64,000 nt of DNA from Morchella semilibera (Eukaryota; Ascomycota; Pezizomycetes; Pezizales; Morchellaceae): NCBI GenBank assembly GCA_009192285.1, contig CM018604.1:3578580-3642579 (forward strand), given 5' to 3'. The translations under genes were made by a program, and so were the position numbers. Of this stretch, positions 1 through 64,000 are shown one piece after another. How positions within the stretch are numbered: the first letter of the stretch is position 1; every line of letters starts with the position of its first letter. The notes below the pieces were generated by a model. It searched no databases. It saw nothing but the letters and a program-made list of their open reading frames with translations, and was not told the origin of the DNA.

Positions 1-1
1 A

Positions 2-500
2 TATGAGGTTGTTTGTGTTCCAGGAGCTAAAGTCATGTTTCTAACAAATGGTTTAATATCGCTCGGTATATCTAATGGGACATGTGGTATTATTGTATCT
101 TTACGGGAAGGTGGTCTACCAAATGTTGCATTTCCAACATATGAGGGTATTAGAGTAAGCTTATCCATCCGATAATTATATATAATCCTAACAAATACAG
201 ATTGTTGAAGTTTCAAAGGATACAATACATTTTCGAAGTCACGGAATCCGTTATTCCCGTACACAACTTCCTATTCAAAACGCATTTGCCTTAACAGTTC
301 ATAAAACACAGGGCTTATCGTTGAATAAAATATGTATAAGTTTTGATGATTCCATGTTTTTTGTTGGGCAAGCATATACAGCTCTGAGTCGTGCAAAAAA
401 ACTATGCGATGTAGAGATAAGTACTTTTCATATTGCTGCAGTTAAAGTTGATCAGGAGGCGGTACGAGAGTATCAACGATTGGAAATGATTGCTGTTTGA
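2..500 (+). CDS. PIF1-like helicase, C-terminal end (5' truncated by the window)
   Basis: This is the 3' end of a superfamily-1 helicase gene whose start lies outside the window. Two exons join cleanly: the reading frame up to 154, a 46-nt GT..AG intron at 155-200 (GTAAGC donor, CTAAC branch site near 187, ACAG acceptor), then 201-500 to TGA. Exon 2 shows the late PIF1/RecD-like motifs: FALTVHKTQGLSL (motif V region) and GQAYTALSRAK (motif VI, with the arginine). Enzymes of this family unwind DNA with ATP. In fungi, many such copies are host PIF1 paralogs or the helicase half of Helitron Rep/Hel proteins. No Rep domain can be seen because the gene is cut off, so host and transposon origins cannot be told apart here. 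The upstream boundary of the reading frame is only the window edge. Downstream is AT-rich repeat, with no clear Helitron 3' hairpin. Confidence 0.8.
155..200 (+). other. 46-nt spliceosomal intron in the helicase gene
   Basis: Donor GTAAGC, branch-site-like CTAAC and acceptor ACAG. Removing it joins the two helicase frames in phase 0 and gives an uninterrupted conserved C-terminus. Confidence 0.75.
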
Positions 501-1125
501 ACAAACATTGTTAGTATATTATTTGTTATGTATATTTGTATAATAATTGTATGAAGCGCTCGGTAACTTTGATTTAAGTTTTTTGAAAACTATACAATTA
601 ATACCAATAGGCATAAATAATCTACCTTGCCTATTCTAATAACTTCAGTGAATATTGATAGGTATTGGTATTGCTAGAATAATTAAGAATGACGGGTGTA
701 CATATAATACTGTATGTGTTCTTATAACTTCAATAGATACGGGTAAATTCCAGTAATAGTACAAAAATTACTACTGATAGGCATACATATGATACTCCGC
801 CTATTCTCCTGGCTTCAGTGTATACGGGTAAGTATTAGTCTTACTATACCGGTAAACGAGAATACAATAATGCGCATAATAGTATATTGTATCGTAGAAT
901 ATAACATTGATGTAGTTAGTAAATGCTTCAATAAATATAAAAATTTACAATTAAAGATAAAAGAACCTTGACTAGTAAGAATAAATATAGATAGTGAAAA
1001 CTAACCTAGACAAATACTGCGTAGTTGTAGTAGCTATAGATAATATCATGAAATAGTATCTTGCGTTGCCCGTTAGAGTACTAAGGGTATATTAGTTACT
1101 TTTATCATATATAATATCTTATTTA
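501..1125. repeat. AT-rich gene-free stretch with diverged repeats of about 90 bp
   Basis: No gene is supported. A segment around 605-690, containing a 'gcctattctaataacttcag' type core, recurs near 720-745 and 785-830 as 'gcctattctcctggcttcag', each time followed by GATA/GGTA-rich sequence. These look like old tandem copies. A 60-aa frame at 789-971 lies inside them and has no recognisable content. Confidence 0.4.
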
Positions 1126-2740
1126 AATAAAAAGAGATAAGTAGAAATAAATAGGAATAAGTGCTATCAAGTAGAAATAAGTACGAATAAGTGCTACTAA
1201 GTAAGAAAAAGTACGGATAAGTGCTAGCAAGTAAGAATAAATACGGATAAATACCAGAAAGTACCATTAAGTATATATAAGTACTGGTAGATGAGAATAG
1301 TCATCAACCAAACTGAAAAATATAGACAAATATATTACCTCCGTTAGGATAGTATATGCATATTTTATCACCCCATAATCAATAATATATTATATTAAGT
1401 AGGAAAAGTAACTCAGTATTTGGCAATAAGCAGCAATATACGGGAATAAGTGGAAGTAAGTACCAGCAAGTAAGAATAAGAAGGAGTAAATAGAAATAGA
1501 TACAAAGAAGTGAAATAAATAAGAATAATTATATAATAATAACTATAAATAGAAACACAGGTTAGTTTCAGTAGCAACACATATTATAATACATGTCAGG
1601 TAAGAAAGTGCCAGAATATATGAAAAAAATAACCGGTAAGTAGGAAGAAGTAGCAATAAATACCAAGAAGTAAGGAATAAATGAGGATAACAGGGACAAA
1701 TACGGGACAAATAATGAAAAGCAAGAATATACTATATACCCAATAACTATAAATAGAAACACGGGATAAGATTTTTCAAGAGCTTACATATTACATGTAT
1801 AATAATAAACTGTACGCACTAACGGGAGAAAAAAATGCCTCATATATAAACAGTCGGGAAAAAGTGGGAAAAGGTGACAGTAAGTGCCGGCAAGTAAAAG
1901 TAGGCATGAATAAGCGTGGACAGCTACGGAATAATGTCTTATAAGTACATGCACTATAATATATCCAAAACCCCGCTAAGTGAAAAATATGCCTCAATAT
2001 ATGGAAATAATGGTGGATAAGTAAAAATAAATAGCAGTAAGTATCAGCAAGTAGCAATAAGTGGGAATCACCTCCAAAATGGAAATAAGCGAAAGAGAAT
2101 TACAAATAATATACGGGACAATGTTTGTACTTACCTGTTAGGGTAGAACATACATATAAGCCACTTAGATAATATATAACATATCACTTTAAAGAGAAAG
2201 AAGCAAAAAAAAAAAACCTCAACATGTGAAAATAAGTACAAATAAGCAAGGATAAGCGGCAGCAAGTGCCAGCAAGTATGAATACGTGGCAACAACTAGA
2301 AATAAGTATAGACAAATAAAATCGAGTAAGAAAATCTATATGCCGAAGAAGTATGGAAAAGTAGAAATAAGTATAGATAAGCAGGTCAATTACAAACAAT
2401 TGCTACTATAAATAATCGGAATTGCTTAACACTACCCATTGAGTAGTACAAGTCTGTTAATCATTTATGCATAATATTTTACGAAAAACTTTCAACAGAT
2501 AAGGATAAGCAGAAATAAGCAGGAATATGTAATCAAAAGTGCCGATAAATATAAATAAGTACGGATAAGCGCTAATAGGCGTCATAAGTCTGATATTCCC
2601 TGCATGCTAGCCCAACAAATACGCAGAATAGATAGCGCCCCATATGACAAAGTGGGAGTAAATAAGCAAGGATAACAGTAATAAGTGACGATAAATTAGA
2701 AGAAGTAAAAATAAGTATAGATTAGTGGTAATAAGTTGCA
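1126..2740. repeat. Degenerate 30-bp minisatellite built on an AAGTA/AATAAGTA core
   Basis: About 1.6 kb of strongly A-rich sequence made of variants of 'aataagtgctatcaagtaga' followed by 'aataagtacg'. The period is clearest at 1140-1270. On the minus strand the 30-bp unit reads as a 10-residue repeat (STYSYLFLLD, STYPYFFLLS and similar) over 1073-1267. Weaker echoes of the same peptide occur around 1791-2057, 2184-2399 and 2607-2888. These frames are by-products of the repeat period, interrupted every 60-90 codons, so I do not call them genes. Confidence 0.65.
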
Positions 2741-3182
2741 GCAAGTCTCGGCATTTAACAATTATTATACATTTCACATAGATGCACCAAACATCAACGG
2801 ATTTAGTTAATAATTTCATTGATATTATTACTTGAGATTTTATAATATTCTTGATGATATGTATATATTTATATATAATTCTTTGCAATCGTTATTCTGT
2901 TGTCCTTCATACCTCAAATCATTTTCGAACTAAAGTAAAAGCTATCATATAAACTCCAAAGGCATGGTTTGTACCCAATCATTCCTTGTCAATAATTTAA
3001 GCGACTTATCTTTCTACAGAATAATTCAATGCCCGAGCAAATCGTTTCTGATAAAAACAATCAACAACGGACCCAAGGAGATAATATCAATCTCAATCGT
3101 AATAAATAGGATACTTTGAGATTTTTCCCCAAAACCCATACTTACGTATCTAGATCCCTTTATCGTACCATATAGCTCAACA
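2741..3182. other. AT-rich intergenic stretch, probable promoter of the next gene
   Basis: No open frame or repeat is seen here. It is the upstream region of the gene starting at 3183; no clear TATA box could be fixed. Confidence 0.3.
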
Positions 3183-4841
3183 ATGTCAATGCAATCAAGA
3201 GTTGCTGAAACTCTACTACCGGATAATCAAAGCCAAGAAGATACGCAAATCATTCCACCTACTATTCTTAATGACGATGCAACAATTCCAGATACTCAAA
3301 TCCCCCGTGAACCTCAGCCTCCTCAACTACCAATTCTTTCGTTTTCAGATGCTGGCCAATGGAGTGTTGGATCACGTATTAATACACGAAGAAGATTGCT
3401 AGGATCTATTCCCGAACATACTAGAGTGGAGAATACGATTGTCGGAAGAGCATTTACAATACCATTACATAGCGTTGAGGTATTACCAAATACTTACATA
3501 TTTGAATACTTTCTCACATGCAATTAGGAAGAAACTCGTCACGCAATGATCCTTGGAGACAGGGGTGATGCCAGCAGGCAACATCCACGTCGTACTTCCG
3601 ATGATATTAATGCATGGCTCCTACAAGCACAAGCAGATGCTACGAACTCTTCTTCATCTATTTCTGCACCCGTATTTCCAGAATCTGTTACAGGCAGTAG
3701 CGAAATAACTACCATGAGCCAACTTGAAAGACCTTCGTACCGCTTAAAAGATCAAGCACCAGAAATCCAAACAATCTTGAAGATCGCAAATGATGGAGTT
3801 GATGCATATACATTCCTTATGGAACCATTTAGTCTTCCAGATCCGTTGAATCTTGCATTACAAAAAAATATGGCAGGAATCTGCAACCAAAGCCAAAATG
3901 GATCCCCCGATCCTAAGTAACACCTACCTCAAGATTGTAGGTTATAAATTCCATTACTTGAATAAATGGTTATTAATTTTACAAGATGAAAGACTTTCAT
4001 GTTTATGCGAAATCTAGATTACTCAATCGAATGAAGTCAAAACTGGAAAGATCACTATACGGATTCAGTGAACTATCAACCACAGAGAAAAAAACTGAAC
4101 GTGCAGTATATCTTTTGTATAAAGATAGATTCCTATGTCAACCAAAGCATTACGAGGTAATCAGATCTCTTTATAAAAATTAGCAAAAAAACTAATAATT
4201 ATCTCATATAGGATATTAAATTCTATTTTTTAGCTCCCGAATTGATTGAATTAATATACCATATATATTACCATGATACCACCGGACGAGTTCGAAAAGA
4301 TGATATATTTCTTGAACAAATAAATCATAAATTTATTTGTTTAGTTTCGACTGCCATATGGTATAATTTACGTCGAATATCATTAGGAAATCCAACGAAA
4401 GCAAAACAATTGGGGCATTTTGGGTACAAAAACAAAGATGTTTTAGGTAAGCTTGGTATCGAATTTAGCTTTTTCAAGTACTAAAATAGAAATATTTCTT
4501 AGCTACGTATACACGACTAAAAAATACTTGGGTGGATCGAAGGCCATCAGTTCAGGAGCATCTATTGAGACTTATCAAAGATGAATTACGACAAATGGTA
4601 AAATCTTATAATTATTTTTTTATACTATGAATCTTAATATAGATGAGACTCGCAGATCGAAGAAAATTCAACAAATGATATCTCAACAAAAATTGAAGGA
4701 CATCAAGATGATGACGATGATTTAGAAAGAGAGCTAAATCTCCGAAGGAAAAGAGTAAGGCCAGATGATCGGGATGAGATACAGCCTAATGAACCCAGTA
4801 TTACCCCACCCCCATATCCATCGGGTCAAGGTACACCTTAA
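3183..4841 (+). CDS. Six-exon protein of unknown function, possibly DUF6532-like
   Basis: A spliced gene: exons 3183-3479, 3528-3916, 4018(or about 3986)-4156, 4212-4446, 4503-4597 and 4656-4841 (TAA). Introns at 3480-3527, 4157-4211, 4447-4502 and 4598-4655 have GT..AG ends and keep the frame. The second intron is uncertain: ending it at 4017 keeps the frame (446 aa in total), whereas the more natural acceptor at 3985 would shift it. The middle (LLNRMKSKLERSLYGF, then APELIELIYHIYYHD and FICLVSTAIWYNLRRISLG) has the rhythm of DUF6532, a domain of unknown function found in repeat-associated fungal proteins. That match is from memory and weak. The N-terminus is S/T/P/Q-rich and the C-terminus acidic then basic (DDDDDLERE, LRRKR). 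I see no catalytic motif. It lies between the helicase end and the Tet-like gene. Confidence 0.5.
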
Positions 4842-5198
4842 AATGTACGTATTGAAATATCTGTATTGATCATATCAATATTACGATCATGAATATTAGA
4901 AGCTAATATCTCTATTACTTTTAGAGCGATCAGAAGAATTGTGACGGTAACTTTTCATTCCTATATTTGTTTTTGAAAAAGAAATATTTTTGCTATAGGT
5001 TGTATTTAAATTATGTTATTTTTTTTCTTGGATTAATCAATATATATATATGTCTACTCAATAGATTTGCGATTATGAATCTTCGAATCTAGCCTAGATC
5101 GGGAATCCGATCAATGCGATAATTTAATTTAAATCCTATCTTATACAATCTTTCCATTTAAAATACATGCTGAACTACAAAGCAGATCGATATTTCCG
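4842..5198. other. AT-rich intergenic region between convergent genes
   Basis: This is the shared 3' region of the gene ending at 4841 (+) and the Tet-like gene ending near 5199 (-). It contains runs of T and TATATA but no gene. Confidence 0.5.
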
Positions 5199-7299
5199 TT
5201 ACGAAGTTCCGGTAATCCTTTCTAACAACTCCTTCAATCTAACTACATTATCTTTAACATTTGCTACCCCTATTTGAATAGCATTTTGTACTCTTATATT
5301 TAGCTGTTTATTCACTTGACATGTAGTTGCATATCTTGTAAATCCCGATCCGAAAACCGCCCGTTGCGGTACCGTGATCATCCTCCGGACCACACCAAAC
5401 AATCTCCGTAATTCCATCGATCGTTGCGAAATCAATTAGCGTTTTATAGATAGTACAGTAGAAGAAGTGTCCATGGGAATTGTAGCCATCAGAGAAGCGA
5501 ACAATCGAACCGTCCGATATCCGAATAGGTGCCCATATTCCGGATGTATATTTAGAGACATCGTTGTCTCGGTGCGATTTATTCCGAAATCCACCATAGG
5601 TATAAGCAACTTGTGGTGTAAAAAGAGTCTCATTCTTTAAGAATATAGCCGACTCCGTTCCGTAATCGATGCCGAGAAGTGGTAGCTTTAGTTCTCGGAC
5701 TTGCTGTTGTCTTTGCCGAAAGAATGCCGGTGCCATATCGAGAAAGCTTCTACCGAGATTGCGATGAAATCGTAGCGCTTGCGAGAAATGTTCAGATAGT
5801 GTATCCGGACATATGTTTTTATTCATTGCGTATGTACCGAAATCCCAACCCGATTCCGTTCCGGCGCGATATCCTATAGATTTCATGACACCACCAGTCT
5901 GGGCATGATTGCATTTAATTTCTGAGTGAAATTTTTGATCTTTTTGAACATAATTGAAGTTAAATTGTAGTTCCGATAAGCGTTCCGGTGCGAGATCTTT
6001 AAAGAGAGTAATTTTGTAGATTATTCGAACTTCTCTGGAAGCCGAATCGATAATGTATACCGTCTTCGATTGGTCTCCGATAATTCGTTTAAATTTGCGA
6101 TCATTCCAGATAGTATCATTATATGTCCATTCCTTCCCAAACATTTCCGTAGCGATCCTTTCGTCCCGTTTACGATGCATGAGAAATACCGATTCCGATT
6201 CAACATCTAAGAAGAGGGGTATTAGTAGAGTTGATAATATCAATATAGAATCTAATTACCTTCTGGTTTCTTATCAATGAAATCCAGAGCTGAGTTCCGT
6301 TCGATATCGATCTTTAGCTTGCGATTAGATTTGCGTTTGTTGCGTTTTGCGAGTTTACGATTTTGACGTTGGGTATTGCGATCCAGTAGTTGTTTGTTTT
6401 GATTTCGACGTATTGCAAAGTGACGATTCGATGCGATATGATCCTCTCCGCGTTCAGCGACACGCTTACTAGCATCATCGAGGCGACCGAGAGCGATGTG
6501 ATCCTCTCCGCGTTCAGCGACACGCTTACTAGCATCATCAGCAAGACTTCATTTGTCTCCTAATGTCTCCTGAGCCTCAGGAGACTCAAAAAATATCCGG
6601 GGGTCTCAGGAGACTCTCAGGAGACCCGGGAGACTGTTGGGAGACTCCAGTCACAAGTTGAGTTTGCTGATGATCATCGAGGCGACCGAGAGCGATGTGA
6701 TCCTCTCCGCGTTCAGCGACACGCTTACTAGCATCATCGAGGCGACCGAGAGCGATGTGATCCTCTCCGCGTTCAGCGACACGCTTACTAGCATCATCGA
6801 GGCGACCGAAGGCGATAGAGTTCTCTCCGCGTTCAGCGACACGCTTACTAGCATCATCGAGGCGACCGAGAGCGATGTGATCCTCTCCGCATTCAGCGAC
6901 ACGCTTACTAGCATCATCGAGGCGACCGAAGGCGATAGAGTTCTCTCCGCGTTCAGCGACACGCTTACTAGCATCATCGAGGCGACCGAAGGCGATGTGA
7001 TCCTCTCCGCGTTCAGCGACACGCTTACTAGCATCATCGAGCGACCGAAGGCGATGTCTCTCCGCGCAGCGACTGCTTACTCTCTCGGGCGCGAGGGATG
7101 TATCCTCTCCGCGTTCAGCGACACGATTACTAGCATCATCGAGGCGACCGAAGGCGATAGAGTTCTCTCCGCGTTCAGCGACACGCTTACTAGCATCATC
7201 GAGGCGACCGAAGGCGATGTGATCCTCTCCGCGTTCAGCGACACGCTTACTAGCATCATCGAGGCGACCGAGTGTGTTGCGAGATTTGCGATAATCCAT
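5199..7299 (-). CDS. Tet/JBP-like 2-oxoglutarate Fe(II) dioxygenase with repeat-containing N-terminus
   Basis: Starts at ATG 7299. The first ~250 residues are a 20-residue tandem repeat (core GRLDDASKRVAERGEDHIA) encoded by a 60-bp minisatellite. Then comes a very basic stretch (KLAKRNKRKSNRKLK, possible nuclear signal), a 53-nt intron (6259-6207, phase 1) and the catalytic part. The catalytic part shows FRNKSHRDND (HxD iron ligands, bases 5561-5575), GIWAPIRISDGSI, TEIVWCGPEDDHGT (distal His codon 5374-5376) and candidate 2-oxoglutarate-binding Arg residues just after. This order matches Tet-like/JBP-type dioxygenases, some of which oxidise 5-methylcytosine or thymine in DNA; the substrate here is unknown. 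Two oddities: a fold-back insertion at about 6534-6678 breaks the frame unless an intron is removed (GT..AG 6634-6547 would restore it, giving about 616 aa). In addition, the C-terminus after GGF appears frameshifted: one frame stops at 5308, while the other, running to 5199, looks like the natural tail. It could be recently inactivated. Confidence 0.72.
6207..6259 (-). other. 53-nt intron in the Tet-like gene
   Basis: Minus-strand donor GTAATT and acceptor CTTAG. It joins KKPE to DVESES in phase 1 and brings the basic region into frame with the dioxygenase domain. Confidence 0.7.
6425..7285. repeat. Coding 60-bp minisatellite, about 12 units
   Basis: Units of exactly 60 bp around 'gcgttcagcgacacgcttac'. 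Two units lie left of the insertion (to about 6539) and about ten lie right of it (6673-7285). Variants differ mainly in the segment that encodes HIAL, NSIAF or HIAF. One unit near 7041-7110 is scrambled by small indels that still keep the minus-strand frame. The high identity between units suggests recent expansion or homogenisation. Confidence 0.9.
6534..6678. mobile_element. Small fold-back/MITE-like insertion inside a minisatellite unit
   Basis: About 139 nt interrupt one 60-bp unit. The ends are inverted (ATCATCAGCAA at 6534 against TTGCTGATGAT ending at 6674). The inside carries repeated GTCTCCTGAG / CTCAGGAGAC palindromes, and ATCATC occurs on both sides as a likely target duplication. 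In the Tet-like gene's frame it brings a stop and a +1 shift, but GT and AG dinucleotides inside it (6634..6547, 88 nt) would allow in-frame removal. Confidence 0.6.
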
Positions 7300-7404
7300 A
7301 CAGAATATTTAAGATATGGTATGAATATTGGGGAATGTTACTGCTATATATAGAAAATTGATATGATTGATTTGTTAAGTCCTATTATAATATCAGATGC
7401 CTAT
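7300..7404. other. Upstream region of the Tet-like gene
   Basis: AT-rich, directly 5' of the minus-strand ATG at 7299. It contains TATATA (about 7345-7352) at a promoter-like distance; nothing more can be said. Confidence 0.35.
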
Positions 7405-8830
7405 TCGTAGTGGCTTATATCTTAGTCAGTTTTTATGCTAACGTAACGATTAGTAGTTCAGGACAAAGCTACAAATGCGTACTTCTATTTACCAATTTCA
7501 ACAATATGAATTGATACTTATGCATTGTGCTAATCAGGAAATAGTAAGGCTCAGCGGCATGGAGTTTTATAGTACTGGATTTTTACCATTTCCTGAATAG
7601 CGTCATGTACAGGCGTCACACATAATCGTTGTAGTGTGGGGGTGAAGTATTATCTTTTGGTTTCATTTTGAGCTTAAAATTGCCAGATTAGCACAAAAAC
7701 TGACTGAGCTATGAGGCTTTTACTATAGTGGCGGGATTTTACTATTTCCTGAATGGTTACATTCACAAGCGTCCCACGCAACCGTTATGGTATGGGGGTG
7801 AAGCAGTACTTCTTAGCTTTATTCTGCATCAAAAATCCCCATGTTAGCACAAAAACTGACTGAGTTATTAAGCTTTGACTAATAGATTCCTATAGTGCCG
7901 GGTTTCTTACCAATTCCTTACTAGCGTCATGCACAGGCATCACACCCAATCGTTGACATATGGAAATAAAGGTACTGCTTTTTAGCTTCATTTTGAGCCA
8001 AAAATTACCAGGTTAGCATAAAAACTGACTGAGCTATGCAGCCTCAAATATAGTAGCGGATTTTATTCTTTCTTGAATAACGCCATGTACAGGCGTCACA
8101 CCTAGTCGTTGACACCTGGAAATAAAAGTACTGCTTTTTAGCTTCATTTTGAGCCAAAAATGATCAGGTTAGCACAAAAACTGAACCCTTGATTATAGTG
8201 GCGGGTTTTTTACTCTTTCCTTAATAGCGCCATATACAGGCACCACACCCAATCGTTGACACCTGGAAATAAAAGTAATGCTTTTTAGCTTCATTTTGAG
8301 CCAGGAATCACCAGGTTAGCACAAAAACTGACTGGGTTATGAACCCTTGATTATAGTGGCGGGTTTTTTACTCTTTCCTTAATAGCGCCATGTACAGGCA
8401 CCACACCCAATCGTTGACACCTGGAAATAAAAGTACTGCTTTTTAGCTTCATTTTGAGCCAAGAATCGCCAGGTTAGCACAAAAACTGACTGGGTTATGA
8501 ACCTTGATTATAGTGGCGGGTTTTTTACTCTTTCCTTAATAGCGCCATGTACAGGCACCACACCCAATCGTTGACACCTGGAAATAAAAGTACTGCTTTT
8601 TAGCTTCATTTTGAGCCAGGAATCGCCAGGTTAGCACAAAAACTGACTGAGCTATGAACCCTTGACTATAGTGGCGGGTTTTTACTCTTTCCTGTACAGC
8701 GCTATGTACAGGCGTCACACTCAATCGTTGACACATGGAAATGAAAGCACTACTTTTTAGCTTCATTCTGAGCCATAAATCGCCAGGTTAGCGCAAAAAC
8801 TGACGGAGATATGTACCCTTGACTAATGCA
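7405..8830. repeat. 157-bp tandem array with an inverted first unit
   Basis: A diverged unit in inverted orientation (about 7405-7570) is followed by about eight direct units. Their common core (gttgacacctggaaataaaa type) starts at 7628, 7786, 7952, 8108, 8255, 8413, 8570 and 8727, so the spacing is 147-166 bp, mostly 157. Divergence decreases towards the right: the units at 8255-8727 are almost identical. Each unit holds a 'ttagcacaaaaactgactg' segment and a 'gtggcgggttttttac' segment. No coding function is seen. Confidence 0.8.
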
Positions 8831-9000
8831 ATGGACTCTGCATTAGTCAAGGCTTCATATCTCCGTCAGTTTTTGCGCTAACCTGGCGATTTATGGCTCA
8901 GAATGAAGCTAAAAAGTAGTGCTTTCATTTCCATATGTCAACGATTGAGTGTGACGCCTGTACATGGCGCTGTACAGGAAAGAGTAAAAACCCGGCGCTA
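8671..9000. repeat. Near-perfect palindrome with arms of about 160 bp
   Basis: The last direct unit of the array (8671-8830) is followed, after an 8-bp spacer (8831-8838), by its reverse complement (8839-9000). The centre reads GACTAATGCA-ATGGACTC-TGCATTAGTC. Only a few mismatches were seen by eye. Such a structure can form a large hairpin or cruciform. Confidence 0.85.
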
Positions 9001-9049
9001 TATAATATGGCTTATGCCTTCATATTTCCTCCTTTTGACAGCAACAACA

Positions 9050-9703
9050 ATGTCTACCTCCTCTACCTCCTTTACCTCCTCTACCCCCTCCTGGCCTGTC
9101 CGTAATGGAGTGCCAGTTTGGGACAAATTTATCAATAAACATCGAGCTGATTGGCTTGATCGTGCCTTTCGTTTACCCAGCCTCCATAACTCTATACAAA
9201 TCAATACTCCTATGTGTACAACATGTATTTCTGCTCTACAAGATCGTGGTCGCGAGTTCTGTGTGCAGAAACTTGATCCTACCAACCGAGTCATCTCCTC
9301 CTGTAACAACTGTTTACGTAATGGTCGCAAATGCTCTTTAAACCCCCGAGCCCTTAAGCGATCAGTCATTAGTCTCCTCTCCGATGAAGAGGATACTAGC
9401 AGCGATAGTCATTCTCCACCTCAACAGAACATCAAACGATTCCTACAAGATAAAGAAATCAAGAAAGAGGAAGTAAATAAAGAAGGAGGGACCGAGGGAA
9501 AGAGAAAAAAACTTCTAAAGGAAATGAAATGCCATCTGGAGAGGAAAATGAGTTTCATCGATCAGATTGAAATAGCTAAGTATGAACAGGAAACTATGCG
9601 GGAGGAATACAAAAAACAAATTACCAGTTGTAAAAATCAGATTTCTAGAATAGATATGCTTGTATTGGAGCTTAGTGAAGAGCTACTTAAGTTGGATCTA
9701 TAA
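9050..9703 (+). CDS. Six-cysteine, coiled-coil protein of unknown function
   Basis: 217 aa from ATG 9050. The frame is open further upstream to 8903, but that part is palindrome sequence, so the start just after it is preferred. Residues 1-15 are Ser/Thr-rich. Cys56, 59, 71, 85, 88 and 95 are spaced C-x2-C-x11-C-x13-C-x2-C-x6-C, ending SCNNCLRNGRKCSL. The second half resembles a Gal4-type Zn2Cys6 cluster, but the loops are longer, so zinc binding is an inference. Residues ~110-160 are acidic/Ser then Lys/Glu-rich. The last ~60 residues are a likely coiled coil (KEMKCHLERKMSFIDQIEI and on). It could be a DNA-binding protein or a protein carried by the neighbouring repeat. No family can be named with certainty. 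Confidence 0.6.
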   Translation: MSTSSTSFTSSTPSWPVRNGVPVWDKFINKHRADWLDRAFRLPSLHNSIQINTPMCTTCISALQDRGREFCVQKLDPTNRVISSCNNCLRNGRKCSLNPRALKRSVISLLSDEEDTSSDSHSPPQQNIKRFLQDKEIKKEEVNKEGGTEGKRKKLLKEMKCHLERKMSFIDQIEIAKYEQETMREEYKKQITSCKNQISRIDMLVLELSEELLKLDL

Positions 9704-9957
9704 TAGTTTGGTCATGTAATTAAATTAACAGTTCGCTCCTGGACATGTCAGCATCGGCTCCCAGCACCTGCGCGTCAACCCTAGTTTATAATTACATTAC
9801 TTGTAGAAAAGGTCAATGATTTGTATAGCATACATGTATGTTTATCGCATTTATTCGTCTCTGACACAGGACATTTAATTCTCCTTCTAGACCGAACAAA
9901 GTTCAAGTTCCATTAGGATTTCCACACTATCATGATCTAGCTAGCTGCCACAACCTA
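9704..9957. other. Intergenic, no feature seen
   Basis: 3' flank of the six-cysteine gene. No repeat or gene is supported. Confidence 0.4.
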
Positions 9958-10051
9958 TACTACGGGTATAGGGTAAGTCTGGCATGGCGACACTGGCCGT
10001 GGTTGCAGGTACAGCTCCCACTGCTGCCAGACTTACCCTACACCCGTAGTA
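9958..10051. mobile_element. MITE family A, copy 1 (94 bp, 27-bp inverted ends)
   Basis: The ends TACTACGGGTATAGGGTAAG and its inverse (ending CACCCGTAGTA) pair over 27 bp with one mismatch. The centre is 40 bp. TA at the outer edges fits a Tc1/mariner-type TA target. A second copy is at 20283-20374. Confidence 0.7.
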
Positions 10052-10117
10052 CATGCAGAGATCCTAAGGCTTGTATAACATAGACAACTTTCTATCTCTA
10101 GCTAGAGAGAGTACATC

Positions 10118-10174
10118 CTAGTCTCGTACCCATCCCCTACGGACAGCTTTTAGCAGTGCTGGGAATGAGCCTAA
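10118..10174. mobile_element. MITE family B, copy 1 (short)
   Basis: CTAGTCTCGTACCCATCCCC at the left and GGGAATGAGCCTAA at the right form imperfect inverted ends. Related copies lie at 11145-11269 and 19018-19080. Confidence 0.5.
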
Positions 10175-10193
10175 GTACATCCATACCAGGTTT

Positions 10194-10593
10194 TATGGAG
10201 CGGTAAATGTGTCAAAAGTATATAGTTTTACCATTAACGATAGTAAACTATAAATTATTTTACCACCCGTGGTGGAAATAACACCATCATTTTACCCTAT
10301 AATGTCACCTTTTATGGTAAAATCACAGACCTTTTATCCAAAAGGGGCTATTTAATGCTAATAAACGAGTCCTATTGCCCACTGGTGGGGAATATCACCG
10401 CTGGTGGCAGGGATTTTACCACCCGTGGGAAACCTTCGTAAGTGCTGACACCAACGATTAATTTAGCTAGCATTTCCTGGCATATGGACTGGAATTCAGC
10501 ATTTATACGTATACTGGCACAAGGATTGATCATGAGATTCAGTGCTTATACCCCCGTTGGTAAAACGACTTTTGACACATTTACTGCTCCATA
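10194..10593. mobile_element. MITE family C, copy 1 (400 bp)
   Basis: The ends TATGGAGCGGTAAATGTGTC and its inverse (ACTTTTGACACATTTACTGC then TCCATA) match over 26 bp with one mismatch, with TA at each edge. The inside has short motifs of the type CCACCCGTGG / CACTGGTGGG and no open frame. A diverged copy in the opposite orientation is at 30524-30840. Confidence 0.75.
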
Positions 10594-11144
10594 GACATGA
10601 TTGGATGGTCCCGGGGTTTCGTTTCACTCTTTCAAAGTGGTAAAAGGCCAGGAGGTATACAATTACAACGGTAACTGCATGTATATTATATAACTGAGGA
10701 AACCCAAAGTCTTATTTTCACAAAAACACGTTCATACTGATCATGTGTACATTTATATACTTGTAAAAACATGTCATTAGATTCACCGGGCCGCGTCGTG
10801 ATTTATTTCTTGCCTCGACTGTAATCGATCAGCTTGTATCGAGCTCGGGAGTGAGGCTTTAAGCTTAAATTATAAGTATGGTGGGTTTCCACAAGTAAGC
10901 GAACATTCACCTTGCAACCAAAATTTGTATGGAAATGCAACTTCAAAGACGTATTTCTCCACAAGCACAAGGAGATGGAGCAAAAGAACCTCAAATATAG
11001 ATTCTCCAGCTGTGATAGTACCTACGACTAAAATGTCAGCTCGAGAGTGCGACTTTGAAATTTTGATGTTGTTTGGTGGTTTGTATGGTTACTACCCTCA
11101 TGTTCAACTACTTGTGGCACCGTGCAATACATGTACTATGTTCC
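10594..11144. other. Intergenic, no convincing gene
   Basis: A 123-aa frame at 10925-11296 and a 63-aa frame on the minus strand have no recognisable content and partly overlap a MITE, so neither is called. Confidence 0.4.
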
Positions 11145-11269
11145 CTAGTCTCGTGCCCATCCCCTATTTTGGTGTGGTTGGAGATGTCGTATTTTATGTA
11201 TTAGTATTTTATGTAGTCCACACCAGTAGGCACATAAAGAAATACCGGTTGGGTCTGGGAATGAGACTA
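11145..11269. mobile_element. MITE family B, copy 2
   Basis: Left end CTAGTCTCGTGCCCATCCCC and right end GGGTCTGGGAATGAGACTA. It is longer inside than copies 1 and 3. Confidence 0.45.
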
Positions 11270-12435
11270 TATGTACCCCATATACACATATTGTAATAGC
11301 CCGTAACTAACGTCCGCCACGAACCCGCGTCACACACCTGAAGCAAAGGGCCACGTAGACAATCGGTTGTGTTGCTTAGATGCCATGATCTGAGCGACGT
11401 TATCAAATGTTTATTCTATCTATTTCCATTTCTCTTACTCAGTACTGGACGACTTCCCGTGGAACCAAGATTTTCTGGCCAGTGTGCAAAGGCCCACAAA
11501 CAACCAATCATATTACTTGTTAAGTTTCTGAAGTTCAGAAATCTGAACCGACCCCTCCCGCTCTGCTCAGGTCCAGATCCCGGAACCTAAACCCCCACGG
11601 AAAGCCATCCAATGAATGATAGGGAAAGCTGCAGTAATCCATCTCTTCTCCGCATAGCTAAAACATGCCTATCGCCCTACTTTCACGTTTTAACTCGGGT
11701 TATTGATATCGGGAGACTAGGGGATCTACAGGGACTTCCACTAATGGAGACCCTTTCAACGCCAATTACAACCTCCGCGATATAACCAAAAAGCAATATC
11801 TCAAGACCGGAACCAAGCAGACGCACACCCATAATCACTAGACACAAACCATTATCGCAATAGTCGCAGCCGCAACACATCCTTCCTGGAACCTGAACTG
11901 AGCCTTAAAACAAAGGATTGGTCCCGAGGGCAGAATCAAACATACGAGGCCGACATGACTAACCCCTCTATCATACTAATTCATTGCCAAATCTGTGCAG
12001 TGTATTGGGGTAAACTCGAGATTTATAATATCATGATCAATAAGATGAAGCTAATATTATCCAGATATACACACTCACCCACCTACAACCTACTAATTTA
12101 AATTTTAACTACCGCTATATCAGGCTGTCGAAACGCGGTCCGCAAGGGTTATGGAACCAGGGGGATGGTTATCTAGATGCCTAGCTTTACCACCCAGGAG
12201 GGGAGGAAGAGGATCATTGGGCTTCCCCGCTCGGCTCGAGCTCCCCAAGACTTCGACATCAAGTTACAACGCTAAGGTTCCGAAAATCCCAAGAAGCGAG
12301 TTCATGAGGAAAGAGCATACACATCTCCAACACTGTGGTAGTTTAAAAATATATTGGTCCAACTATATTTAACTTACATGGTTTATTTTAAACGCTACCC
12401 CAACCTTGATGGGATTATATACCTCTCCCTCGGGG
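11270..12435. other. Intergenic, no gene supported
   Basis: Short frames such as the 73-aa one at 12151-12372 show no family features. The region holds unclassified, probably transposon-derived sequence. Confidence 0.35.
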
Positions 12436-12702
12436 ACCACGGGGAGCAAAATGAATGATGAGTCTCGAGATAATGAGCGCGTCGGGAAAGGATTGATTTG
12501 TTTGATTGCTTTGGTGGTAGTTTGGTCGGATCTGTTGTTAGTTGTTTGTTTTTGCTTGAGTTGTTGAAATTTTGGCGGTAGCAGTGTGTAGGGAGGGAAA
12601 CTACATCTACTCTGGGAAGAGGGAGGAGATGGTTGCCATAGCCCAAGGGCTGCATGCATGTATGAAGTATAAATAAATAAATAAATAACCACCGGGAGCA
12701 AA
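12436..12702 (+). mobile_element. 5'-truncated LINE, copy 1, with 15-bp target duplication
   Basis: The body 12451-12687 is flanked by ACCACGGGGAGCAAA (12436-12450) and ACCACCGGGAGCAAA (12688-12702), with one mismatch. The body carries 'atgatgagtctcgagataat', then a T-rich segment, then 'ggttgccatagcc' and 'gggctgcatgcatgtatgaa', and ends in an AAAT repeat. It shares the 3' end with the copies at 31608-31997 and 63062-63273. The poly-simple tail and variable target duplication are signs of target-primed reverse transcription. Confidence 0.75.
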
Positions 12703-13746
12703 GATTTACGGCAATCACAAAATATCACTCGCGTGTGTGTGCCAAGACATTATATTCTTATATGTACCCCTACATTCGCCTTGTAGATTATGTAGAGACA
12801 GGGTCATTCCTAAGAGCATAATATGAATTCACAACTGAAAATCTGACTACAGAAGCCGTATAAGGTATATTATCAGCTCATTGATTTCAATTGCATACAC
12901 CCGATCTTTGGCTGGTTGATCTTCACCTAAACTACTTGGTGGTACTTACATTCCCGAAATTTCTTGTTGCAGGTCCTGTGATATTTCCCCAGGAAATATC
13001 ACAATAAAGTTGATGTCAAAGGATATTAAATGAACTCTATGACCTACCCAAGAGCTATGTGCAGGGGCAAGCCTATGCCGCTGTATCACTTTCGGGACCC
13101 CCGATACTTACAAGTGTAATATGGCCTCTGGCCTTCAATTTCCAGGCTTTCGGCCTTTCTCCCTACTTGTTCCCTTCCAAACAGCCGAAGGGAGCTTCCC
13201 ACAAGTATACTCATGTATACGTAGCCAAATGTCAACAGAAACACTCTAGTCATAACTACATTAATGTTTTGATGCTTTAGTGGAGGCTGGTAGGGCGTTA
13301 GTACCAGATAACTCAGCTCGCCCAAATTTCTTACCTCAAGGCAAGTGACCTTTAACCTAACGTTAATCCTTCTCCTCCCCCCCCCCTTCCTCCTCCATAA
13401 TGTATCGAGCTATTTTATTGGACAGAGTCGATTTCTCCGACTAATTAAAGTAGAGGGGTGGCCTATAGGGGTACGTGTTCGATTGAGCTTAACAGACTGA
13501 CTTGGCCCATTGTATTGTATGTATACCATATACACAAAGAATTTTCTTGGTGAAAATATAAAGAGACTCCCCCGAAACCCAGCGGCCTGAGCACCGATAC
13601 ACCATATTATACAGTACTGATAGGCTAAACCCAGACATCTCTCAATTCGTAAATAGAGGAATTTTCAATTTGATCTTAGTTACACATGCAGGACAAAAAG
13701 AAAGTTGCGCCTATAGGCTTAAGCTTCGTACCCTCTATCTTCGACA
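12703..13746. other. Intergenic, 3' side of the C2H2-like gene
   Basis: It contains a GC-rich imperfect hairpin around 13120-13190 (ggcctctggcc / aggctttcggcc) and a C-run at 13379-13386. No gene is seen. Confidence 0.4.
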
Positions 13747-14851
13747 TCAAATCTGTTCTTCATCAGAACCCGCCGTCCGCACCTTACTGCGCATTGCTCT
13801 AATCTTCTGGCTATTTTCACGATCAAACTTTGGAATCTTCTGATTATGGCACCCCCTGAGGTGGGTGAGGAGGTTACCTCTTCTTTCAAACCCACGACAG
13901 CCAAGACGACCTTTATGGCAATCCTCAAAACAATCAAAACGGAGGCTGGTATTTCTCTTTCCACGATAGCCTCGTAACATGAGAAAGTTATAGTTCTGAC
14001 CAGTACGGGACGATCCAGTATGGGGACGGTTTAGGCCGACTGGAGCTAGGCGACTAGAATACTTTTCGTCGGCAGTGACCTGAGGCCTATGGGAACCTCC
14101 AACAGACACTTCCTTTACCTCGCCGGACCTGAATGTTTGTGAGGCTGGTGGATCAATGCGACGATTGAGTTGATCATATCCGTCCACCAACATAGGGTCC
14201 CGGGGAGGGCCGGTGAACTCAAACTTTGATCCCTGAGATAACGATATATCGCTGGCTTTATTAGTGCTTGGCTTACTCGAAATATGCTGGTCTTGGAATC
14301 AAGTTTACCTGCCACCCCCAGAGACATCTGAGTATAGATACTCCTCATACCTTTCTACTCGCTGCTCGCTCTGTTCGTGGCATCTATCGGAAACATTTGT
14401 ACATGCTGTCGAGTGGAGTGGTGAGAGTCGGGGAGTTGTAGGAGGGTGTTCTCCTGAAGACAAAGGCCCTGATCCACGGAAGCTGCTCACTTATGAGCTA
14501 TATTATTAATAAACTGAGAAACATCGGTGCTTACCTGGGGGTATCCGCGGAGACTTGGAGGTATTCCAGAGATTTTGAAGGACTCTGGGGCCCTCCGGCC
14601 ATGGATATCTGGTGGCAGCTTGATGACTTCCCTGAGGTACAAACTACCATGTTCTCATAGAAACGGAAGTTTTGTAGGCCAAGACTATAGGGAGGACTGG
14701 CAAAGATAGGGTGCATATCAGACTCGATGGTAGAAGAGCTCATCGTGTTGAGTGTGTGATGATGAGAGAGCAGGCCGGACGCGGGATGTCTGTTCAAATA
14801 TAAGGAATGGCTCCCTTTCATGAACGACTGAGTTTCGATCTTCCGCCTCAA
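13747..14851 (-). CDS. C2H2-like zinc-finger protein, four exons
   Basis: Exons 14851-14535, 14485-14309, 14232-14119 and 14053-13747 are joined by three phase-2 GT..AG introns (49, 76 and 65 nt) and give a 304-aa protein. The donors are GTAAGC, GTAAAC and GTAAAG. The first 230 residues are Ser/Pro/His-rich and look disordered. Near the C-terminus CFEDCHKGRLGCRGFERRGNL and LLTHLRGCHNQ read as a fungal C2H2 finger (C-x6-C-x11-H-x4-H) with an expanded first loop and an aromatic F in the usual place. Such proteins usually bind DNA and regulate transcription; the targets are unknown. The second and third acceptors were chosen because they alone keep the frame, so the exon edges are a prediction. 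A probable relative is at 36316-37444. Confidence 0.55.
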
Positions 14852-17251
14852 GACGACATGGGGACACTATCACGTCCTTTTTAGACTTGGCACCAAATTC
14901 CAGCCTCTTGTATGTTCCGGCGATATTGTGGCGAATCCCTTTCCGTTGGACCTCTGAACAAATTTTGGACTCAGCCCTAATCGAAAGATTCTACCCTAGA
15001 CTTCTTTACCCATGTCGCTGCAAGATTTCGAAGACTTAAAGCCTCGTGGCTTAAACTCAGCGATCTATATCACTTCTCAAGAAGTGGTATACCGATTTAG
15101 CTGTACCACAGCTGGAAGGACTTTAACCCACCCGACGTGATTCGCTGTGATGGGGAAGGGACTCGGCGGATGGATAGTACAATCCTGAATTGCTGGCTGT
15201 GAGTGCCAGTGATGACGTAAGTAATAGTAGTGAGGTAAGGAATAAAACGGCCTCTGCCCGGGCTTGTCGGCTGCATCCGAAGCCGGCACCACCACATGTA
15301 AGTTAGCAAACTAGTCAACTTATAGATAGATATAAGAAAACTTGCTCTGTTCGCCACCCCACCTCGTCCTTTGTTCTACTGAACTGTGATAGAAAGATGT
15401 AGATATATTGTAGATTTTAGGACTCTACCCCTTAGTAAACTTTAGTGATTACATAAGAGTATCGCTAAATATGTTGCGATTTAACAACTGTCTTCACATA
15501 TATTCTGCACCGAACCTGCAAGATCAACCTTCAAAGAATTTATCCGGTCTCGACTCATTCCAGAGGCAGTGCATCTCAGCTTTGCTATATGGCACTGAGA
15601 ATGCATGGTTGGTTTATTCATTAAGTATATGCGACTGTGCTTTTGGGGCGAGTTAGTACTCGATGCTGAGGATTGGTAGACTACATGTAGATAAGATACG
15701 GGGACTGCATTGCCTTTGATACATGTGATATCTTACTCGCCGCCTTCGATGTGACGCCCTAGGCTCGATGCTGGCGTTTAATAATGGACTTAGTTCGTCG
15801 TAAAAAGGACGGTTGATACGTGTTCAACTGCAGCACCTCGTAAGTTTCTTCGTAGTTCTTCGATTGGGTGAAATCTGTGGTTGGAGTGCCGTTACAACCT
15901 GCAAGACGGATGCCAAGATACGTTATAAGAAAAACGATCGGCTTCGGATCGGTCCTGGCTTGGCTATCGCCGCCATCGGTACACAATTCGGGTTTGACGC
16001 TCGGGCTTGGCGCTCCGGTTCGATCCAGCTACGCAGTTGCCTACCTCCCCCCAAATCAGTCTATTGTAAAGATACCCGTCAAGCGTAAAGGTTAGTTGTG
16101 AGGTTCCGTTTACTAAAGTTCAGGTAGTACCAAAGGGGGGGGGTGCAACACCTACCGTATCCATGCCAAACGGTACCGAGACTTACCGCTTTTTAGGATC
16201 ACGACAAAGCTTGGTGCGTAGTCGCTGGGTAAGACCTTTTACAACCACTCAGAGGGTCTCCAGGACTTCGAGACTTCGTGGCAAACTGTGCATGGAGAAG
16301 AAATTTGGTGTATCTGCCCCCAGTGCCTGGCCAGCAAAGCATTAAAGATAAAATGGTAGATTCTTGATGACAGTTTCTGAGGTGATTCCCTGTGGATTTC
16401 TGATTTGATCAGTTGTTGGCTTTTGAGAAAAGGAACGGTCAACATGCATGAAATACAATTTTGAAAAAAATACCTCTACAGTGACTCTCGATCTAAGGAT
16501 ACTCGATATAGTGATATCCTCGTTTTCAGGGTACAGTTTGCCGGTCTGCAAGTGCCATTTTCTTAGCGTCCTCTCACTATATGGATACTTTTGGTCCTAA
16601 CCATATGCTTATAGCGGGAGTGTAATGTAGCTCATAAAGCCGATGTATGCTAGGTCATTACCCCCAGTTAAGGTATGGAAGGGCCTCCTTGAATATCTGT
16701 GCCTTTTATACAAAGCCAGAGTTAACCTGAATAATATAGCATATGACAAGAGGTTGTGGATTGGTATTGCGATGAGGTATTTGGATTTTGACGTCGTAAC
16801 AAGTGTTTTCCGGTAGCGTGATACAATCTGTCGGTGTTAGTCAAATATCAAGATCATTAGAAAGGATGAAAACAAACTTACAGTGTAATTAATGTTCCAG
16901 GTCCAACCCCCCAGAGAAATGGCCACGAATTACCTGAACATAGGAACCTCAAACTACCACGGTGAGTTCTCCCGGAGTCGTTCGTCAGTCCAAGCCCGTT
17001 GGAGCGGAAAGGAAAAGCGCACACGCACCGGAGCACAGCAGCTCTATATATATGTAGCTCATTTGGAGGCTAGGTCGTGCGACGGAACAGGTAACGGCAA
17101 CCCAACCATCTGTATCCCTGTTGATAACTGTACCTACAGTGGACACCCAAAAGAGAAATTACCTGAAGTGTGAAAGTATACGTAATCCTGCCTCTAGGGG
17201 CGGACCAATTTTCATAACTCAAACTTTGGGCTACCCACACCAAAAACCAGA
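14852..17251. other. Intergenic, no gene supported
   Basis: The upstream side of the C2H2-like gene, then 2 kb of sequence with only short, family-less frames (for example 15813-16088 and 16892-17173). A G-run lies at 16133-16142. No repeat could be delimited. Confidence 0.35.
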
Positions 17252-17273
17252 GGTTGGTTGCCAGCAACCAACC
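17252..17273. repeat. 22-bp perfect hairpin next to a MITE
   Basis: GGTTGGTTG-CCAG-CAACCAACC, eight bases before MITE D. Confidence 0.7.
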
Positions 17274-17280
17274 AAACGAT

Positions 17281-17412
17281 GTACTCGCAACTTCATAGCG
17301 TTTCTGAACGCGACCGCTATTACATGCCATATAAAAAATGTAGTCTTGGCGGTTTTTTTTTGGGTGCACGCAATATTAGTCGTGTTCAAGAACGCTATGA
17401 GGTTGCGAGTAC
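17281..17412. mobile_element. MITE family D (132 bp, 34-bp inverted ends)
   Basis: Left end GTACTCGCAACTTCATAGCG and onward; right end is its inverse, finishing CTATGAGGTTGCGAGTAC. The ends pair over 34 bp with about four mismatches. The interior is 64 bp and AT-rich, with a T-run. AT flanks both sides. Confidence 0.7.
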
Positions 17413-17775
17413 ATACTTGCATTATGCATGTAGCAAATCGTGCACTGACGTCATGACAATCATAGCCCTAGCCATAAATAAACGATAATATGCAGGATAA
17501 TGGGGAACGTTTTGATCACAGAAGTCACCTGGCGTGGAACTTTTACACCCAGGTCAAGGTGCAGGGCCAATTTTGAAATGGAGTGGTGACTACTTGTACA
17601 TGTACCTACATGTAAATACCTCTATCTTGAACATCGAGGCCAACGTCCTAGACACGCCTAGACACGCCGCCGCCGCGTAAAAGATACTTACGACACCTCG
17701 TAAAGCGGCGCAGTGCCGAACCTGTTTAATATAAATGTGACTGGCTGACTTCTAGATTTGGCTGGCTGGACTTAA

Positions 17776-17847
17776 TACTGTATTCCAGTCATTACGGTAT
17801 TCTACTTACGGTACTGGTTAAACCAGTATCCTTGACTGAATACCGTA
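17776..17847. mobile_element. Short hairpin element (72 bp)
   Basis: The outer ends TACTGTATTCCAGTCA and TGACTGAATACCGTA are inverted. An inner stem, TACTGGTT/AACCAGTA, lies near the centre. It is probably a small MITE sharing the TACGGTATTC motif with family G. Confidence 0.5.
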
Positions 17848-18341
17848 GCCCCACGGTTACATTTTTACCCCCATTTCCGAGACTGTAATTATATGTACTC
17901 GGGTGTGAACCAAAGTGATCAGAACTCTTTGAGAATATGTGGGTGCGACAGGCTGGGGCCAATAAGACCTGCCAAGAATTCTTATCTTGAATGGGGGAAA
18001 AAAGTCATCAGAACTTTTCCAAGATCCTCATCAAAAAATCCAAAAAAAATCCAAAAATATATTTAAAATATTGTATCTATCAGTACCTTCTCTATATGCT
18101 ATTTGGATACAAATTTGGCTGTGTAGAGAAAACTTTCAGGAGGCAGCAGTAAAATTGAGGACCAAGTTCTGGGCTCTGAAGTTTCCTGGGGCACACGGTT
18201 CAGGGTGGGGCCAACTTGGCACTCCAGGCCAACCAGACCAACCAGGAGCAGTTCTGATCACTTACCCTCAACACCCGGTACATAGAGTAGTCAAGTGTTA
18301 AGTGCCGCTAAAATATGAGATGAGCTGGCTACATGTAGGTA

Positions 18342-18469
18342 TACCGTAGTATTTGGGAAAATTCGTTGCGCTGCAGCAGGGGTCTTCTCTACCAAATCTG
18401 TCTAAATACTGCCTCTGGTTGGCTCATACCCCTGCTGCAGCGCAACGAATTTTCTCAAATACTACGGTA
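18342..18469. mobile_element. MITE family E (128 bp, 42-bp inverted ends, TA-flanked)
   Basis: Left end TACCGTAGTATTTGGGAAAA then TTCGTTGCGCTGCAGCAGGG; the right arm 18428-18469 is its reverse complement with a single mismatch. Its 44-bp centre includes 'aaatactgcctctggttgg', which recurs as a fragment at 19778-19822. The near-perfect arms suggest recent movement. Confidence 0.8.
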
Positions 18470-19017
18470 CTCGTTGACCTCCCACGCGACCGATCGAAAG
18501 TCTCCCACGCGAGCAGCCGCCGCATTAGAGCGATTTGGCCAACAGCCTCTTTTAGTTCAGGGCGGTAGTTTTTGATGTGAAAATCCAAACTTCGCAGCAC
18601 TAATTGAGGCTAAGACATACATTTAGTTTCTTGGGCAAGAACGCACCCCTAGCCCTGCATACATGTATCTTTCCCAAAATTACGACCTCCTACAGGATCT
18701 GATATCTGATGTAGAAATTAACGTGGTGAGTACAGTGTTTCACCATCTCTTGACGAATACAACAGAGGGAGTAGGGGCGACTTTGACAACCCTGTACACA
18801 CCACTTCAACCAATTCTCTCATTGGCCCTAGGAAGCAAACATTGAAGACCCTCACCTTGAACTCGACTCTATGCCCGTCAGAGCCATTTATACTACACTG
18901 AACTGGCGTGAACAGGCTTGACAACGTCGCCCTCCAAGCCTTCCCGCACCATAGATGTACTCCAGTGTCAAGGGTAAGTTTGCTACGTTCTACTGTGTGA
19001 GAGCCCTAGCCCACAAA
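18470..19017. other. Intergenic, no gene supported
   Basis: Short frames only. No repeat could be delimited. Confidence 0.35.
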
Positions 19018-19080
19018 CCTAGTCTCGTACCCATCCCCTACGAGCAGTGCCAGCGGTAGGAGGGCTGGGTACGAGCCTAC
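19018..19080. mobile_element. MITE family B, copy 3
   Basis: CCTAGTCTCGTACCCATCCC at the left and GGGCTGGGTACGAGCCTA at the right. The outer 14 bases pair with one mismatch. Confidence 0.55.
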
Positions 19081-19777
19081 CCACAAACCCACATATTATA
19101 TTACCTGAAACCTTTACAGGTTATCGGACGCTCCCTAAGTGCGTAATGATAGGTTACTCACACTACATGTATGTCCACGTTGCCTATGTAGAAAGTGATT
19201 AACTAATATAAAGTATTTCACAAGTAATTTCAAGACGGAAATTTCTCATACGCTCCTAAGCGAGGTGCGCAGTACCAGGTAAAAGATTCCACCTCGGCGC
19301 CGATCCTTAGCTCTATTTCTACCACTAATATCTATCGCCCTTATCCTTGTATGTGTCAGAACTGGCAGCCATTGTGGGCACCTGAAACACAGCGGAGCTC
19401 CGGGCAGTTTCGAATGAACTATTCTACCCGAATATGCAAGGACTGAGAATGCATTCTTCGTCAGCTGTTTGGATCAACGTTAATTATTGTAGATATCCGA
19501 TTAATTCAATAGTGTTGTTGCCCTTTATCACACCAAAAAAACAGCACTTTGAGTGAATGGTAAGAGTCCTATTGACCCTCTTTTTTAGGCCCACCGCTGT
19601 ACTTGTTACCTGTTGCGAGTACACCAGCACACACCCAATTATGCGACTACATGTTTACATATATAGTAAGGGACGCCTAGAACATGACGATTGTGAAACT
19701 CCGTCGGACTAAGATGAGTAGGTGCATGTACTATGCATATTACGGCTCATTTTCCGCACGAATACCCATATTGACGC

Positions 19778-19822
19778 GCAAATACTGCCTCTGGTTGGTC
19801 AATATCCCTGCTACGGTCGAGA
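19778..19822. mobile_element. Fragment of MITE family E
   Basis: It holds the family-E central sequence 'aaatactgcctctggttgg' followed by a diverged 'ccctgct' arm. The outer ends are missing. Confidence 0.4.
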
Positions 19823-20282
19823 TTTGGTGGTACTGGCCATTAGAACCTTAACTCATTGGTATCGTTACTCCCAAGAATCGGGAAGATAAAGTATGGCCCT
19901 ATTAGACCGCAGACCGGGAACCTCCGGTGGAGCCAGAATTGTTTTGGGTGTTGTGATTAAGGATTTATTAGAGGCTAAGGTTATTGAGCGGCATATGGCT
20001 CACAACTACTATCGTGATTTGTTCTATGCCCAAAATTGAGCTGTCATTATATCCCAGATTCCTAGGCCTCGTGAGAAACAAATTGGTGATGATGGGGGCA
20101 TGAAACATGACTGACCCCTCGACCAATAAAACGGCAGGTATCCACCCTTATTCTTATTGAGTGAGCTTGGAGTATATCTCACCAAATCGGGACCTTATTA
20201 AATAACATTAGCATCGTTCTTAGATTTGCCATTAGAAGGGTACGTACATAACACTAAATTCCCTATAGAAGATACTTGTAGC

Positions 20283-20374
20283 ACTACGGGTGTAGGGGTA
20301 ATTAAGTCTGTAGACACCTACTACTGTTGCAACCACAAGCACTGTCTACAGACTTACCCCTACACACCCGTAGT
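20283..20374. mobile_element. MITE family A, copy 2 (92 bp)
   Basis: ACTACGGGTGTAGGGGTAAT at the left and the inverse CTACACACCCGTAGT at the right, with an inner stem AAGTCTGTAGAC / GTCTACAGACTT. The ends are those of copy 1, but the centre differs. Confidence 0.65.
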
Positions 20375-21029
20375 ACAGCCTCTAAGTTTACCCCCTCCAG
20401 CATGTATCGGTAAGTCCCGAATAAGAGCCTGGGTTGAACGCAAAAGTAAGCAAGCAACCAGGCAGACGACCCAAATTTGGCCTTTGGACCCGGCCTGCTC
20501 TTTTGAGAGCCAACGGTAGGTGATGGAAGACTCATTCGGCGGAAGTGCAGACAGCGAAATTTAACACGTTTCGTACAGATCGCACTGCCACCACTATGAG
20601 GTATATGCATCTATCGGCCGCTGAGCAATGGCCTTCTTATAGCACTATCATTAGCGTAAGTAATACATACGTGATGCATCTCCCGCGGGAATGTTTGCCT
20701 ACGTATACCAGCCTACTCGAAGAATATCGATATAAACTCACGGTCACGTGCACACTCTCTGTCTCCCCAAAATTATAAAATGTAGTAGATATCGACCCGG
20801 AAACTCTAATCCGGGCCTATAATGACAAGTATCATCAAGGCCGTGAAACCAGAGATACAAATATGAATATGTATTTAACTTCGACCTCCGAGTAATCACA
20901 CACCATCACTCGCGACATTATCTGATGCCAAGTATTAATACCATACCACACCTGGTTAGCTCGGATTCACCCCAGTAGGCTCGCGGGAAGTGCCAACTGC
21001 ATGTGTATACTTGTATACAGTATGAAAAA
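20375..21029. other. Intergenic, no gene supported
   Basis: Short frames only (for example 97 aa at 20226-20519, which overlaps the MITE). A segment near 20420-20510 resembles 38270-38420 (a 'gggttgaacgcaaaag' type core), so both may be remains of one repeat. Confidence 0.3.
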
Positions 21030-21172
21030 ATGGGGTGAAATCACTACCATGGGACTACGGAATTTAATGACAAATACCGAATTAAACCGGCATTAGAGGA
21101 AGTGTACTGTACAAATACCGTATTCTTACCGCATTTCTAGCGTATCAACGGGAATACCGTAGTTAATACATG
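21030..21172. mobile_element. MITE family G, copy 1
   Basis: About 110 bp of it (from 'ggcattagaggaagtgtact' to 'cgtatcaacgggaataccgt') recur at 43340-43430 in the opposite orientation with roughly nine in ten bases the same by eye. The TACGGTATTC-type ends are inverted. Confidence 0.55.
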
Positions 21173-21479
21173 TAATTTAGAAGGGAATCTTGAGTCTATT
21201 ATGTACAAAGTTTCTGTAATACATGTATGATTGGTCGGGCACGACTGGGGTATTTGACTACATGTAAGCACGACACATGAGGATACCGAAACTCTACCAG
21301 AAGGTTCCATAAATGTATAAATGAGGGAACATAGAGGAAGAATACGGAGAGGCCCCCCGGGGGGGCACCCAAGGCTAAAAAAAAATAATTAAATCATAAA
21401 AATGCCGGCAACGGGGGACTTATGTGAATGAGTATCATCCCTCAAGAGCGTCGCTACCATGTTGGGCATTCTCATCACT

Positions 21480-21556
21480 GCTCCCACCAGGGTTTGAATC
21501 TGTATGTGGTCATATGACGAAGCCCAGTGTATTACCACTAGGCCACGCCACGATGC
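21480..21556 (-). repeat. tRNA-like sequence, probably a SINE head or tRNA relic
   Basis: Read on the minus strand, TGGCCTAGTGGTAATACACT fits a Pol III A box and GATTCAAACCC a diverged B box about 30 nt further on. The T-stem and acceptor stem do not pair well, so it is not a working tRNA. The surrounding GC-rich sequence and the T-run near 21380 could belong to a SINE body. Confidence 0.3.
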
Positions 21557-22957
21557 TCTTGTAGGTGTCGTTGTAGTTTATGAACCCTCCATTCGAGGGC
21601 CCCATAACTAGAGTACATGTATACTTTACCGCCCGATCGTATAAATTATCAGTTTGATTTGAACCTGACTTCAGTCCGATATCAGGCCTTTATGATTTTA
21701 TGACTGATATTTTAGGTCAAGTCTTAATTAGACTATGATTTCGCTAAAGCTGATATTTGGTGAAGATTATGGTACATGATAATGCCGTTATAAAATTGAT
21801 TTTATTCACTAAAAGATCTGGATGCGCAGGTAGGCCAGTACTCGCGCTCCTTCTAGCATAGGTGAATTTCACAAATAAAACTCTGGATTATTTCTTGATC
21901 TAATATGTACATTTGTCTAGCTATCTTCACTGCAGCCGCCTGCCTGCCTGCCTACCATGCCTGCTTGATTCACTGCTTGATTCCGTGCTCTTAGATACGG
22001 TGTGGTGCTGTGCGGTGCTTGATTCCATGCTCTCTGGTACAGTGATTCCGTACTTTCAGGTGCGGTGCGGTGCGGTGGTTGATTCCAGCCTCGTTTGGAG
22101 CCATTTGTTTCACTACTGAATTCACCGATTAGCTTATGTATGATTAATTAAAGCAGGGAGATAGGAAGGAGTGGTGTAGAGATGAAGGTGTAGAGGTGAA
22201 GGTGTAGAGGCGAAGGTGTAGAGGAGATGGAGGTGTAGAGGAGATGAAGGTGTAGTAGAGGAATGATATCTCTGTCCATAACCCTAACCCTATTCCTACT
22301 GAGAGCTTTTGATAACCCGATTTTATTCGCGCATGCTATTCTCCAGAAAGAGCCTGATTGAGCCTAAACAGGCCGAAATACGGCATATCCTATAGATAAA
22401 GCATATATCTCGTATCAGCTCTAGGTCTACAAGACAGGCTGATATTTTTATACGGACTGGCGGTAATGTATGTACCTACTATAGAGAGAGCTAGAGGATT
22501 AAAACTTACACAACTCGCGGTCGCGAGGTGGTAACCCCCTAGTTACCATGTACAGCCTCTGGTCTAAAAAAAGGGTTAGATGGCTGGCCCAGCCAATAGG
22601 ACTCTTGCCACACTTCCACAATAATTCTACCAGCGGCTGTAGGTATCCCATCTTCCGCCAGTGAGATGTTGACCCCCCCCCCCCCAGAAAAAGTAAATTT
22701 TCTGTGGCTTACTTAACTGAACAACCGGGTACACCGCCCGGTAGTATGTAGATATATCAGCAGGTGTTGATATCGCGGCAGCTTGGTTATTTAGCCTCTA
22801 TTCCTAGAAAGAGGAAAGGAGAGAGGTCATACCGTTTTCAGACTCGTGGGGGAGCCGGAGAGAGTACATATATACCTCTCTACTAGCGCTAAAAATGTTT
22901 CGGGAATGTGTATGCCGGAAATGTGTATGTCAATGCATCACTATTGGTTTGAGATAG
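21557..22957. other. Gene-free region with a small minisatellite
   Basis: It contains a GGTGCGGTGC-rich patch (22000-22075), the minisatellite listed separately, and a C-run at 22673-22685. AATGCATC/AATGTGT motifs just before 22953 continue on the far side of the Gypsy element. Confidence 0.4.
22172..22258. repeat. Short minisatellite, AGGTGTAGAGG motif
   Basis: Six or so copies of a 15-18-bp unit with a 'gaaggtgtagag' core. No function is apparent. Confidence 0.7.
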
Positions 22958-23435
22958 TATCACGGAGCGAAGCGGAGTACAGGGCGAATCGAGCCAAGGT
23001 ACACTACCTAGGCGGGACGTAACAGTAGTATTCGAGGCGGACGAGGCAAGACTATGGAACGAGGCGAGACTATGGAGCGAGGCGAGACGCGAAGTAGAAC
23101 CAGAAACCTGAGTATATTCTAGAGGACTACAAACTCCTGAAGATAGGAAGGTTGCGTGAAGAGGAAAGGAAAAGAACTATCTACAAGCGAGGACGAGGCC
23201 CTATATATACACCACATACCAACCTGATAACTCATCCGATTAACCCTGTACAGAACCTCATAGAATCCCCCAAAACATCCGCGCATCCTATCACCGAGCT
23301 TACATATCCTTATCCCCTATTACCGCAACCGTATCTCCGACCCGAACCCTTGTCACCGAAACTCATAGAACATCAGAGAACCCCTGACTAACCCCTCTTC
23401 CCGCAACATCGCTAAGCACGTTCCACGCCGTGATA
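22958..23435 (-). repeat. 3' LTR of the Gypsy element (478 bp)
   Basis: Nearly identical to 28611-29079. Differences seen by eye include one indel of about 10 bp around 23360 and a few transitions (GCG/GCA, CAC/CAT, ACA/ATA). It contains TATATATA near 23203-23212, possibly the promoter. Confidence 0.93.
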
Positions 23436-23458
23436 GATATTAGGTCCCCCTCTGAGGC

Positions 23459-26400
23459 CTAAGTCCTCTTAGGCTTACGTGGGTATCGTTCATGAAAGTC
23501 TTTGACTAACTCAGGAGAGTTGTCTAGATCGCCGTAGGGTTGCCAGGATGGCTCATCGTAGCCAGTATATCGAACGAGATACTCCAATCTTCTGCGTCGT
23601 TTTCGAGAATCCAGAATAGCATCCACTTCCCATTCTTGTTCGCCTTCGATCTCAACGGGGGGCGGAGGCATTTGTATTTGACCTGGAACAGGATCGTTGG
23701 CGGCGGGCGAGAGCAGCGAGACGTGAAACACTGGATGAACTTTCATCAAGGCAGGTAGCATAAGTTCGTAGGCATAGGGGCTGACTACGCGAGAGATCGG
23801 GTATGGTCCGACTTGTTTCCAGTCTAACTTCTTCGACGGGCGCTTGGTCAATAGATTCCTAGTGGACAACCATACTTTATCCCCGATAGCATAACGTGGT
23901 GCTGGCGTACGACTTGCGTTGGCTGACTCTTCCTGTATCCGCTGGGCTCTAAACATTTCCGCTCGAAGGAAGTCAAACACTTCTGACATATCTCTTGCCA
24001 TAGTGTTAGCCTGGTCCTCGTTCGTAGTAATGCCGTGCCGTGGGGGGCCAAAATTCATGCGTGGATGACGACCATAGTTGGCTTCGAAGAGAGAGAGCTT
24101 GGTTGACTCGGAGACGTGATTATTGGTGGCAAACTCTGCCATGGGTAGATAAGTCGCCCAGTTATCCTGTTGATAGTCCACATAGCTTCGAAGATATTGT
24201 TCCATGATGGCATTAATTCTTTCTGTCTGGCCATCCGTTTGAGGGTGAAAGGCAGTAGAATACCGAGGAGAAATCTCAAGACGCTCGCATAGTGATTTCC
24301 AGAAATCCGAGGTAAACTGAGTGCCGCGATCGGAAACTATCTTTTCTGGGAGACCGTGTAATTTCCAAACGTTCTCCAAATACATTCGGGCGACGTCTCT
24401 GGCTCCTGATTCTTCAGTACATGGAATAAAGTGTCTCATTTTTGTAAGGCGGTCGACGACGACGAGAATGGCATTATAATTATTACTAAGAGGTAAGCCG
24501 GTAACGAAGTCCATCGAAACGTCTGTCCACGGTGCCTTGGGAACTAAAAGAGGATGAAGGACTCCTTGAGGGGCATTGCGATTTGCTTTGCTTCGGCGGC
24601 AAATGTGACAGTTCATGACGTAGCGATCTGTATATTTCCGCATGTTTGGCCAATAGTATTCTCGACTGAGTAACTCGAGGGTCTTTGCTCTACCTGGGTG
24701 TCCTGCTGAGGGTTTGTCATGGTACTCCTGAAGAAGTCTGAGCTGTAGTTCCTCTTGTTCCGGTACAAAGAGCTTGCGTCGATAGAGAAGGAATCCGTCT
24801 TCGTTTTCTGCGCATTCGGCAAGCGAAATTTGTTTTGATTGTTTTGTGCCATCTTTTAGCATCGTAAGTACCTTATTTGGGAAACTATCCTCTTGGTAAG
24901 CCTTTATAAATAATTCTTGGACAGTAGGCGTTCCTTCAGCGGGTTCATTTGCCAAAGAACCCGCCAACAAACTTAGCTTCTTATCCAAATTTTTCCTTTT
25001 TAGCACCGTCTGATACTGATACGCAAGGCGTTCATCCCTCTCCTTAGGGAGATCCCCTGATCGCCTAGTAAGTGCATCCGGTTTACCTCCTTGCTTTCCC
25101 GGGCGGAATTGTATAACAAAATCAAAGCGAGAAAGAAACTCCGACCAACGAGTTTGCCGACGATTTAATAACTTGGTTGACATAAAATATTCAAGGTTCC
25201 TGTGATCTGTTAGGACCTTGATAGGGTACGAGGCTGTTTCCAAAAAATAGCGCCATTCTTCAAATCCCCGAATAATTGCCAAAAGTTCTTTATCGTATAT
25301 CTCATAATTACACTCTGCCGGCGTGTGTTTCTTTGAAAAGAAGGCGACCGGGTGAAGTATTCCCTCGTCGTCTCGCTGGGACATAATAGCGGCAGAAACA
25401 TAATCAGAGGCATCTGTTTCCACAATAATTTCTCGGTCTGGGTCGAAGTGTCTAAGAATAGGGGCGGTAATAAATGCAAGCTTGAGGTCCTGAAAAGCCT
25501 TCTCCGTCTTATCTGTCCATTTAAACACCACACCCGTCTTGGTTAGAGCAGTTAGCGGAGATACTACCCTCGAGTATGCATAAATAAATCGCCGATAAAA
25601 GTTTGCAAAGCCGAGAAATTCCTGTACATCTTTGAGGCAAGTTGGAGTTTCCCAATTCCTAATAGTTGCTACTTTTGCCTCGTCCATCTTAATTCCTTCG
25701 GGTGTGAAAACGAAGCGAAGATACATTGTTTCCTTCACATGCCATTCACATTTCTCGGGCTTAGGGTGGACCTGATCTTCATCGAGTATCCGAAGGACCT
25801 TGTCGACATGTTCTTTATGTTCTTCGAGGGTAGTTGAATAAATAAGAATATCATCCAAATAGGCAGTAGCGAAGTGATCAAGGTGAGGACATAGCATATC
25901 GTTGACCCAATGTTGAAATGCGGCAGGGGCGTTAGTCAATCCAAAGGGCATAACAGTATATTCGAAATGGCCGTAACGAGTACGAAAGGCCGTTTTCCAT
26001 TCGTCTCCCTCCCTAATCTGTAATTGATGATAGCCATTGCGAAGATCCAATTTAGTAAAATACTTGGCCGAGGAGATACCCATAAAGGTTTCGGGTGTCA
26101 ACGGTAGGGGATGTCGATTCTTCACCGTTACTGCGTTTAATTTTCTATAGTCCACGCAGAGTCGGAGGGAACCATCAGTCTTCTTAACAAACAATACCGG
26201 AGAGCCTGCGGGAGAGGTGCTATGTCGAATCCGTCCATTGGATAAATATTCCGCTAAATAATCTCTGAGTTCCTGAAGTTCTAACCGGGTCATCCCATAC
26301 ATGGGTCCGAATGGTACAGTCTTTCCTTCCTGTATATCAATAGACAGATCGTATTCGGTGCAATGAGGAGGGAGTCTGTCGGCATTTGGCTCACTGAGGA

Positions 26401-27022
26401 GATGCAGATACTGATGATGTTCAATAGGTACGAGTACTCGAGGATCCTTGGGTGTTTGGGCCAATAGGTCGTCGAGAGCTTTTAGGGTGGTAGAGTATAA
26501 TTTCATTCCTTTTCTTTTCTTATTAATGAGTCTGTGGAATGCGTAGGAGGTAATAACTGAGATATTGGTTGTTGTTTTGGAGGGTTCAATAGCGATACCC
26601 TTAGCAATAACTTTGGTTTGATTAGGGGAGCAGTATTGAACACAGTCAGGAGAATCAAAATGAATTTCATTAACTGCAGGAAGAATAGTGGTTGCATGAC
26701 GGCGCATCCAGGGAAGACCCATCACGATTGGATAGTGTCCTAGTTGAGTAACGAAGAAGGGAGCGTCTTCTCTGTGGCCGTTAATGTCGAGACTGAGGAT
26801 AGCTTTATGGGTGACCTTTCCTGATTCGATAGGTCTACCGTCTATTACGTCTATATGTCGAGGGAGAAAGAGGGGGGTGGTCTTAAGTTTGTGGTGGCAT
26901 ACGAAGTCCTTATCTATGAACGCGTATCCTGGGGCGCCAGTATCAATGAGAGCATATGATGGGATAGAGGAATCTTTATTTTGAGAAATAGAACAAGTTA
27001 CGACTAATTGATTCCCATCCAT
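23459..27022 (-). CDS. pol: Gypsy pol polyprotein: PR-RT-RH-INT-chromodomain, 1187 aa
   Basis: An uninterrupted frame. Protease: LIDTGAPGYAF with the DTG at residue 27. Reverse transcriptase: the catalytic YLDDILIYS near residue 388, preceded by PFGLTNAPAAFQ. RNase H: VETDASDYVSAAI and ELLAIIRGFEEW. Integrase: an HHCC zinc site (HPGR...H; CHICRRSK) near 780-810, and the DDE acidic residues in SMDFVTGLP, DRGTQFTSDFW and HPQTDGQTERINAIMEQ. The last ~60 residues (EWEVDAILDSRKRRRRLEYL onward) form a chromodomain, which in this clade steers integration to marked chromatin. All key residues are present, so the protein could be active. The start ATG lies 75 nt after the gag stop; how pol is expressed is not evident. 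Confidence 0.93.
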   Translation of the reverse strand: MDGNQLVVTCSISQNKDSSIPSYALIDTGAPGYAFIDKDFVCHHKLKTTPLFLPRHIDVIDGRPIESGKVTHKAILSLDINGHREDAPFFVTQLGHYPIVMGLPWMRRHATTILPAVNEIHFDSPDCVQYCSPNQTKVIAKGIAIEPSKTTTNISVITSYAFHRLINKKRKGMKLYSTTLKALDDLLAQTPKDPRVLVPIEHHQYLHLLSEPNADRLPPHCTEYDLSIDIQEGKTVPFGPMYGMTRLELQELRDYLAEYLSNGRIRHSTSPAGSPVLFVKKTDGSLRLCVDYRKLNAVTVKNRHPLPLTPETFMGISSAKYFTKLDLRNGYHQLQIREGDEWKTAFRTRYGHFEYTVMPFGLTNAPAAFQHWVNDMLCPHLDHFATAYLDDILIYSTTLEEHKEHVDKVLRILDEDQVHPKPEKCEWHVKETMYLRFVFTPEGIKMDEAKVATIRNWETPTCLKDVQEFLGFANFYRRFIYAYSRVVSPLTALTKTGVVFKWTDKTEKAFQDLKLAFITAPILRHFDPDREIIVETDASDYVSAAIMSQRDDEGILHPVAFFSKKHTPAECNYEIYDKELLAIIRGFEEWRYFLETASYPIKVLTDHRNLEYFMSTKLLNRRQTRWSEFLSRFDFVIQFRPGKQGGKPDALTRRSGDLPKERDERLAYQYQTVLKRKNLDKKLSLLAGSLANEPAEGTPTVQELFIKAYQEDSFPNKVLTMLKDGTKQSKQISLAECAENEDGFLLYRRKLFVPEQEELQLRLLQEYHDKPSAGHPGRAKTLELLSREYYWPNMRKYTDRYVMNCHICRRSKANRNAPQGVLHPLLVPKAPWTDVSMDFVTGLPLSNNYNAILVVVDRLTKMRHFIPCTEESGARDVARMYLENVWKLHGLPEKIVSDRGTQFTSDFWKSLCERLEISPRYSTAFHPQTDGQTERINAIMEQYLRSYVDYQQDNWATYLPMAEFATNNHVSESTKLSLFEANYGRHPRMNFGPPRHGITTNEDQANTMARDMSEVFDFLRAEMFRAQRIQEESANASRTPAPRYAIGDKVWLSTRNLLTKRPSKKLDWKQVGPYPISRVVSPYAYELMLPALMKVHPVFHVSLLSPAANDPVPGQIQMPPPPVEIEGEQEWEVDAILDSRKRRRRLEYLVRYTGYDEPSWQPYGDLDNSPELVKDFHERYPRKPKRT

Positions 27023-27096
27023 ATCCTTCTCCGAAACCGAAAACCCAGAAACCGAAATCCTAGAAAAGTTCTTAAACCGTCCCTGGAATGAGCCAC

Positions 27097-28546
27097 TCAG
27101 TCCAGGTAAAAATCTTTTAACGCCTCATTACCGGAGGCTTCTTCCTTCTCTTCTTCTTCTCTAATATCTACCCTAGCTCCCCTCATCCTGGGGGCTGGGT
27201 TCCTGGGAGCCGGCGCCTGCGGGCATTCCCTTACAAGGTGTCCTCCTTGTCCACAATAAAAACACCTATTCTCTACGCGGCGGGCCTCTCTTTCCTGAGG
27301 GTCCGGGCGGCCACGACCTGCTGACAAATCCATAGGGGCCACTCCTCCGGGCGTATGGGACGGGTGGGCAGCTGGGGGAGCAGGGCGAGCGGGGGCTTGA
27401 TAGCGAGGAGCCGGGGAAGGCGAAGCTAGATATCGAGGAGTAGGGGCAGCTGGAGCCTGATAACGGGGTGCGGGGGAAGCGGGAGCAACATAGCGAGGTG
27501 CCGGGCGAGCTTAGAGTGCGGGGGCCTGGTAGCGAGGACGGTAGCGGGCAGTGATCATCTGCTGTTTGTTGTCCAAGCGTTGGAGAATGGTGGCTAGTTC
27601 AATAACGGTGGCGGGGGTCTCTTCGTGGACTATAAGCTTGGTGAGTTCTTCGCTCAGACCTTCCATAAGGGCCTCCACATTGGCCGTTTCTCCCATACCA
27701 GCTTCCGCGGCGTAGCGTTGAAACTCGGCGAAGTATTCCGAGAAGGGGCGGTTGAGTTGTCTGATTCTCCTAAGAGCGCGACAGGCAGTACCTTCCTGGT
27801 CTGGGTCCCCAAAGGCTGTATCCAGAATTTCGAAGAACCTTCCCATTGATGGGAGGTTAATGCTGGTGGTGGTAATATAGGGCATGAACTGATCGGCAGC
27901 GGGGCCCTCCAAGCGAGAAATGGCATAGGTTAACTGGTTCTGCAGAGTGGGATACCTATCGGCATTGCCCAACAACTTGAGTTTCAACATGTTTTTAAAT
28001 TGAGGAAGTCCCTTCCTATTGCCGCGATATTTCTCTGGGTCCGGAATCTTCTCTGACCTTTCAGGTCTTGGTTCTTAGGTAAGGGTAATGCCTTCTAAGA
28101 GGCGGTTGCGACGTCGAGAAGGGGGGTGGCGGAATAGGGTCTGCTGCCGGAGGCGGAGGAGGAGGCGGGAGTGCGATCTGGGCGGCGAGTGCGGCTTCGG
28201 CGGATTGCGTTGCTTGGTTTGCGGTTCTTACTTGGGTCTGGAGGGTGGTGACCTGAGCTTCGAGGACTGTTATCTGTCCCTCTAACTCTTGATTCTCCCT
28301 TCCCAACTTTGTAAGTTTCTTGGTCCATTCTTTTCGAGCTTCATCCCCATCCTCTATTTCTTCCTGCCAATTGATAATAAGTTGTTTGACGGCTTGTTGA
28401 GCGCGGAACATTAGATCATGGATTTTCTTAGCTTCCTCACTGGCGTCGTCAGCGACAGTAGGGTGTGCGGCTACGAATGTATCAAGATCCCTCTGGAGGA
28501 TCTCGTAGAGTCCTTCTGACTCTTCCATAGGGTCTGCTTGCGACAT
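27097..28546 (-). pseudogene. gag: Gypsy gag, broken by a frameshift and an in-frame stop
   Basis: Three pieces are seen. 28546-28061 (161 aa) is acidic with a coiled coil and a Pro-rich end. 27990-27511 (159 aa) is capsid-like, with RRIRQLNRPFSEYFAEFQRY. 27342-27097 (81 aa) carries a zinc knuckle CFYCGQGGHLVREC (C-x2-C-x4-H-x4-C). The first and second pieces are in different frames around 28060-28085. The second and third are in the same frame, separated by a TAA at 27511-27513 within RYQAPA-type Pro-rich repeats. As it stands no full Gag could be made, so this copy would need Gag from another element. Confidence 0.85.
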
Positions 28547-28610
28547 GGTAGATAATAAGATGTTGTATCAATGTGTGTAGTATAGGTTGGCGTTGGAGAC
28601 GCAACCTTAG

Positions 28611-29079
28611 TATCACGGAGCAAAGCGGAGTACAGGGCGAATCGAGCCAAGGTACACTACCTAGGCGGGACGTAACAGTAGTATTCGAGGCGGACGAGGC
28701 AAGACTATGGAACGAGGCGAGACTATGGAGCGAGGCGAGACGCGAAGTAGAACCAGAAACCTGAGTATATTCTAGAGGACTACAAACTCCTGAAGATAGG
28801 AAGGTTGCGTGAAGAGGAAAGGAAAAGAACTATCTACAAGCGAGGACGAGGCCCCTATATATACATCACATACCAACCTGATAACTCATCCGATTAACCC
28901 TGTACAGAACCTCATAGAATCCCCCAAAACATCCGCGCATCCTATCACCGAGCTTACATATCCTTATCCCCTATTACCGCAACCGTATCTCCGACCCGAA
29001 CCCTTGTCATAGAATATCAGAGAACCCCTGACTAACCCCTCTTCCCGCAACATCGCTAAGCACGTTCCACGCCGTGATA
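28611..29079 (-). repeat. 5' LTR of the Gypsy element (469 bp)
   Basis: The partner of 22958-23435 and about 10 bp shorter. It lies upstream of gag in the element's orientation. Confidence 0.93.
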
Positions 29080-29084
29080 GATAG

Positions 29085-29560
29085 CTGCTAAATGCATCGA
29101 GTAATGCATCGAAAATGCATCACAGTCTGTAACTACGACTTGACAAACTGTTAACCTGATAGCTTTACTGTGACTTTACTGACTATTAGTATCTGTAACT
29201 ACGACTTTACGAGCTATTAACATGATGACTTTACTGACTATTAGTATGATGATAATGTGAAAAGAAAAAAAAAATTGTCCAGAAGACGGACCGAACCCAT
29301 GTCATCCAGCAACTTAACCTACATACTACCATATATATCAGCCACAAACTCAGATTTAGATATCTATCATGTTTAAGCCTCTTCAAAGTGTGTAAAAGAG
29401 TAAGTAGTTGATAATGCATCGGTAATGCATCGATAATGTGTCGATAATGCATCAAAATTCCTACTTTTCAGAGGCCTCGTCAGCTAATGCATCACATGAG
29501 GCACTAGTGACTCGCCTTTGTATGGGCAATGGATCGGAAATGCATCAAACGATGCATTTA
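29085..29560. repeat. AATGCATC-motif cluster flanking the Gypsy insertion
   Basis: About ten copies of AATGCATC or close variants scattered at irregular spacing. The same motif occurs left of the element near 22931-22940. The Gypsy therefore inserted into this cluster. Confidence 0.6.
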
Positions 29561-30523
29561 CAGGCGTGGTAGAGCCTCCACCTGCCCGACTACACCGTAC
29601 GGCAGTAACTGGCATGTTTATTATGGATCAAAGTGTATGTGTTGCGAGCCACCAAAGATAACCGGAAACAGAATATGAATAATATTTACCGACCATGGTG
29701 AATCCCGAACTATTTGTAGTGATATTGGTCACCTCTCTGAAAGATGATTCTAGTCGGAAGAGTAACAATTGCCGTGTGACTATTGATCCTATCTTACCTG
29801 CAGCACCTGGTCGTAGATCGTGTTCTTTGTTGCCATCTTTTGCTGAGATTGTACATATAGGTCTAGGCCTGAGATCAACGGAGCTCGAAACATATCTCTC
29901 ACGATGGATGTGGGGGCGCTATCATACATACATACATGTACTTACATGTACGTATACATACATGTACTCAACCAAGCCTAACTCTGCCTAGCGTTACTCT
30001 GATAATATGTAGGTACATGCAGCTATAGGGCAGCTTACGAGTGCGCTACTACACTCTACCAACGTACATAACCAACCCAAGCGCTTGAAATAACGTCACG
30101 CCCAGAGATAATATGCTCAGATCATAGCAATCTTCATGCTCTCCATCTAGATGTCTGAAGCAAATAAACGCTCCTACTCCCATAGGCTATTTCAACTACT
30201 CCCGGGAAAGGTAATGCCCCAGTCCAAATACACTCGAACGTACTTGGTTCTACAGATGACCGTTATATCAGCGCCGCATACAGCCTACGAGTCTCGATAG
30301 GAAATGTCATGTGATTGCATCCTGCGGTGATTCTGAAATATACTACTGCATAGACTCGGTGGTGGTGAGTTCGGACTCTAATTGGTGTGTGTGTGTGTGT
30401 GTGTGTGGAACTTTTGAAAGTCCTAACATTGACAGTTACCTATCCTATATACCCCCTCTCATTTTAACTCCGTATATAACTGACAGAATATAACTCAGAA
30501 ATATCTGCTCTAGGACCTGACAT
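29561..30523. other. Gene-free stretch with simple repeats
   Basis: ACATACATGTAC-type repeats at 29920-29965 and a (GT)n tract at 30384-30407. Short frames only. Confidence 0.4.
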
Positions 30524-30840
30524 TATAGAGCGGCTAATGTTTCAAACGTAATTTACCACCGGTAGTATAAGCACTGAATTTCGGTCCTTGTACCAGTGTC
30601 AATGCTGAATCTTAACCCTCACGCCGTGCTATACTACATTAATCATTTATGCCAACACTTACGAAGGTTTCCCACCGGTGGTGAGGTAGCCTGCCACTGG
30701 TGTGAAATTTCCCACCGGTGGACAATGTTCATATATACTGGCATTATATAGCCTCTTTGGCCAAAAGGTCTTTACTTTCATCCATTTTAAGGTATAAATG
30801 CTGGTATTATTTTCACCGCTTCATACTAACATTTAATAGC
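30524..30840. mobile_element. MITE family C, copy 2 (diverged, opposite orientation)
   Basis: Left end TATAGAGCGGCTAATGTTTC. Internal blocks such as 'aacacttacgaaggtttccc' and 'ccaccggtggt' are the reverse complement of blocks in the copy at 10194-10593. The right end is poorly preserved. Confidence 0.55.
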
Positions 30841-31593
30841 CAGTTGTGAATAAATTCTTGGACTTCCCTCGCTCAGTATATCAACCAGCCAGCAGGAGAC
30901 ACCCCGAACTGTTAACCGTATATACATCTGTGGGGCGCCTCTACAATGTTAGTTTTCGTATTCTCATGCACTAGCCGCCGATCAAGCTGTTATTTACTCC
31001 ACAGTGGAAATCAATGCAGCACGACACATGCTACAGTGCCAATAACCAAGGAGACCTCAAAAAACTCTAATAAAATCTTAAGCTTTACCTAGGATTTCAA
31101 AATACCGTCTCATAAAAACAAAGTCCAAAGCCTATGTTCTACATCGCTACTAACTTATGTCGGCGGATGCCAGGACTGGACTCCAAGGAGCAGATAGAAA
31201 ACCAAGAAGCAGAACGGAGGGATGATTATGCAGCAGAGTTGGTTAACGAGGTATTGCGCGGAACTACGACGAGCTGGGATTGGCCCTTAATCCGGGAGCG
31301 GTACTGCTCCAGATCCCCCAGTCCGCCGGAACTTGGCGATGGGTGGTATGTGTACGTGCTCCTATGACTGCGACTGCTATTGAGCTCCTTAGACACAGAA
31401 CTAATATCTAGTCTTTTGGAGGGAGAGGTAGACAGTACGAGACTTAATTGATATGGCTGACTTGTTCAGTACAGAAGGGGTGCCTTATATACCTATAAAG
31501 CAGGCACATATGCGTGTACCGGACAATGCTCCTACGCACTATGACTAGGCTCCTAGACCCAATAAATATGATTGTGACTTCCCCATGCCCCGA
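30841..31593. other. Intergenic, no gene supported
   Basis: A 77-aa frame at 31134-31367 (acidic, no family) is the only notable frame and is not called. Confidence 0.35.
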
Positions 31594-32012
31594 AAGTCAA
31601 AACGAAGGGCGGAGTGCACGAAACAGAGATACGGAGCAGAAGGGCGGACGGAGGAAGAAAAGGGGAGGGAGAGGGAACTGCAGTACGGCTGGGGGAACTG
31701 GAGCGGGGCGAAGAATAGACTGGAAATTAGACTGGAAGTGTGTCGAGATGGAGCGGGCCTGATGAGTGATGAGTCTCGAGAAAGTGAGCGCATCAGGCAA
31801 GGGGAGACTGAGGAGGAGGAGGAGGAGGGCCAAGAGTGGGACAATGCCGAGTGTGTACGCTGTGCTCGGGGTTGTTTTCTTTTGTTCGTGTTTTGTGTTT
31901 GGTTTCTGTTTGGGGAGGAAAATTACCCTGCCTCTGGAAAGTGAGAGGTACATAGCCTACGGGCTGCATACATGTATGAAGTATCAATCAATCAATCAAG
32001 TCAAAAACGAAG
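31594..32012 (+). mobile_element. 5'-truncated LINE, copy 2, with 14-15-bp target duplication
   Basis: The body 31608-31997 is flanked by AAGTCAAAACGAAG (31594-31607) and AAGTCAAAAACGAAG (31998-32012). It shares 'gatgagtctcgaga' and 'gggctgcatacatgtatgaa' with copy 1 but ends in an ATCA repeat, not AAAT. A frame across it (31585-31944) ends shortly before the tail and may be the degraded C-terminus of the LINE's second ORF. No RT motif is present. Confidence 0.8.
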
Positions 32013-35000
32013 ACCGGCGGCCCGAGTGATTCTTCATGACTCGAATTCAATTTTACTGGAACATGGTGAATGCTTTAGTTCGCAAGATAAGTTTATAAGA
32101 ACCAAACTTGCAACATATATGTAGGTAGCCGTGACCATGCCGCAGACTAGGGACCTAGATCTATTTTTTCTTCCTTCTAGCAGGGTGATTCTGACCAACA
32201 GGTCTGTAGAATTATGGGCCAACTAGACGAATAGGACTCCTAGGCCATCGAAACGGAATGTGACTCTTTACCTCTCTTTATCTACTTTTTATCCAGAATT
32301 AAGAATAACATTAATGAGTTAACAGGACCCGCGAGTTGATATAAAATAAGTACTAGCGAGCTTTTACACAATGTGTAATCGAGTGATATTCAATGATCCG
32401 TTCCGGAACTCATTAATAAATTACCTCCCTTGTAATTTGTATCGCACCGTGCCGGAGCTAGCCACTTGGCTTAGGGTGTTGGAAATCCCAGGCCTCAACA
32501 CCTGGATGATAGACGGATATATAAGCCCCCCCTCCTTTCAATTTCATGGGCACTAAAATCGACAATCTAGTGATCTCGGCATCAATGCATTATACATCAG
32601 CACAGCACCGGTCGGCCAGCGCCCGTCAAATTAAATACACAGCACCCTCGTCAATGCGCTAATAATGCGATACTGGTACAGTATCCTCCCCACAACCCCG
32701 GCTTTACTCGATATTCCTCACTAATCTCCGCAGTTCTATAGTAGTGCTTTCACGGCATTTTTTTCGCCCTGTATTATATCACCCTAGCCGGGTCCAGTTG
32801 TTCAAGTGAAGGCCAGATAATCATACCTACCAGTTTTAGGAGTATGGCGTCCGGAATTTAAACCTTCACCTCGTTTCAAATTCCTAAGGGCCCGTTAGGC
32901 CAAGACGGAGTTTTCACCCTTGTAAACTCCGTTTCAAATATCTTTTTGTTAGGCCTTGATCCTTGGAAACTCCATTTTGTCTGGGCCCTAAGGCTTTTCA
33001 AGGCAAGGAGTTCAAAGAAAAACTACACTCTCATTTCAAAGCCGCCCTGCTTTATGCCTAGGTGAATATAGTTTTGCCTTTCTAAAAACATGTGTTACTG
33101 TTGAGGAGTGGGCTGGTGTATCAATTTTTTGTACCACGACCACTCCGAATGAGGTGTGGGGATCAGAGTGTCGGTAGTGATAGAAGACGATCTCTGTGAA
33201 CGAGGAGTTAAATTCAGCCTGCAGTGTTTAAGTACTGGTCGCCCAGTTTGTTTGCTCTGTGTACTGGTCGTCATCCTGGGTTAGGGTTGGGCGCTCGCTA
33301 GGGCTGTCCGCACTCTCGGCCCGATAAAGTGCAATAACGCTAGCGAATTAATCTGGTACCTGCTTCGTCTCCCTGGTCAGTCAACCGAGCCAGCCGAGCC
33401 TCCTCCACGCAAGAACTGGTTGCCGAGCCTGCAGCCAAGCGATATTTGTGTGGAGGGGAGAGTATGATAGGATAGGAGGACCACCGAGAGCTGCGGCTTT
33501 CAGGGCTCTGACCCCCAGCTATCGACCATGGGCTGAAGAGTCCGCCCTGGATCGACCCGCAACCCCGAAAATTCGTTTCGGACACCCCCCTGTCGGGATT
33601 GCGGGGCGCCCAGAGTCTAAAACCCACACCTCGTTCCAAATCCTCAAGGCTTTTTAGCACGGTATAGATATAAAGAGTTGAAACAAAAATTATTTTCTCA
33701 TAAAGACAATCTAGGCCTAGGTGAATATAGTCTTGTTTCTCTAGAAATGTGTTAGTCTTGAGGAGTCTAGTTTATATTGAGGTGCGAGGATTAGAGTAAA
33801 TGCTAGGAGCCATTGTTGTTCCCACCTGTAGTTTATGTAGTAATTAGGAGTAGTTGAGTACAGTGGCAACTGAATATGCACTACGAAAACTGTTAGTACG
33901 TTTATTTCAATACGGTCCCAATATACCCTCTTGTGATTGTAGGACTCTACACGTACACCCAACTTTGGAGCTCGCACTCTATCCCCCTCCACCCCGTTCC
34001 AATTTCCAGCTTGCCCGCTTAGATCATTCAGCCCATTAGAAATTTACTGGGTCTTGTTTTGTATTAGCGCCTCCATTGCATAAAGTCTGGTGTGGGGATT
34101 GGTTGCTATGCATATGTAGGGTTAGGGGCCCCGGTCATCATACCAGAGACCTGCCTTGGCCAGTACTGAAATGTGCTTAGGGGGTGGATGTTCCATCCTT
34201 AAATCAAACATGCAGCTCAGAGGTGCGGAATCCTTGAGCTGTAAACGGAAGCAATAGAGAATCTCGCTAGCCGCGTGCTCTTTTTGCCAAAGTTTTTACA
34301 CGTGACTTCGCACGTCTTGAGGTTTCCTCATGTGACCGATTCATATGCAGTCGTTGTGAACTCACTCGGAGCAGGGTGAGTCATTATAATCATTCTTGGC
34401 AGGAACAAGATCGAGGCGGTAGTTCCCGTTAGTGCAGAGAGGGCTTTTGGGTACGGACAAATATCATTCATTATCTAGTATCATATACATTACAGTCGCA
34501 TCCTCGTCACCAATAATATTAGACTGGATTCTCAGTTCCCAACAAAAGGTCCTCTATACTTCCCTATGCTGATACACGTACGGAATCCTTTTTGTAGAAT
34601 TAATTATGGGTAATTTATCTTTTGTTGGGCGACTATAACAACAGCCGGTTACATTTCCATCGATGAATTACTTTGTCGTCTAGACCTCCGTAATTGTACT
34701 AAGATCCGAGTCTAGGTTCTCTGGGCATCCAGAGAAATACGCGGAGGTGCAACTAGTAGCACTTCATGACTCCGCCAGCATAATGCATGCCGAAGTTGCA
34801 ATGTCCTATTGAGGCAAGAAGCCTCAAGTCAGAGTGGGTAGGGTCAAATATTTCGTAGTTTTTTTTGAGGAAATCAGTATGCATTAAAAGATTATCGCAT
34901 TTCTGCTCCATAAAAACTACAGGTACTGTGAATTCCTTATTAATATAAACACATAACTTTTAACTCACTCCATATCGACACACAGGACCACTACGGACTT

Positions 35001-36315
35001 CAAGGGAGTTCACATAGTGCACTTGTAGTTACGCCTAGCATGCATAAGGTAGCAAGAGGAGAGCACGAGGTCGCACGGAGTCTAGCGAATCAACCTTAGA
35101 TTTTACACACATTATTGTCGGAGGATCTACATTTGGATGAGTCGCGACATAGGCATCTAGGGGATAGAATACATCTTGCCTTTTCTTGTATAACCACAGC
35201 ACTATTTCCTTTCGACACGTTTAGATTGCCGGGGCATCCACCATTACACACGCCCCCAGGTAGTTTCTTCCTTTCTCCCAACCTTTCCCCGTTCTCGGAT
35301 TTCGCAGTCGTTCGGATGCGCCCTTAAAGATACAAACATACAACAGGCCTAGCTAGAGCCCTTTCGCCGGCGCCACCACCACAGCCCACAGAGTCGTTGA
35401 CGCCTAAGACGACCTCCAAGTGCTTGGGATTACAGCTCCGTTACACAGACGGAGGGAAATCGCGCTAGTGGGTTACCTATTACCTATCATTCTATATTGA
35501 GTATAGTTGCTCAAGATTCTGAGTGGAGCTAGACAAGCGAGATACGACAGCCTTTCTAAGGATAATTTGAGATCTCACAAGGTTATTTACCCTTCCCTCC
35601 GCCGACCCCTTCCCCTCAGCAGACGAGTGCAGCTATTACAGATAATTTATGACTGTATTCTGTGGTTAGTCTAATGGAGGTCACACCACTATAGTCTCAT
35701 TTGATCGTATACTAGTAATAAGTATATCAGTCTCCTCACTCAACGGCATTCATTATCTGGGAGGATTCTAGTTTCACTAGGCAATTGAGAGGATACGATT
35801 GTAAATACGACTGTGTCGGAGAGCAGTTATGCCTCAAGCTCTACTACCATCACGCCAGTACTGGTTCCCTCACCCTTATCGTTTCAATTGGCACACTACT
35901 TAATATGAGAGGAGGTAAAAATTTCAAAAACAATCTTTCTCTTTATGGTCCTCAGAGACCCCAAGATCCATTATGCGACTTAACTTTCCACTCCCAAGAC
36001 CCCAATGCTAGCGAAGCTCGATCCTAGGGTAGGACTTCCCCCACCACCACATGGAAATATGCTACCTGGTAGTGTTAATCAGATTTTGTTTTCCTTGGTC
36101 CATTTGGCCGGGGAGACGGATTGCGACCCATTTCAGGTAGCAGCCTAACGGGCCCACGGAAGAACTAGGAAGAATAGAGTGGATTAATTTAGTAGAGGAA
36201 CCCCATCTGCTTGGAGGTTTACGATAACTGACGAGACGGACAAAGTGTATTACACAACTCCAGTAACGCCCTGATTGTTTCAAGATGAAGTAATTCCCTT
36301 CTTTTATTGCAGCCT
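32013..36315. other. Gene-free region with an old duplication
   Basis: Segments at about 32855-33130 and 33615-33780 share several blocks (cacctcgttycaaat; ctaggtgaatatagt; atgtgttactgttgaggag/atgtgttagtcttgaggag), so they look like diverged copies of one repeat. The remainder holds only short frames without family features. Confidence 0.4.
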
Positions 36316-37444
36316 TTATTCGCGTTCGTTCGGAACATCTTGTCTATGGCAAGTTTTTAGATGAGCTAGGAGGTTCGATCTTCTTCTTTTTCGACAACCA
36401 CGCTTCTCGACCCGCACGCGAATTCCTAGTGGTGAGCAACCCTTCTTCGTATACTTACCTTTGCGCTTAACAGCTCTGTAAATCTCTATTAATCCCTTTT
36501 GGGGTTTCTCTCTCTCGTTTGTCGTGTTTCTCTTTCTGCTTTAATAGCACAGTATCTGGCTCGCAACCGTTTCTCTCGCCGGAACGGGGCTAGAACGGTA
36601 CAGGCAACGTATCGAAACGGGCCATCCTTATCCGGTTTTGCATCTCCCCCACACCACTGGAGCACACACCAGGCCCGCACTAACCTCCCAGCTTTGGATC
36701 TTCCTGCCGAGGGTCCTTTGCGCGCCGGAGATCCATCCCCGAGAGCTCGCGTTTCACGTGTACCGGTCTGCTTTGGGGTCGCTCGGGCGCCCCTAACCCG
36801 TTTCGCCACCGTTACCGTGGATTACCGGTGCGTAAGAGCTCCTTCTATGGGTGAGGTCCTTCTCATCCCGGTCCGCTTCAGCCGCTGGACTCAACGCGAA
36901 CTGGTTGGAATGGGTGAGCCGTTGCGTTGAGATTTTGATGCGCATTTTAGAAAGCATCTGAGTGGGTACTTCCGTATTGTTGCTCCAACCTTCTACTTGA
37001 TAACTGTTGTTCATGGGCATTGGGTGGTATGGAAGAGGCGGGGTGGGGGGGGTAGAGCGATGGCCTTTGAGCTGGTACTCTGCCGTGGCTTTGACTATAG
37101 TTAGTTTAGACCAGATGTAATTATCGAGGAAGAAATTACTTGATATTTCCGGGAATCTCAAGCTCCAAATGACCCTCGTAGTTTCCGAACCACGGCTCAC
37201 CCTGCTCAAAGTGGCTGCCGGTGGTTCTCTCGTACGCCACGAACGGAAATGAGAAAGCTTGGGCAGAATAAGAGCTCTTGGCAGGTTGAGCAGAGCTCAA
37301 CGGCTGATTTTCGGTTTGGGTACCTCCCGCTAGGGGTATATGACGAGAGCTTGTTGCCGCATAGGGGGTTAGGTCAAGCATATATTCTTCAATATAGTGG
37401 TTTTGTAGACCAGGCTTAGATGCACAATCGTCTGCGGAAGGCAT
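36316..37444 (-). CDS. Candidate C2H2-like zinc-finger gene, possibly degraded
   Basis: On the minus strand a 102-aa N-terminal exon (37444-37140, Ser/Gln/Pro-rich) ends at a GTAATT donor. A second piece (about 37088-36810) contains STPPTPPLPYHPMPMNN. A final open frame ending at TAA 36316 gives KRGCRKRRRSNLLAHLKTCH, which matches GCRGFERRGNLLTHLRGCH in the gene at 13747-14851. Similar order and composition suggest a paralog. The splice phases between pieces could not be reconciled, the middle (36480-36830) is unusually GC-rich with several conflicting frames, and the aromatic residue of the finger is missing. It may be a pseudogene or need different exon borders. Confidence 0.35.
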
Positions 37445-40400
37445 AATATAAAGTTTGGGTGTGTAGAGATCTATGTAAAAGGTAACTATTGAGCCGGGAA
37501 TGACCTGAGAACTTGCTTTAATGTGGCATATTTATAAAGATTACTTTCAAAATGGTTGATTGAAGAATACAATAGGATTCTCTTAAAGAGCCGCAAGTGC
37601 AGAGAAAAAAAAGAAACCAAGCTTAGAGACTTGATGCCTGAGTTGGCCTATTATTCGAAAATTTGGTGCATGGCTTAAATACCTGCAGCATGAACTCAGC
37701 AACCGAAGTAGTCAGAAAGAGGTTTGAGGGCTACATGGTACCTGGAGATGAATTTATCGCGAAAGAGTCCGAACGAGTAGTGCAAAATAATTTGACTGCC
37801 GATAAGACCTGTAATCATTTAGTAGAGCATTAACATCACTATTATTATTATTAGCTAGAAGGAATTGATTTTATCAGTATATGTAGGGCGGTCATAAAAA
37901 GTACTTGGTATATCTCCCCACTTAGGGAGGCCCTCAATCGTTTGTAGTAGTACCCTGCCATCGCGGCTCCGAAACATATTCAAGGGACATGTTCCCTACG
38001 ATCTAGTTTGCTCGAGCTACCCCCGAAAGAAACCGCTTCGTGCAATTCCACGTCCGTCACTATTTAGCGCGACTGGCTCAGCCGCCCCCCCGCCCTCTCC
38101 CCCCCTCGGAAATCTGCGTCCCCTCAATCGGCGAGATTAGCACACATGCCATTTCTTATTTCTTATTGATATCTGTTAATTGCTATTTTTGTCTGCCATG
38201 ATGTTCAAGTTCTATGCTGTGATGGATCAGAGTGACCCCCGTGAACGGTGCCGATACCGCAAAAATTTCAAGATAAGTGCCCGGGTTCAACGCAAAAGAA
38301 CAGAGCAACGGGCGGGCCGTCCGAATCTGAGGTCTGATGCCGATGGCATGCTGATGGTGTGCCAAGAACGCAAACAACCAATTAGACCGGCATGTAGATT
38401 TGAGCCTTGACCCGGGTGTTCTTTCGAGACGGTACTAGTACCGCCCGACGTCTAGACGCGTGAGCATAGTCTATATGGAGCGAACTGAGATTTCCATGCA
38501 GAACCCCATGACAAGACCAGTTCCAAATCTAGCTACAATTCGGGGGAGGCTGAATGAGGCCTGTAATCAATTTTCAAGCCATTCTTTAGAGGCTTGTATG
38601 CAGTTGTAAGCTGGCGAGGCGCCCCCTGCCGCTTGGAGTGAGAGGGGTTCGTTTTAGATTATGATGCGGTTAGTGAGAGCGGTGGCTTATCTGTGTGCAC
38701 TCTTGAGCACGCAAACCAGGTTTCTTATGCTCTGGATAGGTGGCGACGTATCAGGAAATACCTCTGGGCAAAGACTCGCGTTCATGAGTGGTAACCCAGT
38801 CAGAGGATCAGGAATGCATATATACACATGGATGGAGACAGATATATTCAGCAACGTTATATCAACGTCGTTAACTAATCAGCTCGTCAACAATCATGGA
38901 GCATCTATACGACTACAGTGATTGTAAGGTCATTTCGGCTACTCATGCAGTGAGAGGACGCCAGGTCGCTATCGGCGTCAGATAGGCCACGAGTCCCGGG
39001 ATATTAGAGGAAGTTACCACATTAATAAGCGAAGTGTGGCGTAGAAATACGTAGTAAATAGAGCGATAGCGTTAATGTACACTGGCACATGCACTCCCCG
39101 TCATGTAGAATCACTCCGGGTCTCGTGTACTCTCCACCCAAGAAGATTATCTTATTGCTTAATATCCTAATGCTGGGGTCGGCCATTCAAATCCTTATAT
39201 TGAGCAGTCAAGCTGGGCGTATGAATATCTAATGCGTATTTGTGGAGATTTGTAAAGATTAGGGACGGAAGAAAGGGCTTATTGATTTAACGGACAGGAA
39301 TAACCTTCTTTAGGCCAGAGATGGGTCCACCTGTTCTATACGGGGAGATATTGGAATCTCAAAATTGATTTGCTTCCATCCTTGCGGAGCGGGTAAGATT
39401 ATATTCCGCGATAACTTCCAAAGGGGGGGGGCCTCACATGTCAGGCTCCCGATGTTCGTTTCACTACAGCTGACCGGCATGGTACCAGTCAAAAATTCTG
39501 TATAAGTTTTAACCACTGTCACTTCATATGCTTTCTTTCTAGAGGTTAATATGCAACGTTATAGGCATCGAGAATGTGAGTTTCCTTGAGGAGTTGGACA
39601 ACGTTTTCACGCTCTGGTGGGAAGGCGTTTTTAATCCCACTTCAGAACAGGATGGGTATTTACGATAATTCAAGGGTCGTTGTACGTAATGGTCTTTTCG
39701 AGTCGGGAGTATTGGCGTATTTGGAGCGTTGTATTATGGGATTAAGAAAGTCCGAAAATGTACCTGGGTCAACCCTTCTGAATTTGTACATAGGAATTAA
39801 TACCTGACATGGGCCTCATTTCTGATGTTATTCTCCAGCCATTAGTACTAAGGAGAGTCTAATTAATTGGACTGTCTGATGCGTGTGTGACTTATGACCT
39901 GGACCCTGTGTGCGCGAGTCGTGCGGGTCACCTGTCTCGCTACGAGAATGACGCAGGTGGTTATTGATAGGTGATCAATTGAGAGATTATCACACGCGAG
40001 AATCCGCGCGGCAGAAAGACTGTCTAAATATAGCCACGGAGAGGAGACAGCCGACGAGTTACCAGTTTTATTGTGCTGTAGCTGTGCAAGCTTGTATACG
40101 CGCTGATCACTTTATTAAACCTCTAGCGTGTGGCTAATACCACTGAGGCGCCGCCGGTCGATAATCTTTGGCGTAAGGGCATGAGGATCGTATGTTAATG
40201 AGTGGCTGAGGTATTGTGGTTTGGAAAGAGTTTGTTATTATAAGGGCGAACGCGGGAGGCCGGTGTTCTTGAAGGTGCGCTCGCTAAATTGCCCGCTCAC
40301 GGATGAGTGATGACTGTGCGCTCTCCGTATGAACGCACGTCAGTGAAGCTCATTGCTGGAGGAACGCCCACGCCGAGAGCGGCCCCAACCAAGGCGTGGC

Positions 40401-41661
40401 GATCGCGGGCTGTTTTCATAGCTAAAACAAAATCAATGCAAGGGGAGGGCAAAGTTTGGCTCGATTCTGGGCAAGCCAGTTCACTGCCGTTAGATGTGAG
40501 ACATTGTTCGTGCGCTGCAGCAAGTATGAGCCAGAAGCTAGAGAATAGACCCCACTAACGATTTAAGTGATAAAGAAGGGGAGAGATCCCATTGTGAAGC
40601 CCAGCCACCCCTAACAAATCGAGCGTGCCACGACCAGACCTTCTAGTTGGGGTAGCAATTCCGTTTGCATTCGGGAAATAGCAGGAGCAACGCTCGGCCC
40701 TTGATGGGGACCCGATGCTCCATCACAAATAATACAAACCTCCAAAAGGTGACATAAATATAGTGGCGCAGAGTAGACTGATAGTGCAGTTAGACAATAT
40801 GCATATGATCACGAGTGGAGATCCTGTGCGGTGACAGATACGCTGTAAGGCTACCGTGCACTAAAATAGCTTGCGTGTATCAATACGCTAAGCGCCTTAG
40901 ACTCCTAGTCTTACTTGAAAATGTGTTACTTGAGCGCATGCCATTCCTATCCTATTTGTTGATAATGTAGGTAATATATGCGCCGTATGACCTGGAGTGA
41001 AGGCTTATCGAGAACCACAACTATTTACATAGAGGCCGAAGAAATCTAGATAATTACCGAAGTTATATTATACCAAATGCAGACAGGGTGGCCATAGTCA
41101 CTGATGGACGTTGAAAGATGCTAACGAGTATGTTCGATCGCAGAGCTTGGAATACCGACATGAGGTCACCCCTTTTAGAGGACGGCACCCCGCATCTCAG
41201 TGAGCGGTAGGTGGATATTCCTTATTCCGAAAGCTGCACAATGGCACTATGCAAAAGGCACGTGTTGGTGACAACACAGGGTAGGGAGTACTGCGGGAAG
41301 TAAGAAACTACGGTTTATAGAACGGTTAAACTCCAGGTCCACTCATAAAGAGGAGTTAAGATACGTATGGCCAGGGGTTCTCACGAAGCCGAATGCAGAA
41401 ATAAATTATAAATTTAATCGTTACTGCTGCTTGAGGAGGCTTAAGTGATTATCATCAAAAAAAGCGACAAGAGGCTGCGAATTTCTGAAAGGTTGTCATC
41501 CGTCAAAGGGATAGCAGGCCCACTAGCATAGAATCGGTCAATATGAGAATAAATCAATCAAGGCCTATTTGTAATTACAATATTATACTGAGGTATGTAC
41601 ATGCACGTATACATCTGAAAAATCCCTACACATACATGTATATACATCGGGCTGTGAATCA
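37445..41661. other. Gene-free region, no feature recognised
   Basis: About 4 kb with only short frames (for example 38661-38921 and 40307-40558), none with a family signature. An (ATT)n tract lies at 37842-37852. Base composition becomes more even after 39 kb. Confidence 0.35.
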
Positions 41662-41969
41662 TCACTTCGGATGTGGATCCACCTGATCCAGCAGACCACG
41701 GCCACCTAGAGCAGCTTCCCCCCCCCTGGCTTCGGCTTCTTGCTTGGCCTTAATGCGGGCCGGTTCTTCCTCTGCAGTATGGTTACGTGTGAATTCGGCT
41801 TCCTGTTCTGATTCCGGACATCAAGCATGAAACATTAGGAACGACAATTGTAGAGCAATTGGGCATACAATACCTTTTGCAGGCGACAGAGGCAGAAGCC
41901 AAAGAAGTAGCGAAGGTGGGCGAAGGTTATAGTTGGCTTGATACCTTTCAACTCAGGTAAGTTCTTGAA
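41662..41969 (-). CDS. Two-exon fragment of an unrecognised small protein (partial)
   Basis: Exon 41969-41874 (32 codons, FKNLPELKGIKPTITFAHLR and on, with a hydrophobic stretch FAHLRYFFGFCLC) is joined in phase 0 by a 71-nt intron (41873-41803, GTATTG..ACAG) to exon 41802-41662. The latter encodes EAEFTRNHTAEEEPARIKAK and ends LLDQVDPHPK. The 5' exon is preceded by a C-run and a CACAG acceptor, so more exons should lie upstream, but none was found before 42300. The charged, Ala/Glu-rich tail looks like real coding sequence. I do not recognise the family. It could be a relic. Confidence 0.35.
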
Positions 41970-43337
41970 CTGTGGGGGGGGGGGGGGGGTGCAGAATGCT
42001 AAAGTGTCTACTCGTCTACTCTAGGTAAAATTCTCAGGATATACTAACAAGATATTGGAATTCAATGATCACAACTGGCAGATGTCCCGGCCACTAAATT
42101 ACCACTTTTAGTCGATTATCGTCTTCAAGAAACACAGAGCCGAGAGTATCGTTGAAAAACTACGGAACAATTATGGCACTGGAAGGCGGACTTGCAGGTG
42201 TGAATAACAACCGCGCTCTTGGTTCCGGGGGTGATAGGTAATTGCTTGTCCGTTATACCCGACGCTGGCAGATTGTTGCTTGGTTGCTACAAAGCCGTGA
42301 TGCCAAGAACGTTGGGATTATGTTATACAGAAGCGTGACGTGTGACAGGGGATCTAACTTTTGAGCGTTTTATGGAAGCCAATTTGGGGGCGACGAAAAC
42401 ACAGGTTTCAGGATTAGATACAGCCTGAGCACCTGTGCTTTGTCCGCTCAACCAGTTTCGTCGTTGTCCCCAAAGTGACCTTAGTAGTTTGCATACCGGT
42501 GAAGGAGTGGTGACTGGCCACATGTAGCCCGTCCCCGCCTATGTAGGTACCCAGGTAGTCGGGAGGTGAGGCACTTTCGCAGTCGTACGGGAATTAATTT
42601 CCACATAAGGTGTTGAGATGCTCTTCATGATTGGAAAATCAAATAATGTCACTACATTTCTTTGCGACTTCTTGCCTGAAAGATAGATTTTTTTTTCTTC
42701 CTCTCAAATACCACTAAATGTATGAGTACGGTAGAGAAGTTCTGTATGACTATGTATGTTGTGTTGTGGGAAAACGTACATGTAGATATTTGATCATGAT
42801 GTAGCTATAGACCAAGAATCTTATCACGAGATATCACTCGGAGTTCACTAGCAGGGGCGTGTTTAGTTTTTTCATCTCCGCCTGTCCACTTCGTCCGCTA
42901 TCTTCCAATCGCCTAACCAGGGTACATACCTTTTATAATGGTGGCTGCTTTGTAGAGGAGTATGGGCTAAAACATATAGCCTTCGAACCGTAGACGCAAA
43001 ACCCTTCCTGTCTATAATATAAGGGTACGACTTTGAGCCACTTCTGTACCCTTAATTGTAGGGCGATTCAACTGTGGTTGCCGTATTACGCTCCATACTT
43101 GCATTCGGGTGTGCGTCTGAGAGGCGGGGGCAGACGGAGCGGTGGTGGTGGTACGTGGTGGTGGGGAACGAATGGAGGATGGATCTAGATCGGTGGTTTG
43201 GCGTGTACAGAGTAACAGTGTACTTTAGCTTTTTTTTTTTTTTTCCATTATTTTTTTTTTTTTTTTGATTCGTTGGCTATGGCAACACCTGACAATTAAT
43301 TTTTCTCTGAACTACCAGTACCAAAAAGAGGGGTGGG
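41970..43337. other. Intergenic, no gene supported
   Basis: G-run at 41973-41989 and T-runs at 43231-43266. Short frames only. Confidence 0.35.
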
Positions 43338-43436
43338 ATCACTACGGTATTCTCGTTGATACGCTAGAAATGCGGTAAGAATACGGTATCCGTACAGTAC
43401 TCTTCCTCTAATGCCGATTTAATTCATACTGTAGGT
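43338..43436. mobile_element. MITE family G, copy 2 (opposite orientation)
   Basis: Reverse complement of about 21080-21170. Left end CACTACGGTATTCTCGTTGA. Confidence 0.55.
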
Positions 43437-44024
43437 GTAGACTCCTTTTTTTTTTGAAAAAAAAAAAAAAAAAAAAAAAAAAAAGGAATGGAACGATGAA
43501 AATAACAAAGAAAGGTACAATCCGAACAGCTTAATGTTGTGTCTCTAGATTCCTCCCCATCCACTCCCGAGTTTCCGCAACCCCTCCTCTTCATCTTTTG
43601 CCCCCCCCCCCCCCTTCCCCCACATCATTCCGTCAACTTCTCCCGCGCCCCCAGGCCTTCATAGTTTCTTCTTCCGTCCATATAATAACAGGCGGGCAAT
43701 GGTTTTTTTCTTATGTACTCTTGCTTACGAACGGTGTTATAGCAGGGCTCGTCTTTCATTTACGACAATCCCGATCACAATCCATTCTCACCGTTCCCTG
43801 CGACCTATACCAAAAAGCACAAGGAAAGAACTCACTGTATAAAAAGGAAAAGTACAGGTTATTTCTATACTATTCTAATCCATACCCATCCAAAAATAAA
43901 CAAAAGAGAAAGGGAGACCCAATACATAAATACATAACGAGATAAAAAAAGGAAAAAAACCAACCACCACCACAACCCCCACCAACACACGATTAAAAAT
44001 TAACAGGCAATATGTAACCACCTA
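43437..44024. other. A-run and low-complexity 3' flank of the MFS gene
   Basis: A 30-nt A-run around 43457-43484, a C-run at 43601-43612 and A/C-rich sequence up to the transporter stop. The 115-aa frame at 43598-43945 is not called. Confidence 0.4.
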
Positions 44025-45803
44025 CTACCACTTGATATCGTACCGCTTCCTGATCCTCTCGCCATACATGTTAAACAACACGGGCATCGGACACATCGCC
44101 AGCGCAATAAATGCCAGCAGGCTGTTACCCCATCCGAGCCCGAGCTGCTCATACATGCGGCTCCCCGCGAGCGGGAGCACACCGCCGAGCATACTCCTTA
44201 GCACAGTATTTGCAGCCAGTGCACTGGCTGCGTAGATTGTGAACGCATCGACGAGATATGTTGTGACACAGATGAAGGTGCTGAGGATCCCAATGCCGAC
44301 GAAGGCCGTACCGATGATGGGCACGATCCAGTGCGTCTCGGCGTATGCAGACCAGCCATACCAAAACAGGCCGATGGGAATGAAGGGTGCGAGGTAAGAC
44401 ATGGGGATGAGACGGTACTCGGGCTTGAGTACGCCATACTTCTCCTTCTTGGCGACGAGGATGCGGTCGCTGAAGACGCCAGCGATGATGAGGCCAGTGA
44501 GGGAGCCAACACCGAGACCGATGTATGCAAGGCCGACGGTGCCGGTGCTGAAATGGTACTGGCCCTCGAAGACGGTGGGGAAGGTTGTAAAGAGGAGGTA
44601 GAGGTAGCCATAGCAGACGGCGGCAAAGCTACAGAAGTTAGGGGCAAGATCTAAATTTACGGATGATAAGCTCAATTACTTACATCGAGAGCAGCAGTAC
44701 GATGGGACTCAGGAAGAGCATCTTATCGGCCGGACAAGGGATTGCGCGAGAATCGTGCTCTTCGGCAGCGGGCTCTCCAACTTGCTCCTCAGCTTTTCAT
44801 TCCCGGTCTCCTTCCTCAGTCTCTTTGCCTTTGCCGCTAGAAGCGTTGGTGCGTATGTCTCTTTGAGAAAGACGAGTGAAAGTAGCGACGTGCATCCACA
44901 CTACCCAAGTAATTAGCATGCTTGATCATTACCCTCCCTCCCCCCCTCCCCCCGCCCAACTGATGGGGAGAGAGATAGTGTACAACATACCAAGATACAA
45001 ATCAGCCAAAATACCCATCTCCAGCCCTTCGCCTCTGCCAAAAAGCCACCAGCAACCGGCCCAATGGTAGGCCCTAAGATTGGACCCAGCGCAAACAGCG
45101 CAATCGCCGCGCCACGACGCTCCAGCGGTATCAAATCCGCAATTGTCCCGCCTCCAATCGTCAACGGTGCGGACCCAAAGCAGCCGGCAAAGAAGCGAAA
45201 CACCGTTAGCATTGCAAGCGATTTTGATTCAGCACAGGCGACGGTGCATCCGAGGAAGCAGATGTTTGAAAGGTTGTAGATAATGCTGCGACCCCAGAAC
45301 TCGGACGCGGGAGCGAGCAGTAGCGGGCCGAACGCAAATCCGAGGACGTACACAGAGACGACAAAGGCAGCCAGCTCGTGTGAGGTTGAATGGAAGTCGT
45401 CCATCACTTGGGGTATTGAAGGTGCGAAGATCGAGGATGCTAATGGACTGTATGCAGATATTACCAAGCGTTGTTAGTGGAGGGAGGTTGGTCCGGGAAA
45501 GGCGGTGACATACGTTATGAATGTGATTGCGCTGACAATACCGACACTAAAAATCTTTCTCCATGAAGGCCAATTCATGGGATTCTGCGGGTCGTCAGGA
45601 CCGTCCCAATCCACGACATTCGGATCGGCCTCTGGCATTGTCTCGTCACGCTGGGTTGACATGGACTTTTCCGAGCCCAGCATCCCGAGTGGTATTCCCT
45701 TCTCTGCGACGTCAATGTCGCTGCGGTCCACAGTATGTAAATCGGCGGCAGGGGAGACCGGTGAAGGGGCATTCCCTGCCTCAATATCTTTGAGTTCAGC
45801 CAT
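44025..45803 (-). CDS. MFS drug:H+ antiporter (DHA1 type), four exons, with apparent 1-nt deletion
   Basis: Exons: 45803-45514; 45447 to the GTATGT donor near 45000; from about 44908 to the GTAAGT donor near 44687; then from about 44635 to 44025. The N-terminus is cytosolic and acidic (DWDGPDDPQNPMNWPSWRK, the usual DHA1 entry). Then follow SVYVLGFAFGPLLLAPASEFWGR (motif A region), LGPILGPTIGPVAGGFL (antiporter motif C) and GWRWVFWL. After exon 3, FLKETYAPTLL precedes the charged central loop KAKRLRKETGNEKL. Exon 4 carries helices 7-12 from FAAVCYGYLYLLFTTFPTVF to RIRKRYDIKW. In this family the loop runs RPIKMLFLSPIVLLLS. Here RPI and KMLFLSP are in different frames, so one base (about 44722-44726) seems missing and the second half would not be translated. 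Members export drugs, polyamines or toxic metabolites at the plasma membrane. Confidence 0.88.
45448..45513 (-). other. 66-nt intron 1 of the MFS gene
   Basis: GTATGT donor and ATACAG acceptor, phase 2. Removing it joins ITFIT to PLASSIFAPSIPQ. Confidence 0.75.
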
Positions 45804-46887
45804 ATTGATGTTGAATCACTAATCTAATCTGATTAGTAGCTGCTAGACGAGCTTTTCTCCTAGTTTACTCGTTATGGTAGAGAAAGATGTTGGAAATAAA
45901 TTCCAGAGACTTGGGGCATCTACAGAATATATAGACATTAGTCTCAGAATCTGTGAGTAATAAATGCATGAATCGGGGGAATTCAGACCCAGGTGGTGCT
46001 ACACTCTAAGCACAGCAGCTCAAACATCACATATTGCCCAACAAAAGCTTGATATCACCCAATCCAGCCCAAAGTGAGCCGCCTAATCTATAATGCGCCT
46101 CGCATAAATCCCCCGGCACGGCCTCATGTTAATCAATCCCAAGCTTATTTGCTATTTAGCGAAACGGAAGAGCTGTCATTCTGGCGCTCTGGGCGGGCGC
46201 CATCCTCGAAAAGAGAAGGAAACCTAGCTTAAACTACGGCTAGCGGGAAAATCGACATCTTTTATTTTCCAGCCTTACAGACGACGAGAACAATTGGCGA
46301 ATTAGGTAGGTTCTCGTGGGGGCTGCGCCGGGGGTGGAGCAAGGTTTTCTTGCCGTTCGTTCCGTGTGTGCCTCTTGGAGGGGCAGTGGGCAATATGTGG
46401 TGGATAGATATGCTAGGTTGCCGTACATATATGGCGGAGATAGTAGCTCTTCTCTCCGGATGGAGTTAGGATATATGACCACTAAGTATTCGAATTATTC
46501 GATTACTCAACTAGTAGCCGCACGAATCAGATATGGTGATTGCTTTTCTTTGCCGATTCGATCTCGAATGTAGAGGAATTGCAGCAGGAAATTTGGAATG
46601 TTAATTGTGAGAAAAAAACTTGGACCTCTGCCAATGATGTGGTTGGTTCAAGTAAGTGGGTGGGGTTTTGGAGAAAGGCCGGTCTGAAACTATTGCAGAC
46701 ACCCCATGGGCTCATTCTAGTTTGGGGGTGTCAGCGCTTCATCTCTCCCATTAAGTTGGCCCATATATACAAACCTGCTGCTGAGAATCACGGGTTTAGA
46801 TATTAATCTCCTAAATCCACATTTGAATTTATAAACTTCAAGGTGATTGTTTATCTCCCTTAATAGAAGATTGAGCGGTGAAGAATC
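45804..46887. other. Upstream region of the MFS gene and intergenic DNA
   Basis: No clear TATA box next to the start. An 88-aa frame at 46540-46806 has no family features and is not called. Confidence 0.35.
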
Positions 46888-47349
46888 TCATGTAGGAGGT
46901 GATAGGATTTCTAGGAGAGTTAGTTTCGCGCTAGCAGTAAAGAAATAAATGATAAACTGTAGGAAGATTAATAGAGGTATATAGATATTGTGGTCAACAG
47001 TTATTATTTGGGAATCATACCCCTCGTATTCAGCCGAACCACCAGTTGCTCGTTCATGTAGTAGTTTTATTTTTCTCTCACTATCGAGTAAGTGTCTTTT
47101 TTGATCTCTATCGAGTATCTTGTTTTTCTTTCTTTGATCATTATGTTGTGCGGGCCGAATAGACGGCGAAGTAACCTCCAGGTATGATCCTGATCTCCTC
47201 CTGGCGGAAGTGGAATTAGCTCTTACGCATATATCCTCTGCCGATGCTACCTGAGAAAAATATACCTTGTGGATTTCAATAGTCTCCATAATATCCCACG
47301 AGTTATAAATCGACCAATCCCGCCAAGAAAAAAAAAACCGGTAGTTCAA
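46888..47349 (-). CDS. Hypothetical protein, low confidence
   Basis: A 153-aa frame. The middle (SARRRSGSYLEVTSPSIRPA, then QRKKNKILDRDQKRHLLDSE) is charged and looks like coding sequence. The end has one possible membrane segment (YIPLLIFLQFIIYFFTASA). The start lies in an A/T-run, so the true start may be further in, or the frame may be one exon of a longer gene. No family recognised. Confidence 0.25.
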   Translation of the reverse strand: MNYRFFFSWRDWSIYNSWDIMETIEIHKVYFSQVASAEDICVRANSTSARRRSGSYLEVTSPSIRPAQHNDQRKKNKILDRDQKRHLLDSERKIKLLHERATGGSAEYEGYDSQIITVDHNIYIPLLIFLQFIIYFFTASAKLTLLEILSPPT

Positions 47350-50300
47350 TATACGCCGAGGTTAGACAGCGGCACCGTAACAGCTGGCCTAGGAATCCAT
47401 TTCATAAGAATACGGCGGTGCTCTAACTTCACTAGAAATCAGCTCCACGATCAACTAGGGGAGTATGTATTCAAAACCCGTGCAAGCCATAACTCACAAC
47501 AATTTATGACATTTTAACTCATACCAACTCCTCTCCCGTATATGCGGTCATCAGCGGTCACTCGAGGCCATAGTTTTTCACTTCCAAACTAAGATAAGAA
47601 TGCCGAGATATCAAAGTCAGCAACTTGATTATTTAATACACCATGTATTTACAGGGAGCTGTCGTAAAATATGTACCTAGCTAGTGTATGAGTCAACTGC
47701 AGGCACGGATCAAGTAGGCTCCGAACACGCTTCGTGATGATTTACACCGGAGGTGGTGTAGTGTGAAAAGATCGAAGGGTTATTTTTTTTTACGGAAGCC
47801 TAGATCGTGTAGTACAATCATTTGCATAGGGAAAAGTTGGTATCGGCTGATATATACGCATCCTATTATCACTTCGCATGTCAAAGCACGTCTTTCATAA
47901 TCCTCTGGATCCTGTGACTTAACTCGTACATACGTATCTTATGCTATCGACCCACCTATGCCCATCCCAAACATCCCAAGGCTAGGAACAAAGCGAAAGA
48001 ACAACCCGATTGGCGTGTGTGATTGATCGGGACGCGCACATCCGGGCCCGAAGACCATGATCATCCATAGGTGATCCATGCACCTCCTCCTCTGGATAAG
48101 ACAGGGTTTTGTGCGGTTTCGCATCGCGTGCGGTTTCGAAGACACTGATCAGAGACGTCGGGCACTCCGGTATCGTTTGCTCCCTCATCAGCACACAGCT
48201 GGGGGGGGAATTGCACTTTAGGTGCATATTTGCGGTAACTGCCTGGCGGTATTGCGTATGCGGCTGAGAAAGAAGATTATGCAGCCTTGCATAGGCGATA
48301 GTGCCATATAAAGCATATCTACTCGCTGCGAAACCTTAAGCTTTCGTTCTCCAGGGATCCAGGGTCCGAAGAACAAGGGCCGGAGACGCCGCGAAGTGGG
48401 GCCGGAGGAAATATTTAACAGGAATGTTAATGCTGACCTCAGACTGTGTGTGATAAGATCGCGAATTTCCTGTACACATGAGTGGAGGGGGATCGATCCA
48501 AAGAGTGCGACTGGCCTAGAGATTCGCGGGTAAATATTAAACGTGTTGGTTGGTTGCGCTACAACGCGGCTGGATATCTAGCCTGATTGATCTGATAAGA
48601 AACCTTATCTGATGATGAATTGTATCGGCCTGATTGTCGTATTTTATATTCTACCCGGGAAGGAGTGGCTCCCGCCCTTTGGTAACTGACCAAGTAACGG
48701 TATCGCGGAGAATTATTGTCGGGATGAGATATTACCAACTATACTCGATGCTAGCGGCACTACCCAGGTAAAGACAACCCCTCGATCCTGCTGACCACCC
48801 CGCATATATAGCATGGCCGGCGCTGCACGTTGCTGACATTGACATCCAGCTGAGGCATGGCACAGGGCGATGTTAAGATGGAAAAAGGCTTTGATGTATG
48901 TACCTTACGTACTCCTCTGACCCTCTGGATACTAAAACTGGGGAGAAGATTTTCAATCATCGACCACTAGCTACTGACTGTACTCGAGCACAGTACTATA
49001 ATACTTGATATATCTACTGGTCTAGATGTAACTTTAATTCCAATCTTTCGTGGCTGTTCTAGTGCATCCCGACAACCATATGGCCATGCTTTCCTTTTTG
49101 AATTAAAAAAAAAAAAAAAAAAACTTAACATAGCGAATAGAGCTTGAAAAAGCCCGCTTAACAGCGAGGAAAAGCAAACCCATGCCCATATCCAAGGCTA
49201 GGTTCTCCGTCGAGGCCAGTGATGAGTGCTGTGCACTATGAGTCGGGTCACTAAATGCGGCAGCTTTTGCAAAACCTATCAGAATAAAAAGCAGACAATA
49301 TTGGATGACCACCAGGTATAAATTGGACAACTCTTCCACCGGAATATTGGAGCAATCCCCAAAGTGGGGGTTACAACACCAGCACCTTGCTTACAGAGCG
49401 GCCCAGAGAAAACTTCCACTCGTGGCCTTGCCTCTGCTAAGGTGGTTCTATGAATCCGGGCATTAGAGATCCACGCGAGGCTTGGGCAGTCGTACTATTC
49501 TCGGTATATTATAATGTAGGCATAACCACCACCGTGATTGTTCGCATGAGGGCTAATGGCGCGGGGCAGGCGAGTGATGCTAAATGATCCACTTCCTAAA
49601 CCTAGATCCGGCCCTGAAAAGAAAGATGGATGCTCTAAACATCTGAGATCTTCTAATACACGACCACATGCCCATCCAAACTGTCCCCAAGAAACTGTAC
49701 AACGGAGAAAACAACTCCGGCCATACACCCCCACACACAATCGAATCCGTCTCGCCACAACATGGTACCGCAGGAGAAGAAGATAAAGACCCGCATGTCG
49801 ACTATACTCCCCCGGCCGCACCACCGCAACATCACGGCGGTTACAAACCGAGACCGCCGAACATGGCGAAAGCCACTGCTATATCCGTACAACTAGCACC
49901 AATCCCGAATTCTAGTCATGAACTATCACTCTGTCTCACATCCGCAACGCGTGTTTCCGACGACGCACAAGTACCAAGCACCTCTACAAGCATTCTGTTT
50001 ATCGGTCTGGGGCGGGCTCCGTGAGACTAGACTAGATTGGGTTTGATATTCAGGACGTATAAATACCCTGACCGTTACACATACTATCCAGACTACGTCG
50101 ATAGCCTTCTTCTCCACAGTTACTAACAGATCAACGCCTCCCCGAAGGCCCAAATCGTAATGTACGCCCCCCCACGACTACCTCCCCCACGGGCAGCCCA
50201 GCCACCCCACCCCACCAGTGCACAGCGGCCGAGCCTGAACCCAGACGAAAATCCTCAGCAACAACACCTAACGAGTCCTAGTCTAGTCATGAACTATCAC

Positions 50301-51360
50301 TCTGTACGTCCCACTCCAACAACTGCGCTCGCATCCAACTAAACTACCAACCAGCCCTCCGGGCTTCTAGCGTCTATGCGGCGCAGAATACAGTTTTTTT
50401 TTTTTTTTTTCTGTTATGTTGCTAGCCCTAGGCCTGATCTTCCCCGGCGCGATCAATGTTAGCCACTCAATCCAAAGAACCTACCCCCAGTCTGTTAAAC
50501 AACGCCCCCGACCTGTCGTCAATAGTGTAGGTAGTAGTAGAGTAGATCGAGTAGAGTAGGCGCACGTGGAACACCCCCCACCCCCTCCTTACTTACCACC
50601 GCCCTGCCCGGGTAGTGCCGGACTAAGCGACTTCCCCCCAACCCCTACATACCCCTAAACCGCTTGGCAAAACAACAGGAACTCAAACGATGTCAACAAT
50701 ACCAATAAGTCAACATCCAGAAATAATGTCATCTATATATAAACTTTGGGATAAGAACATGCAATTGAAATCAATATGTAAATGAATTTGCAGAGTTTGG
50801 TTACCCGTAGAATTTCACCGAAGTAATACCATGTAGCCAGCCAGCAGCCAGCTTATTACAGTACCCATACTCAACGCTCAACAGGGGTTAGAACCCCTGC
50901 CCGTGAGTGGGCTGTTGTTAACTAGCAATGCAGTCGCGAACTCATACGGTGCCTGTTGGGTATTCGAATACATGATGCACCCCACCTTTAGCTAAGCAAG
51001 TCGAGATTTGATTAGTTTCAAGAGCGCCCGATAGGGGGTAACTACATGTACGTACATATACCAGACACGAACATGTTGTTAAATTCAAAAACTCACAGCT
51101 ATCTTGCTTGAATATTGTTTTCCCCTCCGGTATATTAACTGCTCATAGCATGCAGTATGTATGGGACCGCAATGAATCAATCAACTTGCAATCAAGCAAG
51201 CAAGCGACGTACACTCTCTCTCTGCCGCACACACCCACCCCACGCACGCACAACTAGTACTGGTGCCTACTTCTTGCACACACAACAAAACCCGGGATTA
51301 TTAAACCACGTTTCCATTAACCGCGTATCATTCATGCCTACCCATATCAACACACTCGAG
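47350..51360. other. Gene-free region with homopolymers
   Basis: A-run at 49106-49123 and T-run at 50395-50411. Frames at 47982-48227 (minus), 49668-50024 and 50160-50342 are Pro/Ser-rich or family-less. A 'ctagtcatgaactatcactc' block occurs twice (about 49913 and 50285). No gene is supported. Confidence 0.35.
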
Positions 51361-51861
51361 ATGACTTCCGCGTTGTTATCAGACCAAGACTACGTCCAAG
51401 TCGACGCCTCGTCAAACGTCGCATCCCTCGAAGCTGCCCTGTCAGCCCTCGCTACTAAAAAAACAAACGTCAATCTCAGATGCGTCAAGCTGCGGGTCAG
51501 TCTTACCCAGATCACAATTGCGAAATACCAGGCTCGGGTATCCGAGGACCAGGAGCTCGAGGAGAAGTTAACACGTGAGCTCGTGGCGGGGGAATGCGAG
51601 ATGAAGCTTCACCTTATGAGACTCGAAGCGCTCAAGAAGAATGTCGCGGCCATAGAGGGGTTCTTGGGCAAAGCACGCGAGAAGACCGCAAGGCCACAGG
51701 CGAGGAAGAAGAGGGAGGAAAAGAAGACGGAGGAACAGAAGGCGGCGGAGCTGCAGCGAGCAGAGATTGAGAGGAAGAGGGAAATTGCGGGGATTGCTGA
51801 GGCAATGGCTCGGTATGAGTTTGAGGATAGCTACTATGCGCCGCATACGCCACGCATCTAG
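51361..51861 (+). CDS. Coiled-coil protein of unknown function
   Basis: 166 aa from ATG 51361 (GAGATGACT). The frame continues upstream to 51157, but that part is low-complexity, so the internal ATG is preferred. Residues ~22-100 show heptad-like Leu/Ile spacing (LEAALSALATKK, LEEKLTRELVAGECEMKLHL). Residues ~100-150 are a long Lys/Glu/Arg helix (KKREEKKTEEQKAAELQRAE). The protein ends YEFEDSYYAPHTPRI. There are no membrane, signal or catalytic motifs. A single long coding-like frame with ordered charge pattern supports a real gene. The function is unknown. Confidence 0.5.
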   Translation: MTSALLSDQDYVQVDASSNVASLEAALSALATKKTNVNLRCVKLRVSLTQITIAKYQARVSEDQELEEKLTRELVAGECEMKLHLMRLEALKKNVAAIEGFLGKAREKTARPQARKKREEKKTEEQKAAELQRAEIERKREIAGIAEAMARYEFEDSYYAPHTPRI

Positions 51862-54614
51862 AGATATGGGTTAGTTTTTGTCGAAAAGTTATTGTCTTAG
51901 AGAGCGAGTAACTGATAGTGGAATGATATTACTAGAAGGTATTGGCTATCTTTGTTGACACGCTATCTCATGTATTAAGATTGAGCGGTGCAATTGAACT
52001 AACGTGGTTATCAGAAACGAATTGTTCGATCATTCTGAGATGGGATCCCTAATTGCCAAGAGCTTGAGCTGGAGCTCCCACTAATGATGACTGACCGCCG
52101 GCGAACCAGATATCATCCTTAGGCTCGCGGCCTGGTTGTAGGGTGGCCTGAATGGAAATCAATGTTAGATTTAGTGCGTTTGAACTCTTCAATCCTTATA
52201 GAGCCTCTTCTTTTTTTTTTTTTTTTTTTTTTTTTTCTTCTGCTTCTACTTCTACTTCTTCTTCTTCTCCTTCCTTTTTTTATTTTCTTTTTTCCTCGCG
52301 TAACTTGTTGGCATGAACAAGGCGTGCCTCAGTTCAAGAAAGTAGAGGCTACACCTGAGCTCCACGAGGTTAGTATATTTGCGAATGCTGCGGCTGGTCG
52401 AGGTTATGTATCTTACAGAGGGGGTGTTTATTAAGGTGCAAGAATCTCGCGGAACTGGATTCTTCGGTTGGAGGTATTATGGCTACAGTTGTACTCCTGT
52501 GTATATATAAATAAGTAGTACTAGTACTAGAAGGACCTGAAACAATTTAAGAAAGCCACCGGGAGAGCTCGGGAGGTTTTCCGTGAAAGAACGCGATGTA
52601 ATGATGAATGTTTGGCTCTCCTTAGATGGGCCATCTATTCTTCCAAGGGACGGCGGTCGATCATGAAGCCTATGCGATCAACTTAGGGAGAGGGGTGATA
52701 GAAGGTTCCCCTCTCCTTGTTTCTGCATGATATCCTGCACGTGTCACAGCCTTCTGAGCAATCTGTGTTTAAAGTACATGTACCTCCGCCAAAAAAAAAA
52801 AAAAAAAAAAAAAAAGTATATGCGCCTACATATTCTCATAATTAAAGGAACCAGACGGAAACCACATAGGAGGCCATCATGGTCTGTGCCAGTATTTTTA
52901 CGTCATATGCAGGTACATAAACAAATACGTACCAGGACACGTGGAAAGATAACGGTAATATCGGGATTGAAATGTTTAAGGGGCTACATCAAGTACATGT
53001 AGCTAGCACAAATGCCTAGAGTACATGTAGGTACATACAATACACGGTACCGTGGTTGCAGCTAGTAAGTACAGTGACAGCTGCTGCCATGACCATCGAC
53101 CAGCCTATGAGAGTTTGGGAGTTCCCGTCCTCCTGGATCGATCACACTATCCCGTCTTTCTAGATTCCGTGTCGAGCTAGAGTTAAGACTTTCGACGGTT
53201 ATGGATAGGAGTATCCTTCCTGTAGGGCTGATTGAGTCTGGTAAGAATAGATGGAGATGGAGGTGCTGGACAGGCATTACCAATACTGAGTGGCCTGGCC
53301 CTGTATGTATGTAGGTGGACACAACGCCGGATCAGACCCAATCGCACAATCTCATCCCTCAACCTGGTTCAGGCAAGGCCCCCGAAGGATAACCAGGTTT
53401 TCAGTACCTACATACAAGCTAGGACAGGACGCGTCAAGAACACCGGTGGCATCTCTCGAAGGCATGAGTGATCTTTGGTGAACTACATGTATGTAAGTGA
53501 GGCTCTTTTAACTCTGTAACCAAAGGGACGATCGGTATGCACTGCAGGGGGAGACCATGTTTGGGATGGTTTCGTGGGTTGCGCAATGAGTTCCTTAATC
53601 CTTATCCACTACGAGACATTCCCCATTTAGACCGCCGATGGATGGATGGATAGGAATCTCGGAATTCAATGCTGAACCCCCTCCGCGTATCGCGGATCCT
53701 CCTAGCCTGACGATGCAGGGCCGAAAAGTCTGTGCCAACGGCCGTTACTCGGGGGGAGGGTGTTTGTGGTATTGGTCGGTCGCAATTGCACTTGGGGAAA
53801 TTTCGGTATAAACCCACCCCTTTGTGAAGTTATGCTGGTAACCTTCCCAGCTGCCAGCCACCTTATCCCAATGCATCGATACCTAGGTCTTGTCACCACA
53901 CAAACACCACTCACACACCAAGCCTCATATGGGGGAAAGAAACATTTCAAATTATAGAACGCGTGATCGGCGCTCTAGATCGTTTCAGCAGGGGCTGCGG
54001 ACATGCGACCGTCTGCAGATTTACATCATAACCAAGAAAAGAATTGAGCCCGGAAATAGATAAGGTTTTTCTTTGGGTCTATCTTATCAGATCATAGAAA
54101 TAGACTCGCTTAGGCCTCCTCCTCCTCTGTTTGGTTGAGACAAACTAAAACACTGGCATCGTAGAGCACAGACTGTACCTAAAAGTACTTTACATGCGCT
54201 CTTTGACATGACTGTGCGAACCCTAACCCAGGCTCTCGAACCTCTACTTCGAGTTCACTGCCCCCAGAGAGTCATCTAAGTACAGACGCCTACCTACAGA
54301 AAACCGGCTGGCAAGTGCCCGGATTGATCAATGGAGTCGATGGAACTGCGTATACGTAGATATTCATCTTACCGAACCTCCTTTCTTTGCCGGTAAATCT
54401 CCACCGGGACAATAATTACTATTCCTTACTGAACAAGAAGGTCTTTAAAAAAAACCACGATAGGATATATACCTACATGTATGTACGTTACATCGGATAC
54501 CAAAATAAGTAGAGCGAAAAAAAAAATCCCATGATGTGAAACACACCCCTTCCTTCTCCCATGCCCATTGCCATAGCCCACCTTGGTAGAGAGAGTACAT
54601 GTACCTCCTCCATG
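51862..54614. other. Gene-free region with homopolymers and simple repeats
   Basis: T-run 52212-52236 followed by a TTC/TTCTAC-rich tract to about 52290. A-run about 52792-52815. ACATGTA palindromes near 52980-53035. No gene is supported. Confidence 0.4.
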
Positions 54615-54764
54615 TACCGCAAATATTCGATAAATTCGCTATCGTTGCACAGGGGTTCAGTTGGGTTTCTTGGTGAGAGAAGGTACTCTCGAGCCTCTCC
54701 CTTGAGGCTCTCTCACCAAAAAACCCCCGCGCAGCGATAGCGAATTTATCGAGTGTTTGCGGTA
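54615..54764. mobile_element. MITE family F (150 bp hairpin), related to family E
   Basis: The ends TACCGCAAATATTCGATAAA and onward pair with their inverse over 34 bp. Inner arms (GGTTTCTTGGTGAGAG / CTCTCACCAAAAAACCC) extend the hairpin to almost the full length. TA at each edge. The subterminal ATTCGCTATCGTTGC...GGGGT parallels ATTCGTTGCGCTGC...GGGGT of family E. Confidence 0.8.
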
Positions 54765-55217
54765 TGTACCCACACCCACACCGCGGACCGCACACCATCA
54801 TCCTCCGCAATTTGACTGGGGTTCCCCTGTCGATCCGGGTTCGCTCCTCTTCCCTCTCTACACTTACTGTACTGTGTACTGGGTAGTGGGATACTTAGTC
54901 AAGACAACCTCCTTTTTTTTTATACCTCCCACACTTACAGATAGTAGTTCATACTGCCTGCCTCTTGCATAGGCTATCGCCCGCTTTTTTGGAAGAAACC
55001 ACTTCGTTCACTTGATTGTTCGATTTCCATTACTTCGTTCTTTTTTTTTTCTTTTTTTCCCCTTGCTCCGTGGTGAGTGTAGTAGTAGTATTGCTATCTT
55101 TCACCCAGTTCTCCCCCACGGCACCACTACCACTACATCCTCCTCCTCTGGATATCACGTCTGCACCAACAACCAATCAAGAAAAACCATCATCACCACG
55201 AAGAAGACGGAGACGAG
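54765..55217. other. Intergenic, CT-rich upstream of a small ORF
   Basis: Pyrimidine-rich tracts (55000-55070) of the kind found upstream of fungal start sites. No other feature. Confidence 0.3.
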
Positions 55218-55358
55218 ATGGAACAGAAACGGCTCCTGGCAACTATCCTTGCGGCGCTTGTGGCGCTAATTGTCGTGCTGATTCTTATATTGCTATTGAT
55301 CCGGAGAAAGAAGGCGTCAAGTATGTCGAAACACCCCCCTCTCTATAATATTCTGTAA
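55218..55358 (+). CDS. Small single-pass membrane protein or first exon of a longer one
   Basis: A 46-codon frame, too short to be obvious: MEQKRLLATILAALVALIVV then LILILLLIRRKKAS. It has a short N-terminus, one strong hydrophobic helix of about 20 residues, then RRKK as a stop-transfer signal. The frame reaches TAA at 55356, but CAAGTATGT at 55318-55326 contains a good GTATGT splice donor, so the real gene may continue in another exon. No family recognised. The clean helix plus positive stop makes chance less likely, but short hydrophobic frames do occur by chance. Confidence 0.3.
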   Translation: MEQKRLLATILAALVALIVVLILILLLIRRKKASSMSKHPPLYNIL

Positions 55359-58291
55359 ATGTGGACTAACGTGAAGGTGGGTTGGTAGGAGGGAGAGAAA
55401 AAGTTGGTGATTATTAGTGATGCGAACTGGTCTGGTGCCGGTATGGGGGAGGGAGTAACGATTATTGAGTTAAGGAGGGAAGGGTTGTGGGGGGGGGGGG
55501 TTGCGCTGAGCTGGGGGGGGAAGAGGACCCTGCATTAGATGATGCATCGTGACGCCCCAATCATGCAGGAACCAACGGGGACCGATATACGATAAAAGAC
55601 ATGCACCTAAGCCTTTAGTCCCATTGTACCTACCTGGTACTCGTTATCTTATCCAACTTAAGCGCCCTCCGTTTTTTTTTTTTTTTTTTTTTTTACTTTA
55701 ACACCTCGCGGAATACTTCATATGCTTCGATTCGGTCGTTTCATTCCTTCTCACTCTTGTTGTTAATGTTTTTCGGCTCACATCGTTCGGTATCATTCGG
55801 TTGGTCGGCTGGCGTCCGGTTGTCTTTTTTTCTTCCCATCAATTTATCTCTGATTTTTTGACTTTTTTTTTCTGGCTGTTGCTTAGAGCAATCAGCTATG
55901 CGGGTTCTGATGGGTTGTATGTATTTTCTTGCTTGTTATTTTTTTTTACTTTTTACTGTTGTATGGGGATTGATGCCATGGCGTGGAGAGGAAGGGATAA
56001 TATTACTTACTGCCGGTGGAGATGGGGAAGAATAAATAACAAATAACTACCCTCACTTGTGAGCAAGATCTATCAAGAAAGAAATCATTACTCCAGTGCA
56101 ATATAAAATGGAGAATTTCTCGTCCTGCCTATCTAATGGAACGTGCTCTTATCCCTTACTTGAGAGAATGTGCCCTGTGATAGGTCTTGTTCTGGTATCG
56201 GGCCTACTTGCTTCACCCTTTCGGATTGATATCTTCGCTTATCAACCTCATTAGCCGTTTTATGTACTTATATGTACACATGTAGGTTTCTATCACCCAG
56301 TTCGTTGCCTTGAGGCAGGGTCCCGCTTGTATTCACCACCCACGCCAGTTTGGGTAAATGCGGGAGAATTTCGGCGAGAACTTTATTTAGCTCAACCGGG
56401 TATGAAGGGAGGTGGATCGGTAATCGATTAAGCAAACCACGTTGATATTGTGTAGTGAAGGGAGTATCCTTGAACTGTTTGTGACGTCGTTGAAACTGAC
56501 ATATGCTGCATTGTCAGAGGCTCGACGAGGCTCGACGATGGAACATGAAATTATTCTATGCATTACCATGCGATCGGATTCTGACTGTTGAGCCCAGGCA
56601 CCATCGGAAAGATAGTGGTGTGGACAAGGCCCGAGACGAGATTCTAACTGCCCTTGCATCATCGGTTTCTTTTCCCCCTCGGAAGGCAAACAGAGGTTTT
56701 GTTTGATGCGTGCGCTGCAAATCCGGCGCGCCCCCAGCCCAGAATTGAATCGAAACGACGTCTTTTTGGGTGGATCTGAGCTTTGCGAACCAAAAGCATG
56801 GGCTCTAGGCATCACAGGCAAGGCTGAGTGTGGATAGGGCTGCGTCTTTCTCCAAGCCTCAGGGTTTGTACTGTTCCGATATTCGATCGATGCTCTTCTA
56901 CATGCTGCGATTGCTACGAATTTTTTTCGCTTCGCACCGGTGTCGTCGTTGGGGTGATTTGGAGGGTGGTGCGTACAGATGTCCAGATGTGCTTCTCGCC
57001 CGCGTACGCTCGCGCGCTGGAAACTGAGGTTAGGCGTTTTGGACTGTGCACTGGATGAAAATAGATTCTGGCTCTCCAGATGCTGTACAGCAGACCTGGG
57101 TGTCAGTGGATAGTGGGTACTGGATGATGAATTTTGGTTGAGACATTACCGAGGGCCTAAAAGAACGGCCTAGATGATATCATGCCCCAACGTTTCAAAG
57201 TAGAATGATGAAATATCTGTTTTAGGTGTGGAGTGAAGGGTTGCTGGGATGTGCGAGTGATTCGCTAGCTAAGGGCAGAGTGGCTGACAGTTTGTCTCGC
57301 TAGCTTGCTACCCCTCCATGGGAACACGGTGTTCACCGAAACGACCCAAAGGAATGAAGATTTGAATTTTATCTGATTTTGGAACCACATGAAAGGTCCC
57401 TTAAATACGGAACCGATAACTGGTTGTATCACTCTAGTGATTCCATTCGGCTCTTCCTTGGATGTCAGTATGTTCATGAGAACCCGTTACCAGTTTGTTA
57501 TGATGCCTGCATAAACCTTCAAAATTCATTGTTCTAACGATTATACTACTACAGAAAACCCCCCAAAAAAACCCAAAACCTCTCCCCTATAGGCCCCAGG
57601 ACCACTTCCTGCTTTCCCCTTCTCCTGCCTGGTGGGTTAGACAGAAGACAAAGCGATGGGTGAGTGATCAGTCTGGATGGTTTGGCGAAATGTTACATGT
57701 AGTCCTATTGAAAAACAAGGCATGCCTCATGGATGGTATTGAAACTGAAGTCCTATCCGATTAATGTGCTCCTGTTTTCCCCATTACTCCCGCGTCTAAG
57801 CAGATTCTTTAACCAGATACACCCAGAGCAATTGGTAGCACCTGTCATGTTAAAAGAATGGCACATGAAGTCATGGAGGGCTTGTAAACACCAAAACCAT
57901 TGCTCAGGTTACCCAAACAGTTCATCTTACAGCTAAAGCTCTAATAGAATGGTCCTTTTCGCTATTCTACTTACTAGCCTGACATTCCACCCAAGTTCAC
58001 AGCTGGTCACTCGGGCATAAAAAAAACTTATTTCGGAATATATGGTACGTTTTTCGCGTGCAGGATACCTTCTATTGGCCGGTATACTGAGATATACAAA
58101 CGATGAAGCACGAAGCCCGGGGTGCTGGCCAGTGTCTACCCTATCACCTGCCTGGATTAATTGCGGGCCGTTCAATATTCAAGTCAGATGTCTGGCCTTG
58201 AAAGATTCAATATGAACCAATAGTGGTAAGGCTGTCACCACGTTTGAAAGTGCAACTATTCTTTGGCCCTAGAATACTACCCCCTTAAAGC
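55359..58291. other. Gene-free region
   Basis: G-runs at 55489-55499 and about 55512-55519; T-run 55672-55694. Frames at 55801-56046 and 56387-56821 (minus) have no family features. No repeat could be delimited. Confidence 0.35.
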
Positions 58292-58299
58292 TATAAAAG
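58292..58299 (+). promoter_or_regulatory. TATA box of the J-domain gene
   Basis: TATAAAAG, 169 nt upstream of the ATG at 58468, with nothing better between. Confidence 0.5.
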
Positions 58300-58385
58300 G
58301 CCCATCTACTTGCAGGTTCTAACCTCTTCTCCTCCCAGTCATTACCAAAATTAACGTCCCACACCAGCACAAAAGCATAAGGTAC

Positions 58386-58453
58386 CACCACCACCACCAC
58401 CACCACCACCACCACCACCACCACCACCACCACTACTACTACTACTACTATTA
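58386..58453. repeat. (CCA)n / (CTA)n microsatellite in the 5' leader
   Basis: About 16 CCA units followed by about 7 CTA units, ending 15 nt before the start codon. It probably lies in the transcribed leader. Confidence 0.85.
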
Positions 58454-58467
58454 TACATAATATTAAG

Positions 58468-60312
58468 ATGGGCGGATCACGCTCCGAGGACCGGTTCTGC
58501 CTGCGCGTCGAGTTAGGATGTAGTCCATGCAATGAGTCTCCAAAACCCCCTTCAAAACCTCACCGCCATGAGCGTAGAGATCAGGATGGTAAAGAGCGAT
58601 CTCAGAGAAGCCGCTCAGGAGGCCCTTCCAGAAGTAGGCCCCAGTCACCAACTATTGCTATTCGCCAGGCAACGGTGGTGCCAATGTCTGTGGAGAGACA
58701 CCGATCCAGACACAGATCTGGATCAGCTGCGAGGGCTCGCTCACCGACCATCCAAGTGGTATATCCACGGGTAGGAGAGATGACGACTTCGAACCCCAGG
58801 CGCTCCACATCAGCGCGTCGCCGCAACACTGCACCGGAACATCCAGAGGAGGCAACAGCTCCACACCATAGGCGCAGCAGCTCAAGAAGTCGTCGTGAAC
58901 CCCCGGGGCAGTTCCATGGATGGTCCCCGGAGCGCAAAAAGGACTATTCATACTATGCTGAGCCAATTGCAGCACCCCCACCACCTTCCTGGCCAGTACC
59001 AGAGCAGGATTATCATCCTACCCCGATGCTGCACCGGGCCCCCTCAACACCCCCCCCGCCGTCGCCCCATCGGCCCCGCACCCCAGATATACATACGTCC
59101 AGAACAGAGAGTCCACATACTGACGGCGCTGCCGATACTGGTAGCGGAGGTAGCCGTAGAGATCCAAGATCTTTTGCATCCCGTGCTGCAGCTGCGGAGA
59201 GGGCGGCCTCTGGCCGGGGAGGGAGCCACCAAAGGGACCACGACCGCCCTGCAACAGGAGAGAGCCACCGAAGGGACCATGACCGCCCTGCAACAGGAGA
59301 GAGCCACCGAAAGGACCACGACCGCCCTGCAACGGGAGAGAGCCACCGAAGGGATCACGACCGCCCTACAACGAGAGAGAGCCACCGAAGGGACCACGAC
59401 TACTCTGCAACGGGAGAGAGCCACCGAAGGGACCACGACCGCCCTGCAACGGGAGAGAGCCACCGAAGGGATCAAGACCGCCCTACAACGAGAGAGAGCC
59501 ACCGAAGGGACCACGACTACTCTGCAACGGGAGAGAGCCACCGAAGGGACCACGACTACCCTGCAACGGGAGAGAGCCACCGAAGGGACCACGACCGCCC
59601 TGCAACGGGAGAGAGCCACCGAAGGGACCACGACCGTCCTGAAACGGGAGATAGTGGCCGCAGGGATAGGCACCACAGATACGAGCATACACACGATCGC
59701 TATCCGGCAGAAAGGCCTGTGAATTCTGGTGCCCATGTAGAGACCTTCTATACTTCGACCGATGGGTACCCCTCCGGGGTGCAATACGCCAGCTATACAT
59801 TCCCACCGCCCCAGTCCTATGAAACTACTTACTACCAGGCCTATCAGGGAAAAACCCACCCATTCACAGCCGGCCCTGCCTACGAAGCAGCGCCGCCGCC
59901 GCCCCATCCGTATGCTGAGGGTTATTCTAGCGGTGGGAGCAACAACCACAGCCGCCGCCCATCCACCGCCCACGGGGGTTACTACTCCCGCCCAAGTAGT
60001 AGCTATAGAAGTGGCTACGAATTTCCGCCGGGACCCACTAGTGGCTCCTACCCAGGTTCAAATGGAGGGGCTTACCCAGGCCCAAGCGGTGCACACGAGC
60101 CCGAGACATTGCCGGAGGACTTGGGCCCATATTGGGCCGAGTTAGGGCTTCAACCAGGCGCTGATGATGCCGCAATTAGGTCGGCTTACAAGAAGCTTGC
60201 GCTCAAGTGTCATCCGGATAGGCTGGCCGGGATGGACGAGGGGGAAAAGAAAATATTGGAGCAGAAGTTTGTGAAGGTCAAGGAGGCGCATGATATCTTG
60301 TTGGAGAAGTAG
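58468..60312 (+). CDS. Large disordered protein with tandem repeats and a C-terminal J domain
   Basis: 614 aa without introns. Residues 1-245 are Arg/Ser/Pro-rich and disordered (RSGGPSRSRPQSP, SSSRSRREPPG). Residues ~250-397 are eleven tandem copies of a 13-residue unit (RRDHDRPATGESH and variants). Residues ~400-545 are Tyr/Pro/Gly/Ser-rich. The last ~67 residues (PYWAELGLQPGADDAAIRSA onward, with HPD in KCHPDRLAG) are a J domain with the catalytic HPD motif. J domains stimulate the ATPase of Hsp70; a C-terminal J domain behind a long disordered region is known in fungi, but the client is unknown. The Arg/Ser-rich N-terminus would fit a nuclear or RNA-linked role; that is inference. A TATA box and a microsatellite leader precede it. 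Confidence 0.85.
   Translation: MGGSRSEDRFCLRVELGCSPCNESPKPPSKPHRHERRDQDGKERSQRSRSGGPSRSRPQSPTIAIRQATVVPMSVERHRSRHRSGSAARARSPTIQVVYPRVGEMTTSNPRRSTSARRRNTAPEHPEEATAPHHRRSSSRSRREPPGQFHGWSPERKKDYSYYAEPIAAPPPPSWPVPEQDYHPTPMLHRAPSTPPPPSPHRPRTPDIHTSRTESPHTDGAADTGSGGSRRDPRSFASRAAAAERAASGRGGSHQRDHDRPATGESHRRDHDRPATGESHRKDHDRPATGESHRRDHDRPTTRESHRRDHDYSATGESHRRDHDRPATGESHRRDQDRPTTRESHRRDHDYSATGESHRRDHDYPATGESHRRDHDRPATGESHRRDHDRPETGDSGRRDRHHRYEHTHDRYPAERPVNSGAHVETFYTSTDGYPSGVQYASYTFPPPQSYETTYYQAYQGKTHPFTAGPAYEAAPPPPHPYAEGYSSGGSNNHSRRPSTAHGGYYSRPSSSYRSGYEFPPGPTSGSYPGSNGGAYPGPSGAHEPETLPEDLGPYWAELGLQPGADDAAIRSAYKKLALKCHPDRLAGMDEGEKKILEQKFVKVKEAHDILLEK
59211..59660 (+). repeat. Coding 39-bp minisatellite, 11 units
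   Basis: 39-bp units around 'gggagagagccaccgaaggg'. Units 4-5 and 7-8 share the same unusual pair (DRPTTRESHRRDHDYSATG and near-copy), which shows a block duplication inside the array. Confidence 0.9.
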
Positions 60313-62372
60313 GGCGGCGGGGGGTTCTGTTTATCTTTCGGGTTTCTTTCTTCTTTTCTTGGGAGTACGGGTATTCTGAGCTTTCCACGTTTATAGAGAA
60401 TTTCCTTTGTGTTTGGTTTTCTGGGTTTCCTTTACTTTCTTTTCCTGGTACTTGGAGTATTTGGTGTTTGGGTCTCAAGACATTTTTTGCCTTTTCCTTT
60501 GATATACCTCTCCTTTTTCTTTTATCCCCTTATTTAATCAGATACTGTCGCTTGGGCGCGGCCGGTAGTTTATGACTGTAGGGTTTTTATTCCCTTTCAG
60601 GACGTTTATACGATACCTAGCATAATACAAACATGAACTTGGAACTTTGAACTGTGCTACTTGTGTAGTATTGCTGTGTCGTGATGATATTTGTTTCCTA
60701 TATGCAATGACGTAGAGACATAAAACCCATTCGGGGAATCCCTAAATGGTAACGTGAGACTAATACTGGAACACGGAATCACGAATAATCACCCGGTCTT
60801 GGCAATTGCTCGAGTTGGTATGGCGAGCTGGTGACACTAGGCCACCAACAGCTACTCTCTACATATAGCTTACCACCCAGATCTTCTGGCCCAACTCATT
60901 ATCAGAGCCCATGTATCTACATGTATATAAATAACCGCCCAAGCTGTACTGCACTAGCTAATTCCAATCCTCGCCTAAGCACAATAATCTATATCGATTC
61001 TGACAAGAGGTGCTAGCTAGTAACGAATATGCAATTCTCTAATTACGCTGATAATGCTGCATGGCTGAATTGAGTTGTGTTTATAGTGGCGGTGTCTTAG
61101 GCCTAGGAGTACGGTAAATGTACTGAGTTGTGTGCTCTGGTGAGATGGGGTGCTAGGGTGGGTTTGCACTGGTTATCTAATTTAACTTCAGGAATGCACG
61201 GTGTTTTAACATGTGAATGTTCGGGCGTTTTGTTGTACTTTATTTTACTTTGTTTTGTTTAACTCATTAATTCATGCAGCCTCCTAGCTACGGCAATAGC
61301 GTGCTATTTTCTCCCCGGAACGCCTCCCCCTCCACCGCCACCCCCAAAAGAAATCTAAAAAGGCAAAAAAACAAAAACAGAATACAACTTCTCGCCACCC
61401 AACATCAAAACCCTCAAAAATGAAATGTCAATCTTTTATCACAGATTTCTCCGCCCCAGTCCCCTCCACTCCTCACCTGCCTCTCCTTCTTCTTCGTGCT
61501 TCCACTTCCGCCATTGAATGTTCGAATATTTTGTGGCTGGTGTATTTCATATGAGGGGTTTTCTTTTCCCTCATGCAACATCTATCAGCGGGAAGGGGAA
61601 CAGCGTAGACATTAGAGATAGAAATGACCGGAATATTTATTCTACGTTCTTACCCCCTAGAACCGGCTCTGGTTGCTGGTTCATTCTATAGATATGAAGC
61701 TGGACAGTATTGGCTAGGCCTTGGCACCGCTGGGCTGATGCCTAGATGTTGATATATAGAGATTTGGCGATATGTATTGTTGTATAATTGGAATTGCGGC
61801 TACAGGATAGAAATGTGGTGTCTTCATAGAGTCTCTAGATTGTAACTAGGGAGTTGATGGCTGTGTGGGTGTGAGTAAGATTCCGCAGCGGTCTTGGAAG
61901 ACGGAAGATAAAGGAGGATCTCTTGAAGGCACTTTGGCAGCGCTCGGAGAGTTCCTTCAGAGAGGTAGCATTTCTAAAGATTAGCCTTCTATCCAATATA
62001 TATTAACTATTAGTAACTTACCGTCAATGAAATTCATGGGGGTCAGCGAGCAGCGCGTCTGATATATTATTCGTGTAGAAACCTAGCCGGAATAGTATCT
62101 CAGTACCCCACCTGCCAGGCAAAATCATTCACTATAATGGCTACTTGTAGTATCTATCAATGGAACCTTGGGGCTTCTTTTTGGGTCTTACATGCTTATA
62201 CTCACAAGCTGCATCTGTGTTCACACACACACACACCAAAGCTTGAATTCAAGAATACTGTATTGACATCGACCCTCCAAGAAAGATAAATGCCAACACG
62301 TCGGGGGGATACGACCATATATAGCGGGCTCGATAGTTTTATGTCCCTTCCCCCTCGCGAGAGTATCGTAAT
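60313..62372. other. 3' flank of the J-domain gene and intergenic DNA
   Basis: T-rich 3' end (60330-60540). A TACTAAT-like and GTAAGT-like signal pair on the minus strand near 62005-62025, next to coding-like sequence at 61870-61960, might mark a small gene, but no consistent frame was found. Confidence 0.3.
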
Positions 62373-62669
62373 TTAGATTTTTCCCAATGTAATAAGGGCG
62401 GGTCTTTCGGCAGTGTGGTTGTTGGGGAGGGGGAAAAGATGTTTGAGGTCGGTGGTGGGGGAAAGTACAGTACATGCACATGTAACGTACATGGACCCAA
62501 GGTGTGATGAGAGAAGTGGCGGAAAAAAAAAAGGGTAGTCTGGGACACATTGCAAAAAGTGCGCACTAAATTCATTTTCCAGCGACACCAGGTCATCCAA
62601 CACAGCCCGACTCTTTGCCATCGCAACTCTTTCCAAATCCTCACGTTTTCTATCTCCCCAATCTCCCAT
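62373..62669 (-). CDS. Hypothetical protein or first exon, low confidence
   Basis: Starts MGDWGDRKREDLERVAMAKS and continues RAVLDDLVSLENEFSAHFLQ, a charged amphipathic stretch that looks like coding sequence. After that the frame turns into Pro/His/Cys-rich low-complexity sequence, so a splice donor probably lies near 62550 (GTGTCC is one candidate). No family recognised. Confidence 0.3.
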   Translation of the reverse strand: MGDWGDRKREDLERVAMAKSRAVLDDLVSLENEFSAHFLQCVPDYPFFFPPLLSSHLGSMYVTCACTVLSPTTDLKHLFPLPNNHTAERPALITLGKI

Positions 62670-63047
62670 TACGGAAGATGAGAATTCGCTCGGCTAAAAA
62701 CCAAAACTCAAATCAAATAGTGGCCTTCTTCGACGGAACGAGTGTTCATAGATCGAAAATATCCAACCCTTCAAAATGGGACGCGAATCCATCCTTGGTA
62801 GAACGAGAGTATCTAGGGCTGAATTCATCCGGCTGAAGGGCTCTTGCTCAGAATGGAGAGCTACATCTGGCAGCAATAGGAGGGTATTTACTGTGGGGGG
62901 CTACGCTTGGCCTGAGAAGCCCTTTGGGGCGATACCCGACATGAAGAGGATCACCAATCCGGGGAAAATGAATACATACATGCATTGATGTTCGTAATAT
63001 CAGCACTCAACGTTACCATCGAGTTTTCTGGGTAGCCTTATCCATGA
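62670..63047. other. Intergenic, no gene supported
   Basis: Short overlapping frames on both strands, none with family features. Confidence 0.3.
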
Positions 63048-63287
63048 TAGTGATGTTCGGAACTAACGAGAGGAGTGGAAGAGGAGGCCGGGAGTGGGGT
63101 GCGGATATGAATTTTGTTTTGTGTGTTTGTTTTGTGTTTTTGTTTTGAGCTGTGCCCGTTTTTTGTTTTTGGGCGGAGGAGGATTAGGGGAAGGATGTCA
63201 ACCCCGGAGAGGTGGGGGAAGACGGTTGCCATAGCCGGAAGGCTGCATGTAATAAATAAAATAAAAATACATGTAGTGATGTTCGGA
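63048..63287 (+). mobile_element. 5'-truncated LINE, copy 3, with 14-bp target duplication
   Basis: The body 63062-63273 is flanked by TAGTGATGTTCGGA on both sides (63048-63061 and 63274-63287, identical). It ends 'ggttgccatagccggaaggc', 'tgcatg', then an AATAAATAAA-type tail. The perfect duplication makes it the youngest-looking of the three LINE copies. Confidence 0.8.
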
Positions 63288-64000
63288 TATTACAAGCGAT
63301 TTGATGATACCGAGTGATACATCATGATTAAGTCAAAAAAATATTCTAATTGTGCCAACTGCCACCTTGGGTCTATGACAGAGAGTCTTGGGATTCTTTC
63401 TCGCCCGGTTGTTCAAGAAGTTATTCTATTTCCCTTGCGGAAATACTTTCTCATTCAATGATATGACCGAGAGCTAGCTTCTCGCCTTGATTCTTGATAG
63501 GAATGGATAGTCCTTGTGTTGTCTAAAAGGTACGCAGAATCTTCCTTTCCGCTTCTTATATATATATACTGCCCTTTTCTTGTTCCCAATCTCTTTTCTT
63601 AGTCGGATCACCCAATACGATACAACACTATCCCCTTCTTAAATACGGGTCTGTCTTCGGCGCATACAACGATCTATTACTCTCCCGAATATTCACTTTA
63701 TATGTTCCTGCATATATTCGGGCCCTACATAGAAGTGAGGCACCTAGGCGTTAGCTGATATTGAATATGTAGCTTACAAACAGCGTCCATTCTAAATTGT
63801 CGAAGGCAGAGACACCTCCATCACTCACCATCAATCACTCACCACCCCGTTCCGTTCAAATACCCAAAAAGCAACCCAGCATCTTTCCTAATCCACCCAC
63901 ACTCTTTACTCTCCCGTTCTCAAACTTGGAACTCTCTACTGGCATCACCGGCACTGCCTGCCTTACAGCCCCAACACCTATCCCAAACTTTATTCCCGCT
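63288..64000. other. Window-end region, possible leader of a gene beyond the edge
   Basis: TATATATATA near 63560-63569, then CT/CA-rich sequence. A plus-strand frame without an ATG is open from about 63773 to the edge (ending TAPTPIPNFIPA). It may be leader or coding sequence; this cannot be decided. Confidence 0.3.

Follow-up and report, generated by a model that had tools for sequence, protein, structure and literature searches.

Kojima (2025, PMC12730594) described Helitrons bearing TET genes in five species, which belong to four families of Pezizales, Morchellaceae among them. In the part of that report used here, the Pezizales families are assigned to Helitron1, and the PE type of enzyme is defined by HxE in place of HxD. 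Tet dioxygenases are described there as recurring in fungal transposons, and an anti-silencing role is proposed for the transposon-borne TET/JBP genes of fungi, without experimental validation in that text. The same source describes KDZ transposons with TET/JBP genes, which are likewise DNA transposons with Tet-like cargo. The FoHeli Helitrons of Fusarium oxysporum are also fungal elements with non-canonical ends, as the portion of their description used here indicates (PMC5148889). Among the matches listed in our literature search (titles and beginnings of abstracts), no other paper on a Tet-like gene in a Helitron was found, and the search returned no papers on the Pfam family PF20515.

The object of this analysis was a window of 64,000 nucleotides from a morel (positions 3578580–3642579 of contig C2), and searches covered the genome of 56,756,124 bases in 23 contigs. 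Like the PE-type TET+ Helitrons (PMC12730594, as far as described in the part used), the morel locus is a Pezizomycetes Helitron carrying a Tet/JBP-like dioxygenase. The finding of a Helitron-borne Tet-like gene is well supported, and its kind has been known since late 2025; the morel family may already be among those of Kojima 2025. The enzyme type and the N-terminus look different from the published description: where the PE type has HxE, the morel enzyme has H-R-D in seven of the eight copies that reach the motif; in the eighth, a stop replaces the x residue. The original prediction, which described the block as ascomycete-looking, was right about the host.

The features of the Helitron part are collected in Table 1. 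A run of 1086 N ends one base before the window start. In BLAST comparisons, similarity to the window stopped at 9786–9797 in loci L025, L026, L027, L029, L030, L034, and L035 (a duplicate of L034). Locus L028 already lost similarity at 9394, and the remaining fetched loci were more broken than those with the common end.

Table 1. Coordinates of the Helitron part and its genes in the window
Feature	Positions	Strand	Remarks
Helitron 3′ part	1..9785	+	remainder left of the window, beyond the 1086-N run
C-terminal piece of Helitron PIF1-type helicase	192..500	+	
Cargo gene of several exons, weakly DUF6532-like	3183..4840	+	inferred exon structure and gene end
Tet-like 2OG-Fe(II) dioxygenase gene	5199..7299	-	start codon ATG at 7297–7299, gene running from 7299 to 5199; extent taken from the C11 copy
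Exon 2 open frame with PF20515 domain, window copy	5308..6255	-	ORF and Pfam; exon 2 begins at 6206
Probable intron, GT..AG	6207..6259	-	inferred; sequence read by eye
Exon 1, coding for the tandem array of 20-aa repeats (units of 60 bp; 11 matches to the core) and for the basic linker	6260..7299	-	
137-bp MITE-like insertion in the repeat array, CATCA..TGATG ends, AT on either side	6536..6672	.	
Repeats of ~157 bp, direct and inverted, between dioxygenase (-) and zinc-cluster-like ORF (+)	7400..9002		
Zinc-cluster-like ORF, CX2C..C..CX2CX6C	9050..9703	+	
Helitron 3′ end ...GCACCTGCGCGTCAACCCTAGT, then T	9720..9785	+	9/11 genome rows

The best copy of the element, with Rep, helicase, and cargo, is located on contig C11 (307176–321926). 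Its Rep ORF of 845 aa matched the profile Helitron_like_N (PF14214, 2.1e-12, 48.1 bits with a cut-off of 28.9) and is adjacent to an ORF for the PIF1 helicase (PF05970, 1e-30, 107.5 bits with a cut-off of 25.9). The C11 copy contains the stretches HTHSLLW and KYITKYVTK, which we take to be the HUH and Y2 motifs. The helicase piece in the window matched Herpes_Helicase (6.6e-6) and UvrD_C_2 (1.3e-4), both under the curated cut-offs, and its near-identical counterpart comes after the PIF1 ORF in C11. The gene travels with the element, whose best copy has both Rep and helicase. Carriage by a mobile unit, as proposed originally, is now accounted for by a Helitron with Rep, PIF1 helicase, and constant ends.

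The 5′ end was matched from its first base in 12 of 13 rows, representing 10 distinct flanks when the duplicate contigs C21/C22 and the C7 tandem pair are each counted once. Nine of 11 rows share the 3′ end CCCTAGT|T, with eight distinct flanks. A HUH Rep with PIF1 and constant ends are traits of the Helitron superfamily, and no target duplications were seen in the flanks on inspection by eye. Assignment within the superfamily was less straightforward under the definitions of Helitron1 and Helitron2, which were taken from parts of PMC5148889 and PMC3627910. The 3′ end, CCCTAG|T, fits the CTRR-then-T of Helitron1. The 5′ end is TTAAAC or TAAAC and lacks the 5′-TC of Helitron1, and the last base of the 5′ flank (A in six, T in two, and G in two of the 10 distinct flanks) departs from its A-T insertion rule. 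Folding of the 3′ end in three copies gave z values of 1.41, -1.02, and 1.07, that is, no convincing hairpin. As to Helitron2, the 5′ 60 nt of two copies folded no better than shuffles (z -0.48 and 0.56), giving no 5′ hairpin, and no exact asymmetric terminal inverted repeats of 8–15 bp were found in C11. Between the first 40 nt and the last 150 nt of C11 there is no exact inverted 8-mer and a single 7-mer; the test used exact matches, so that imperfect repeats could remain. The Pezizales Helitrons of PMC12730594 are classed as Helitron1 in the part used here, whereas the morel element is without the 5′-TC. FoHelis have asymmetric terminal inverted repeats according to the portion of PMC5148889 used, unlike C11, which has no exact one of at least 8 bp. 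Two Helitron 5′ ends in tandem, starting at 101063 and 101177, were observed at C7:101063–101283, and some FoHelis are described there as having several 5′ ends as well. The sequence TGCG(C/T)GTC occurs near both ends of the C11 element in the same orientation and is perhaps a recognition site of Rep.

Unlike the KDZ transposons, the morel element gave no KDZ match in the ten ORFs examined. A genome search with the KDZ transposase profile PF18758 gave two rows at a single place (C2:3104k), and an origin from or link to KDZ transposons was rejected on these two results.

The element carries two further candidate cargo genes. The DUF6532-like gene matched PF20149 below the cut-off (E 9.4e-4, 19.6 bits versus 24). 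The zinc-cluster-like ORF has a cysteine pattern that we take to be a zinc-cluster motif, and Pfam Zn_clus gave only E 3.1. An inverted copy of the ~157-bp repeat lies around 8830, and the array is flanked by divergent cargo genes; counts of one anchor motif in arrays of this type varied among copies from 0 to 11 over both strands.

The exon 2 ORF of the window copy encodes 315 aa and matched PF20515 ("2OG-FeII_Oxy_6, Tet-like") with an E-value of 2.2e-36 and a score of 126.3 bits against a curated cut-off of 27, over 208 of the 211 profile positions. Genome-wide, this profile gave 12 rows at 10 loci, all 12 above the cut-off. The proposed membership in 2OG-FeII_Oxy_6 thus holds. The proposed membership in Tet_JBP does not: PF12851 gave no match for the window ORF at E <= 10 or for the C11 ORF at E <= 1, and was ruled out by these searches. 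Nor did searches of PDB with the dioxygenase protein, either singly or in a nine-row profile, find any Tet structure, while in a control search a Tet_JBP protein from the same genome found CcTet (7.7e-7) and Naegleria Tet. Those two proteins share with the morel Helitron enzyme the ligand order HxD...H and differ from it in matching PF12851. Comparing profiles with the Tet_JBP proteins that this genome encodes at five of the eight loci L001–L008 gave nothing, the profile being shallow. On these profile matches, the predicted dioxygenase is a member of the Pfam family named Tet-like and is not established as a Tet_JBP protein.

Relatives in protein databases numbered 11 in all, consisted only of fragments, and came from a single source. 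The searched viral contigs and prokaryotic genomes yielded no confirmed relative, the NCBIfam search gave no match, and PHROGs gave matches only at E >= 0.048. Two AlphaFold runs on seven-row alignments had mean pLDDT values of 34.7 and 32.7, reflecting too little alignment depth. Three of the relatives (P0005, P0006, and P0009) end after VAYTY(G/S). A break there points to an intron in their genes, one that would be without a counterpart in the morel copies.

Both iron-ligand motifs named in the original prediction were located in the window copy by hand counting: HxD, read there as SHRDND, is H228-R-D230 (codons 5566–5574), and the distal histidine of DDHGT is H294 (codon 5374–5376). Eleven sequences were surveyed on the C11 frame, of which three end short of the motifs. 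HxD, the distal His, and an Arg further on (in FTRYA) are present together in seven of the eight copies reaching them; the copy interrupted within HxD has FIRYA instead of FTRYA. The Arg occupies the position 13 residues after the distal His, in (F/Y)TRYA, in the C11, C4, and C21:2451k copies and in the outside relatives P0008 and P0010, the latter two keeping GGFG-G-(F/Y)TRYA. In the window, a one-base length difference makes the sequence diverge past the distal His, and the ORF ends with a stop at 5308–5310. The "nearby Arg" stood in part: copies do have an Arg after the distal His, whereas the one seen in the window sits past the length difference and may belong to an altered reading. The length difference may itself be an assembly or sequencing error, since indel-rich copies elsewhere in the genome resemble unpolished long-read sequence.

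The tandem-repeat N-terminus and very basic linker, which the original prediction had not recognized from this family, were both found in exon 1, where the basic stretch comes after the 20-aa repeats; the two lie outside the PF20515 match. In Pfam, the repeat matched Microp_apicomplexa_20 at 27.3 bits (cut-off 27) and weaker models below their cut-offs, and we take these matches as repeat-driven. Core units were counted in 11 sources with a 30-base core allowing at most five errors. The window has 11 of them, followed by C2:2038k with seven, C19 with five, C6 with four, C4, C21:2451k, and C21:537k with three each, C11 with two, and C1 with one, and no units were found in L032 and L033. The start of exon 1 was recognizable in six of the 11 sources. 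From there the frame runs open as far as the intron in three of the six (C11, C21:2451k, and C21:537k) and hits an earlier stop in the window, C2:2038k, and C6. The early stop of the window copy is due to the 137-bp MITE-like insert, within which the frame from the ATG terminates. The ends of this insert agree with those of PlavakaB as given in the part of PMC12730594 used here. The same MITE-like repeat was also observed elsewhere in L027, L030, L031, L033, and L034. An intact dioxygenase in the window was ruled out by the insertion and the C-terminal difference, the latter possibly a sequencing error, and the window copy is probably a damaged member of its family.

Searching the genome with the dioxygenase protein gave 16 rows. 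Six loci have both element ends, Rep, and at least a dioxygenase remnant, with lengths of 14,751 bp (C11), 14,763 bp (C1), 15,933 bp (C6), 20,986 bp (C21, with a duplicate on C22), 21,791 bp including the gap (window locus), and ~27.8 kb (C7). Most dioxygenase copies are broken or fragmentary in the assembly: a 57-residue fragment remains at C21/C22, and the copies at C6, C1, and C7 are in pieces or contain stops. In the C11 and C4 copies, the exon 2 frame is complete at 351 aa. PF14214 gave 29 rows genome-wide, distant Helitrons included. When related Rep loci were defined by identity of at least 54%, dioxygenase sequence lay on the expected side of eight of 10; none was found next to Rep at C4:60k and C12/C13, and the same search revealed no close Rep beside the dioxygenase copies C4:31k, C21:2451k, and C19:2961k.

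The state of the assembly affects how the copies are read. In the C11-anchored alignment, in-frame stops occur in L027, L030, L032, and L033. Relative to C11, L029 has 15 mismatches and 64 gap openings, L028 has 60 and 241, and L026 has 190 and six, so that the indel-rich copies resemble unpolished long-read sequence and many of their indels look like assembly errors. The arm left of the N run repeats window positions 1–4858 with 26 mismatches and 99 gap openings; two explanations fit, a redundant contig end and a second copy. The contig pairs C9/C10, C12/C13, and C21/C22 yielded the same matches at positions that were identical or nearly so, which suggests duplicated sequence in the assembly.

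Both the dioxygenase and the zinc-cluster-like ORF are under purifying selection. With codons containing gaps or stops dropped, dN/dS of dioxygenase exon 2 was 0.25 for C11–C4, 0.31 for C11–C21:2451k, and 0.10 for C11–C2:1431k (dS 1.48), the highest value of any pair being 0.61; three close pairs had no synonymous change, and one of these three had no change at all. A binomial test against a neutral value of 0.76, the assumed share of non-synonymous sites, gave p values of 0.0014 (C11–C4) and 1e-15 (C11–C2:1431k) for pairs that are non-independent, with stops and inserted bases excluded. For the zinc-cluster-like ORF, dN/dS was 0.09 between the window and C4 and 0.05–0.47 over differing pairs. 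The first exon of the DUF6532-like gene was less clear (0.09–1.2 over differing pairs).

Stops in some copies prompted us to consider classic RIP, which was rejected as the C-to-T changes had no consistent CpA preference. For these counts and the binomial test, tandem-block columns were removed; from another count, L035 was dropped as a duplicate of L034. In the window copy, C-to-T change was slightly higher at CA (14/811) than in other contexts (0.010–0.012). At CpG it was ~1.5 to 1.7 times that of other contexts in L030 (CA 0.092, CC 0.096, CG 0.147, CT 0.096) and L032 (CA 0.106, CC 0.096, CG 0.159, CT 0.080) and was also raised in L034, but not in L026, L031, and L033; in L033 it peaked at CpT (11/44). 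The CpG observed/expected ratio was 1.00 in the C11 element versus 0.83 in the window from 10 to 64 kb. This is compatible with little lasting CpG methylation on the element, and normal CpG content may also mean just a young element. Three loci of the genome contain C5 DNA methylase genes, a duplicate contig being counted once.

The reading that we prefer, and consider reasonably probable, is that the window holds the 3′ portion of a Helitron of autonomous type with a Tet-like dioxygenase as long-term cargo, an enzyme that would oxidize 5-methylcytosine of the element and sustain its expression. The basic linker would allow the enzyme to enter the nucleus; host DNA methyltransferases would place 5-methylcytosine on the element, the dioxygenase would oxidize it there, and oxidation of the methyl marks would reduce silencing, keeping the element expressed. 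A change of the methyl marks that silence the element appears to be the most likely role. Such a transposon-carried DNA-demethylation enzyme would directly counter host silencing. That the cargo is under purifying selection provides a quantitative indication of an enzyme serving the element, and the idea is testable in an edible fungus that has copies with a full exon 2 frame and DNA methyltransferase genes.

The common evidence of the PF20515 family would equally suit an enzyme that puts a modified base in place or maintains it (5hmC or some other product), as CMD1 does, to mark or protect the element DNA instead of removing a mark that causes silencing. CMD1 makes 5gmC, and other activities of PU- and PE-type enzymes are possible according to the part of PMC12730594 used; we regard this reading as unlikely. 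A captured host dioxygenase acting on a non-DNA substrate, of some other use to element or host, would explain why similarity to solved Tet proteins was undetectable, and capture of a non-Tet enzyme is conceivable given that a Helitron of Aspergillus nidulans took up part of a gene for xanthine dioxygenase (PMC4289320, in the part used). The Tet-like name of PF20515 in Pfam, the basic linker adjoining the dioxygenase domain, and the recurrence of Tet dioxygenases in fungal transposons reported in PMC12730594 (part used) argue the other way, and make this origin rather unlikely.

Damage to the gene could also mean that the window copy and most others are dead relics and that the gene has no present function. 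The MITE in exon 1 and the altered C-terminus of the window copy agree with this, as do the in-frame stops of the four loci listed above. We nevertheless find it quite unlikely in view of the full exon 2 frames of C11 and C4, the purifying selection on the dioxygenase, and the many indels that look like assembly errors, of which the low mismatch and high gap count of L029 is an example. That the locus is a chance repeat or a segmental duplication of a host gene and not Helitron cargo could be argued from the duplicated contig pairs; common ends in 10 distinct 5′ and eight distinct 3′ flanks are strongly contrary to it, leaving it extremely improbable.

The gene could represent a further transposon Tet-like class (PF20515, HxD) in an ascomycete Helitron, distinct from PE, in which the variable 20-aa repeats and basic region target the enzyme to the repeat-rich divergent promoter of the element with the zinc-cluster-like protein as a partner. 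We put this forward as a doubtful proposal. The HxD/PF20515 type and the repeat N-terminus suggest repeated capture of Tet-like genes or their diversification beyond the three published types.

Some other observations were made in the genome and in the window. Loci L001, L003, and L005 (C7:461k, C21:913k, and C14:28k) share a second family of repeats, which includes a PF12851 Tet_JBP gene containing HxD and has stretches that are 82–98% identical between loci. In the window, a minus-strand ORF of 1221 aa at 23459–27124 looks by eye like a Gypsy-type retrotransposon polyprotein. The ORF at 58381–60312 contains 39-bp (13-aa) tandem repeats at 59217–59651 and, judged by eye, a J-domain-type HPD motif near its end.
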